Source: Micropterix aruncella
Lineage: Eukaryota > Arthropoda > Insecta > Lepidoptera > Micropterigidae
DNA: 64,000 nt
Direction: 5' to 3'
NCBI GenBank assembly: GCA_944548615.1
Contig: OX155954.1
Span: forward strand, 7,126,924 to 7,190,923
This document shows, one piece after another, positions 1 to 64,000 of this stretch. The notes below the pieces were generated by a model. The model saw nothing but the letters and a program-made list of their open reading frames with translations, was not told the DNA's origin and did not search any database. Numbering within the stretch: position 1 is the first letter of the stretch; every line of letters begins with the position of its first letter. Position numbers and translations under genes: made by a program.

Positions 1-127
1 AGAGACCTGCGTCCGGAATCCCGGCGACGCGGGCGTCGAGGAGCACGCGGAGGCGAGCGCGGCCGCAGCCGCGTCACACCGTAGTCACGCGGTCCACCTC
101 GACGTATCGAACAGAATTGTCCCCGTG
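1..127 (-). other. 3' UTR start of the CUB/LDLa gene
   Basis: GC-rich sequence directly downstream (minus strand) of the TGA stop at 128-130. No polyadenylation signal is visible before the window edge, so the transcript end lies outside. Confidence 0.5.
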
Positions 128-468
128 TCAGCAGATGACCTCCTTGTCGTCGATGGACGTGTCCTCGGAGAGGCTCTTGAGGCGCTGCTGCGTGCGCGCG
201 CGGCGGCGGCGGCGGCGCGCCGCGCACAGCGCCAGCGCCGCCGCCGCCAGCGTCAGCAGCGACAGCGCCGCCAGCGCCGGCGCCGGCCAGCGCCGGCGCC
301 GGCAGCCGCAGCAGCGCCGAGCAGTGCGCGATGGACTCGTCGTAGCCGCTCGGGCAGTGCGCGATGCCGTCGCACCACAGCGTCGCGTTGATGCACGCGT
401 CCAGCTCCGGACACCAGTGTTGGCAGCCGCTCGACCGCAAGTACGACGGGGAAATCATATTCATGCGC
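128..468 (-). CDS. Terminal exon: LDLa module, membrane helix and tail (frame discrepancy)
   Basis: The acceptor is a pyrimidine tract ending CAG at 469-471; the first base completes an Arg codon begun in the previous exon. One frame gives a six-cysteine LDLa module with the calcium-box pattern WCDGIAHCPSGYDES. The next frame gives a hydrophobic helix (ALSLLTLAAAALALCAA), a run of six arginines and a tail ending SLSEDTSIDDKEVIC before TGA at 128-130. The two parts are one base out of register, and the exon length (341 bp) does not fit an open frame. The break lies in the GC-only stretch at about 250-330, where slippage or a sequencing indel is likely; a true null allele is also possible. The helix with its basic stop-transfer implies a type I membrane protein. 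Confidence 0.82.
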
Positions 469-699
469 CTGGGAATAAAAGAATGCTCGCATAATAAAGC
501 ACTTCCTTTCACGATAAATATGAACCATAAATTCTAACCTTTCTCCCTTACCTTATTTTGGCAGTTTATTTATGTATGTAGGTATACATGTATTTAGGTC
601 ATACTTAAATATTTATTTATTTATTTACTTCGGCTTTAGATACGCATACAATTAACAATATTCCTTTTAAATATAAAATTTCATTTTATATTCTATCGT

Positions 700-835
700 A
701 TTCAATTTTGCCTACTCTTCTTTTCACATCAACATGTCGGTTGACTGGAAGATATTGTTTATGTAATGTAATGTTTATGAAGAAATGTTAATGGTTTATT
801 GTGCAATAAATATATTTCATTCATTCATTCATTCA
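700..835 (+). repeat. LINE-like 3' tail
   Basis: The sequence GTGCAATAAATATATTTC is followed by a short (ATTC)n run, the usual look of an insect non-LTR retrotransposon 3' end with a simple-repeat tail. No coding sequence is attached. Confidence 0.4.
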
Positions 836-1319
836 TAATAAAACGTGCAATTAGTTGCGGTTATGAGCAATTTCATAAATTATTCTTGTTTTATATTTAA
901 TTCCACTGTACTTTGCATTAGGAGAGGTGACTTGCTGCCATTTAAACTGCTAGTTTAATATTATTTTTCTCAAAATAATATTGTTTTCTAATATAAAATT
1001 TACCAATATAAGTAATATATTTTGACAGAAAAAAGGACATTAACCGACCTACCCATACGAACATACGTGATACGTCCGCTATATCATTAGGTATGTACGC
1101 AACAAAATGTACGTAAATCATACGTAAGCAACAAAACATATCCTGTACGTTAAAGTACAAGAAAAGAGGAAAAAAATCCCGAAACTCACAAAACGTACGT
1201 GATAGGTCAAATTGTTCATACGATTCCAAATACAAAAAAGAGCCATAAACGGGTCGTGTAAAAAGTCTGGTATATTGTAAACTAGTATTGTTATTAAGAA
1301 ATCTAACAAAAAACCCAAG

Positions 1320-1760
1320 GGGCAGTTAAATATAATAATATGTTTACATAATCTTTTTTGCGGAGCAAATTAGATTAGATTTATGTGGATTTTATCACCC
1401 CACTAGATTGTGTGTCTGTTCTGGGGTGATAGTATTTAAAATATAGTGACTTCACATTTATCTTTTAGATTTTTTTGTGAAAACAAAACATTCATTCTGA
1501 TCTTATATTCATTCATAAGAACTTTAAGAGATTTATATAAATTAAATACTAACAATATATAAATAAATATCAATGATATATACATAAGTTAATAAATACA
1601 TCTTAAATTATTAAATAAATAAATTCACCTATGAAATAAATTGGGTATAAATGTACAAGAACATATTTTTTTAAATATAGTCAAGTAAATGTATATATTA
1701 TCAATTGTCAAATGTATCAAATATTATTTATATACTTAGCAACTATAAATGGCTACTGTT
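1320..1760 (-). repeat. LINE 3'-UTR-like dispersed repeat, copy 1
   Basis: Shares the block TTTTATCACCCCACTAG, then GTTCTGGGGTGA and AGTGACTTCAC, with 14660-15170. A looser version occurs at 42640-42800, where it sits downstream of LINE coding sequence on the minus strand. The orientation is inferred from that copy. Confidence 0.5.
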
Positions 1761-2357
1761 GCTCACCAAAATAAATATTATTAAGTTGCATCGAATCGAA
1801 GTTTACTGAGGTAACTGCAACTCGATCCAGGGAATCGATAATATACTGAGCGGTAAATGCAATGTCGGTCTCGAATTGATCGTAATCATTTAGGATAGAT
1901 AACACCGCGACAATCGCTTTTATTGTCGCAGTGAAAGTGATATGGAATGAAGCCTTTGTTTTACTACGGTAAAACGTTTACCCTGACCATTTTCAGCTAC
2001 TAAGAAAACCACTAAAACCACCTGGCTTAAAAGTGCATATATTAATTTCATTACATTGTTACATTCTTGAAATTGTTATTCGTTATGATAGAAACTTGAA
2101 GAATAGTAATATAGTGTGTGTCCCTCTTTAAAAGAATCCCCCTCCCCTACTCCCCCGAAAATGTAAATTTACCTTCCTATTTCAGACGGACTATTCGAAA
2201 GAGAAAGCACTCGGTGGAATATCAATAGAGTATAAGACAATTAAAACCTTTTGTTTCACGACATTGATGCCAACTGAACTGCTAAAATAGTGTAAGTAAC
2301 TATAACGTGCAAATCTCAACTCTCGACATTTGCGATAGATATCTTGATTAACCTATT

Positions 2358-2929
2358 TGAAGGGTACAGGAATAAAAGGGGCTCATCGAGATAATTGACA
2401 TTTTCAACCTAAAAATGCCATTCGAAAGCAACATTTTTATGACATTTTCAACCTAAAAATGCCATTCGAAAGCAACATTTTTATGACATTTTCAACCTAA
2501 AAATGCCATTCGAAAGCAACATTTTTATGACATTTTCAACCTAAAAATGCCATTCGAAATCAACATTTTTATGACATTTTCAACCTAAAAATGCCATTCG
2601 AAAGCAACATTTTTAGCCATTCGCTTGGTGTACAAAAAACTACAAAGATCGCGCGGATTGCTACATAAATTTATTATTAATAAACATTATTAATTAAATA
2701 ATTTCAAATGTTAAAATAGTTTTCCAAAACCAAGTGGGATTTTAAAAAAAAATCTACTTACCTTTGGAAAAAGATTATAACTAATTCTGTAATTATTTAA
2801 TATGGTCAAACATACCTTACATACAAAATCATTTTTTTTATGGCCAATATAAAGGATTTATTTCTTAATTTGAACATTATTCAAAACTTCATTAATGTCA
2901 ATGAGCCCCTTTTATCCCTGTTCCCTTCA
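2358..2929. mobile_element. MITE with about 30-bp terminal inverted repeats
   Basis: The left end TGAAGGGTACAGGAATAAAA and the right end (reverse complement TGAAGGGAACAGGGATAAAA) are inverted and continue through GGGGCTCAT. They enclose a 572-bp non-coding, AT-rich body. The left part of the body is a five-copy 44-bp tandem array. No transposase is present, so the copy is non-autonomous; the superfamily was not identified and the flanks show no clear duplication. Confidence 0.75.
2397..2615. repeat. 44-bp minisatellite, five copies
   Basis: Five head-to-tail units starting at 2397, 2441, 2485, 2529 and 2573. Each contains GACATTTTCAACCTAAAAAT and GCCATTCGAAAGCAACATTT. The fourth unit has one G-to-T change (GAAATCAAC). 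The near identity suggests recent expansion or concerted evolution. Confidence 0.95.
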
Positions 2930-2958
2930 TTAGTTATTAGGATATTGACAGCGTATAC

Positions 2959-3386
2959 CGTTTTGTGAGCTCCAGCCACGTAACAGCGTATAAACCCGAA
3001 TCCTGCCCGAAGAATTCCACGACTATTGCTTTAGGTCTCTCGTGACCGAGCTCATCGATTCCAGGTGCGGGTATAGTCATGTGGCCTTCCAAACCGTGAG
3101 GACGCAGAGGCCGCATCGCCCAGCCTTCCGAGAACACCTCCACGAACTGGTGTTTCTGATCGCTAGGCGGCTGGGGACACACAGACACCGGTACGAGACC
3201 TCCGGCGTAGACCGCTATCCTGTTCCTCGTCATGCAGCGTTGCTGCGGTTCGTATACTGTGGTGATGTTGTTTGATAGCGAGGACATATCCAATTCTGGC
3301 TCTTTCATAATTGTGCCGCGGACTTGGACGTACAGGTAACGGCCTGGAGATGGGTCGATCAGCCATGGGTGATGCTCGCAGTTCAT
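2959..3386 (-). CDS. Exon: last CUB-like module
   Basis: Acceptor TTGCAG at 3387-3392, donor CG|GTATAC at 2958. The exon is 428 bp, enters in phase 0 and leaves two bases. It starts MNCEHHPWLIDPSPGRYLYV and ends YAVTWLELTK. The paired cysteines, the central FVEVFSEGW and the closing IVVEFFGQDSGLYAVTWLEL fit the second half of a CUB sandwich. It joins in frame to the LDLa exon. The protein acts outside the cell; the ligand is unknown. Confidence 0.85.
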
Positions 3387-4816
3387 CTGCAATCGATAAA
3401 ACAACATATTAAATGTCTTTGCTAAAAGTTATTCAGTAGACATATGTATAAAACTAGCTGCCTGCGAAAGAGAATTGCCGTTTTTTGTGGGCGAAGTTAA
3501 ACCCACATATGCTGTATTTTAAATTAGTTTACGGTACCAAAGTCGCCCGCCATTTTGCGTAATTGTTGCATCCGGGGCGCGGATCGCGATTGTTGGCGGT
3601 TCAAAGATTCATTCAAGACTAACGTAGTATTTATATATTTTTTGTTTAAGACTTTTTGAGAAAGGGTGAGTTTGTTGCTCGCTATAAAAATATTCTCTGT
3701 TGACAAACGATCTCCCTTAACAGCTGTTAAGTGAGATAAGTATGCCTATAGGTCAAAAAATTGCAAAATCTTCTATTGTTTGGTTGTTATATATTGCTAT
3801 AATCTGAGGTGGATGAGGTTGGTGGGGATGTAATTGCATGCATTTGTTAGGTTGATAACAAATCTATGCTATTTTACCCTCACCAGCCTCATCCACCTCA
3901 GATTACAGTAATGCATAACAGCCAAACAATAAGTACACTATATATGGCTGCTAAAATATTTACCCACCTTCCAAGTAAAATCAAATGAAAACCTCTTAAT
4001 GCGAAAGTGAATGCCTGGCCGTTTAGAAAAATGTTTTTGAGCATTAGTGGATTATTTACTAAAATAGCAGCAATTTAATTTGTTGTAAATTTTAATTTCG
4101 CAATAATCCATTAATGTTGAATTATTTGGTAAGAATATAATTGAGTATTATTTATAATAAAAGTTCGAAGTTCAAAGTTCCAATTATGATCAATTGCATA
4201 TTTTTTTTTGTATAATAAATATTTTAAATTATATTAGCTATTCGTATTTTATTTGCGGAATTTGTATTTTTTTATATTATTAGTGAATTATTTTCATCTT
4301 TATTTCTTCTCATATGAGTTCGGTGCCTACATATTGAATCCTATCTGTTTCAGCTATTTCATTTTATATATTTCTAAATGATAATGTCATATAGCTTAAT
4401 TGTACATTTCGATGTTTTAATATGTAAAGATTGTTATTATTTTGTTTCTTTCTAATTTCATTTTATTATTATTAATATCATTCGTTAGATAGTATAGGTG
4501 ATCCAGTGAAATAATGATATCAATTAATTAGATTATTCAAATAAGTAAAAATTGACAATCCGATATGATAACAGGAAATTATGAGATACGTAATGTAGGT
4601 GAGATACGTAATGTACATTATCACCACGAATGTTTTACCATAATTCGGACAATAAACGTATTTCTGTTTCCATATCTGACTATTTGATATGACCTGCGCG
4701 CTGGTAGAAAAAGCGAGCGGGAGATTTGAATCTACTTTCTGACGGGGAAAAAGAAATTAAATTTCTAAATTGCGATGAAGACTCCACAGCCGCAAAGGAT
4801 AAAAAATAATAATCAC
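3387..4816 (-). other. Intron with snap-back MITE
   Basis: Contains the hairpin MITE at 3772-3933. The remainder, including 3934-4680, is very AT-rich and holds no recognised gene or repeat. Confidence 0.65.
3772..3933. mobile_element. Snap-back MITE, about 160 bp
   Basis: The left arm (TATTGTTTGGTTGTTATA, later AATCTGAGGTGGATGAGG) is repeated inverted on the right (AATCTGAGGTGGATGAGG and ATTGTTTGGCTGTTATG in reverse complement). The arms are about 57 bp around a loop of about 48 bp. There is no coding capacity. Confidence 0.8.
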
Positions 4817-5276
4817 CTCGTCGAGATGCTTGCTCGGAACTTGGAAGAGGATTTCGCCGCTCGCCCCGGTGCGTCGTTGAGTCCGCGAGCACATCGGCGT
4901 CCGAATAAACTCGTACGTTCCCTCGAAGAAGAACGAATGAAAGTCCTCCGTGGCGTTCATGGCGAGCGCGTCGAAGCGCACCTCGACCACGTGGGCGGCC
5001 GACACGAAGGTGAACGGCAGCGGGCTGGCGGCGCCGGCGCAGAGGCAGTCGCGGGGCAGCGCCGGCGCCGGCGACGGCACGAGCGGCGCGACCGCCGCGA
5101 ACGTCCCGCCCCACGGCCGCTCGAAGATGCGCAGGGCGGCGTCGCTCCTGCCGATGCACTGAATGCGGCCGGTGTGCGCGCTCTCGCGCGCCACGCAAGG
5201 GCGGCCGCCCGTCTTGAGTGACGTCATCGTTAGCTTGATGCGCTCGCCGCGCTGGGCTTCGAAACGATAGAGGCAG
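4817..5276 (-). CDS. Exon: CUB-like module
   Basis: A strong pyrimidine-rich acceptor (CTCTCTCGTCTACAG) precedes 5276; donor GAG|GTGATT at 4816. The exon is 460 bp, in phase 1 (one base) and out phase 0. It begins CLYRFEAQRGERIKLTM, the strand pair after the second cysteine of a CUB domain, and runs through HVVEVRFDALAMNATEDFHS and FFFEGTYEF to VPSKHLDE. The open frame continues upstream of 5276, but only this acceptor matches the two-base phase left by the 11528 exon. It is strongly GC-biased compared with its introns. Confidence 0.87.
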
Positions 5277-5559
5277 CTGTAGACGAGAGAGTAGGGGCGT
5301 CGTGAGTTTAGTACAGTCGTTGAAAAGCCGTAGAGGGATATGGATGGAACACAATCTTTGAATTTGAGACTTTGATTGGACTAGTTAGGTGGTAAACATA
5401 TTAAAAGTTCTCACTCCTAGAAGAAGAGCAGGATGCAGGGATACGTAGATGGTTTTTCCTTTTTGCTCCATTTTACTTTCCTGGCTAAAACATATGTAGA
5501 AAATACTACATAATTTCTGGAAAAAATACCCTTTTAATACAAAGGAAAATACTACAAAT

Positions 5560-6180
5560 ATGCTACGAATTGGCGCGGGGAGGGGGGGGGGGGGGGGAGT
5601 TGGCGGGGAGCTTCTCTAGTTGCCGGGAATGTCTTGGGGAGACAACCGATTTTTTTGTTTTTCATTTATATCTCGGGAAACTATGCGCCCTAGCGAAAAG
5701 ACCACTAAATTTTTTTTTTCGAATTCCGCGCGAAATCCGTTTTTTTTTGCCAGGGGTGTTAATTTGATATTGAAGAAATTTCGATTGCTTCAGGTTACCT
5801 TTTGTCATTAATACCCAAAGTCATTTTATAAAAACCTCGGAAGAAATTCCATTTATCGCTAACGCATGTTATGGTCGTCGTAGAGGATTTTTTTAAATAA
5901 ATTTCCGCCGTAAAAATTTTGCTTGCGGTGATATTACCATTTTTAAGAATTTTCTATTGTTTCAGATTCCTATTGTTATCAAAACGCAAAGTTATTGTTA
6001 AAAAAACATCGAAAATAGTCCCATTTTTTAAAATATCGCAGACATGTTTTTTCACCAGCATGCCATCATTTTTGTATTATTGCGAATTGTTATCGATATT
6101 AGAGAACTCGCGATATATCGACTATATTTCCGACACTACTCCTGAAACAAAATGTCCGATTTGTTAACGTATAGTATGCA
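5560..6180 (+). repeat. Unclassified dispersed repeat with internal duplication
   Basis: Begins near a poly-G run and CTTGGGGAGACAACCG, a signature also ending the repeats at 37535-38160 (CTTGGGGTAACAACCG) and 51645-52265. Inside, two degenerate units about 190 bp apart share CGATTGCTTCAGGTTACC and TATTGTTTCAGATTCC. No protein was recognised. Confidence 0.45.
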
Positions 6181-6330
6181 AACTTTGAATGCATATATCT
6201 CGCTTATTTATTGAGATCGATAAAAGATTATTGCAGATTCGGAATCTGCGTGGTGAATATAGTCCGGTGACGTTTAAAAATCAACAATCCAGGAGAGGTT
6301 CGTATACTGCAGTTATACCCGATTTTTTAA
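6181..6330 (+). repeat. Dispersed repeat, inverted partner at 10920-11080
   Basis: TATCTCGCTTATTTATTGAG, ATTATTGCAGATTCGGAAT, AATATAGTCC and AAATCAACAATC all recur in reverse complement and in the same order at 10920-11080. The two copies are about 4.7 kb apart within one intron. Confidence 0.7.
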
Positions 6331-6489
6331 TTCGTAGCTCTTATTATTTTAATATTATTTAAATGAATATGTCAATATTTAATTTGGTATACAGGTTTCA
6401 ATACGTAAACGTTACGCACTTTTAAGTTTAGATAGACTAATAGATGTAATTCTATATCTCCGTATTATTTCCGTGTTATAATCATCCTA

Positions 6490-6705
6490 TACGTATATGC
6501 TATAAATGGCACTAGTAATTGAATGTTATTATTGTTATCATTGGTTAAATTATTGGGTTTTTATAATCAATCAATTCCTTTATAAGAAAACTTTCATTAT
6601 CTTTGTTATTATAGATGGCCAAATAAATTACTATTAGTTTTGTACAGTTCTATTAGCACCATCTGCCTGTCGCTGGCGCAGAGGGGTTGCCAAAACGTAC
6701 TATGA
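6490..6705 (-). repeat. Dispersed repeat, inverted partner at 26975-27170
   Basis: GGGTTTTTATAATCAATCA, GTTATTATTGTTATCATTGG and GAGGGGTTGCCAAAACG match the reverse complement of 26975-27170. Non-coding and unclassified. Confidence 0.6.
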
Positions 6706-6875
6706 CGCTGAACAATCTAAAACCATATATGACCAATGCTTTTAAGGCTAACTAAATATAGATTTTAGAACGAAGTAGCTTCATCAGAAATGCTCACGAA
6801 ATTCACAATCGTTTCGTGTATCAGCGTAATAAACGACGCTGACATTGAAACCCAAAGAAACTCTGCGAAAGCAAT

Positions 6876-7330
6876 TTAGTCGACGGAAATAAACATTTTC
6901 GGGAGCTGTATCGACATGCCAAACAATACAAACTTTGATGGAGCTGTATTTTTATAGCATTGTATGATGTAAACCTGGCGAAAGACATTTAAATAAGGAA
7001 AAGAACGAAAGGCGCATTCGAGTGGGAAAACTTTTTCAATGTCTTTAAACGCCTGATAAGTGGACTCAGGTAATTGGATAAGTTGGAATTGTGGCACTTC
7101 ACGAGTTTCACTCAAGCGGACGGTTGTCACGTTCGACATCTTGAGGCGGCCCGGGAAAAGACGCGGGACGGCGTTTCGACGTAATGAAGGGCGCAGAACT
7201 GCATTCGGAAGGTTCGTTTCTTAATCAAATTGATACAGTAACGATTCAGTCCACCGTCACTTTCTTTAATAAGAAGATATTCAGTAAAATAAATGTCACC
7301 TGTCAAGTACGACTTCAACTCCTTCTGCAT
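6876..7330 (-). other. Unrecognised minus-strand open frames
   Basis: Two overlapping minus-strand frames (7127-7330 and 6876-7139) carry ordered, non-repetitive protein-like sequence, including FQLIQLPESTYQAFKDIEK. I do not recognise a family. They abut the Penelope-like fragment in the opposite orientation and may be another mobile-element remnant. Confidence 0.25.
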
Positions 7331-8395
7331 CCTGAAGAGTAATATACAAACGGTGGAAGAATTCCTGGGTCTTCAAAACTCAATAAACCTAAAAACTAGA
7401 TTCACATTTGAAGTCGGAAAAGGCGGCTCTTTGGCATTTTCGGATGTTTAAGTGAGAGGTAAAGTGACAATACTCTCGGACGTGCAATTATCGGAAGCCC
7501 ATACATACGGACAGATATTTCCATGCTAGCTCAAACCAACATCTTAGTTCAGTGCAAACGTCGCTTGCGAATCGAGCATGCTGTCTATGCGCTGAGAATT
7601 TCCGTAGCAGATGGAACTGGTCAATTTTGTCCTTAGGGAAAATGGTTACGGAAAATATTACGAGACACGCACACAATATAATACAGACGAAACTCTGAAA
7701 CGGAGCAGATCAGCAGCTTTATTACCATACGTCACAAGGGCGTGACAGATCGAATAGGTGAGATTCTAAACAAATTCAAACCGACTCAAAATATAGGCAA
7801 ATAAAGACGCAATACCCTCGCAAACCTCGAGTGTGTACAAACTCAAATGCAGCTGTGGGTTAGCCTTCGTTGGACAAACGAAATGGCCCATAGCCACTCG
7901 ACAGATGGAACACATCAAAGCTGTTAAATACGTCAGCGAGTTCAAAATCAAAATCAAAATTATGCTATCCAAAGATCAATTTTACTTTTCACGCATGATC
8001 CGGGAAGCCCTTGAAATAAGAAGAACCCCGAACTTCAATAGAAACAGCGGTTTTAAAATCTCTACTACGTGGAACCCTCAAAACGTTTTCTATGCCCATC
8101 GTCGAGCGCAAGGACGTAACATAAGTTACAGCGACTGTTGTGTGCACTGCGGATTTTCAAAACTTACGCACGCCAAAGCCGCCGCCCCACCACCGTGTAT
8201 ACTGTGTGTAGTGACAGCAGCAGTATGCAGCATTCCCGCAGAACAACGAATGACGATAGACAGCATACTTCCGGATGGACAAAGGCGGTTACAACATCGC
8301 CGAAACATCGGGTGCTACAAACTTCACGCGGTAAAATCGTTTCTAACTTATTTATAACACTGTATACTTTCTTTAATTACGTCAGGCGTTAAGCG
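7330..8395 (+). pseudogene. Degenerate Penelope-like element, RT end plus GIY-YIG
   Basis: Penelope-like elements encode a reverse transcriptase followed by a GIY-YIG endonuclease. Here RT-end sequence (FTFEVGKGGSLAF at about 7400-7440) runs in broken frames to an open stretch at 7833-8357. That stretch carries YKLKCSCGLAFVGQTK, the TRQMEH region and DQFYFSRMIREALEIRRTPN. It aligns along its length with the better copy at 36491-37405. The 3' end resembles that element's terminus (GAAACATCGGGTGCTACAAA). Frameshifts make it non-functional. Confidence 0.8.
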
Positions 8396-10919
8396 GAGGG
8401 AAGGGGGTTGAGCCGAATCTCACCGGATCTTAGGGGGGCGGGGGGATCTCGGAAAATATCAAGTATTATTTTTCCGCAAGAAAGAGTATAAAATTGCGAA
8501 AAAATTGGATTAAATAAATAAAACATGTTTCTCCACTAAAATATGGCTAAATCTTACACGATATTATTTATCGCGATTTTGCGAACTGAATTAGAATAAA
8601 TATTCTTTTACGAATTTTAGTAGTTCCTATTTAAGTATTTTACTGTTAGATTTTCTCACTGTGATTCTAGGCCGAGTCTTAGTAGTCTTAAAGACTAGTC
8701 TGAACATTCATAATTATAAATAATTAGGCATTTTTTTTTATTTAATCCCTATTTAATAAATATTTTTTTTTATAAATTTAACGCAAATCAAGCACAGATA
8801 ATCGTATTTACACTAAAATACGTATGTTGAAAAATCTCACGAGAGAGAGAAAGGGAGGGTTCGAGCCAAATTTCACATCTCGCCAGTGGAGGGTAGGGCG
8901 GGGGGGGGGGGGGGGGGGCAAAAAACCCCCAAAATCACCTCACGTAATTAATGGCCAACCCCTAAGTACATATTTCTCTTTAACTCAATTAATTTTATAA
9001 TACAGTTATGTTTTAAACTACCGAATAGTAACATAGACGCGTAACTGAAAAACAAGGCGGCGCCGCTCAGTTTCAGGTTTTCCTTTGACAAACTTCGATA
9101 CAGAGGCGTTGCCGGCAGCCTGAAATTAATGATGTTGATACAGGAGCGAACTCCCATTGTAACATTCATTAATTAAAGGTCGTTTTTGTGTCTAGTTCGA
9201 CTCTGGCTCGCGGTGCCCTAATGAAATTACCGAGTACAGCAGCCTGGGTATTATATAGGTAGATAGCTACCTTCTCGCAATGAGGACCTCATCCAAAGAC
9301 AATCGAATTGTGATTTATGGAGTCCGCAATTCCAGCCAAGTTTCGGTAAAATTAAGCGAGAATTCCCCTCGGGGAAATCTTTTCCTCTGCGTTTCGTTAA
9401 CGATCACAACTTTGGATGATTCGCTAACTTCTGAACTCCCGCCGAGTTGAGATGAGGGAATGGCGCGAAGAAATTAGTAAAGGAATAGTGGTACCTAATA
9501 TAATAGTCTAATCAATCATAGGTTACCATATCCAGAACTGCAGGGGTGAAGCAGAACTTTCTATTACTGTCGATGTTAACTTCCTATAGTTGGCGATTTC
9601 TACTTCCGCAGAATAAAGTTTCATAAAGTTTAAAATAAGGAAACAGTCATTACCTATATTTAATACAGAATGCAAGTGGTGTGAACTCTTATTTTGAGGG
9701 AAATATTGGATTGATTCTTACATTACTATTTTGTTATTAAGGTTTTATACAGAATAACGATGTTTCAATCGTAATATTGTTGAATTACGAGGAATTTGGT
9801 TAAAACTCTATTACTCGATTATTTGTATCAACATTTTCCTTACTGTTAATACGGACATAACCGTACGTATACTACAACATGCTGTCATATTAAAAGCAAG
9901 ATCCCAGCGTCGCAACGTAATGAAATAATATTATGTTTTAACATTACGACACGGTAACTACCGTCACGCCAACTCCATTACGCGGTACGTTAAATAATTA
10001 CGTTTGGACCGCAGTCCATGTTGTATACGTAATCCGTATAGAAACATGCGTATTTTGGTATTACATCGTTATATTTTTCTCAGTGTAGGCATTGCTAGAG
10101 CATGTTAAATCCAAACTGCTGTCAGCCTGCTATGCTCTATTACAAACCAGGAGTAGGATGGATAGATGCGAGGTAATAACATCCTATTACGCTTTGGTTG
10201 AATTACATCTACGTTGTGGTAATCTCTATGGGGTACTGCAGAGCACATCAAATATGTATTCACTCCACAGAAAAGAGCCAGTGCGTGTTGGTCTATGGCA
10301 GTCATGTCGAGAACACTTACAAAAACTAGGAATGTTGATCGTATATGTATTTTTTTCTCAAGAATAAAACCCACTATACCTTCAACCGATCAATCCGCAT
10401 ACGGCCAAGTTCCAGTCAAGTAGTATCTACATAGGACTTAAACTTTTATTAAATTGCCTGATAAACAAAAGGCGATTAAAAACATTGACATTTTCAGGGG
10501 ATCATCTGTGTGTGCCTGCTTAAAATCAACATGTAACAGCCAGGCACGTATCTCCAGTTTCGGAAGGGGATATTCATTAAAAAACGCGCGCGGTACCCAC
10601 TAAACTTGAATGTGCCCGTACAATTAAACAAAAGTACGTTAACAAGCCTCCCCCCCACTTACTATCCCCCCCCCCCCTTTCCCCTGGATACGTGTCTGAT
10701 ACTAGGGTACAATAGTTGCAAATTCTCTCTGATTCTCTGAAAAAACGGGGGGGGGGGGGGGGGAAGGGGGGGACGCGTCCCCTGTGTTTCCCTCCCCCTG
10801 GATACGTCCTTGGTAACAGAAACATAACAACATAACGACATTTCGAAATAATTTGAAAACAACATTGTACCTAGCGATCTAATTTAATGTACTGAATTTT
10901 GATTGTCTTTTGTTATAGT

Positions 10920-11080
10920 ATAGTATGCTTTTTTCAATTATTGCAGTATAGGAACCTCTTCTAGATTGTTGATTTTTTAATGTCACCAGACTATATTTAC
11001 TGCGCTTATTCCGAATCTGCAATAATATTTATTCGGCCTCAATAAATAAGCGAGATATAGGCATTCAAAAAAGCGCCAAA
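10920..11080 (-). repeat. Dispersed repeat, partner of 6181-6330
   Basis: Inverted copy of 6181-6330; see that entry for shared blocks. Divergence is around one tenth to one fifth by eye. Confidence 0.7.
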
Positions 11081-11232
11081 CCCATATATTTTCATAGGTT
11101 AGGTTTTTTTAATTTTAAATAAAACATAAACACCTATTTGGCGGTAGATTAGATTAGTTTTTTTAAAAACAATCGTAATAAACTGAGTTTAAAATAACTT
11201 TTTCTTTATTTTTGTATGTAAATTTGGTTTTG

Positions 11233-11274
11233 AAATTTGACGCGTCCGAAGCTTTTTTCGGACGCGTCACATTT
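11233..11274. repeat. Hairpin with 12-bp perfect arms
   Basis: TGACGCGTCCGA (11238-11249) and TCGGACGCGTCA (11258-11269) face each other across an 8-base loop; the arms extend to 17 bp with one mismatch. Confidence 0.9.
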
Positions 11275-11527
11275 AGCATTACAATGATCGAATCTAGTAG
11301 TATTTCTTTATTTTTTCGATTTCTGAGAAAAGTTTCTATACTGCAATAATTCCTGCCTTTTTTAATTAGCGTAATTTAGGATTAAATTACTGTTTATCTT
11401 TATTAAATAGGGTAACTATTTTATAATTAATTTAATCTAATTGGTCATCCCTGCATAATTGCAAAGATATTGTGGAAATAATTATTCTGTATTCTATTAT
11501 CACCATAATGCCCAATGCTTAACCTAC

Positions 11528-11713
11528 CTTAAATTTTTAGCTCCTCCTCTGCCATATAGGAAAACATCCCTCGGTGCTGTGAAGCGCTGCGGTGGTTCAG
11601 TGGTCATTTCGGTTGATCGGCTGAAGAATCTTCGAGAACAGAGTCCATTCCCATACTGATCGCCATCTTGATGCAGATCCACGAATTCATAAAGAGATTT
11701 GAATAACACGGAC
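11528..11713 (-). CDS. Exon: start of a CUB-like module
   Basis: Acceptor TTTCACTTCCAG just above 11713; donor AAG|GTAGGT at 11527. It is 186 bp, with one base completing a Lys codon from the 14177 exon and two bases left over. It encodes LFKSLYEFVDLHQDGDQYG (closing strand of the preceding CUB), then CSRRFFSRSTEM and the new-module start PRDVFLYGRGGAKNL, which continues directly into CLYRFEA of the next exon. Both phase and protein sense agree, so the join is well supported. Confidence 0.87.
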
Positions 11714-12349
11714 CTGGAAGTGAAATGAATAAATAATTTAAGGTAGGTTTTCCTAGTCAGCAGCGCATTTTTGCGCAGCGGAATCTGATTTCATTTCTAC
11801 CACGTTGGCAAGAGCGTAAAACTCATTACGCTTCGTAGAAGTGTTTCCCCACAAAACGAAGTGTTTCCCTGTCGACTAATGAAAGTGTGACAAGTGTGTA
11901 CTGTGTAGTGAATTGAATATATTGCAATTAATAATGAGTAATTACAATAAATCGTCTTAAAAGAAATAAGAAGAAAATAATAGTCTTCGATAAATTATAG
12001 ATGACGAAGATGAAGAACATGTGCTCCGAGAACAGGGAAGATAGGCTGTCAGTGAATTGTTTTACAGACGAGAAAACGAGGGGGTTTTCAAAATGTTGAT
12101 AAATATCCACCTTATTAATAAAAAAACAATGATTTAAAAGTTATTTCCGAGTGACTCGTGAGAAGTTTTCCTACATTTTGAACCTTGTGGAAGGGGAAGG
12201 AAACCTTCTTCATCGTATTTTTTGTAACTGCGGGTCCTTTAGATTGTATATATTGCATGGTTATTAATGAACTCTATCAACTGTTCGTCATCTTCGTCGT
12301 CTGAAAAACGGCACTATTTTTTGCATATTAAAATATTTAATATATATTA

Positions 12350-12500
12350 TCTATATATATAAAACAAAGTCGGGTTTGATCGAACACTTATAACTCGAGA
12401 ACGGCTGGAGCGATTTTCATGGTTTTTGATTTGTTGTATTTGTTTCCGTCCCTAATAGCAAAATAACGATTAAAAACAAAAATTGGAAAATTGACGAAAA
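12350..12500 (+). mobile_element. Helitron-like 5' terminus
   Basis: Starts TCTATATATATAAAACAAAG after an A, then GTCGGGTTTGATCG and TATAACTCGAGAACGGCTGG. This resembles the 5' ends of insect, especially lepidopteran, Helitrons. No RepHel protein or matching 3' hairpin was found nearby, so the right border is arbitrary. Confidence 0.4.
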
Positions 12501-13255
12501 AATTACATAAAAAAAACCTCATACAAAATTTAAATTTGTGTTTTTCTCATAGTCAGTTGTACGTGGCATGTTCAAGTGTCGGAAAATCATCCGCTTTATT
12601 TGTTGTTTAAAAAAAACAAAAAATGTAGTATATCATAAGATCTTTAATAAAGAGAATTAAACCGAGTGCATCCCATGCTGCACAATATGTAAATAGTTTA
12701 ATTCAATCATGTCTTGCTGACACGCGATTGATATACTTAATTTTTTTTTTTACATTACTTTTTGTGTTATTATCTTAATAAAGTAGTGAACTTAATATTT
12801 ATTTTCTATTCATTGTATTACTTTCATAAAATCATAAATTAAGTTCCGGAAATCTGTAACACGACATTCATTGGCTGTTAGGCGGTACGAAGTATAACGG
12901 TCAGCTTAGTATATTATAATATATAAATATATTATTAGGATTTTAAATTTCCAAAACGGTTTCTGATATGCAAAGCGCGACGCAATTGACTCCTTTAATC
13001 ACTTCCACATCGCTAAAGTGGAAGCAAGTCGACACCACTGTGAGAAGTGAAAAAAGTATGGGCAAGAGCGAGAGAGATATAGGCAGTGGCCAAAGCATTC
13101 GCCAACGTGTAGAGCGGGCATACAATCAGTCGGCCAATCGCTCGGATCTTATTGCGCCAGCGTGGGACGTATCTCTCTCTGTAGGAAAACAGCTGGGCTA
13201 ATTTCAAAGTAAGAAGTAGATGGCGTACTGCGAGAGGAGATCACACTGATCTTGA

Positions 13256-13929
13256 TGAGCTTTTGGGAACTAATGGGCCCAGTGCAGTTAGGCCATTATA
13301 ACCCACGTGTTTAGGGTCGGCCCAACTTACAGGTCAGCACCCATACGGTAGCCTTCAAGCAGAAGTGCTAGCCCGGGTAGGACTCATTGCCTGCAGGCCA
13401 GTTCCCATGGGAATCATCTTTCGGGCGCTCTTGGACGGTTTGCGCACCGTGCAGTGTATGCCAATCGACTGTGCATTCAGACTGGTAATAGGAGTCTGGA
13501 ATCGGCTTTGTTTCCTATAGAGCGGCGGTGGTTGTTAATCTTACGGCAACTGCTCTTGAAACGACCAATCGGCTACCCAATACCGGGTGAAGATCCGGGC
13601 AAAGTATGCCGTGGTCCGCGATAGATTCGGTAGACACCGAATCACTGCTACGTAAGGGAGAGGACCGCGCAAGCGACCTCGAACCTGTAACCGGTCGGGA
13701 GGCCGGAGGAATCTAGCCATAACTGGTAGCGAGGGCGCTTGGTCTGCCCGTTGATATAACCACCCGATGTCGGGCGGTAAGGGTTGGTCTCTCGCGGGCT
13801 AGTTAGCTGTCAGATAGTGGCTTGTCATTGTCCAAGTTTTCTACGCTCATTCCTCGGCTGAAAGAAGTATCACATATCATTATACCAGCCTGCGGTGGTA
13901 CGTTCACCCGTTGTAATCGACACCGCCTA
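13256..13929 (+). mobile_element. Family-A retroposon, full length, copy 1
   Basis: Flanked by ACTGATCTTGA at 13245-13255 and 13930-13940 (target duplication). It runs from GGGAACTAATGGGCCC to the GTAATCGACACCG end. I infer that the GTCGAC end is 3', because truncated copies keep that end. No convincing coding frame and no poly(A). Confidence 0.8.
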
Positions 13930-14019
13930 ACTGATCTTGAGAAAAGAGGGTAACGTACAGTCGGTCGATCCTCGAAGACGCTTCTTCAATGATCGAATTC
14001 TTCGATGGGTAACGCTTTA

Positions 14020-14078
14020 CCCATGATGAAAAAAACACATGATGAAAAAAAACACATGATGAAAAAAAAACACATGGG
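14020..14078 (+). repeat. Short tandem repeat with growing A tract
   Basis: Three units of CATGATG followed by A-runs of 7, 8 and 9 bases and CA, about 17 bp each. Confidence 0.85.
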
Positions 14079-14176
14079 TACATCCTTTTCTTGTCTGCCT
14101 CTTCGATAATAAAGAAGTCCTTCCACGCCTGCTGTAGAAATAGATAAATGACGTCATGAAATGGAAAAATACTTAC

Positions 14177-14443
14177 TTCAACGCAGTGGTCTCAGTCAGC
14201 CTGAGCTCAAGTGTAAGACTGTCTCCGGATGATAGGAAACTTTCAGCTCTGGCGCAAGGTCTCGGCGAGCTTGTGGTGTCATTGCGAGCTATGCTAGCGA
14301 GGAGGGCATGCTCACAAACGCGAGGGGCTCGTTCTCTGCAAAATCGAGCGAGGACGGTGGCGTTGCCAGGCGGACGGCCAGCTAATACAGACACCGGGCC
14401 GCCGATCGCAGCGCGAGACATTTGCGACGATTTGTCCTTATCG
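14177..14443 (-). CDS. Exon: end of a CUB-like module
   Basis: Acceptor TTTATCATTGCAG above 14443; near-ideal donor AA|GTAAGT at 14176. It is 267 bp, phases 1 in and 2 out. Its first base completes the Cys codon that closes IWDGPMRISPGCSDIFC from the upstream exon. It then encodes ARFCRERAPRVCEHALLA and RPCARAESFLSSGDSLTL, the usual cysteine pair and closing strands of a CUB domain. It was found by the phase gap left between the 17319 and 11528 exons. Confidence 0.86.
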
Positions 14444-14659
14444 CTGCAATGATAAACAAAAAAAAATCGGTTGTGTCACTCCAAAACTTTCTCGGCAAGT
14501 AGCCAAGGACTGATTTTATCTAAATATTAATTTCATAAATAGAATAGATAGAATCCATCGTCGGACAAACCCGGTTGGGTTCCAATACAACTGAATCGGG
14601 CTGCGCGGTTCTTTACCCCGCTGAGGGCGGGTTCGAGCCAAGCGCCAATAGATTTTTTG

Positions 14660-15170
14660 TTTTCTTTTATTTTATACAATTATTTATTACAAAAAAAATA
14701 GATTTTAGCAAAAACAAAGTTACTAACATAACCAGTAGACAAAGATAATTTTTTACAACCTTTTATGCGAAGCAGATAAAATTACATTTGATTGAATTTT
14801 ATCACCCCACTAGGTTGTATTATATCTGTTCTAGGGTGACGGTATTAAGGACATACTTAGTGACTTCACTTTTTTTTCTCATTCGTTTCGATCGCACATT
14901 CATTCTTAAAAATTAAATGGTACAATTTGAATATATAAATATTTAAATAGGTGACTAATATGAAATATGTACATAATAAAATATTTAAATATATATAAAG
15001 AAGCAAATAAATAATCAATAAACAATTAAATTGACCAATACATTAAGTAGGCTAAAATGGTTCCTTATTATGCACATATAAAATGTTAACTCTTATTAGT
15101 TACAATTATATTAATATTTTTGTTGTAAATCTAATCAACTAAACGTATTTATTGTCAAGTAGTAATTAAA
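14660..15170 (-). repeat. LINE 3'-UTR-like dispersed repeat, copy 2
   Basis: Shares TTTTATCACCCCACTAG, GTTCTAGGGTGACGG and AGTGACTTCACTT with 1320-1760. Non-coding, AT-rich downstream part. Confidence 0.5.
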
Positions 15171-15376
15171 AAATATGGCCTACGTTAGGATGTGAGTCGC
15201 CATTTCTTGGCACTGGCTACTACTTTTCGTCATGAGCCACTTGATAATATATTTCGTCAGAGTCAATCTGCTGATCGTACTCTGCACTTTGCAGATGTAG
15301 ATGGCATCAATATTTGATTAAAATGTACGATTCAAATATTAATAGTGTAGCTTGTATACGATATTCTAACTAAAAT

Positions 15377-15408
15377 TGCACAATGTGCACCAATGTGCAC
15401 ATTGTGCA
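15377..15408. repeat. Palindrome TGCACAATGTGCAC
   Basis: Perfect 14-bp arms (15377-15390 and 15395-15408) around CAAT. Each arm contains GTGCAC. Confidence 0.9.
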
Positions 15409-15587
15409 CAAGTCTATAAGTCCATTATTTCGAGATTGAAGTTCGACTAGTGCGGGTGGCCCGATTTCAACCCCAATCATTTAAACTATTGCTATGTCTA
15501 AATGATGCCTAAATGACAAATTTTATCTCAATCGAATTAACCATTTGGGCGCTATTTTGGAGGAATACATAGACAAGGACAGGATGG

Positions 15588-16296
15588 ATTGAGGTGTCGA
15601 CTACAACGGGCGAACCCGTCACCCCAGGCTTGTATAACGATATAGATCATTCTTTCAGCCGTCGGATGAGCGTAGAAGACTTGGGGATAAGACAATCTAC
15701 TGTCTAGTTCACCAGCAACCCGTTAGAGTCCAACGCCTTACGGCGAGGCACCGGGAAAGGTACCAGCGGGCAGCCTCACCCCCTAACTACGAGTTTTGGC
15801 AGGATATCTCCGCCTGGAATTAACCTTCAGGATACCTTCGTCCTCCCGACTGGTTACAGGTCCGAAGTCGCTTACGCATCCTCTACCTGTTGTATTACAG
15901 CGGTAATTCAGTTTGAATTTATCGCGGACCTGGGCGTTCTTTGCCCGTAGTGCCACACGGGGTCGAGTGGCCCAAGGTCATATCAAGAGTGGTATGACAT
16001 CAGGTGAAACATCCACCCCAAGTATATTTCCATAGTCTCCAGACCCCTTCAGTAATTAGTCAGAATGCACAACCGATTGGCTTCGCCGACGGGTGCGCAA
16101 ACCGTCCAGTGGCGCCGGGATGCAATCCCGCCGGTAGAAACCGGTCCACCAGTTCTGAGGCCTGTGACACGGGAGTCTTACCCGGGGTAGCCTTCCTTTC
16201 GAGGAGGCTTCTGAATAGGATCTGAATCGTAAGTTGAGCCGATCCGAGAACAAAATGGATCTTGTGGCCCAAGCTGCACGAAACCGTTCACCACCC
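15588..16296 (-). mobile_element. Family-A retroposon, full length, copy 2
   Basis: Flanked by a 21-bp duplication beginning ACATAGACAAGGACAGG at 15567 and 16297. It has the GTCGACTACAACGGGCG terminus at the left (3' end) and GTGGCCCAAGCTGC near the right. It belongs to a diverged subfamily shared with 49888-50607. Confidence 0.85.
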
Positions 16297-16317
16297 ACAT
16301 AGACAAGGACAGGATGG

Positions 16318-16522
16318 CGGTGTCGACTACAACGGGTGAACCTGTCACCCCAGGCTGGTATAACAATATAGATCGTTCTTTCAGTCGTGGGATGAGCGTA
16401 GAAGACTTGAGGACAAGACAATCTACTGTCTAGTTCACCAGCAACCCGTTAGAGTCCAACCGGGAAAGGTAGCCAGCGGGCAGCCTCACCCCCTAACTAC
16501 CAGTTAGGGGGTGAGGCTGCCC
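16318..16522 (-). mobile_element. Family-A copy 3, 5'-truncated with snap-back end
   Basis: Begins immediately after the second target duplication of copy 2 and holds only about 180 bp next to the GTCGAC end. It stops in a hairpin at 16478-16522. CATAGACAAGGACAG recurs at about 16538 and 16584 beyond it, so the target motif has been multiplied. Confidence 0.75.
16478..16522. repeat. Snap-back inverted duplication
   Basis: Perfect 20-bp arms, GGGCAGCCTCACCCCCTAAC (16478-16497) and its reverse complement (16503-16522), around TACCA, at the truncation point of family-A copy 3. Confidence 0.9.
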
Positions 16523-16959
16523 CTACACGGACAGACATAGACAAGGACAGACTGCCACACTGCCACAGACTGCCAATGAGGCTGCCACATAGACAAGGAC
16601 AGACAGACATTCCTATCAGGAAATGGTTGTATTTGTCTCAGGGTCAAAATTAAAATTTCCGTCTTCATCTCGAAAAATAAAATTTGTCCGTTCACAATAC
16701 TTTTCGTCGTCGTTTGGTGGGATGGGAAATCAACACAAAAATATATACCTTAAGCAAGTTTAAAAAAAAATATTCTGTAGTGATTTGGCTCCTCATCAAT
16801 TTATTATTCGTTTTCTTGCGAGAGAGACTTCATTGTTTTTTTTTAATATACTCGTATCAAAAACAAATAGGGTAACAATAATAAAATATACACATAATAC
16901 ATATATAATGATACCAAAGCCAAGTAAGATGTGTGATCCGCGTGATCGCTATGTATAGG

Positions 16960-17050
16960 TGGGTTTTGGTGTATGGGTGTTGGTGTATGTAGGTGTGTTC
17001 GGGAGCTTGTGTGTGTGTAAGTGTCTGTGTCTGTAGGGCGTATGTCCATG
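16960..17050 (+). repeat. GT-rich simple sequence
   Basis: Irregular GGTGTATG and GTGTGTGT runs; low complexity. Confidence 0.7.
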
Positions 17051-17318
17051 TGAGTGCATGTGGAAATGCGGGGTGCTAACTCAATCCAATACGATTCCCA
17101 GCTTTTCACGTACCTCCTTAACAAAGATCGACTATTGTCGTCGATGAATATGTCAATATCGTTAAATCTTACATTGTATGTATGCATAGTACGTGGCAAT
17201 AACGAATTGGCACCACCGCTTGTGTTGTACCTTGGTACGTGAATATTAAGGGACTGCGCGTGAGTCGAGTGCTTGTATTCATAAGAATGTTACTCGAACG
17301 TTGTAAATTCACACTCAC

Positions 17319-17698
17319 CAAAATATATCGCTGCATCCAGGTGATATCCGCATTGGCCCATCCCATATATTCAAATGGCTAGCACAATATTCCTCCTCCG
17401 GAAGCGCCGGGTTCAACGTGTTTGTTACATGGAACTTCATCACGGACATCCACACCCTGAACCTTGGTGAAGGGTAAGGGAACCCAGGCCTTCTCCATGG
17501 GTAGTTCATCGATCTGATGGGTCCGGTTGATGTGGATATGGACGTGTCAATCCCTTGGAGATGGTAAAGGCAGGTCGTGTTCGGCGGCAGGGAATGTTTG
17601 GGACTTTCCAGAACGCCACGCCCAGTGCCTCTGACCCAGAATTCGCAAGCTCGCTTATTCTTAGCGTACGTCGGGGACTGTTGATCCACGAATATTAC
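17319..17698 (-). CDS. Exon: CUB-like module, first part
   Basis: Acceptor CTTTCTTCTCAG at 17699-17710; donor TTTTG|GTGAGT at 17318. It is 380 bp, phase 0 in, two bases out. It continues the closing strand of the previous module (VIFVDQQSP), then begins a new one: CEFWVRGTGRGVLESPKH, NTTCLYHLQG, FRVWMSVMKFHV and SHLNIWDGP. The two-cysteine start, aromatic strands and the WDG turn are typical of CUB domains. The module is completed by the 14177 exon. Confidence 0.88.
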
Positions 17699-17779
17699 CT
17701 GAGAAGAAAGCATATACACTAAGTAGGATATCATTATAATATGTAATAGTCTGCAATTTGTTGGTTGATATTTCCTTAA

Positions 17780-18388
17780 TTCTCAACTAGAGCTGTCGAC
17801 TAGAACCCGTCTAGAACGTAGAGGCGTAGAACAACTAGAACCCGTCACCTCAGAAAGTTTTAACGATATTATATCGTTCTGTCTCGCGTGAGGTGAGCGT
17901 AGAAGACTTGGGACGAAAACAGTGCACTGTATAGTTACGCCGCTTACCCGTAAAAGCCAACGCCTTACCGCGAGATAATCAGGGTAATCGCCAGCGGGCC
18001 GACATTCGCGCCCTTCTTTCCAGTTGCAACCAGATAACTCAGGTCTCCCTACTAGTTACTGGTAAGAGGTCGCTTGCGCGGTCCTCTCTCTTACGTAGCG
18101 GTAACACGGTGTCTACCGAATCTATCGCGGAATCTGGCATCCTTTGCCCGGCTCATCACTCGTTATCGGGTAGCAGATTGGTCGTTCCAAGAGCAGTTGC
18201 CGTAAGGTTAACAACTACCCTCGCTCTATAGAAAACAAATCCGTTTCCAGGCTCCCCGGTTCGAATCCCCGCTCTATCAGTTCGAATGCACAGTTCGAGT
18301 GCAACCGTCCAAAACGTTGATTCATTGGGGAAACTGGCCCGCAAGCCAGGGTCCTGCCCTGGCTAGAACTGCTGCGTAGGCCGTAGAG
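17780..18388 (-). mobile_element. Family-A copy 4, left part (3' portion), split by hAT
   Basis: Starts CTAGAGCTGTCGACTAGAAC and continues to CTGCGTAGGCCGTAGAG, where the hAT element begins. The matching remainder is at 21310-21403. A short local duplication (CTAGAACCCGTC, CTAGAACCCGTCACC) lies near 17808-17856. Confidence 0.8.
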
Positions 18389-18536
18389 CAAGGGTGGCCA
18401 ACCCGCGGCCCGCGGGCGCTTGCGGCCCGCCGAGTGACAACTTGAGGCCCGCCGACCCTGAGTCGCCATAATACTAGGCATAATACTAGGAAAGAAATCG
18501 AAGCCTTATTCAGGTGGTGAAACGGTTAAAGAATGT

Positions 18537-20428
18537 TTGGAGAGCGTCGTTGAAATTATATGTCCAGAAAAGAAAAAGGATTTTTCAAAAATAAGCCTAT
18601 CTCGTCAAACTATTACTAGACGGGTGGACGAAATTGGAAAGCATATTGAAGACAAATTGAAAACTCGAGCATCCGAGTTCATATTTTATGCTCTAGCATT
18701 GGATGAAAGTACAGATTTTACAGATACCGCCCAAGTGGCGATTTATACAGCCCTGAACCTTGCTGTGGCGTACCAAAAAGCCTTGCAAACCAAATGTTCA
18801 AACAAATGTGTTTAGAACAATCCGTCAACCACTGGAACAACACGCCAGGGTTGAATAATTCCAAAGCGCTTATTAAGCCTTACGACCGTAAGACGGCCCG
18901 TGAGGCCCTATCGCTAAATAGGAACAATCTACGCATACTGGTAAGGGCGCTCACGGGGCATTGTGGCCTGAACAAACACATGTTCAACCTCAAGCTCAAA
19001 GACACAAAAATGTGCAGGTTCTGCCAAGGGGCAGAGGAAACTCCTTAGCACCTCATGTGCGAGTGTGGCCCGCTGATGCGTAAAAGATACACCCACTTGG
19101 GTGGTCACTACCTCCAACCTGAGGAGGTAAAACAATCTGGCGCCAAAAGCCTGCTGCGGTTCTTAAATGACACGAGGCTTAGCGCAGAACTATAGTAGGT
19201 GGCGAGCACAATAGATCAGCAATGGTCGCAGTGTTACAAGGCTCATAAAGACCTTAGAAAAGCCCCACTGAACAAATAAAAATAAAAAAGTGGCGATTTT
19301 TATCAGAGTTATTGATATCAATTTGAACAAAACAGGAGAGTTAGCGGCACTTTATCCACTTAAGGGTACTACTAAGTCGCAGGATTTGTTGGAAGCAGTT
19401 ACATCGATATTGAATCGCTTTTCGTTGCAACTTAACAACTTATCGGGCATAACAACGGATGGTGCTCCAACAATGGTTGGAAAAAATGAAGGTTTAGTAA
19501 AATTGATAGAAACTGAAACCCGTAAACTGGGTAATACGTCGATGCTAAATTTTCATTGCATTATTCATCAGGAGAATTTATGTGCCAAGCCCCTCCAAAT
19601 GGACCATGTTATGAATGTGGTCGTCAAAACAGTGATTTTCATTAAGTCGAAGGGGTTGAATCACCGTCAGTTCCAATAATTTGTCAAGTCTTTGAATTCG
19701 GAGCATGATGACGTTACATTTTATGCAGAAGTAAGATGGCTAGCTCGTGCTAAAATGTTGAAACGTGTATTTGATTTGAAACAAGAAATACAATCATTCT
19801 ATACAAGCAAGTTAAAAACAATCCCAGAGTTTGAAGTAAGGAGTGGGTTTGCGACTTTGCGTTTTTGGTCGATATAACAGGCCACCTAAATGACGTTAAT
19901 ACTCGCCTACAAGGGAAAGATCACTTAATTAATGACATGCATTATCTTATTTCCGCATTTCAAATGAAACTTGGGCTTTGGGAACGACAGCTACAAAAAA
20001 AAACTTTACTCACTTTCCTACACTGTCAGAGAAACCAGATGTCATACAGACGGCGGCGGATAAATAATCTTCTTTGATTTCCAAGTTGAACCTCGAATTT
20101 CAAACCCGATTTCAAGATTTTGAAAAACATCGTGTACTTTTTTCTGCATTGCGATGCACAGTTAAAGAAAAAATTTCATCAGGTTGGCTTAGAAGAGTTC
20201 TACAAAACTTATTTGGACAAGGAAAAATATCCGACTATTTACAAACATGCTCTGGCTATGATTTCTCTATTCGGAAATACTTACGTGTGTGAACAGCTTT
20301 TTAGTCGTATGAAGGACATCAAATCCAAAGAGAGAACCCGAATTACCGATGAGCATTTGGAAAACTGTTTGCGTCTAGCTACGACCTCAGTTGAGATCGA
20401 CATTAATGAACTAAGTTCTGCCAAATAA
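18537..20428 (+). pseudogene. hAT transposase remnant
   Basis: Fragments in order: 18537-18744 (SRQTITRRVDEIGKHIEDKL, FIFYALALDESTDFTDTAQV), then after the LINE insertion 19301-19679 (LNNLSGITTDGAPTMVGK, MLNFHCIIHQENLCAK), 19692-20077 with shifts, and 20120-20428. The last holds the dimerisation region (FGNTYVCEQLFSRMKDIKS). The acidic motifs LDEST and TTDGAP are those around the catalytic aspartates of the family. A stop at 19677-19679, other frameshifts and the insertion make it a pseudogene. Confidence 0.85.
18745..19288 (+). mobile_element. 5'-truncated LINE inserted in the hAT transposase
   Basis: Target duplication AAGTGGCGATTT at 18733-18744 and 19289-19300; the 3' tail is AATAAAAATAAAA. 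The coding remnant (18794-19190) includes LTGHCGLNKHMFNLKL and a Cys/His knuckle region (CRFCQGAEETP, stop, HLMCEC) found at the C-terminus of some non-LTR retrotransposon ORF2 proteins. One in-frame stop follows ETP. Confidence 0.85.
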
Positions 20429-20515
20429 ACTCAGACGTCACAGTAACATTATAAAATTGAATTTTCTTATGTTCAAATATATATATCTGGTTTGCTTTTA
20501 AATTACCAACAAACA

Positions 20516-21220
20516 TCTTGCGGTGTCAACTACAACGGGCGAGCCCGTCACCACAGGACGTTTTAACGATTAGTCGTTCTATCGCCCTGCAGTGAACGTA
20601 GAGACTTTGGACAGTACATTCTACGTCCAGCTACGTCAACAACCCGTGAGAGTCCAACGCCTTACCGCGAGTTAGCCAGGAGTAAACCCGGCGGGCTCGA
20701 GATACTCGCGCCCTCACTTCCAATTGTGACCAGATTTCTCCGGTCTCTCGATTGGTACCGAGTTCGAGGTCGCTTGCGCGGTCCTCTCCCTTATGAAGCG
20801 GTGAAACGGAGAGCACAACCGATTGGAGCAAACCCCGCACGGTGCGCAGACCGTACAATCTTCGCGGACCAAGGCGTCCTTTGCCCGCCTCTTACCCGGG
20901 ATCGGATGGCCAATGGTCAATTCCAGAGCAGTCGCCATAAGGTACGCAACCACCCCCGCTCTATAGGAAACAGTACAGTTCCCAGACTCCCCCGACTGTT
21001 AGTCGGAGAGCACAACCGATTGGAGCAAACCCCGCACGGTGCGCAGACCGTCCAGGGGCGCCAGAGGTTTGATTCCCAGGGGAGACCGGTTGACCCAGTG
21101 TCCTACCCAGGACTCGCACCCCATGCGAGGAGGCCGTCGGATGGGTGTTGACCCGTGAGTGTGACCGACCCTGGACACATGGGTCATCGTGGCCAACTCA
21201 TCATGGGCCCGTTAGCCCCC
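20516..21220 (-). mobile_element. Family-A retroposon, full length (705 bp), copy 5
   Basis: A perfect 16-bp duplication, AAATTACCAACAAACA, at 20500-20515 and 21221-21236 fixes both borders. It lies inside the hAT element, downstream of the transposase. The 3' end reads GTTGACACCGCAAGA on the minus strand; the 5' end is GGGGGCTAACGGGCCC. This copy best defines the family. Confidence 0.9.
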
Positions 21221-21309
21221 AAATTACCAACAAACAGTTGGTGTGCGGCCTGGCGGAAAATCTCATTTCAAAAGTTTGGCCCGGCCTCTGAAAAGGTTGG
21301 CCACCTGTG

Positions 21310-21403
21310 GCGTAGAGGCTGCCGGATGGGCGTTGACCCGTGAATTTGGCCGACCTAACACACATGGGTCTTAGTGGGATAACTGCAACAGGGCCCATTG
21401 GCT
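21310..21403 (-). mobile_element. Family-A copy 4, right part (5' portion)
   Basis: Continues copy 4 after the hAT element: GGATGGGCGTTGACCCGTG, ACACATGGGTCTTAG and the end GGGCCCATTGGCTCCC. Confidence 0.75.
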
Positions 21404-21636
21404 CCCTAGAATATGTCATAATCTGATTTCCAGAACGACTGCAATGTGCTGGTTGAAATGTCCCCATTGCTCAGGTGGAAATATTTTGTAACATAAAAGA
21501 TAACCGCAAACTGCAAATTATATACGAACTTTCGCTGAGAACTCTAATCTTTCCCGACCCTACAGGATGTTTTAAGTGACGAGCATACCATACCTACCAT
21601 TTATCTACTATCACGTTACTATTGTAGTTACGTTAC

Positions 21637-21858
21637 CTCGACTTCTAGCTGAAATCCGTGTAAGGCCTGAATTGGTACCGGATGCAAAAACGTTCCATAT
21701 GGCGATGTAGTGAATTCTACCAGCAGCTCTGGTCCACTGGAGACTGACTCCGGTACTGCTTCTCCTCCTCCGCAGAACTTCAAAATAACAGGGTCCCTCG
21801 TGGTATAGCCGTCGTAGATGGTCACGTAATCCTGGACGTCGTCGCATTCATTCCATAC
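21637..21858 (-). CDS. Exon: second half of a CUB-like module
   Basis: Acceptor GTCGTAAAG above 21858, donor GAG|GTAACG at 21636; 222 bp, phase 0 at both ends. It encodes VWNECDDVQDYVTIYDG, VILKFCGGGEAVPES, LLVEFTTSPYGTF and GFQLEVE. The DYVTIYDG turn and the CGG...S.G..L.VEF ending are the classic CUB pattern. It follows the 23238 exon (ending RALK) and precedes VIFVD of the 17319 exon. A second upstream AG at GGAG|AATAAT would add residues but breaks the match to RALK-VWNE. Confidence 0.9.
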
Positions 21859-22429
21859 CTTTACGACATAAAATTTATTATTCTCCAAAACAGTAAGAGA
21901 ATAGGTCGTTACAAGGAAACTTCAAAATGCTGAAACGTCTAACGCCTTTTTGACACGTCACTACAGCTTACAGGCATCAATAATGGCCACAAGAGTAAAA
22001 AAATATTAAAAACGAACAGAAAATATCAAAAATATCGCCTTACATTATGGTTGATTAAACTTGGCAGAAGAGAGACAAAAAAAAATTATTAACATTTTTG
22101 AAATATATTTTTTTCTATACACATATTTATATTTATTCTATTTAAGTATTTATTATATACGTATTATAAACAATTATTATTTATTGTTATCTATTACTAA
22201 TGAAAATTGCCTACTGAAAATTTAATTTTTAACCTAAATTAATTCCGAAATTTTGTGTGAAAAACATTTATTTATAATATCATTTGGTTTTGGTATTCGT
22301 CTTCTACTTAAAACAGGCTCTGCCTAGTTTTAGGGGCGAAACAAATTATGTTTTATTTAAATACTAACGGATATTTTTTTTGTGATCGAATAAATAAATA
22401 ATTAAAAATTATGTATATGAATAGGTATA

Positions 22430-23206
<777 letters not shown>

Positions 23207-23237
23207 TATAGCTTAATGGGAATAATTAGGTACATAC

Positions 23238-23599
23238 CTTCAAAGCTCTGCCCTGGCTCCCATGTTGTTGCTGCTCCTGTTGCGGCGCGTAAAGCGCCGC
23301 CTTGGATCTGACGTTGATCAGCTGCCCGTTTGTCTGCCGAACTTTGACCAGCGCGTGTTTACCAGGCGGAACCTCGTGCTGGCGGACGGCGTAGTAGCAG
23401 GTCAGATTGCGAGGGTATACTCCGGGGAAGTTTGGTGACTGCAACCGACACAACTTGCGGTCGCAGTCGCTGTAGATACGCGAGCAGTAAGTGCCTGAGA
23501 TCAGCTCTCCGAGGTAGTACTCCTGGCGGGGCTGGGGCGGCGGGATCCTCTGCCGGGAGATGCTACCATTAAGTGGGCGAGGGTCGTATGGATACTTAT
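23238..23599 (-). CDS. Exon: linker and first half of a CUB-like module
   Basis: Acceptor GATTGTTCCAG, donor AAG|GTATGT at 23237; 362 bp, two bases in (completing Asp), phase 0 out. It begins with a proline-rich linker (DKYPYDPRPLNGS, RIPPPQPRQEYY), then CSRIYSDCDRKLCRLQSPNF and PGVYPRNLTCYYAVRQ, a textbook CUB start (C...SPNFPG.YP....C.Y.). VPPGKHALVKVRQTN and an insert with QQEQQQ follow. It joins the 21637 exon in frame. Confidence 0.92.
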
Positions 23600-24769
23600 C
23601 TGGAACAATCAAGCTTAAATTAAAAATTATGCTCTTATACAGGTTGATTCACTTCAGATAGATAATATTTTAAAAGATGATAGATAGACATCTAAAACGA
23701 TCACTAAACAACAAACCGATATTCTATATTATACATAATTGCATAGATATGGTGACCCAGCTATCAGATTACGTAAGTCCCAACCTTTATATCTTTTATT
23801 TACCTTTATATTTATATTATTTTAATATCTCGTAAAATACCGCCACAAAATGTTCCTTAATTTTTTTATTGAACTATGAATGAAACGTTTTTTCTCACTT
23901 ATATTATAATAATATATTAAATTATATAATATTTATATAATCTCACTTACATAATAGTTCTCACTTATATTATATTTATTTTGCAAAACTATTTAAAACA
24001 TTTTTCCAGAAATAAAATAATTATATTTAGATTTTTTTTCTTATTATTTTGTTTTCCCAACTTTTTGTCTAAAAATAGGTAATTGACTAACAACTTTTCT
24101 TAAGTTAATGGATACTTGTCATAACCTATTTATTTTTTCGGAAATGGGAGTAAATAAAAAATAAGAAAAGCAAAATATGTATTTATTATAAATTTAATTA
24201 TTTTGTTAATTTAATGTGTTAAAGGTCTGCTAAAGTAATAATTATTCAGAAAGCACGCCCTATTAAAATCTTCATGAAAAGTTTTCGAACGTTTTGGCAT
24301 TTTAATAAGTTGATCAATATGATAATTGGATGATCAATAGGAATATTCATATGTCCATCTGTAACCCCTTATAATATTCTGCATTTGAAATGAATCGTCC
24401 TGTATGATACTTGTATATTTGAAGTACAAATATACAGAACGACCCTCAATCTACCCATCCAAATTCCCGTTACTTGAGCGTATGTACCTAATTGTCATCG
24501 TTTCGGCGAGGGCCCCTCGGAGCCCCTCGGAGCCCTCGCATCTGCGCCTGACAGATAAGGGAAAAGGTTCGGGAATTTCTCGTTTACGGATCTGATTACG
24601 ACGGAGTTACTCTTAATTTGAGGCAATCTAATCATAGCCCGTGGGGCCTTTTTCTGATTACTCGATGAGCGCATTATTTTGAACCGTGAAACGGGATTAG
24701 GGAAATTGTAGTTACCATATTCATATGATGTTCAGACAGAGTAGCATTTATTTTTAATTTAGAACTCAC
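23600..24769 (-). other. Intron, mostly AT-rich
   Basis: No repeat recognised. About 24470-24700 is less AT-rich and looks single-copy, with a tandem GGCCCCTCGGAGCCCCTCGG stretch; possible regulatory sequence. Confidence 0.5.
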
Positions 24770-24876
24770 CAGAAGCCGGTTCTGCTCCTCCATATCTTAC
24801 ACTCGCCGAATCTTTCTTTAGCACTTTGTATTCCATGCGGAAATCGAAGTTGTAACCGTTTTGGTCCTTTGATAAT
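24770..24876 (-). CDS. Exon: closing strands of the first CUB-like module
   Basis: Acceptor TTTATTTTACAG, donor TTCTG|GTGAGT at 24769; 107 bp, one base in and one out. It encodes RLSKDQNGYNFDFRMEYKVL and DSASVRYGGAEPAS. The NGYNFDFRMEYKVL strand ends a CUB module. The intron to the next upstream exon is only 72 bp. Confidence 0.9.
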
Positions 24877-24948
24877 CTGTAAAATAAAGTAAAAGTAAGA
24901 ATAAAAGTATATGTGATTTGTATGCTAAACGAAGCGATAATATTATAC

Positions 24949-25136
24949 CTTAGAAGCCGCACTGATATCGTTATAGACCTCGTTTCACTGTAATAGATGA
25001 CTGGACCCCAGGAAGTCCCGCACCAGGATCCGCCGACTTGAGGTCTACTGGACTCAGTTATCTGCAAATGTCCGTCTGGACAACCGTCAGTCGTGAACGA
25101 TACAAAGCGGCCCAGTGTGAAGCTTTCTAATGTTAA
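24949..25136 (-). CDS. Exon: middle of the first CUB-like module
   Basis: Acceptor TTTATTCGCAG, donor CTAAG|GTATAA at 24948; 188 bp, phase 0 in, two bases out. It encodes LTLESFTLGRFVSF, CPDGHLQITES, SWCGTSWGPVIYYSETRSIT and ISVRLLR: core beta strands with the two middle cysteines of a CUB domain. It completes the strand started by DLVQ in the exon 18.5 kb upstream. Confidence 0.9.
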
Positions 25137-25249
25137 CTGCGAATAAAGGAAAATTCTCCTTTTATAAAATTGTTTTTTTAAGACGGTTATGAACTAGCGA
25201 TAAAGTGGTTATATTAACACTTTTTTTTTAAATAATTTTTCAAGTAAAC

Positions 25250-25530
25250 AACATACATGCAAGGTCCTTGATCAAGGTCCTTGGCAAGATCTTACATTGT
25301 AAGGTCTAGGGTTCGATTCCCGGCTGGGTCACCATTTTCCGTTAGGATCAAATTAACGGAATTGCATTTTCAAATTCTGTCGATTGAATGCAATAACAAG
25401 ACACACACTAACAGACATCTTACACGCACACATACATATAACACGTCATAGAAGGGGTTGGTTGTAAGAGATTGTCATATGACAATAAACCCGCCCATTG
25501 TGACATTTTCACAATAAAGAGTATAAACAA
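25250..25530 (+). mobile_element. tRNA-derived SINE, copy 1
   Basis: The head has a B-box-like GGGTTCGATTCCCGGC followed by TGGGTCAC. The body has GTCGATTGAATGCAATAAC and the tail GGTTGTAAGAGATTGTCAT, AATAAACCCGCCCA and CACAATAAAGAG. The same order of blocks appears at 44217-44465. The head carries a small duplication (AAGGTCCTTG twice). Confidence 0.85.
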
Positions 25531-25679
25531 ACATGCACATACGATAATCGTAATACCACACGTATCACAATCTAAACTTATATAGCTGGCAAGTCCAGCC
25601 CCAGATCAAGGGAGGGGAGGCGAAAACCGGGGTATCTGCCCCGGGTGACAATTTAAGGTGCCGCTAAATTCATGTGTTT

Positions 25680-25925
25680 GAAAATAGCTTGTTACACGAC
25701 TGCTCAACAAAAAAGGAGAGTAATGTGTTTAGGGTTCATCTATGTATGTTTTCCGTTTCTTTATTCCACCATAACTTATAAACGCTTAAATCGATTTAGA
25801 AGTGTGTGGTATTGCTAGAACCGCTTTGTATCAGTATCCGAGTATCATAAAGTAAGTTAACTTCCAAATATCAAGTAAGTAGTTGTCTAAATGTCCAAAT
25901 GTCGAAATTTTAATCAAATAACATA
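25680..25925 (+). repeat. Dispersed repeat, inverted partner at 53225-53850
   Basis: TTCCGTTTCTTTATTCC, GAGTATCATAAAGTAAG, CCAAATATCAAGTAAGTAG and AAATGTCCAAATGTCG recur inverted at 53225-53850, where extra sequence separates them. Confidence 0.6.
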
Positions 25926-25940
25926 ACTATATCGTGTTTA

Positions 25941-26015
25941 GCCCCTTGAGTATGATACGACCAAATCTGGTTCTGAAACAATTATCCGTTGAGTATGATA
26001 CGACCAGATCTGGTT
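25941..26015 (+). repeat. Imperfect tandem duplication
   Basis: TTGAGTATGATACGACCA plus A/G plus ATCTGGTTC occurs twice, about 45 bp apart. Confidence 0.85.
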
Positions 26016-26809
26016 CCGCGTTTTTTTCACTTCTTTGACGTTCTCATATTTATTCATTATTATCTAATTGTTTTACAAAATGATATTTCAATATTCTATA
26101 TTCGAAATTTCAATGCAATCATTGTGCAGTTGTTCTTTTTATGATTGGTGTAGTAGTTTCGTAGTTATAGTACTTTAAGGTCGATGTCGCCGAAAATCCT
26201 GCAAAAGAGACAGATGCATCCATGAAAATACCCATTTACTCCAAGGGTTAGTTTCAAATTTAAGGTCTGATTGTATATATTTCTGAAATATACATCTATC
26301 TTTATGGATAAATACAAAAACCACAAATACTTCATAAAAAACCGCAATGAAAATAATTATAAATACAATAGTTGACTTTCTGTAACGGCAGTCATGTTTC
26401 CTATTCTTTTTAATATGTGAATTGTTGTTACTTGTGCGATCTGATGGATTTATGACGGACGCTGAGAAAATTGCGGTTTACAAAATTCTTTACAGTATGA
26501 GCTTGTAAGGGTACAGGGGTCAGAAACTCCCATACAAAACTGCTCCAGCATGGAAAAGTTGGGCTTTCACGTTGGTACTTCAGTTGGTACGTTCACAGTC
26601 TTAATATTATACGTGTTATTTTTGTTAGTTTTTGACATAACAAAGTGTAGGAATTCCTATCAACTGGTTTAAAATAAAATAAAAAATAAATAAATGAGGC
26701 AGTTGCACGAGGCAGCCTTAATGAGCCAGCAATAGTACCGACTGCGCTTGCGCGAACGTCGGCTGTCATCGACAAAATCAAAAGTCATAGTATTAAAACA
26801 TTGATTATA

Positions 26810-26943
26810 CAGTGGAACCTCTCATAACGAGCACCTCTCCTAACGAGTAATTCGCACCTCTCATAAATAGTATCGAAAAAAATTGCTTCGCTTAACGAGT
26901 AATAGTCTGAAACGAATTATGCTCATTATGAGAGGTTCCACTG
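26810..26943. mobile_element. Pogo/Tc1-type MITE, 134 bp
   Basis: The inverted ends CAGTGGAACCTCTCATAA and TTATGAGAGGTTCCACTG (one base difference within) lie between TA dinucleotides. The body contains several further CTC(A/C)TAACGAG units. The ends resemble pogo/Tigger-like elements; no transposase. Confidence 0.85.
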
Positions 26944-26974
26944 TATATGGTATTATATTGCTCAACTTGATGGA

Positions 26975-27170
26975 ACGATTTGGCAACCCTTCTGAAATGG
27001 CGAAATGCAGATGGCGCTATAGCATTGACGGCCACAATAACATTTTTTTTGGCTATCTAAAATAAAATTGATAATGAATGTTTTTTTTTATACAGGACTG
27101 ATTGATTATAAAAACCCAATAATATAACCAACAATAACGATAATAACATTTAATTATTAGTGCCATCTAT
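26975..27170 (+). repeat. Dispersed repeat, partner of 6490-6705
   Basis: Inverted relative to the 6.5-kb copy: TTTGGCAACCCTTCTG, TTGATTATAAAAACCCAAT, CCAACAATAACGATAATAAC. Confidence 0.6.
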
Positions 27171-27498
27171 CGATTTTTTTAAATAGGCTGATAGGAGAGA
27201 TAGAATGCAATCTATAAGTCTATACAAACAATAATATTCATAATTATTACGTATTCAAACCTGTATACATAATTAAAAATTGACGTTTTATGTAAATGAT
27301 ATGAGCTATGATATAAATTCATTTTTGTATTTTTTTATTATATTTTATACGCCATCAACAGTGCGCCGCCATACTGTTATACAAAGAAAGTATAACAGTA
27401 TAACATATTGAACAAAATAATAGTAGATTAATCATTTTTTCGCTGTGAGGGTCATCTACATGCTGCGTTTCGTAATAAAATTCTGGCTGTCAAATTGT

Positions 27499-28175
27499 AT
27501 TCTGACATCTTATGCGCCCGGTTGGAGTTGGCCACGTAGACCTATTTGTTTAGGGTCGGTAACACTCACAGGTCGACGCCCATTCGGCAGCCTCCACACA
27601 TGAAGTGCGAGCCCGGGCAAGACTCTGGCCTAAGGGCTAGTTTCCCCCAGGAGTCAATCTTCTGGCGCTCCTCGGCGGTTTGCGCACCATGCGGCGGTAG
27701 CCAATCGATTGTGCATTCTGATTAACAGTCGGGGGAGTCTGGAAACAGTACTGTCTCGTATAGAGTGGGGGTAGTTGTTCACCATACGGCGACTGTTCTT
27801 GAAACGACCATCAGCTACCCGATTTCAGGTGAACAGCCGGGCAAAGGATGTCGTGGTCCGCAATAGATTCGGTAGACACCGTTTTACAGCTACGTAATGG
27901 AGAGGACCGCGCAAGCGTGCTCGAACTCGTAACCAGTCGGGAGACCGGAGTAATCCGGTTGCAACTGGTAGTAAGGGTACGACTGTCGGCCAGCCGGGTA
28001 ACATACCTGGCTATCTCGCGGTAAGGCGTTGGCCTCTTACGGGCATGTGGCTGAGCTTGACGGTGGACTGTTTTGTCCTAAGTCTTCTGCGCTCACCTCA
28101 CGGGAGACAGAACGATCAAATTTCATTAAAACTTCCTGAGGTGACGGGTTCGCTCGTTGTAGTCGACAGCTCTAG
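27499..28175 (+). mobile_element. Family-A retroposon, full length, copy 6
   Basis: Flanked by TGTCAAATTGTA (27487-27498 and 28176-28187). It runs from a diverged 5' end (GCGCCCGGTTGGAGTTGG) to GTAGTCGACAGCTCTAGT. Confidence 0.8.
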
Positions 28176-28974
28176 TTGTCAAATTGTAGTACAACGTTGA
28201 TTAATCGAATACGCTATACAATCAATGCTAAAAACTATTAGAAATATCGGCTATCACAGTTGTTGATTTATAAGCAGCATTGCAAACTAACCAACCCCGA
28301 TGCAAACGGCGTGCGAACTTTGCTATTTGCTACATTCGTATCCAGATTATCTTCGATCGATATATTCTGGAATACTTGCAGCGTTTACATGGCCCGTTAT
28401 TGGAAATAGTATGCAAGGGATCGCATCAAAACAACGATTTCCGGTGATAGCGAGCGCTGCCTGTTTACTGGACCGTGCAGACAAACAACCCGCGGGCGGA
28501 GAACTTTTCATTTCGCAAAATGGACGACGACGCCGCTACTTTTCCGTCCCGGAGGTAAATAGCGCTCGCTCGATCGCCGCTACTCTTTGCCATAGTGCAA
28601 CATTGTTGTATCTTTTACGGCTGCCCGCCACGATATCTGCTTTTATTAATTATGATTCGATGGAATTATGACGGACCCTGAGGAGTTTGCGGTTTACAAA
28701 CGTCTCTAAAGACTAAATATATATATTTAAAATGTTCTATTAAACATTCATAAACAAAAAAAAAACATTTGACATAAAAATTAACAAACCGTTAGTTATA
28801 AAACATAATCAATTTATTTTCAGGTACAGTCAATGGTTCATTACAAAAATGCATGAATAGCAATATACGCATTTCACTCAACATTCTCACGAAAATAACA
28901 AATGTAATCAAACGACTTGGAATCCGTCCAAACTAAGTAAAATATGGGTAATTCCTCTTTCTCAATAGTAATAT

Positions 28975-29430
28975 GAAATCGAAATCTATCGCTGATACTA
29001 AACATTCTTTTAAACAAAATTGGATTTTACCGCGTAAACTTTGAAGCACCCGACATTCCGATATCGGATTCGAAATAAAAACGATCTTTAAACCGACCGA
29101 AAGTATATTTTGGTCCGAAAGTAAATCGAAATCTATCGCTCATATTATTTTAAACAAAATTGGATTTTACCGCGTAAACTTTGAAGCACCCGTCATTTCG
29201 ATATCGAGTTCGAAATAAAAACGATCTTTAAACCGACCGAAAGTATATCTTGGTCTCTGAGACCTATCAAGAATATAATACCACTGCAAAACCCTGGGTG
29301 TGTATAAAATCGAGTGCAACTGTGGGTTGGGTTACGTTGGACAAAAAGCGATCCATAGGGACTCGACCGATGGAACACATCAAGGCTGTAAAAAATGTTT
29401 AGTGAGAATAATCGGCAATCGGCGAATACA
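28975..29430 (+). pseudogene. Penelope-like fragment with duplicated terminus
   Basis: Two units of about 140 bp each join a Penelope-like terminus (GCGTAAACTTTGAAGCACCC) to internal sequence (AAAACGATCTTTAAACCGAC). The second continues into GIY-YIG coding sequence (CNCGLGYVGQK-like at about 29310-29345). Frames are broken after about 29400. Confidence 0.75.
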
Positions 29431-31028
29431 CGTTGGATAGCAGAGCAAGCAACTGCGTGCAGACTCTGACAACAGACATGACTCTGACCTGTGACCACGC
29501 TTTCGTCATTGTGACTATACGATGATGACCACTGTAAATTGTTAGGTTGTTGAAATCATGTCGATGCCTAAATTTCTTGATACTAATTTAATTATTTGAT
29601 TATCTCTACTTAAAGTAAATAAATAAAATAAATATATTAAATAGTTTGTCAGATAAAATCTAAATATTAATTTGGATAATTTGAATCGACAGCAATATAT
29701 CAACTAAATTTCATTGTGGAGTTATCGCCCTATTTTTATATCTATTGACTGGCAACTTTGGTTAGAAAACCAAACCAATGTCTATGGAATGCAAATAAAA
29801 CAAATTGTGATGCCGTCAGTATGGTATAAATGGGTGGCATAAACATGTACCTTCCCTGATATATCCGTTTGTATAGAGTTCTACGTCTTATAACCTAGAG
29901 TTTATATAATCTTTGCAGTACGCAAGAACGCGGTGTCACTATTGACGTATAAATCAGTGTTGCGGGTTTGAGGGATTTTTCCTGAAAAGCGGATATTTTG
30001 GTGCAAATGTGGGATAAAAGTGGGGACAGAAATATACGGGTATAATATGCCCGATTTTTAAACATTGTTTTTTTTTGCTTCAAATTTATTAGAATCACCC
30101 ACATGTCCAGCGATCTCTAATAAAAATTAACACTGTAGTGCTCTGTAGTTGTGGTTGTATGTTGGTAGTTATTTTAAATTAATTATATACACATAGGAAA
30201 TTTGGAAACTAAGATTTTTCTGTATTTTTCATTTTATAGTTAATTTTAATGTTGTTTTATCGTTTCTAGCTGTAAGTATAAGTATATATCTGTATTTAAA
30301 AAAAAACGTACATTTCAGAACTAATTACGTTAGGTTAGATTAGGTTTAATTTTATTTGTCTGAGCTAGATTTCAGGAAATGATGCTGTTATGATTAACAA
30401 GGTAGAGTAACTCATGGCAGTTTAAAATAAGTGCCAAGCCATGCCAAGAAAAAAGAGACTCTGCTTTCAGAGAACGCCGCTCGGCCTATTACCAGTACCG
30501 ACACTATATTTCTTTGATTTGTATTGTGTGCAAACTCTCTTTTGTATTTTGTAATTTTTTATTTAGCATATGTAGATAACTAATTAGATATACGAGTATA
30601 TTTAAATTTTCGTAGTTTACTGGGATCTGGAAGTGACCACCGTTCTTATAAAATCTTGTGATGTGCTATTCGTGTTCACAAAGTCTTATGCGCTCTTTGT
30701 TAATTTAATATCGTGTATTGTCGTTGAGATAGTGTAAAATAATATCCTCTCTCTGTTATGCCTATCTTTGATGCAAACGAAGCCGAAGAAACAATTTTAT
30801 ATTACTGTATGCAACAGTCGAATATCGAAATAAAATCGTTCGATAATAGTTTATACACTGGGCCCGATTGCGTTTCTTTGTGAACTAAAACTGAAATTAG
30901 TTCAAGCGAGCAAGATAGAGCGATATGTTAGAGCGGAATATGAAACGAACGATCGTCGATAAAACTGTGTTTAATTGTCGATAAACTGTCGATAAACTGT
31001 GTAAAATCTTACCGGCAGATTTACTGCA

Positions 31029-31229
31029 CTATCGGCTCATGAACGCCCTCTGAGATCAAAAAACAACCTGATACTCTCTATCCCTAGTCACAGCAGTGAC
31101 TTCTTCTCATTCTCTTTCACCGTGCATGGAGCCCGTCTTTGGAATGCTTTGCCGAAAAATGTGAGAACCGCGCCAAGCATAACAACTTTTAAAAACAGAC
31201 TCAGAGAGCATTTGAAATCCTCCAGATAA
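31029..31229 (+). pseudogene. LINE ORF2 C-terminus, 66 codons open to the stop
   Basis: Open to TAA at 31227-31229: LSAHERPLRSKNNLILSIP, FTVHGARLWNALPKNVRTA, TTFKNRLREHLKSSR. The (A)RLWN(A/S)LP...FK..L..HL ending is typical of Jockey/CR1-type ORF2 proteins. 5'-truncated, so inactive. Confidence 0.8.
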
Positions 31230-31487
31230 ATTTCCTTTCCCCTCCCATCCCCCTCCTTTTGAAACTTTAGCGTCCTTATAGGTGTTAGATTATTTTGATG
31301 AGGCAAATCTGTGCCCACAAAGAGTAAAGTATATACTTCTTTCTATCCTCCTCTATTTTATTTGTCATACTCTTTATATAGGTTAAGTTATGTAGTCTAC
31401 TCGCAAATAATGTTCTTACAATAGTATAGGTTAGCTCTAAAATATTGCCTGCAGGCAATAAGCTCGCCTTTTCTTAAGAATAAAGAG

Positions 31488-31520
<33 letters not shown>
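31230..31520 (+). mobile_element. LINE 3' UTR with (ATT)n tail
   Basis: Follows the ORF2 end. It includes GCAGGCAATAAGCTCGCC, AATAAAGAG and a (TTA)n run of about 36 bases at 31484-31520. Confidence 0.75.
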
Positions 31521-31522
<2 letters not shown>

Positions 31523-31739
31523 TCGATAGCGTAAACAAGTCGTGAGCTAACCGTTTCAGTAGGCGCAGAGTAGTAGCGTATTCCTCTTCCCGCTCGTCGC
31601 TCCCTACCTCATTATTGCTCTAAGAGGCACGGCGACGCTTGTTGGCATACTGGTAGTTGGTATTGCGTCCCACTCAGTCTCGAAGAACACACATACATTT
31701 CTCTCGCTCCCTTCCCTCCCTCTTCCCTGAGTCACTATA

Positions 31740-31972
31740 AGGCTATTGTTTTAAAAAAATATTTATGTTTTATTTTCTGTGGAATTTATTGCTAGATTTC
31801 TATACGAGCTGCCTTTGCATGTGATTTTATTAATAGTTTTATCTTATTTCTACCGCAAAAGATGTTTCCCATTAGGTTAAGGTTGCCTGTAAGATATTGC
31901 TTCAACGTAATAAGCTCGCTGATTTGTTTGATCACATAAAGCGTTTTATTATTATTACTATTTTATTTGAAC
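31740..31972 (+). mobile_element. Second LINE 3' end
   Basis: TTGCCTGTAAGATATTGC, AATAAGCTCGCTGATTTG and a TTATTATTATTAC tail resemble the LINE end at 31.4 kb. It is followed at once by a family-A target duplication. Confidence 0.6.
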
Positions 31973-31982
31973 TGTGATAATA

Positions 31983-32334
31983 TTCCTGGGTGAACAGCCG
32001 GGCAAAGGATGCCGTGGTCCGCGATAGATTCGGTATACACCGTTTCCCAGCTTCGTAAGGGAGAGGACCGCGCAAGCGACCTCGAACTCGTAACCAATCG
32101 AGAGACCAGAGTAATCTGGTCGCAATTGGAAGTGAGGGCGTGAGTGTAAGCCCGCTGGGTAACATACCTGCTTATCTCGCGGATAAGACGTTGGCCTCTT
32201 ACGTGCATGTGGCGGAGCTTGACGGTGGACTGTTTTGTCCAAGTCTTCTGCGCTCACTTCACGGGAGATAGAACGACTAATCGTTAAAACTTCCTGAGGT
32301 GACGGGTTCGACCATTGTAGTTGACAACTCTATT
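31983..32334 (+). mobile_element. Family-A copy 7, 5'-truncated
   Basis: Only the half next to the GTAGTTGACAACTC end is present. Flanked by TGTGATAATA at 31973-31982 and 32335-32344. Keeping this end while losing the other supports it being the 3' end. Confidence 0.8.
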
Positions 32335-32639
32335 TGTGATAATAATCCAGTGAAAAAAGATTATTTCGTGTCATACCTGTGTGCATGCTTTGATCTATGG
32401 CGGCGCCCGAACGATCACTTTTCTCGCCATACGGTAGGGGCAGGCGAGGCCTCCATTACGCTCTATAAGAAATTTATGTGGGTCATATCCCTCTCTGTAA
32501 ACGGCAAAAAACGTATCCTCTACTCAAAAATAACGGCAGCCGCATTTCTTTTACGACTGCCGCGCCCCATCGAGTTAATTTCCGCAAGTAATTCCCTTTT
32601 ATACATCCCGGGAGCGAGATAACTATCGCTGGTGTCTGC

Positions 32640-32860
32640 TCCCATTTCGGCGTTTTATTAACGCTGATAAAACCGCCATTTTCGGGCCATTAGCATTATC
32701 CAGCCGCCGCGAGATGATATTTGCATAAGTACGGAGAGACGCGGCCCCGCAGATGCGCACTTGCAGATAAGCCGAGAGAGACGAGTCCCGATTGTTTTTG
32801 CCGCAGCGTTCGCCCGTCCGGGAAAGCAGGCATTGTTTCTATTGTCTTGATTGTGGACTT
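32640..32860. promoter_or_regulatory. Possible intronic regulatory block
   Basis: A GC-balanced, apparently single-copy stretch in AT-rich intron. It has homeodomain-like cores (TTATTAACG, CCATTAGCATTATCC) and no open frame resembling a protein. Inference only; no conservation data are available. Confidence 0.25.
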
Positions 32861-35371
32861 GGTAATAAATACTCTGGTTTTAGGTAATCTAGATTGAATT
32901 CGTAACTAGGTCGTTACGAATGACGAGGAGCCGGAGTGAAAAACATAGGAGAACATGGCACTTTGGAAACAAAAGTTTGTCACCGATCGAAATACGGCCA
33001 CCAAAGGTTTGCGATATGCGAAACAGAGATTCGGCCAATCGCAGCGCGGTGGTCAGCCAGGTAATTCGTGGAAGGAGAAGGCGCGTCGGCCGTTGTGGGT
33101 GGAGCTACATTACATATACGGCTGATCCTACTCGAGATCTGGGAATGCATGAGCGCTGTGGGCGCTGTAGTAGGAGCTAGCCCGCAGTTGCAAAAGTCTA
33201 CAGTTTATCTTCTAAACTTACCAAAACAAAGTGACACCCAGATTTACCACCATTATCTTAATATTTTAAAAATCACCCTTCGCTTGAGCTCGCAAAACTC
33301 GAAAATTAGTCGGTCGATTGACTTGACATTTTGTTACAGCGTTGCATTCGAATACGCGCGAGTTTTTATAGTAAAATGAATGATGAAATTGAATTAGAAT
33401 ACGCGCTACAAAAAACTTACCGTGTCGGTAAAATCTTCGGTGCACTCGGTCATAAATAGAACTATCTTTCGGAAAGAAGAATACTTTCAATTCATTTCAT
33501 ATCAGACCGAGTCAAAGGTAAGCACAGCCAGGTTTAGCTATTAATTTATCAAATTAAACAAATATTCTGCTAAATTACACTCAATATTTAAGTGTGGTTA
33601 AATTGTTAGGTAGATATCTTCTGTCTCTTTTTTGTATCCGATTAGGCTATATGATTCTTAACCCTATTGCGTTTTAGTTTTTTTTCCATATTTTAGTAAT
33701 ACAGATGTAGCTTTCATACTAAGTTAGGCTGAGGGTTGTCAAATAGCTTAAAGCATACTCAACTAATTGGAAAGGTTACCAAACTATGGTTCATGAAGTT
33801 TGAAACGGTGAAATTTACATAGTTCGTAAAAACATACTCTATTAATCATGCAGTATCTCATCACACAGTTCATCTCCGCCTTCTATCTTAACATGTATTT
33901 TGTTCCAACACTACGTTACAAGTTATAAATAATTAAGGGTTAAATCAGATGCTTCCATGAGGAAATTACGGATTTCCTCGCCTCGCTACGACGTTACAGT
34001 AACGTTACGATACCGCGGGTCTACGCCTCTACGACTTACCACAGATTGAAAGAGGTGTCTACACACAACAGACGTATCTCGCCTAGAAATTAATCCGATT
34101 TGTGTACTCTACAGGGTACATACATCGGTATGATTTCTAGAGTACATTTTTCAGAAGATACAACTTTAAGAGCTATCTGTACGTTTAAAATACGTTTTCA
34201 GGGCCGTGATATTTTATTTTTGTATTTTCAGAACAAAAACGTAACTTTTAATTTTAATCTTCAATATGTTTAAGTTTATAGAAAAAGTGCAAATATAGGA
34301 TACCATTTAATTTTGAATGATATTTTCTGACCTAATCGATCATTTAATCTTCTATACTGCAATATATTATTATTTTTCCGATTCCATTTCTATATATTCT
34401 AATTTTTCTATCGAATTCCGGTTGAATTTCCAATTCACTAATATGAAGTCGCGGACCTTGCTAACAACATTCTAAGTTCAATTAATTCATGCCTCAATGA
34501 TAATAAATTACTATTAAATTTGGAATTCTACTTTATGTAAGAGTGCACCTGATATGTTAATGTCATAATCAAAGTTTTGTTGGGAACTCTTGTGCATTAC
34601 TAAATTTATTTACTCTTGTGCATTGCCCGTATTTATTTTTCTAATCCCGATCTTCAAACCGCAAAAGGCTGTAAAGACGGTATTAAAAATAGAAAAAAAA
34701 TATTTAAGAATGCATTTAGAAATGCACATTTATTGAGCAGGTTTAAGCCAAAAAAATTGCGATGCGGTGACCAAATTTGATTACGTCATCAGGACGGGCA
34801 CCCTCTCACCCCCCACCGCCCCACGTAATCAAGCGTAAGCCTCAGCTCACCCTCCCCCCTCCCTCGGTGATTACGTAATATGTGGACGGCCCCATGACTG
34901 ATATTAAGCTAAACTGATATTGTTTATGCAGCAAAAAGTAAGCATATTGTAAGGCAAGCTAGGTAATATACATATGATAGGTAGCTAATAAATATAATAA
35001 AAATATTGATAGTTACCATTTGAAAAGGCACTAGCCTTAGCTAAGCCCACGTCTAAAACTAGAGCGTGCGATTGTCGCGCACTCGATCGTTGATTTAAAA
35101 CAGTAGGCTATGATATCGCCTGCCCCGCTCATCACTTTTTTATGACCAGTTTAGCATTTACTGTTTTCGAGCACGTGAAGGTATAAACACGGCCTTTAGG
35201 ATTTGTAACCCTTAAGATTATCAAAATAGAAATTTGAAAAAAAAAAAACGTTTTTGCACCTTCCTCCTAACTCATGCTATAAAACGTTTTGTTTTAAAAA
35301 TAATGCTCATTCTACGCAACACAAATATATTTTTTAATGTAAATAGCTATTTAAAAAAAAACACGTTGACA

Positions 35372-35401
35372 GCGCTCACTCACTCGAGCGTGAGTGAGCG
35401 C
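35372..35401. repeat. Hairpin GCGCTCACTCA
   Basis: Perfect 11-bp arms (35372-35382 and 35391-35401) around CTCGAGCG. Confidence 0.85.
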
Positions 35402-36004
35402 GTGGTCATGCAAATACCAATTCGTGTCGAATCTGTTGTGCACAGATCCCTGATAAATCTGTGGTGCTACGCCCGCATCGCTTCACAATATATTCGCGGT
35501 TCCGGTTGTGTTTATTTTCACCCAGGCGACGAAGCAGAGTGTGGGCTTTCCTCAGCCGCAACTAACTGTGCTACTGCCAGCTCTCTCTAACACATACGCT
35601 AAAAGTAATTCTCTCTCTCAACCTCTTTGTCTCCATTCTCAGCTGAAGTCTGCCGATGCAAAACCATCAACTATCGCTGGTTGCCTGTATTTTGCGGCCG
35701 ACAGTTTGTGTTCATGTGAGCAGTTTGGCGGTTCGCTCACTTTGTCTAACTATGCGCCGGCTGCAGCTTTAATTAAAGGTTAAAGCGAGATTTAAAGGAT
35801 TTGGAACCCTACACGGTAGGCAGACTGCGGGTTCTCTGAGGAACGGAACGATTCCATTTGACGTATTCAAAAGTTTTCTTGAAACATTTCAATTTCAATT
35901 TATTTATAAATAGGATAGAAAACGAATTTACCGCGTGAAATTTGTAGGACCCGACGTTTCGGTGACGTTGCAGCCGCCGTTGTCAAGGGTAAACTGAAGA
36001 GCTG

Positions 36005-36346
36005 TCAGTCCGTTGTTTTGCGGGTAGGCCGCAAACCGCTGCCGCCACTGCGTAGGTTATAACGGTGGTGGGGGGCCGGGCTCGGAGCGCGGGAATTTTT
36101 AAAATCCGTCTTGCACACAACACTCACTGTATCCTGTTTTACGTCTTTGCGTTCGGCGTTCGGCGGCGGGAACATTTTAAGAAGAGGGTTCCACGTAGAA
36201 GAGAGTTTGTAGCCGTCATCTCTATTGAAGTTCGGAGTTCTTCTTATTTCAATGGCTTCCCGGATCATGCGAGGAAAGTAGAATTGTTCCTTCGATAGAA
36301 CAATGGGATTTTGAAACTGCATCCAGTGGTTACTTCCGCTATCCAA
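36005..36346 (-). pseudogene. Inverted duplicate of the Penelope-like C-terminus
   Basis: Open frame on the minus strand identical at protein level to the last 113 residues of the 36491-37405 frame (SGSNHWMQFQNPIVLSK to LRPTRKTTD). It is part of the left arm, not a gene in its own right. Confidence 0.9.
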
Positions 36347-36460
36347 TATATGTTCGCAGATCGCCGATTTTTCTCGCTGAACGTTTTTAACAGCTTTGAT
36401 GTGTTCTGTCAGTCGCGTGGCTATGGGCCGTTTCGTTTGTCCAACGTAGGCTAGACCGCG

Positions 36461-36492
36461 AAAAATGGTAAGGACGGCTCCTTACCATTTTT
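36461..36492. repeat. Palindrome at the arm/body junction
   Basis: AAAAATGGTAAGGA (36461-36474) and TCCTTACCATTTTT (36479-36492) around CGGC. Confidence 0.95.
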
Positions 36493-37405
36493 GGATGTCA
36501 AAGTGACGAGGAGAAGTGACAATACTCTCGGACATACGGTATATCGGAAGCCCACACATACGGACAGATATTTGCATGCAAGCTCACACCATCATCCCTA
36601 CCATCTACGTTCAGTGCAAACGTCGCTCGTGAATCGAGCACGCGATCTATGCGACACTGAGCATTTTCCGAAGGAGATGGAACATGTCAATGATGTCCTT
36701 AGGAAAAATGGATACGGAAAATATCACGAGACACGCACACGATCTAATACGGACGAAACTCAAAAACCGAGCAGATCAAGAGCATTCTTACCATACGTCA
36801 AGGGCGTGACAGATCGAATAAGTAAGATGCTAAACAGATTCGATATAAAAACGATCTTCAAACCGACCCAAAATATAGCTCGATTTTTGAGGCCTGTAAA
36901 GGATGTAATACCACTGCAAACCCCGGGTGTGTATAAAGTCGAATGCAGCTGCGGTCTAGCCTACGTTGGACAAACGAAACGGCCCATAGCCACGCGACTG
37001 ACAGAACACATCAAAGCTGTTAAAAACGTTCAGCGAGAAAAATCGGCGATCTGCGAACATATATTGGATAGCGGAAGTAACCACTGGATGCAGTTTCAAA
37101 ATCCCATTGTTCTATCGAAGGAACAATTCTACTTTCCTCGCATGATCCGGGAAGCCATTGAAATAAGAAGAACTCCGAACTTCAATAGAGATGACGGCTA
37201 CAAACTCTCTTCTACGTGGAACCCTCTTCTTAAAATGTTCCCGCCGCCGAACGCCGAACGCAAAGACGTAAAACAGGATACAGTGAGTGTTGTGTGCAAG
37301 ACGGATTTTAAAAATTCCCGCGCTCCGAGCCCGGCCCCCCACCACCGTTATAACCTACGCAGTGGCGGCAGCGGTTTGCGGCCTACCCGCAAAACAACGG
37401 ACTGA
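36491..37405 (+). CDS. Penelope-like RT C-terminus plus GIY-YIG endonuclease, 5'-truncated
   Basis: A 305-codon frame ending at the TGA at 37403-37405. Residues 1-30 match the end of a Penelope-type RT (DVKVTRR, LGHTVYRKPTHTDRYLHA). The GIY-YIG nuclease lies at about residues 146-235: GVYKVECSCG (146-155), YVGQTKR (158-164), TRLTEH (168-173), ICEHILDSG (187-195) and FYFPRMIREAIEIRRTPN (213-230). A basic, proline-rich C-terminus follows. The nuclease nicks target DNA for priming. The RT catalytic palm is missing, so this copy cannot move by itself. Confidence 0.88.
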   Translation: MDVKVTRRSDNTLGHTVYRKPTHTDRYLHASSHHHPYHLRSVQTSLVNRARDLCDTEHFPKEMEHVNDVLRKNGYGKYHETRTRSNTDETQKPSRSRAFLPYVKGVTDRISKMLNRFDIKTIFKPTQNIARFLRPVKDVIPLQTPGVYKVECSCGLAYVGQTKRPIATRLTEHIKAVKNVQREKSAICEHILDSGSNHWMQFQNPIVLSKEQFYFPRMIREAIEIRRTPNFNRDDGYKLSSTWNPLLKMFPPPNAERKDVKQDTVSVVCKTDFKNSRAPSPAPHHRYNLRSGGSGLRPTRKTTD

Positions 37406-37534
37406 CAGCTCTTCAGTTTACCCTTGACAACGGCGGCTGCAACGTCACCGAAACGTCGGGTCCTACAAATTTCACGCGGTAAATTCGTTTTCTATCCTAT
37501 TTATAATGTCAAACAACCGCGATAGTCTTCGATT

Positions 37535-38160
37535 TCAATTTATTTATTTCGTCGATATAAAGACGGAAATATCAATTTTGAGCGTCCCGAAACGATTAAA
37601 ACCATTTCCAGGTTAAAGTCTCTGTATGCCTGTGTATCTGTTTGTCCGTGTGTATTTATTCCTTCACGATAGCGCCCAAACGCTTAATCCGACTGAGCTG
37701 AAATTTGGTATAAGGCATCATCATGGCATTATTTGAAACGATTTTGGTTGAAATATGTCCACCAGGGGACGCACTAGTCATATATCATCCTCGAAATATT
37801 GGACTTAGAGACTTTAAATTTGGTACACAGATGCATTGTTGGGCTGTACTAAAAATATTTACATTTCGCCATACATATGTATCATATATTTAAATTGTGT
37901 GTATGTAAAATGTAATCATGTTTTTGGAATTTGCGTCGTCGCGTGTTTGCGATTGGATTTTTTAAACAAGCGGCAACGCATATTCGAAATTATAATCTCC
38001 ATTGCGTTGTGTCGCTCGTTCGAAATTCGAATGTTTAACGGCGAAATTTACGGCGATGCGCGTTTGCAATTGAATGAGATGACGTCCTTGGCTAATGCCA
38101 GGAAAGTCTTGGGGTAACAACCGTTTTTTCTGTCCATTCCAAATTACAACAAAGCGGCCA
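37535..38160 (+). repeat. Unclassified dispersed repeat (partner 51645-52265)
   Basis: Shared in order with 51645-52265: GATAGCGCCCAAACGCTTAA, GAGCTGAAATTTGG, GTCCACCAGGGG, CTCGAAATA(T/C)TGGACTTA and a late CTTGGGGTAACAACCG-like block. It contains no recognised protein. The Penelope-like element entered its left edge. Confidence 0.6.
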
Positions 38161-39799
38161 CACTTCATGGGCTTCAATCATTACAATTATGAAGGAAATT
38201 CGCAGATGTGGTATTTTTTCATAAATGGTTGACATTGGTTGAATGGTTGAATTGTATCTTTCCGTGTACCAACGCGACTCACTCGCCAAACGGAGTTATT
38301 ACACCTTCCGCAGGTTAGCACTAATTATGCACAAAACTTCTACATATATATTAGATACCTAAGTAAAATTTGCAATACGCGGCTCAGCGATATTCACGTG
38401 TTCAATATACACGTATTCAATATCAGTATACACGTCATCTATCGCTCTCAAGAAAGCCTTGATTAATAAAGGTGTTGACATGTCATTGAATGGCAATATA
38501 ATAATAATAATATGTATTCATGTATATATTTGAATAACATGTATGACTTTATTATTCAAGGTGGCGCAAAATTAATCATTCAATTTTGTTTTTGAATACC
38601 TTTTTTACTAAATAAAATAAATCGTTTTGAGTGATATTCCTCGCTTTTGCGGACTATAGCGGTCCATTGCTTGTCTGTTTGTATACTGCAGCTGCCTATG
38701 ATTGTCAAATATTATTGACGTACAACACCATTTGCAGAAAATGATTAATTTTGCGCCATTTGATTAATTTGCGCGACCTTGTATAACGTGTATTTACATT
38801 AAATTTGTTTAGTTATTATGACTCCTCCCTCCTTCCCATCTCTCAATATATGCATTTATTTTTCAAAAATATATTTGAAATGTTTAAGTGAAAACATGTA
38901 ATAACTTTGTTCCTAAAATTTCTTAATTTGTATCTAATTTATGGAAACAGCTGTATGTTTCATGAATGATAATGAATTAGGAAATAAATAGTCCACAGGC
39001 GGATCAGGGAAGTCGCAATAAATAGAACGTCATTCAACATTCTCTATTCGTACGTTGGAGATTTTATTCGGAACTTCGGACGGTTAATTTCCTCGTCCTT
39101 CCTATTAACAAAAAGATAAATGGAGTTTCACTGTAAAGTATTTAAACTGACATTTGCTTAATGTCCCCGGAAGCCTGTTTTTTGTTTCGCCTGTAAGTTG
39201 CGCTGCGAAGATTAAGAAGTTGAAGTTGAAAATTGAAGAGGGTGGCATAATTTTTCAGCGTTTCACGTTTTTTCAACGCTTTGAATACATTTTTAATATT
39301 AATTCCTGTTCCCAACTTAAATTCTATCAATATTTTCTGAAAATTGTTGGTTTCCCTCAGGATGGTTGCACTTTGGATTGCGTTGGGGTTACCAACAGCA
39401 TTTGTGGGTACAGTCTCATCAGTCAACCTGGATTGTAATGTAGGGAGAGAGGAGGGGGGGAGAGGAGTATTCGCACGAAGAAAGGGTTGTGGATGGCATG
39501 ATGTGGGCGGCGGGGAGGAGAGACTGGAAAGGGTGGAGCATTCATTTTGGCAGACATCCTGTTTAAGTATGCTACTTAAGCTCGGTCATTGCACAAGGAA
39601 AAGGATGATGAGAATATAAATTTTATATTTATAATACAAGGTGCTCTTCTTGGCTTTGCGCAGGAAGATTTTTAAATGTGTGGGATGAGGGCCACAATGT
39701 CGAAGAAAATTTTAGTAAAACTCCTGTCCAAAGCTTTGCACACTTTTATTAAGGAATAGAAACGTATAAAAAATTGTTAGGAAACTTATTGAATAATTC

Positions 39800-40140
39800 G
39801 AGATGTGGGCACACAGACGCATGATGCCGATATCTTGGACTCAGAAAGTCATTAGTGAGGAAGTTCTACGACGTGTCGGCCATTTGGCAGACCAGCGAAC
39901 AGCGCAAAGTTGCATACCTAGGTCACGTACTTAGACATGACAGGTTTTGACCTCCTGCAACTCATTGTTGGGGAAAGTTGCGGGAAAGTTGCGGGAAAGA
40001 AAATATCTGGCCGTAGATGGATATCTTGGTTGCGGAACATTCGAGAATGGACAGGGATTACGGGTGTCGCCGAATTGTTTTGCTTGGCGAAGGGCAAAAA
40101 GAAGTATGCAGAGCTGGCTGCTAACCTTCACTAGTTAGAG
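39800..40140 (+). pseudogene. RTE-type LINE 3' end
   Basis: EMWAHRRMMPISWTQKVISE and EEVLRR followed, after frame breaks, by GRRWISWLRNIREWTGI and ELFCLAKGKKKYAELAANLH, ending TAG. This order is the C-terminus of RTE-like (endonuclease-reverse transcriptase) ORFs common in insects. Several shifts and stops. Confidence 0.75.
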
Positions 40141-40159
40141 AGTCACTCTAAGAAGAAGA

Positions 40160-42600
40160 TTAAGAAATACTAAAATTTCTTGACTAACTTATTTAGTGAG
40201 ATATTTTTGTCTTAACATTGGAAATATTCCAATAATTTCATCGGTTTTCTCGGGGAGAGTTTTACAAAATTTCTATGTATAGATTAGTATTGGCTGTGTT
40301 GCCTTCTGATGCCAACACAAAGATTATATCTTGATGTAACACGCGAAAGGCCGAGACGTAAGCTTGTCCATGAGAGAAATATTCACAATTCAGGAACGTT
40401 CTCGTCGCTTCATATAGGGTCGTAGGCACCAGTACTTAATGCACCAGTACTTAATGCTTCGCTACATAGGCTTTCAAGGCCAATAACTCCTCAACCAATG
40501 GCGATAACAACGTACTGTAAACGACATATTATTATTCCATCAACATTATATCCTTGAACTAACAATAAGAAGCATTTTTGCAGCGATTAATAGGTTGCTA
40601 TTAAAATAGTTTTGATTTTAAAAGTTGTATTAAAGAAGTCGTGGTTTTGGCTCACATCTCTGGAAATACCAAACGTACCACTATGAAATATGCAGCAGTC
40701 GATTCACCGATATCGAGTTTAAGGTAAATATAAAATACGTAATCGCTTTAATTTTAAGTTGTAAACGTTTTAAAAAAACGCATAATCAACTAATAATAAT
40801 TTAAATTTAATGTTCAGAATCGATTAATTCATATTAGTAATATTAAATCGAAAGAGTAATATTAAAGTGAAAAAAATACAATGAATATCCAAAAATCAAT
40901 GTATTGTTGCTCAAAATGACCTCCGTGAGCGTTTTTCATACACTTTAACACTTTTTCATACTGATAAACTAATGTTCGTTTCCTGTAACCGCCAAATTGA
41001 GAGAACAGCTAGGTGTAAAAATTTGGTTGAGGTGTCTAAAAAAGCTATCGGTCTGTAGATGTGTCATCAAAAAATAAAAATAAAAAAAGTCATCAAAAGG
41101 GGATTAAAAATATATCGCCATCTGTTGGATTACCGCGCGAACTTTTTGTACTGTCAACAGGTGGCCCTTTAACAGGCGATAGCTAAACTGCATTTAACAT
41201 AGTCCGTACCCAGAATCATGTTATAGTAGAACACTGATTATCCGATTTAATCAATACAGTGATCGTGGAATTCGACGGGTTTCAGATACTTATATATTAA
41301 TTAAAAAGACTTTCTCGCATGAAGTTTGTAGCCACCGACGTTTCGGCGATGTTGCAACCGCTGTTGTTCAGGGTAGTCTACCCTGGACAAAAGAAGCGAT
41401 TATCCGTTTCGCGTCAATTTGCATGCGCGCAACTTCGGTTGGGTTGGGCTCTTTTTGATAGACCCAAATGGTCGAATGCTGCTTTCGTCACCTGTCGCGC
41501 GTCACTTGTCCTTTCGTCACCATATTCTACACTAAATTTGAAGCCCCTTCCAGGCAATAAATAATAAGTGGAAATAATACAAATACAGAAATAGGAACGA
41601 ATAAGAGAAAACTTTTAATAATTTACTCCTGACTCTAGAATGAGACTCTTATATTTTACTTTAAATATATATAAAGACCTCGTCTGTAATGTCGCACCCT
41701 ACTGTTTCTATACAACCGCCGAATAGTGGGAGAATCTTTCTATGTAGTTGGTGGCTCTGAACTTCGGGATGGTGGCAAGATGATCGCGCGATCGTGTGAG
41801 ATATGTGTGGCGATTACGACACCATGTATAGATAGCTCGCGTATTCAAACCACACTATCTTGGATACATAGGTAGTCAAGAGCTGCCTTCTTTGCCCCAT
41901 ATTTAACATATGTAGATGTCTTGATGAGGAATGGGTCACGTCGGGGAGGAATGTTGAAGCAAAACCTCGCACACGCGTTTTGTAACATTTGTAGCAAATG
42001 TATTGACGCATTTTATTATTGATGATTGTATTGAATATCTTGATTTTCTTTTCTGTACTCTTTACACATTTTATATTGTGATGACTATATAATGTAGAAT
42101 TCGAAGACAGAAAGACATATATATTTCTGGTCGTTCTAATGACAATATTAACAGGTGACACACGACGCGAAGCACATTTTTTAGTTTGGTTTGTAAGAAC
42201 TGGCCGTTCTATGTATTTTCCTTTATAATGCGTCTGGCTCGTTCTCTGAACTTACGAGGAGGCGACCTTTGAGGGCGCTTTCGCGTGTGTTCTCGGCGTA
42301 ACTTGTCTGTGTATTGTTGTAATCTAATAACGCTTTGAATAGAATGTTAATCTCAGCGTGGTTGTTGATAAGATACAGCAGAGATCCAGTAATTTCATTA
42401 TTATACAATAGCTGAGAAATAATATAACACCTAATAATCCAATGAAGAAAATCTAAATCAGGAGTTTATACTAGTCGCTGAGGTAGTGAGGACAAGCCGC
42501 CATCCGTATGTACTACTATTACCTTAATGATTGTAGAATAATACCATATATGAAGTTTCGCAAATTTGATTCACTCAGTAGGATCAGTTCCTCATAATGT
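40160..42600. other. Intron stretch with little recognisable content
   Basis: AT-rich. CACCAGTACTTAATG is duplicated in tandem at about 40429-40457. Only the short Penelope-like terminus at 41310-41385 was recognised. No host exon seen. Confidence 0.5.
41310..41385 (-). mobile_element. Penelope-like terminus fragment
   Basis: CATGAAGTTTGTAGCC, ACCGACGTTTCGGCGATG and TTGCAACCGCTGTTGTTC match the arm end at 35931-35995. Confidence 0.7.
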
Positions 42601-42619
42601 TATTACATTTTTATTTTTT

Positions 42620-43455
42620 TTAAATTTTTTTTTTAACGGGCTCATTTATTTATTTATTATTTATTTAAGAATTAATTACTATAAAACATTGATTAGCTTA
42701 CAAAAATAACAGGAACCGAATAGCAAAACCTTAACCTTTTGCTTATTTGTTTCTGTCACCCAACTGGGACTAGCCCGTTCTAGGGTGGACAGGACTCCAA
42801 TATTACAATCAAGTTTGCTTGATTGCTTGGTTGCCTACAAATGTACAAGTTTTAGTAAAAAGCTAATGATACCAAATAGCCCTAAAATGTGGTCTTCAGA
42901 ATAAAACAAAAAAATAATAATAATATAAAAATATTAAAAATATAGAATAAATAAAATGCAATTCCATTATTAAATCGGCAATAAATATAATATAAAATTC
43001 GATTAAATAATATAAATAAAGTTATATGTGAGAAAAGAAAGAAACAGTCATTAATATTTAATATTATGTTAAGTAATATAGGATTTAATATAAAAATACC
43101 TAGTCTAAAAGTATAATTCATTGTCAAAGTCAAATATTTTTTGGTAGTTAGTTCAATGTTGAAAAATACTTAACATATAAGTTTAAAAATATGTTAATAA
43201 TTTGTGCACCTAAGTTTTATTATACTATTATTTCTAACATTTGATGTATGGTTAGTCTGTCATGATTCGATAACCATTTCTTTAATTTATTTTTGAATTC
43301 CCTAAATGTCAAATTCATTTTTATTTCCATATTGATCAGATTGTTAAATCTCGGCGCAATGAAAGAGTAATGTCTTTGACCAAATGATGTTTTCCTTCTG
43401 GGTATTATTAAGCTATTTTCTACAACCTTGTCTCGTTGGTCGCCGGTTCTGAATT
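42620..43455 (-). mobile_element. LINE 3' end with ORF2 C-terminus
   Basis: On the minus strand, 43428-43222 is open: KVVENSLIIPRRKTSFGQRH, YSFIAPRFNNLI, LTFREFKNKLKKWLSNHDRL. This is the C-terminal pattern of a non-LTR ORF2 (FGQR.Y.FIAPR.NNL...FK..LK.WL). The UTR follows, with GTCACCCAACTGGGAC-type sequence and a (TAAA)n-like tail near 42640. 5'-truncated. Confidence 0.75.
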
Positions 43456-43598
43456 ATTCCTAAATTTGAGTTATTGTCCAAAAATAGCCTTAAGAGGGAA
43501 GTTTTTAGAAAAAGTTGCCTACAATCAAGAACTTTAGCTTCTTTATACAGTTCATTAGTGGGATGGCGATATGGTCTACGTAGAAAACATTAACTCAC

Positions 43599-43735
43599 CT
43601 GAACCAGATCGCCGTGAATCCCCCCAGCTGCTGTTAGCGTAAGATGACAAATATAGGGTAGTCTGTCTTCTTTTGGTCTATGGAGTTCTAAGTCGTAAGT
43701 CTTTCCCACGTCTCCATAGTAAGTGCGGTTGCAGG
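43599..43735 (-). CDS. Exon: start of the first CUB-like module
   Basis: Acceptor TTTTTCTTTTTGTCAACAG, donor CAG|GTGAGT at 43598; 137 bp, two bases in, phase 0 out. It encodes CNRTYYGDVGKTYDLELHRP, LPYICHLTLTAAGG and HGDLVQ: the first strands and two cysteines of a CUB domain, completed 18.5 kb downstream by LTLESFTLGRF. Excellent splice signals. Confidence 0.9.
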
Positions 43736-45466
43736 CTGTTGACAAAAAGAAAACATCATTGAACAATTGTTTTAAGTCATTAAACATCATACTATTTTAA
43801 TGAGTCGCTGGCCTTGTATTTCAGAGAGAAAGATGTTAACCGGATTCGATAGCGATCAGGCCTGGTGAAAAGTACGAAACTTTAGCCTAAAGAAGAGGAA
43901 GAGGAGGAGAGTAGAAGAACACCGTTTGAGGAGTTTAGACCGGGCCGCTGTCGCTAGTTCAAAATACCTAGGACCATGAGGCGGCGCAGTTTTTCATTTA
44001 CGAATATACAGACATTATGAAGTTGTATTATGAAGAAGAATTGATAGAAGAATAGATAGAATCATTATGAAGAAGAATAGATAAAATTGGCCTAGTGAAT
44101 TCGTGTATAGAAATATATAATTATTCATGCGTTAATCAAATATTGTAATTCTAAATACAGTGGCACAGAAATACAAAAATGACATAAAATGGTAAAAAGT
44201 TTAGAAGTAATGGAATAGTGGCTAGGTTGCCTGACCTTACATTGTAAGGCTCCGGTTTCGATTTCCGGCTTGGTCACTATTTTGCGTTGGCATGAAATTA
44301 ACGGAAGTGTATTTCAATTCTGTCGACTAATGCAATAACAAGACACACACTTAACTCATATTACAAGCATAAAAACACTTTATAGTGGTTGGTTGTAAGA
44401 GATTGTCGTATGATAATAAACCCGCCCACTGTGAAATTTCACAATAAAGAGCAGAAACAAACAAACAACCAGGTAGATTACTTTGGCATTTAATAGGAAT
44501 CTGCGACATATATAATTATACTTATAGATAATTTAACGAATTATGATTACTTCAATAATCCTGAACTGTATTTGGAGACAATTATTTTATTTATTTTTAA
44601 TATGTCTTCATTAGGGAAAGCTATTATTATAAAAATTAATCGTTTAGAACAAAAATGTCGCCCGCTATTCTACGCCACTGGCGGAGCTGACGCCATTCTT
44701 CTAAGACGATGAAGACGCTTAAAATTCCTCATTTACCGCCCATTTTCAATCCTCCCGCCATTCTCGCTATTTTTGCAAGCGCCTAGAAGTAAATTAAGAC
44801 GTTTCGGGCTAAGCTGAAAGAAAATCCCTCCAGCTGTCTGAAACAATGCCCCATTTGGCCGGCCACCATAGAGTACTAGACCGTATTGTAGGAAGTGCGC
44901 TCTGTAAATAGGGCAGCCAGCGTACCAATTCCCAGCCACCCAGTTTTACGTCACGGCCTCCTTCTATAGATACATGTATATATTCTTTGTAACCGGAGCA
45001 TTGTTACGTACCTAGTCCCACGGAGGTTTCACACTATGCGAAAGCAATCGAAACGGATGACCGGATCGTCTTTCGCAAATATAAGTAACATACTATGAAC
45101 AATTGTGGATAATGTTGTTAGGGACTGGCTAAAATAGAGCCTGCGTTCACTAAATGCTAAACAAACCAAAATATTAACTTTTAGTAAGTTTGCGGTTAGT
45201 CCGCCATCAAACAGTATGGTTTTCAAAATACATCGTTGTAATATAGAGTCGAACTATTCTAACTGTCCAGCAGTAGAGCGAGTTCGATTGATAGATATAT
45301 AGACCTAGGTATTTTTATTAATCTGATTTTTAAGAACCAGACTCGGCTTTGCTTCTGGTAAAGTTTTGAAACGATTTGGTAATTTAAATAGGTAGGCGTA
45401 TATTTGCCTTTTTAGATGCTACCTTTAGATATATAGTGCAAGACGTCCCCTTCAGATGCAAGCTAC
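43736..45466 (-). other. Intron with SINE
   Basis: Contains the SINE at 44217-44465. The stretch 44640-44950 is less AT-rich, with a 68-codon minus-strand frame I do not recognise. Confidence 0.55.
44217..44465 (+). mobile_element. tRNA-derived SINE, copy 2
   Basis: Head TGGCTAGGTTGCCTGACC (A-box-like) and CGGTTTCGATTTCCGG (B-box-like), then the same body and tail as 25250-25530, ending CACAATAAAGAG and a short (CAAA)n. Confidence 0.85.
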
Positions 45467-45517
45467 CTATCTCGTAGACGTACTCGTCTTGTTCCTCGCC
45501 ACCCGGGCCACCTTCCG
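45467..45517 (-). CDS. Possible 5' exon of the CUB/LDLa gene
   Basis: Donor GATAG|GTAGCT at 45466 leaves one base, matching the two-base entry of the 43599 exon and giving YVYEIA-CNRTYYG. The frame (EGGPGGEEQDEYVYEI) is acidic linker-like sequence and stays open leftwards to 45581. The acceptor is uncertain: TTTCAG at 45518-45523 is the best of several. Acceptance rests on phase and GC content only. Confidence 0.45.
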   Translation of the reverse strand, partial: RKVARVARNKTSTSTR

Positions 45518-45984
45518 CTGAAAGCTGATTTTGCTGGACCAGCAGCCGCCGCCGCCCGGTAGGTATTCGAGGTGCTTGCACGCATTATTAATTTCATGAT
45601 ATTTCTAAAACTATACCACCTAAAAACTTACAATAAATGGTTAATTTTATCTGTATTTAACACCCGTGATGATGGATTAATTTATTTTGACAATGTTATT
45701 ACTAATGTCTTCAACAAATGAAAGCAGTTATTAAAGCCTTAATTTAAAAGTTGAATATTATTATATGCTGCCGGCGACTTTTTTATAGATCTCTTTAAGG
45801 CCAATGTTTTCGTCATATTTTGTTTTCACATATATCAAATCTTTTCGTCAGCACATGCCGATAAGTAACTCACCAGCTCATTATTCTCCGACTTGATTTG
45901 AAGATACCTTGATTTCGTATTAAAAACCAATTTTTATCACAATAAAATATAGCCTATACCACTCGTCGATAATTAAGCTTTCCA

Positions 45985-46100
45985 TTAGTAAAAGAATTGT
46001 TGAAATCGGATGAGTAGTTTCAGAGATTAACCGCTACATACAAAATTACAAACTAATAAACTTACAAACACAACTTCTTTATAATATTAGTATAGATTTA
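45985..46100 (+). mobile_element. Helitron-like 3' terminus
   Basis: GTTGAAATCGGATGAGTAG, CTTCTTTATAATATTAG and TATAGAT resemble 3' ends of lepidopteran Helitron-like repeats. No other part of the element was recognised. Confidence 0.35.
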
Positions 46101-49100
46101 GGAATCTGGACCAGAAAATAAATATGCGTTTTCAAAGATATTAGAGAGGCTGTGGATTCAAATTCAGTCAAAATGCTATACAGTTATCTATGGCAATCTT
46201 CTTTAAATTATGGTAATGTCGGTGGGGGGCTGATATAGCGGATTTAGATGTAAGTATAAAGCACAGAAATCAGTGTTTAGGGTGATTAACTTCAAACCAT
46301 TCAGATACCATTCTAAAAATTTATTCCGTGAACTAAGTATCTAGAGAACTAGGAATAAGTATAAGTTCTGAATGTATATTAGCTGAACTTAAAACAGACC
46401 ATGACTATTTTCTAATGGAGAAGAGATATTCATCCCTTACCACAAAAACAGAATAGCATAAGCTCTGTCCCGTTTTCTATTTGGTCAACGCTTTCTATTT
46501 GCTATTGCCATAATTCATTCAAAAACATTTCATATTACAGGCCCCTAAAGTTTACAACACCTTGCAGAAATCACGATACATTCTGTTCATTTAAACATGT
46601 TTAAAATTGAACTAAAGGTTCAGTTTAACATTTGGAAGGAAGCATGCAAAAACAGTTTAAAAAAATCAATATTCTTTTTAAATAAATTTATTACTTAATT
46701 CGTACAAAATATTATTATTTATTATTATAACCATATATGTTATTCTATTGAACCAGATATTTATATTATGTTTAATAATTATAACATGGATTCATATATC
46801 ATCGTATTTGTATTTATATAACATGGATATATGTATTTAAAAATTATAATATTTATACGTTAAAAAACTGCCCTAAATAGTTGGTAACCTAGTTAGGCTA
46901 ATGGAAATATTAATTCATCTTTTTTATCATGGAAAAAAATATTTTTGACCTGACTAGTGGCATAGTAAAATAATATCACTAGGACATCTCGAGCACGTTT
47001 TCGAAATAAGTACCTACGCTTCGCCGAACCACCTTGCCACAACAAACACACAATTGACAAATTGTGATCCCATTAAAGCAGAAATGCAATTCTTTATAAA
47101 TATTATGTACGTTTATGTATTTTTGGTGTATAGATCAAGAGTTGGTTCCTAAAATTGTACTGTAACAGAATATATGAGTTAGTGCTGACTTTGTGTGACA
47201 GCATTCATTTATTGGTGCATGTGCTCAAAATATCTACATTTTAGTAAGTTAAAGTAGGTATTTAACAAAAACGCATCTACCTACCTACCTACGCACTTAC
47301 ATACCTATGCACACACTTACCTAGATATATACTTACCTACGCAAATGAACAATAAACGTTACTTCGTAAATGTAATTTCGTAAACTCTCGTAAACGTAAT
47401 TTCTGAAATTTCTCGAAAAACTCGTAAATGTAATTTCTGATAGGTTGCATGACAGCCTGTACAGAAATCATTCCACTTTTGTATACTTAGGTGTCGCGCG
47501 ACAGCCCTGACTGGCTAGCACCGAGGCGCCCGTGAATCTATGCAGAGGTAGCGTAAGGACAACGGGCGCTTGTATGAGTGCGAAATCGGTGCGTACTATG
47601 GAATCGTCATACTGTTCTTATTGTACTATGTTGGTGTCTTTATGTTATAGTCGTAACTTGTTAAACTTCATGTAATCAGCGTATTCTATGTTGATTTCAA
47701 AAATCGTTGCAACGAATCACAACCAATAGCAATAATAATGTGCCGAAATGAAATTTTTAATTTTATAACAAAAAGATAATAATGGCAGTTTAATGCACCA
47801 ATTTGGATAAAGAAGTAGGTACTTCGGTTGGAAATCTATTCATATGGCTGAACCGGTCTCGCATACGTCGGGTTATGTAAAGCCGCCTTTACAACCGCAG
47901 GACGCGCGCCCCGGGCCTTACTTTGTGTAGTTATTAACGTTTTCGGGCACTCCCCCACATACCTTTCCACGTTTTATGTGGATAATATATCCTTTGGTGG
48001 GGCTGTAGGTTGAATTTATCCAAATTTATACTAGCCCAGTAGCCAGGTATTTTTCACACCGAAAAACTAAGGCAAGTAAATAAGGAATTTTGTAAACTTT
48101 GAGGTGTTTGAAAATATTATACATATACATACCTTCCTATTTATATATAATATTATACCTTCCTAACTTTCGCGTTCACATCGTCATATTGGCAAGATGA
48201 CAAGACCCATGGTAAAAAATATTTTCAGTAAAAAGAGAGGGGATATAATTTGCAACATATTCGCTATAAAAACTTTTTTTAGGTCTTAGAGTTTCAGCAC
48301 AGTAGCTTAATCGAAATATCTATATCATAATTATAAGTATTTCATAAAATATTATTTTCTCTCTCAAATCACTAGAGCTTGTAACTGATATTAAAAAAAA
48401 AGACTATTCATGACCAAGCAGACCCTTGAACGAAGTACACGCCAGGTACACCCACTATTGGTAAAGAAGAATAATAAAATAAGAAAACAAAGAATAAAAA
48501 CAGAAGTACATACTATTGCTAAAAAACAATGACATGCTAGATTTGTCTATGACCCATGAAAATAAAATTGACCATAGACCAATTTAGCTTGCTAAATTTC
48601 GACAACCCCCCCCCCCCCCCCAAGCAAACAAAATATAATGGCTACTGAAATGTACCAGACAAATACTAAGCGGCATGGGAACGGTTTAACTATTGAACAT
48701 TTTAATTTATAACTAAAGTCTGGAACGAGATAATTATAGACGATTTTCACCTAAATAAGACATCAATCGCATTAATTTATAGATGACACGTGATTTAGTT
48801 TCAACTGAGAACGAATCGAAATAGCTCAAAGATTAAAATTTTATTGTGCCTTCCTGTACACTTCGAAAATATTACTTTAAAATAATGATTGTGCCTATAG
48901 CTTCCATTTCTTTTTTCTAAAAATGTTTTGCTATAGGTTCTAACACTAAAGAAATATTATATAAACATTATTTTTGACCATCATATTGCCGAGAGCTGCG
49001 AGAGCGCGAGAAAGAGGAAGGTGCAAAATTATTGTGTTGTTAAGCAAGTCCAAAACCTACAAATTCCATGTAAAAACTCGCCCCATTTTTTCGAGATAAG

Positions 49101-49880
49101 GAGCGTGGAGAGTGAGTTTTTATTGGTCTCCCTACTAGACTATACAGCGTGGACTATACAGCTTTGCTCTCTGGTAGGATGTTTGCTTTGAAGATATTAA
49201 AATATAAAGGAAAATTAAATTTCATCTGGTTATCATTAAGGGTTTCAAGCATATTCAATTACTGTTGCGTTTCAGGGCCGCCGAGTTTTAAAATTCGGGG
49301 GAGGGGGCTGGAGCAGTTTGGTGACTAGGGGAGAAGGGGATGGTGAGAGCCCCCGAATATTTCCAAAAGTGAAAGAATCAGTGCGGGTAGGTACCTACTT
49401 CCTTGCTCAAACCCAACCATTTACAAGGACTGTTCGGAAGGCATGTACGCCATAAAATAATAGCATTTATGTATTACGCTAAAACCATAATCTCGCACAA
49501 AGTTGTACGAGTTTTGATGGTATGTAGGCATAATCTCTTAATGTTTGAAACAATAACATTAACGACGCAAATTTTACGGACCGCTTATATTTCTTTGTTG
49601 CGAAGGACCTACCAATCCGCGTTTTTTTATATTGTAGCTTTGAAAGTTTTAAGTTGGGTGGGGGGACTAAGAATCGCCCCCTAACTTGGCGGCTCTGGAT
49701 GTGCTTTATTTTAACCAATAGGCGCGCTTTGTTTTGTAACATCAATGGTCGTCAGGAGTGGTGTCCGCACGACCATTGATGGATGTAATACGTGCATGTA
49801 TGTTTATCAGAAATGATTCGTGCGTGCATGTTTATCAGCAATGATTTATTTATTTTTAAACTATTATTTTAATTTCACAC
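46101..49880. other. Intron or 5' flank, nothing recognised
   Basis: AT-rich; short ACCT(A)-type simple repeat at about 47278-47345, tandem CGTAAATGTAATTTC motifs at 47346-47440 and a C homopolymer near 48607. No gene or classifiable element. Confidence 0.5.
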
Positions 49881-49887
49881 TAAAAGT

Positions 49888-50607
49888 GCGTTTAGAGTTG
49901 TCGGCTACAACGGGCGAACCAGTCACCCCAGGAAGTTTTAACGATAGCGATCGTTCTACCTCCCGTGAGGTGAGCGTAAAAGACTATGTGACGAGTACAC
50001 ATTTACCGTCCAGCAAAGCCAACATGCCCGTCAGAGGCCAACGCCTTACGGCGAGGCACCGGGTGGCAGCCCGGCACCCGGTGCCTCGCCGTACAAGCTG
50101 GCAGCCTCGCCCCCTGACTACTAGTTTTGGCAGGGTATCTCCATCAAGAATTAACCATTAGGATACCTTCCACCTCCCGCGTACGAAGTCGCTTGCGCGG
50201 CCTTTACCTGCCGTATATTCAGCGGTGATTTAGCTTGAACCTAACGCGGACCATTGGCATCTTTATTTGGCTCTGAATTCAAGATCAGGTAACCAATTGG
50301 TCATTTCAAGAGAGGTGGACGACAGGTCAACTTCCAACACCGCTGCTTAGGAGACAGTATACTTCCATAGACTTCACACTCCTTCAGTAATTATTCAAAA
50401 AGCACAGCCGATTGGCTGACGCCTCAGGGCAATCCCCCCAGAGGAAACAGGTCCACCAGTCGTGAGGCCTGAGATGCGAGAGTCTTTTCCGGGGTAGTCC
50501 CTCACACAAGAAGGCTACTGTATAGAAGCTGAATCGTGAGTTAGGCCGACTCTAGAAACACAATAGATCTTATGGTCCAAGCTGAACGAAAACATTCGCT
50601 ACAACAT
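49888..50607 (-). mobile_element. Family-A retroposon, full length, copy 8
   Basis: Begins GTTGTCGGCTACAACGGGCG (3' end) and reaches GGTCCAAGCTGAACG. It is of the same subfamily as 15588-16296. Possible duplication ACTAAAA on both sides. It contains a snap-back duplication at 50047-50093. Confidence 0.75.
50047..50093. repeat. Snap-back inverted duplication in family A
   Basis: Perfect 19-bp arms, TACGGCGAGGCACCGGGTG (50047-50065) and its complement (50075-50093), around 9 bases. Confidence 0.95.
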
Positions 50608-51644
50608 ACTAAAAATACAGTTCGAATAATTGTATACCTATAACCTATTGAATGTATTGTACACACAAATAGAATAGGTACCTACACGAGCGGTTATATC
50701 ATGCGGTGGCGTGTTTTGATTGGTGGTGTGTTTTGATTGGTGATATATCATAGGTGGCGTGTTTTGACTGAATTTTTTTTAACAGAAATAAACAATAGGA
50801 TGCTGTCTCTCGTATTACCGCTACGTATGGCCGCTTGAGAGTTGCAAGGGAGATAATGTGAGATAATATATTTGTGTATGTATATATATGTATGTGTGTA
50901 TGTGTATATGTATCTATATGAGTACCGACGTCAGTTAGGCTTCTCCACCTAAGTCAAAAAATAAGTCGTATGGCCAGATACAGGCTATATTTGGCCTAGT
51001 TGGGTATGCGCTGAGCATGGTCATGTGAATGTGGGCCGTTGTTTCTTCGCACCATTACTTGGTATGACCTTTTTTATGTGTTTTATAATTATGTTTGAAA
51101 CAAATAAATAAATAAATAAATAAAATAAATGTCCCCCTCTCATTGAGCAACGCTGCATCCTTTTTTTAATAATTATAATACAAGAGCACTAATAGTGTTA
51201 GGCAATCGGATGGACGATTCTTGAGGTGCTGTCTTCTTTTCGAGACATTCTCAATTTTTAATGTGAATGTCGGAAACATAAAAAAATATACTCCGAATAT
51301 TTAAATTATTCTTATTATTCTAATCCGACTAGATATTTGACGAATATTTCATTGGATTGTTTTACTTTATAACCCTTATTTCAAAAATAGTTTGCCTTAC
51401 TCAAACTAAAATAATTTCCAGTGCAAAATATGATAAAATTAGTAGACTTAGATCGCGACCTGGCGGCCAATCGATTTGAACGACTATTATTTAAATTAAC
51501 ACTATTATTAACATTAATGTTTCTATGAATACTATTTTAATTAAAGAACATTATAACCGTTCTATAGTTTAAACATGTGTAAAAGTCAGTTTCACGCGTT
51601 TATTTTTTCGGGACAACAACCGACGAGGAGAAAAACTATTGTGA
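50608..51644. other. Intron or flank with simple repeats
   Basis: GTGTTTTGATTGGTG is repeated at about 50710-50770; there is a (GTAT)n-like stretch at about 50875-50915 and (AAAT)n at about 51099-51130, the last probably a LINE tail. No gene seen. Confidence 0.5.
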
Positions 51645-52265
51645 ACGCGCATTTTATTTTTCGACGATAACACGGAATTATCTATTTTGAGCCCCCCTAA
51701 GACGATTAAGGCCATTTACAAATGAAAGTCTGCCTGTGTATCAATTTGTCTGCGTGTATTCCTCCACGATAGCGCCCAAACGCTTAATCCGATAGAGCTG
51801 AAATTTGGCGTGCACAATATTTTTAACTCTTGACATCATTTGGTGATGGAAAGAGTTAAAAATATTGTAGTGAAATCGGTCCACCAGGGGTCCAGTCCCT
51901 TAGTCATATTTCAATCTCGAAATACTGGACTTAAAAAATAGGTGCACAAATGGCAATGACATCGGTTGGGCTGAAATTACATTGTAAAATGTTGGTTGCA
52001 ACATCTCATATACAAGCTACACTGATAGTATTTAAATACCGCCATACAATTTAATTTTATATTAACACAAAAAATTGGCGATTGTCCCACTCCGCCCTTG
52101 GCCGAAGAACGAGCCGCGCCGACAGAGACGGTTGCAACGGAACCCAATCGGGTTCATCCGCCGGCTAAGAGAGAGAGAGCGCTCATCGATTTTATTTATG
52201 AAATTAATATTCAGATGAAATCAATCGTTGGCCACTTCCCGGCAAAGTATTGGGGAGGTACAACC
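51645..52265 (+). repeat. Unclassified dispersed repeat (partner 37535-38160)
   Basis: Same block order as its partner. It carries a short inverted pair ATTTTTAACTCTT / AAGAGTTAAAAAT (51820-51868) and CAACCC-rich GC sequence near 52080-52180 that its partner lacks. Confidence 0.6.
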
Positions 52266-53224
52266 AAGCTATTTTAGTTATTAATGTTTGAAAAAAATAT
52301 ATAATTTAAAATAAGCTCATTTAAATATAACAATAAAACTAAAATAGGTAGCATCTATTATTGCATTAGGCATTTTCAAAATTTAAGTATTTAAGTAAGC
52401 AAAATTTTACGAAAATTCTCTATTTTACTAATAAACACGACACAAATTAAGAAATGCCCAATGTCAACATATAATAAATTGTCATTTCCCTTACTTTTCA
52501 GCATCCTCTTCCCTCTACCATCAATTTCCTAAAATGTACAAGTCGATGAAAAGCGGTATTTTCTTTTAATATCCGGAGCGATGGGTATAAAATCTAGGTC
52601 ACTGACTACCAGCTGGGTGGAGTTCCTTATTTAAAATTTCCTCTTGTACGGATTTTTTTAAATATGCCCGTGAAGGTGTTGGCAAAGAGGTTTAATTTAA
52701 TCCAAGTAAATTATTGTGCTTTGTCTTTCATGAATTGCAGATTTTTGCTTCTTTAATTAGAAATGTATAGGGTGCTGATTTCTTTATCCTGATTTTGAAA
52801 ACAATCGCTTAGGCATTTTTAGACAGAATTAAATTTTGTCAAATTTCAACAATGTTAATTACATATTTCACAAAATCTTTGTATCCTTCTGAAGTGTTTT
52901 CTTATTTAGATTTTGTGTGACCAACTACAAGTTGCGTGCAGTCCTGAAAAGCAATTATAGAATACCTAATTATTTTAAATAAAAATCACCATTTCTTCAA
53001 TTGTTATCCCTAGCCAATAATAATAATATTATTAGTTATTATTAGTTTCATGTAAATAGATAAACAATTAAATATAGAATTAGTGAACTATTGTATTTGT
53101 AATTAATTTTATTACGGTTATTTTTATAAAATATTTGTATTTTATGTATCTATCCATATAGATACACTTATATTTCCGGAATGTATTCAATCAGACTTTC
53201 CATTTGACACTAAACACGATACAT
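52266..53224. other. AT-rich stretch, nothing recognised
   Basis: No open frame, repeat or RNA gene could be supported. Confidence 0.5.
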
Positions 53225-53850
53225 TTATGTTAATTTATTGACCGTTGGACATTTGGACATTTGGATATTTCGACAACTATTTACTTGATATTTGGACAGT
53301 TAAGGTACTCTATGATACTCGGGGTGACTAAAATTTATTTTTTTATTCTTATTTTATTTTTTATTTCTGAAAACATACAGCGCATACAATATACATACGT
53401 GTGAATAAACATATTATAGAAAAAAAATAAACACATTACGCCGATAATCGTTTCCCATGAAAGTAACATATTGAACAGATTTCAGCATATTTATTTAAAA
53501 AATAATTATAAACCAAGTTCATATTAAATATAAAATTAATATAGAAAACCGATGGGAGAGGTAGGGAATTGGAAGTGATTAGGAAGAAGGAGTTAGACTA
53601 TGGTATATGTATAGATATAAATATAGATATAGATAGGTCGTATAGTGGATATGTAGATACAGTTATTTATTGATGTTTATAGATATTTATAGATATTTGT
53701 AGTAGCTACTGATAGGTTGCATGAAAAGTATATAAAAATAAAAGAATAAAAATATTTCACAAAAAATGGAATAAAGAAACGGAAAACATCATTACACTCC
53801 TTTTTTGTTAGGCACTTGCGTAAAAATAATATTTTCCGCATGTGTGCAAT
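53225..53850 (-). repeat. Dispersed repeat, partner of 25680-25925
   Basis: GACATTTGGACATTTGG, CTATTTACTTGATATTTGG, TATGATACTCGG and, about 400 bp later, GAAACGGAAAACATC match the 25.7-kb copy in reverse complement. Confidence 0.55.
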
Positions 53851-54383
53851 GTACCCAACACAAAAAAAGTAAGTACTATCTATATTGTGTAACAGAACTT
53901 TTGCTTGACAGATAAAAGAATGGCTACGCCAAAAAATCAGACGGACGTGATTGCGACAGCGGAAGCAACGTTTTTAAAACTGCAACTTAATTTAGCAAAA
54001 ATAAGCAATGGAGTCGAAGTAATCTAGATTCGAAAAGAAATAGAGATAGGCACGTCTTACTTGCATAAATTATCATGTGTGACATTGAACAGCACTGTAG
54101 CTCACTGCAGCAAACCTTATTGACCATTGTTGCATATATTTTTGTTATATTTCATAATATGTAAAAAAAATATATGTAAAACATAAGATCTTGTATCACA
54201 TCAAAACGTCGGGATAAAAAACTAGAAAAGCAACTACCTCGCAGAATCGTTGCGACGATTAGAAAAGTAACTAACTCGAAGAATCGTTGATAAGATAGAA
54301 GATGAACAACAAAGAAGGCGAAGCTTTGCGAACCCTTCATATGACCCCAGAGGGGACGCGAAATTCGTTGTGCGTTTTTGTGT

Positions 54384-54441
54384 TTCAAGCCGGGCAATGC
54401 CTTGTCGCACGATGACACGACAAGGCGTTGCCCGGCTTGAA
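54384..54441. repeat. Strong hairpin with 24-bp arms
   Basis: TTCAAGCCGGGCAATGCCTT (54384 on) pairs with 54418-54441 with one mismatch over 24 bp; loop CACGATGACA. GC-rich in an AT-rich setting. Confidence 0.9.
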
Positions 54442-54494
54442 AATTTATTTCGGCAATAGGTTTTAATCATCAATAAGAATAATTGATTTAATTT

Positions 54495-55030
54495 AGGGTT
54501 CTGTACCTATGATAGAAATGGAAGCTGTCATACAAACGGACCTATTTAAAACCACATTTTTTGCCGTGCTGTGTCCGAATTCAAAAAATCTTTCGCCAAT
54601 ATGTTTATTTTTAAATTTTATTATTATTTATGAGATATACAGCTGTTTGAATGCATGAGACATACAATTATGAAATTTTATATCTAACGGTGCAAAGACA
54701 ATTGGTGCAAAGACAAAGCTTATGACATGTTTCCATTTAAATATTTCTCTTTCTTCTGAATAATATAAACACATATAGAAGGATGTGGGAAGGGAGAAGT
54801 CTTAATAAGTGAATAAATTTTATTCATGTGAATACACGGTAAATAATGTAGTCATGCATATAGATTATTTTTTAGGTTTTTTTTCATTGTCAATGGCAAC
54901 AACTGATTATACGAGTATTTACGATTCAGTACCTATGATAGAAATTGTAGCTGTTATACAACCGGCCCTCTTTGAAACTCGAGAAAGAGTTGCCGATTTC
55001 AAAAATTCTTTCGCCTATAGGTTTCGTCAT
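54495..55030 (+). repeat. Degenerate direct repeat pair
   Basis: GTACCTATGATAGAAAT, GAAGCTGTCATACAA and TCGCCAATATG at 54507-54605 recur as diverged copies at 54930-55025. Confidence 0.6.
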
Positions 55031-55053
55031 TGTGAAGAGCTTGTTAGATCCAA

Positions 55054-55509
55054 CTAGAGTTGCCAACTACAACGGGCAAACCCGTCACCTCAGGAATTTT
55101 TAACGATTAGTCGTTCTATCTCCCTGGAGTGAGCGCAGAAGCCTTGGACAAAACAGTCTACCGTCAAGCTCCGCCACATGCCCGTAAGAGGCCAACGCCT
55201 TAACCGCGAGATAGCCAGGAGTGTTACCCAGCGGGCTTACACTCACGCCCTTACTTCCAATTGCGACCAGATTACTCCAGTCTCTCGATTGGTTACGAGT
55301 TCGAGGTCGTTTGCGCGGTCCTCTCCCTTACGAAGCGGTGAAACGGTGTATATCGAATCTATCGCGGACCACGGCATCTTTGCCCGGCTGTTCACCCAGG
55401 ATCGGTTAGCCGATGGTCGTTTCAAGAGCAGTCGCCGTAAGGTCCGCAACCACCCCCGCTCTATAGGAAACAGTACTGCTTCCAGACTCCCCCGACTGTT
55501 AGTCAGAGT
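55054..55509 (-). mobile_element. Family-A copy 9, left part (3' portion), split by R1-like LINE
   Basis: From CTAGAGTTGCCAACTACAAC to CCCCCGACTGTTAGTCAGAG. The remaining portion resumes at 57250 after the LINE. Outer flanks share TTAGA(T/C)CCA. Confidence 0.85.
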
Positions 55510-56770
55510 ACGGGTACGGCCGACCAGCGTCACCAAAACCCCGACCATGGGCTGTCCACAGGGGTCAGTGTTGGGTCCTAGCCTTTGGAACATTCTCTTT
55601 GATGATTTCCTCGGTCTACCTTACCCGGAGGGGTGCACCGTCAGCGCTTATGCAGACGACGCTCTTCTCCTGGTGGGCGGCAGGAGTCGCGCAGAGGTCG
55701 AGAGAAGGGTGGCTGACTAGCTGGACCTGATCCTCGGATGGGGTCAGCGAAACAGACTCACCTTCTCTCCGACGAAAACTCAGGCGCTTCTCCTGAAGGG
55801 ACATCTTAAGCGGAACCCTGTCATCAGGATGAACGGTCGCCCGGTATCCTTCCCGGCCACCGTTCGATACCTGGGGGTGACGCTTACGGCTTCCCTTTCC
55901 TTTCTTTCGCACGCAAAGATTACAGCCGAAAAATCCCGGGATCTATTCTTTGCGCTCCGCGGAGCGAGTCGGGCCGACTGGGGAATTCGTTTCCCGGCGG
56001 TCATGACTATCTATAAGGGCGTCTTCGTCCCGCGTGCGACTTATGCCGCACGCGCTTGGACGGAGTCTGCTGTTCCTGAGGCGACGCGTGTCGCGCTGCT
56101 GCGCGGACAGCGCATCCCTCTCGTGGCCCTGACCGGGGCGTACAGAACGACGTCCACTCTTGCGTTACCCGTCATCGCTGGCGTTCTGCCGATTGACCTG
56201 GAGATTCTGGAGCGTGCGGCGTTGTCGCGGTACCGCCGGGGCGAGCCGGTAGTCCTTCATGGCCTGTCGATCGACCCGGTGGCGCACCGAGCTGGGGAGT
56301 TTGCCCGCCTGATTCGGGTGGAGTCCTTGCGTGTCTGGCAGGCTAGATGGGACGCCGGGGGTACGGGCCGCCTCACCCATTGCTTTTTCCCGTCCGTCGC
56401 AGTGCGGATGGCAAATTCGTTTCTGCGGTTCGACCACCATACCACGCAGCTGGTTGGGGGCCACGGAGAGTTCAGAGCCAAACTATTTGACTTTGGACTT
56501 GCCGATGACCCCCGATGCGCCTGTGGGTATGGTCGCCAAACTGCGGAACACGTAATTTGGTCTTGCCCAATTCTAGCGGCTGCACGGGAGAAATTGATGG
56601 ATGCAGTGGGCGCGTGCGTTGGGCGCTCTCCGATTTGGTACCCGGATCTGGTCAGTTGTAGGAGCTGCTTCCAGTCGTTTGGCGAGCTTGTGGAGCACTG
56701 GGTGGCTTCTTGGGAAAGCATGAGGCCTCGGGATACCCCCCAGGGGGTACCCTCTTCCTTGGTGGCGTGA
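55510..56770 (+). pseudogene. R1-clade-like ORF2, C-terminal 60%, one stop
   Basis: One frame throughout. The RT motif GCPQGSVLGPSLWNILF is followed by VSAYADDALLLV (YADD catalytic box), then LTFSPTKTQALLLKG, RYLGVTL, the thumb, and a Cys/His motif (CACGYGRQTAEHVIWSCP) typical of R1-type ORF2 C-termini. A single TAG at 55718-55720 interrupts it; the rest is intact to the TGA at 56768-56770. Missing: endonuclease and the N-terminal RT. GC-rich, unlike its surroundings. R1 clade is my best guess; a related site-specific clade is possible. Confidence 0.85.
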
Positions 56771-57110
56771 TTCGGCGGCTACTTCCAGCCCGAAGTGCCC
56801 GTCTTTGTGTCCGTCTCTTTACCGCCCCGAAGGGCGTTTCGTTCTTTGCAGGATCCAGGGATTCCTCCCCCCCGTGGCTGCTCCGAGACCTGCCCACGGA
56901 CCGTGCGCCTCCACCATCATCGTTTCTGGAGCGTCCTCTACCCCACTTACCGGCCCTAAATTTGTTATTTGTTGTTTTATTTGTTTTTATTTTGTGAATA
57001 TGGTAAATTTAGTATTATTTTTGTAAATGTTTACTTTGTAAATTCTTTTATTATTATAAATAAATGGGTTCTCGGGGCGGTACGGGGGGGGTGGTTTACC
57101 CTATTTCACC

Positions 57111-57203
57111 CCCTGCGCGTTCTACCCTTCTGGTACGCGCAGGGTTGTCGTAGCACGACATCCCGGGCAGACAAGACGACCCTCGTCGTTATAACTGCCC
57201 GGG
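57111..57203 (+). promoter_or_regulatory. Two stem-loops in the LINE 3' UTR
   Basis: CCCTGCGCGT / ACGCGCAGGG (57111-57120, 57135-57144) and CCCGGGCAG / CTGCCCGGG (57162-57170, 57195-57203). 3' UTR structure is known to guide RT binding in R-type elements; the role here is inferred. Confidence 0.5.
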
Positions 57204-57249
57204 CGGTGGGCGGGGTTTGCTGCCCTCACCTATCGCCTTGAAACTCTAA

Positions 57250-57466
57250 ACTGTTAGTCAGAGTGCACAATCGATTGGCTTACGCCGCACGCTTCGCAGA
57301 CCGTCCAGGAGCGCCAGAAGGTTGATTCCTGGGGGACACTAGCGTCCTACCCAGTCTCGCACTTCATGCGTGGAGGCCGCCGGATGGGTGTTGACCAGTG
57401 AGTGTGACCAACCCTGAACAGAATGGGTCTTCGTGGCCAACTCAGCAATGGCCCCTTAGCTTCCAG
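57250..57466 (-). mobile_element. Family-A copy 9, right part (5' portion)
   Basis: Resumes at CTGTTAGTCAGAGTGCAC and runs to GGCCCCTTAGCTTCC. Confidence 0.85.
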
Positions 57467-58534
57467 CTGATTAGACCCAGGGTTCCGTACTAACAGTTTT
57501 AGAAGATATCGCATTATCATAAAATATCACACTTTTTAATCATTTCGCACCATTTAAAAAGTCGGACGAAAAAAATACGTTTTTGGCGACTTTTAGGTCA
57601 AAACAATATATTGTTTTTTGTCATTTTTATCCTGTTCTCCCATTGCAATCGCTTGGCGAGCCAGCCGGCAAGCAGAGCAGACGGGGACGCGCTACGCTGA
57701 CGCGAGCTATTGCGAAGCCTGTTACGAGAGGCGAGGAATGGCATACTAGTATGTATGGCGCGTAGTATAGAATGTAATACATACAGCCTATGTTATTAAC
57801 TAGCATGCCTTAAGCACTCGGTAGAAGACGAATTCGTGATGCTAGCGTCGAAATGTAGCGGAATGATTAAAGTTAGGCGTAATTTCTTGCAGCTGCTATG
57901 GCGGGATATGGCCCTTTGTTGAATATTTCAAATATTGAGTTCGGAACGGGAAATTGGTTAGTGACGTCAGAGTTTAATGTTTATCGTCGCAAAATCGATG
58001 GATCTCCATTAATCGTCTAAAATTTCACTGGAAAAATATGTCAGTCCTTCTAACGTCCTAGTAAAATTATATCGGTTATTGTTTATGTTTGTTTCGTGCA
58101 AATGTAGTATAGTAGAAGAGTTACAGAACACATTTGAAGGTTGTTTTCCAGTCGGTATATCTTTGTTTAGTAGGCGGGTCGTGAAAAATACGATAAATTT
58201 CCTTGGCTAGGGCGCGGATGTTATTTCTTGCCGCAAGTAAAGTCGATGTCGTTACGCCGAAAGATATTTCTTCCCTTTCAGTTCAATAAGGAAAAGTTCA
58301 TAGATTGGCATTTCTATACAAATCTTCTTTGTTTCTACTGGAGTCGGCGACTGATGTTGTATCCGCTGCCCGATGGATCCTGCTTCTGTAGGGATGCATT
58401 GTGTAGTCACAGGTGACCGGGATGTGAGTCGCTCGCTGTGGTCTCCGTGGTTTTTAATGGTTCCATGCAGCTTGGGTGATTTTGGCGAAACTCTCTCATT
58501 TGGTTCGCCCGACTCACGGTTCAGTTCCTATTAG
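57467..58534. other. Unique-looking stretch between family-A copies
   Basis: No gene recognised. About 57640-57780 and 58195-58430 are less AT-rich, without a supported frame. Confidence 0.5.
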
Positions 58535-58757
58535 GGAGGTAATGGGCCCTTGCTGAGTTGGCCACGAAGACCCATTCTGTTCAGGGTTGGTCACACTCAC
58601 GGGTCAACACCTATCCGACGGCCTCCATGCAAGTGCAAGCCTGGGTAGGACTCTGGCCTTATGGTCAGTTTCCTCCAGGAATCAACGTTCTGGCGCTCCT
58701 GGACGGTCTGCGCACCGTGCGGCGTAAGCCAATCGACTGTGCACTCTGACTAACAAC
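58535..58757 (+). mobile_element. Family-A copy 10, 5' part
   Basis: GGTAATGGGCCCTTGCTGAG to GTGCACTCTGACTAACA. It is cut at the same point as copy 9, and its remainder is at 59635-60095. Confidence 0.85.
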
Positions 58758-58957
58758 TTGGGTTGTCGACTACAACGGGCGAGCCCGTCACCACAGGGAG
58801 TTTTAACGATTAGTCGTTCTATCTCCCTGGAGTGAGCGTAGAAGACATTGGACAAAAACAATCCGCCGTCTAGCTACGCCACAACCCGTAAGAGACCAAC
58901 GCCTTACCGCGAGATAGCCAGTAATGATTACCTGGCGGGCCCGACACTCGCGCCCTT
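58758..58957 (-). mobile_element. Family-A copy 11, 5'-truncated, in the CTGACTAACA site
   Basis: Begins ACTTGGGTTGTCGACTAC (3' end) and stops at CGCGCCCTT, about 200 bp. ACTCTGACTAACA stands on both sides (58743-58755, 58958-58970). Confidence 0.85.
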
Positions 58958-58970
58958 ACTCTGACTAACA

Positions 58971-59634
58971 ACTTGCGGTGTCAACTACAACGGGCGAGCC
59001 CGTCACCACAGGACGTTTTAACGATTTTCTCGTTCTGTCGCCCTGCAGTGAACGTAGAGACTTTGGACAGAACAAATCCAACGTCCAGCTACGTCACAAC
59101 CCGCAAGAAGCCAACGCCTTACCGCGAGATAGCCAGTGTTACCTGGCGGGCCGACCCTCGCACCCTTGCTTCCAATTGTGATCAGATTTCTCCGGTCTCT
59201 CGATTGGTTCCGAGTTCGAGGTCGCTTGCGCGGTCCTCTCCCTTACGAAGCGGTGAAACGGTGTGCACCGAATCTATCGCGGACCAAGGCGTCCTTTGCC
59301 CGACTCTGAACCAGGATCGGATTGCCAATGGTCATTTCAAGAGCAGTCGCCGTAAGGTAGACAACCACCCCCGCTCTATAGGAAACAATACAGTTCCCAG
59401 ACTCCCCCGACTGTTAGTCGGAGAGCACAGTCGATTGGCTTGCGCCGCTCGGTGCGCAGACCGTCCAGGAGCGCCAGAGGTTTGATTCCCAGGGGAGACT
59501 GGTTGACCCAGTGTCCTACCCAGGTTCGCACCCCATGCGTGGAGGCCATCGGATGGGTGTTGACCCGTGAGTGTGACCGACCCTGAACACATGGGTCATC
59601 GTGGCCACCTCATCATGGGCCCATTAGCTCCCCA
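58971..59634 (-). mobile_element. Family-A copy 12, near full length, in the same site
   Basis: From ACTTGCGGTGTCAACTACAA to GGGCCCATTAGCTCCCC. Flanked by CTGACTAACA at 58961-58970 and 59638-59647. Confidence 0.85.
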
Positions 59635-60095
59635 AACTGACTAACAGTCGGGGGAGTCTGGAAGCAGTACTGTTTCCTATAGAGCGGTGGTGGTTGCGGA
59701 CCTTACGGCGACTGCTCTTGAAATGACCATCGGCCTTCCGATCCTGGGTGAACAGCCGGGCAAAGGACGCTGTGGTCCGCGATAGTTTCGGTAAACACCG
59801 TTTCACCGCTTCGTAATGGAGAGGACCGCGCAAGCGTTCTCGAACTCGTAACCAATCGAGAGACCGGAGTAATCTGGTCACAATTGGAAGTAAGGGCGTG
59901 AGTGTAGGCCCGCTGGGTAACATTCCTGGCTATCTCGCGGTTAAGGCGTTGGCCTCTTACGGGCTTGTGGCGTAGCTAGACGGTGGACTGTTTTGTCCTC
60001 AAGTCTTCTGCGCTCACTCCAGGGAGATAGAACGACTAATCGTTAAAACTTCCTGAGGTGACGGGCTCGCCCGCTGTAGTCGACAACCCAAGTTG
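59635..60095 (+). mobile_element. Family-A copy 10, 3' part
   Basis: CTGACTAACAGTCGGGGGAG to GTAGTCGACAACCCAAGT; continues copy 10 after the inserted copies 11 and 12. Confidence 0.85.
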
Positions 60096-60506
60096 GTTCA
60101 TTTCCTATCTGGTAACCTCCTCGTAGAGGGACTTACCTGTCAGGGCCGTTGTAAGCTTATGGCCACGTCTGCAATCCTTTAGTCGGAGGTGTTTGGGATC
60201 AGAAAATCGCGAATTCGGAGGAATACCTCGGGCGAAACTGGGTGGTTGATGCACTATTTGATTTGATAGTCGCGCTGCCCATCCGACGAATAACATTTCC
60301 TATAATAGCGGGAGTAGTTGTCATCTATCCCTAAATCGATCCGTTGGCGAGCGTTTTATTGGTTAATTTAGGCTTACAGAACTGGCAATATACATATATG
60401 TAGTCTCATAAAACACTAATGTATTACTGGAATAATCTAATATCTCAGGAAAATCTATTACTGGCTATACCTCAGAAATCATCAACTTTCGTGTCAGTCA
60501 TTCGCA
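60096..60506. other. Nothing recognised
   Basis: Short unique-looking stretch; no supported gene or repeat. Confidence 0.5.
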
Positions 60507-61430
60507 GTGCAGGCGGGCTTAATATGGATCTCTGTGCCTTTGCCAATGAGACAACTTGAAAACCAGATCGCATGCAAAAACACTATCAAGAGACATTCAT
60601 TTAACGTATATTATTACTTTACAAAATTATTTATTTTGCAAAAACGGGCAGTGAGAGCCATTAGGGGTTTAAATCAGCGAGAATCGTGCAAACCTTTATT
60701 TAAAGAACTACGTATTTCCACGATATATGTCATTTTTGTTCATGAATAATAATATATATGTGAATTATATAAGAAGAAGCAAACATGTTTAACGCAATCG
60801 CATATACACACGCACGATACAAGGAATGAGTCACTTTATATCCATTCATCGCAGGCTGTCACTTCAAAGTTCCAACGAACAACGATATATAGAAGCGTAA
60901 TTTTTAATAAAAAACTGCCACAAAACTTGAAATATATTAATAATTAAAGTTGAGTTTAGAAAACAAACGAAACAATTGTGTTATCTAAATGTTTGCACAA
61001 TTTGAGTGAGTATTTATGTTATTTTACTTAATTATTACATTTGAATTATTTATTTCTTGTCTGTATTTTCTACACCCTATACGGTTTTTTTAAATGAAAA
61101 GGGTTTGTTTTTTTTTATAAATACCCCTCCCCCCTCCCCTCTCGGCCACCCCTCTACTAGCTTGTCCTTCCATCCCATTTTTCCCTTCGATATTGAGTTG
61201 AAATACATTGTTAATTTCTGTATAAACTTATTTATTATGTTTATTATGTAATTGTACTCATTTATTATGACAACTACTTTACAATAATTACACTTGTTGT
61301 ATAATAATTTACCTACCTAAACATTTAGTCACCATGGTCGGTATGGTCTTAAGATATTATTGTTACTTGCCAAAAGGCCCCACCATGTTGTACTCTATTG
61401 TTCGTGCAATAAACTTTTTAAACAAACAAA
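60507..61430 (+). pseudogene. CR1/Jockey-like LINE 3' end
   Basis: LFILQKRAVRAIRGLNQRES and CKPLFKELRISTIY are part of the ORF2 C-terminal region (QKRA.RAI.GL..RESC..LFK.L.I). Diverged sequence (HRRLSLQSSNEQRY in another frame near 60850) and an AT-rich UTR follow, ending GTGCAATAAACTTTTTAAAC and (CAAA)n. Confidence 0.7.
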
Positions 61431-61437
61431 TAAACTA

Positions 61438-62719
61438 TTAGGTGTGCAAGTAGATACTCGGCTTTTTTTGGTCAAATTCAACTTTATTGAAAATATACTT
61501 GTTACAAAGATTAATTATCTAAATATTCGCTATTACTATCTGTGGTCTTTTGCTATTTACCAGATAGATGATAAATGCCTTCGCGATAGAAACTTGGCGG
61601 TTTCGAAGGAAAATTTTTATCGAGCCATTTTTGAACATCTTCAACTTTCGTTAACCGCTGGTATTTCAAATATGATGACATCGGTCTTAGTAAGTGGTAA
61701 TCAGAGGAAACCAAGTCTGAAAAATACACCGCATGCCGTAAAACGTCCCAGCCTAAGTCTAAGATGAAGATGATTTTCTGGGTTTGTTTTGTGTATGTGG
61801 ACGAACGTTGTCATGCAGTAATATCACTTTACGCCTTCCTTGGCCCTTAAATGGTCTTTTTTCCTCCAGAGCGTCGGTTAATTTTATCTTTTGGGCCTGG
61901 AAACGGTGGGCTGTAACAGTTTGACCAGGTTTTAGAAGCTCGTAGTAAATAACTCGTTTCTAATCCCACCTGACACACAGTATTACTTTCTTGGCATGAA
62001 TATTCATTTTTGCAATTGATGTTGATGCCTGGCCTGGATCAACCCATGACTTTCTGCATTTAGGATTATCGTACGAAATCCACTATTAATCACCCGTAAT
62101 GATTTTGTGCAAAAAAAATCTTTCTTTGTACCGATAAAGCAAACTCATGCAGATGTCAACTCTTCGGTTTTCGATTTCGTCGGTCAGTTTTTGAGAAACC
62201 CATTTTCTTTACATCTGTATTTTTTCCATTCCCATAATGCTTGGTAAGTAGCTCCTAGCTGTTCTGCAAGCTCTTTTTGAGTTTGATATAGATTTATCAT
62301 CCATTAGAACTTTGAGATCTTCGTCTTCAATTTGTTTTACTGCACCTTGACGTGGATCGTGCTTAAGACTAAAATTGCCATAAAGAAATCTTGCAAAACA
62401 CTTCCTTACAGCTAATTGACTCACATAATGTTCATCAAATGTCGAATTAATCAATTCCATAGCTTGAGCTGCATTTTTCATCATTTGTAAACAGAATAGA
62501 ATACTATGTCGTAAATTTTGCTTATCGGCTTTAACTCTGCTAACTCTTAAAATTGATGCACACAGAACGTCAGCTTATAAATGACTGAAACTTAGGTCAT
62601 AAAAACAGCAATGACTGAGCTATATACTCGTATATCTAAAATGGCGGGCGATTTGGAAGCGTTTAGGTTTAATTTAAATGCAATGAATTTCAGAGCCGAG
62701 TTTCTACTTGCACATCTAA
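61438..62719 (-). mobile_element. Mariner-family transposon, 1,282 bp
   Basis: Inverted ends TTAGGTGTGCAAGTAGATAC (left) and, in reverse complement, TTAGATGTGCAAGTAGAAAC (right), flanked by TA on both sides. The full-length transposase region is on the minus strand, with internal stops. Its size fits a complete mariner. Confidence 0.92.
61545..62484 (-). pseudogene. Mariner transposase, inactivated
   Basis: In order on the minus strand: the N-terminal helix-turn-helix part (FDEHYVSQLAVRKCFARFLY, 62484-62209), the first catalytic region with ITGD followed by two stops (about 62110), WVDPGQASTSIAKMNIHAKK, the second motif [10 protein letters not shown] (about 61822), then FRLGF and SDYHLLRPM for the third aspartate and VEDVQKWLDKNF near the end. 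This is the D,D34D mariner order. Several stops and shifts make it inactive. Confidence 0.88.
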
Positions 62720-64000
62720 TATTAGGGTTCATGTGACTTACAAACAAGTGACTCAAATAAAATTTTAATTTAAAAAATTACCATTACGTAAGATGAAACA
62801 GTGAAACAAAAATTTCGAACTGAATCACCGTCCGCTCTATATCAATACGGCAAAAGCAAAAGAAAGATGTTCAAGAAGAAAATAATGAACTGCCACTATG
62901 AATAAGCTTGTCGCAAAAGCGAATCCAATCGAGTTTGCTTTAGGTCAACATTTATCGATTCCTTTGTATCGGTAAGGAGATTTTGCGCTTTCACGAAGCG
63001 AAGAGTCGCGCTCGAAAAGTCTTTGCCGAATCGGCTTAAATGACTTTTCAAGGATTACTTTCAGAGCTTTCCGCTGAGTGCCAAGTAGTCGCTGTGTGCG
63101 CATGAATGCTAAGTGAATAGGTCAATGTGCCTATATATATAGAATATATACAAACTGAGCTGACATGGAATTCACCGACCACAATCGGGCCCATCATAAT
63201 AATATTATTACATTTCTTGGGGGGGGGGGGGGGGGGAGGGGAGGTGGACTAACTACCAGCTGAGGTAGGTTTAGGACAGCTGTCTTGCCATATATGAGCG
63301 TACACCTTACCACCGATTCAGTTTTCCTTCGCAACCATAGAATTTTAGATGCGGAAATTGAAGTTTTCTGATTTTTTTTCTATGAAGGAGTTGATAAATT
63401 TCCTGGAGAGGCCAAGATATTTAAAAAGGTGAAACACAGATTTGTCTGCCAGGTCACAAGCGCAATCTTTCACTGCGTTACGGTGAATAGTGAAGCCGTT
63501 GCGGGTGACGGCATTTGCGAGACCATGGTATTTATTTAGTTTGTACTCATAGTCTTTTTGGATATTTGATTCCCATGAAACATTTTGTTTTGAACAGTTC
63601 CCATGGATTCCCATACAATATTAATTTTACAATAAGGGCCGTTTTCGATATAGGGAGTAAAGAGTTATATCGATCTAATGCCACTTTGCATGCAGCTAGA
63701 ATATGCCTCAGCTAGAATATGTCTATCTGTGCAAGCGGTATTGCTAAAAAGGGAACATTATATATCCTCAGAATAGCTCCAACGAGCAAGGCTACTGGGG
63801 TCTAAAAGTGTATTCTGAAGGAAATTTTAATAAAATTTTATCATCTCTGGCGTCCATCTCTACATTACGTTCCAGTGCATTTTAGGAGGAATGCAAAGTC
63901 CCTTATTTTATAATAAATTATTTAAAATAAAGTTTTAAAATAAAATAATAATTTAAAATAAAGATTTAAAAAAATATTTCGTAATAGTATTTCCGTAGAA
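62720..64000. other. Right end of window, nothing recognised
   Basis: AT-rich with a G homopolymer near 63219. Open frames at 63345-63614 (minus) and 63515-63715 (plus) are short and unlike known families. Confidence 0.45.

Follow-up and report, generated by a model that had tools for sequence, protein, structure and literature searches.

Well-studied site-specific LINEs rely on fixed host repeats, for example rDNA. A different kind of target is used in Xenopus by Tx1L, a Tx1-clade LINE found in Tx1D, which is a DNA transposon that Tx1L is not known to move. The targets of target-specific LINEs, as given in the excerpted text of two accounts (PMC4640811, PMC5035012), are rRNA, tRNA, and snRNA genes, spliced-leader exons, microsatellites, telomeric repeats, and transposons. 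In Drosophila, R2/R1 hybrid SIDEs occupy the R1 target, possess R1-type 14-bp duplications, and are found among R1 copies in tandem arrays (PMC3414825, in extract). The LINEs Zepp and Celine are nested in LINEs or other mobile elements and are clustered at proven or probable centromeres (extracts of PMC3446292 and PMC11288735), and the excerpted work on cockroach SINEs (PMC9191728) bears on general SINE features only. In the open-access literature searched, no paper recognizably described a LINE that targets a SINE or the element it carries as a passenger.

The sequence analyzed here (the window) is a 64,000-nucleotide stretch of the genome of Micropterix aruncella, in which an R1-type LINE and copies of a repeat, family A, are inserted into other copies of family A. 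Among 115 relatives of a CUB-type gene, the two encountered by name come from insects (Callosobruchus and Rhagoletis), in line with an arthropod-like host.

The nested cluster

Family-A copy 9 is split by a 5′-truncated R1-type LINE (55510–57249, plus strand) that consists of a reverse transcriptase fragment and the 3′ UTR. The 3′ part of copy 9, which ends in the target duplication, is situated at 55050–55509 and its 5′ part at 57250–57468, both on the minus strand; the sense of the element is assigned to this strand on the basis of 5′ truncation and the duplications. The duplication is 15 bp in length, the motif ACTGTTAGTCAGAGT being found at 55495 and 57250, which defines a left copy (55495–55509, plus strand) and a right copy (57250–57264, plus strand), with the nick probably situated at 57251^57252. 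The LINE contains a single in-frame TAG at 55718, and its 3′ UTR terminates in CTTGAAACTCTAA(AC); this 3′ end was compared with those of 39 further copies.

Copy 10 possesses a 5′ part which terminates at the target site (58531–58755, plus strand) and a 3′ part at 59637–60094 (plus strand). It is split by two antisense copies: the 5′-truncated copy 11 (58756–58957, minus strand) and the nearly full-length copy 12 (58971–59636, minus strand; with relatives elsewhere in the genome), the 3′ end of which reads GACACCGCAAGT. The motif CTGACTAACA is found at 58746, 58961, and 59637. Also present, all on the minus strand, are the duplication ACTCTGACTAACA (sense TGTTAGTCAGAGT) on the 3′ side of copy 11 (58743–58755), its second copy, which separates copies 11 and 12 (58958–58970), and a 10-bp duplication (sense TGTTAGTCAG) on the 5′ side of copy 12 (59637–59646). 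The duplications of copy 11 (13 bp; the 18-bp repeat as detected takes in five bases of A's own end) and copy 12 (10 bp) share their first base, and a single nick with duplications of unequal length points to two separate events. Both interruptions, with the duplicated target of copies 11 and 12 lying on the opposite strand, had been described in the first-pass annotation, and the sequences concerned are present at the positions it gave.

Insertion sites of the LINE across the genome

The genome assembly searched contains 1,078,845,590 bases in 742 contigs. The LINE 3′ UTR, without the target sequence, served as the query; the best-scoring 40 of 872 first-look candidates were sampled, and the 3′ flanks of all 40 (30 + 9 loci and the window copy) were examined. 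These copies are identical over 180 bp, which marks the LINE family as young. Thirty of the 40 best-scoring copies share an orientation and join a single phosphodiester of family A, AC^TGTTAGTCAGAG. The 3′ flanks of 28 of the 40 agree with ACTGTTAGTCAGAG at at least 12 of 14 bases; L047 and L056 were placed at the site by their A context rather than by sequence match, since a shortened duplication followed by an A element leaves fewer site bases to match. Every flank begins with ACTG (40/40), and all save one with ACTGT (39/40). The ten copies which lie off the site (L035, L042, L045, L048, L051, L052, L059, L062, L071, and L074) agree with it over the first 4–9 bases only; L048 is within an A, at a different position. 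Two pairs are likely duplicates: the flanks of L060 and L061 are 99.9% alike over 1.5 kb, and those of L071 and L074 are 98.8% alike over 428 bp. With one member of each pair dropped, 29 of 38 copies are at the site, a count that retains five further pairs, 94–97% alike within A sequence.

The survey of 5′ ends took in 30 loci, four of them extended to longer stretches, together with L013 and the window. The end is in view in 24 copies, and in 18 of these the host A stops at the site; the rest comprise four off-target copies (L035, L042, L045, and L062) and two, L046 and L057, with A on the 3′ side only. Most 5′ ends differ among copies; L054 and L057 break alike at LINE position 4326. One of the 29 other loci recovered with an A query, L013, also has this LINE at the A site, and L072 is a tandem pair of LINE copies with the duplication between them. 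The observation made in the window is confirmed and recurs across the genome.

In contrast, L078 holds an insertion of about 2 kb near position 255 of A, which this LINE does not match and which lacks a junction of this kind.

Coding capacity and classification of the LINE

The copy at L064 is approximately 5.85 kb in length and carries two uninterrupted open frames, measured from stop to stop, of 483 and 1059 amino acids. At its 5′ junction the host A ends at CGACT, with no clear duplication. The 1059-residue frame matches RVT_1 (8e-34) and Exo_endo_phos_2 (4e-18), indicative of an APE-type endonuclease and a reverse transcriptase in ORF2. Comparison of the endonuclease with PDB gave R1Bm (2ei9, 3.2e-27) as the best match, with TRAS1 (1wdu) at 2e-10, and the closest protein relatives of ORF2, at 44–46%, are themselves without names. 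The 483-residue frame, a candidate ORF1, displays CCHC-like spacing by eye and no Pfam match. Judged by the similarity of its endonuclease, the LINE is assigned to the R1 clade, and it is young and apparently autonomous. It does not behave as a member of the R1 family proper, the site of which is in 28S rDNA, as 30 of the 40 copies are at the A site and ten at other ACTG flanks; no rRNA match was found in the 34–64 kb portion of the window.

Family A and its use of the site

The consensus of family A is 672 nt in length and non-coding, with no frame open throughout. The family is SINE-like in that its copies are flanked by duplications and that 5′-truncated copies exist. Mean identity among 29 full-length copies is 91%, which, set against a LINE that is identical over 180 bp, indicates that much of A probably predates the LINE burst. 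Of 30 kb sampled on three other chromosomes, about 3.8 kb, in seven segments, is A sequence; if this is typical, the family makes up near a tenth of the genome. When the 34–64 kb portion of the window was compared with Rfam, the sole hit was a sub-threshold match to mir-297 (E 0.055) that lies outside A, and no tRNA was detected by ARAGORN run with bacterial settings; neither search supports the derivation of A from a tRNA or from any known RNA family.

None of the 37 A 3′ ends at the A-query loci (L002–L030) is at the site, and 27 of the 37 possess a CTCTA tail; the site is likewise used by 0 of 6 in the 30 kb taken elsewhere and by 2 of 12 in the window. A second sample was drawn by taking the copy-12 3′ end as the query (40 scored of 1033 candidates; 39 flanks examined, the window being excluded), and here 15 of 39 copies are at the site. 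Sixteen of these 39 flanks agree with TGTTAGTCAGAG at at least 10 of 12 bases, from which L098 was dropped as it matches at 10 of 12 and has no A sequence beyond. Fourteen of the 15 on-site copies run into antisense A near consensus position 225, although in one of them, L081, the match begins 16 bases later; in the remaining copy, L095, the duplication is followed by another A 5′ end. Two further copy-12-like elements, L106 and L113, lie within A itself but away from the site, and a third, L102, is near A sequence. By chance, about 0.002–0.004 copies among 38 would be expected at the site, assuming 100,000–250,000 A copies, and with a tolerance of 3 nt the expectation is still far below one. 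The site is intact (at least 12 of 14 bases) in 33 of 37 uninterrupted A copies at the A-query loci, for which the query itself included the site, in 2 of 6 in the three stretches elsewhere, and in 3 of 7 in the window. Since not every A copy retains the site, the chance figures, which count every A as a target, are generous to chance.

The self-targeting of A that had been proposed from the window is borne out by these copy-12-like elements, as is the facing of the inserted 3′ ends toward one side, the LINE being found at the A site in a single orientation and A sharing both nick and orientation. With regard to the mapping of junctions that had been recommended, the samples favor the first-pass proposal, the LINE copies being mostly at the site, with the limit that most A copies are elsewhere.

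A nick common to both elements

The first-pass annotation had placed the junctions within about 2–3 bp of one another; from the sequences at the junctions, this offset between LINE and A looks only apparent. The duplications of three off-target LINE copies, read by eye (L035, CTGTTAATATTATT; L045, TGTTACCTAGTAAT; L062, CTGTTAGTAAAAT), fit a LINE terminus of ...AACTCTAAAC together with a nick before TGTT. Family A terminates in ...AGT, followed by TGTTAG, so that both elements would use AC^TGTTAGTCAG. Moreover, three off-site LINE copies adjoin an A with the same 3′ duplication (L035, TGTTAATATTATT; L042, TGTGGCGTACC; L059, TGTTGATTAAAACTA), so that away from the canonical site, too, the LINE and A shared their nicks; at L059 a further A piece, ending at consensus ~509, is present on the 5′ side. 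Duplications were detected in 27 A copies, and 26 more gave none; TG is found within the first 3 nt in 20 of the 27 (background 0.119; p about 1e-13). All 39 copy-12-like 3′ flanks, their 5′ duplications being unread, start with TG, and 33 of the 39 with TGT.

The 3′ tails are of three types. The CTCTA-type A tail resembles that of the LINE (P 0.001 against 20,000 19-mers of the window, the comparison having been chosen post hoc). The tail of copy 12 (CACCGCAAG) is not similar to it (P 0.29), and copy 11 carries the third type, CCCAAGT (P 0.69), other copies of which lie elsewhere. The LINE-like tail belongs to the CTCTA type, which shows no site-directed insertion, and the site-directed copy-12 type lacks it. 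No longer match between the two elements was found: the A consensus aligned with a nearly complete LINE over 12–15 bp at best, with E 0.19 or worse. The proposition that A is an internally deleted LINE (SIDE) is unsupported, as the ends are not homologous beyond the short likeness of the CTCTA-type 3′ tail. Perhaps an earlier version of the LINE, less strict in its choice of site, mobilized the CTCTA-type A, or the copy-12 type depends on a sister LINE.

Interpretation

The best explanation, to which we assign a probability of roughly 0.64, is that a site-specific R1-clade LINE is accompanied by a non-autonomous passenger, family A, which bears its preferred target. This explanation draws on the site, its enrichment in the sample, the orientation, the shared nick, the many separate loci, and the open frames of the LINE, all of which are observed. 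The LINE endonuclease would prefer AC^TGTTAGTCAGAG, present in many A copies, and the LINE would insert there via target-primed reverse transcription, creating duplications of at most some 15 bp. The ~672-nt family A would be a non-autonomous retroelement moved by the LINE or by a close relative, a role suggested by the nick and orientation which its insertions share with the LINE. Of the earlier proposal that A is both target and passenger of an R1-type element, the target half stands on the 30 of 40 LINE copies; for the other half, we infer that the LINE's protein makes the nick at AC^TGTTAGTC and mobilizes A. As that site is borne by A itself, each further A insertion can supply a fresh place to land, which would give nested clusters of A in A, LINE in A, and LINE beside A, with target duplications between them. 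That this amounts to a self-propagating target, i.e., that the LINE machinery copies an element containing its own preferred insertion site, we regard as an even chance. If it is true, the supply of safe landing sites would grow with retrotransposition, unlike that of rDNA or telomere targets.

One could argue that the LINE reads nothing more than a short motif of ~10 bp and that A, by virtue of its abundance, is a passive target rather than a specific partner. The ten copies elsewhere, which agree with the site over just their first 4–9 bases, fit this idea, and by arithmetic A copies would outnumber the roughly 2,000 occurrences of a 10-mer expected by chance, even if under half of them keep the site. 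A passive target, however, predicts neither the insertion of A into itself with the nick and orientation of the LINE nor the three further shared nicks. A hexamer alone, moreover, would occur at several hundred thousand sites, so the recognized stretch must be longer, and we consider this account doubtful. About as improbable is the idea that A is inserted by another, related LINE whose endonuclease has the same preference, and that the window LINE shares no more than the target: the 3′ tail of copy 12 is unlike that of the window LINE, which speaks for this, but the nick is identical and LINE and A are mixed in the clusters.

Copies 11 and 12 adjoin in the same orientation, as they would had they arisen in a single event, e.g., from a dimeric or template-jumped cDNA; against this, a full copy of the duplication lies between them, the duplication lengths are unequal, and other loci also exhibit A insertions at the site, all of which makes a single event very unlikely. 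To the view that one junction spread among A copies, whether through segmental duplication, gene conversion, or recombination, we give almost no credence. Such spread could account for the likely duplicates L060/L061 and L071/L074, for five pairs among L033, L035, L036, L041, L056, L058, and L059 that are 94–97% alike over 280–680 bp near the LINE, though within A, and for the breakpoint that L054 and L057 have in common (LINE position 4326). The junctions are nevertheless distributed over many contigs, the host A differs, and the 5′ ends and duplication lengths mostly differ. Segmental duplication as a general explanation, which the first-pass annotation had named as fatal to its proposal, is contradicted by the differing 5′ ends; two likely duplicate LINE pairs are all that was found.

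Comparison with known systems

The preferred reading, a site-specific LINE with a passenger that bears its target, has several partial parallels. Tx1L, like this LINE, uses a fixed site inside another mobile element, differing in clade and in target type. R1, TRAS, and SART share with it an APE-type endonuclease and sequence-specific insertion with duplications, and a SINE-like passenger is not among the target classes named for R1-clade LINEs in the excerpted accounts (PMC4640811, PMC5035012). Zepp and Celine resemble it in their nested insertions; in the extracts of PMC3446292 and PMC11288735, they differ in that Celine copies each have a unique duplication, with no fixed site. There is also a likeness in arrangement to the Drosophila SIDEs as described in the excerpted PMC3414825, in which a non-autonomous element occupies the target of a LINE and the two are interspersed, with duplications between them; the tandem LINEs at L072 and the clusters of LINE and A recall the R1 arrays with SIDEs. 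Those SIDEs target 28S rDNA and carry R1 3′ sequence, whereas in family A no extended 3′ homology to the LINE was detected, and the target here is the non-autonomous family itself. Such a system, with its open LINE frames and many junctions, offers a natural setting in which to study the acquisition of new targets by an R1-type endonuclease and the co-evolution of a LINE with its passenger. Its target is mobile and amplifying and uses the same nick, which would relax the limit on target supply and spare genes many insertions.

The divergent copies of family A, the abundant non-coding retroelement, at window 15589-16300 and 49893-50600 carry AGTAATTAGTC or AGTAATTATTC, whereas others possess ACTGTTAGTC. 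This difference suggests that the target, the fixed site within family A at which most sampled copies of the R1-type LINE and some family-A copies join, may be of late origin within the family. Two old family-A copies (window 15589-16515) have long flanking repeats (CTGTCCTTGTCTATGT) in common, and are adjoined by more copies of GACATAGACAAGGAC.

Two LINE copies outside this site, at loci L071 and L074 (likely duplicates of each other), are inserted at ACTGTCCC[GA]TCTAGATGCGCTGG. By eye, their flank resembles those following family-A copies at loci L036 and L116, from which we surmise that it may represent another repeat, entered by both LINE and family A.

Elsewhere, the window contains a very long TA-type dinucleotide run (22402-23007). 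Translations of 36455-37405 (plus strand) and 36005-36481 (minus strand) reveal GIY-YIG-like text; the plus-strand translation of 36455-37405 gave no Pfam match. This GIY-YIG-like text is akin to that of Penelope-like elements.
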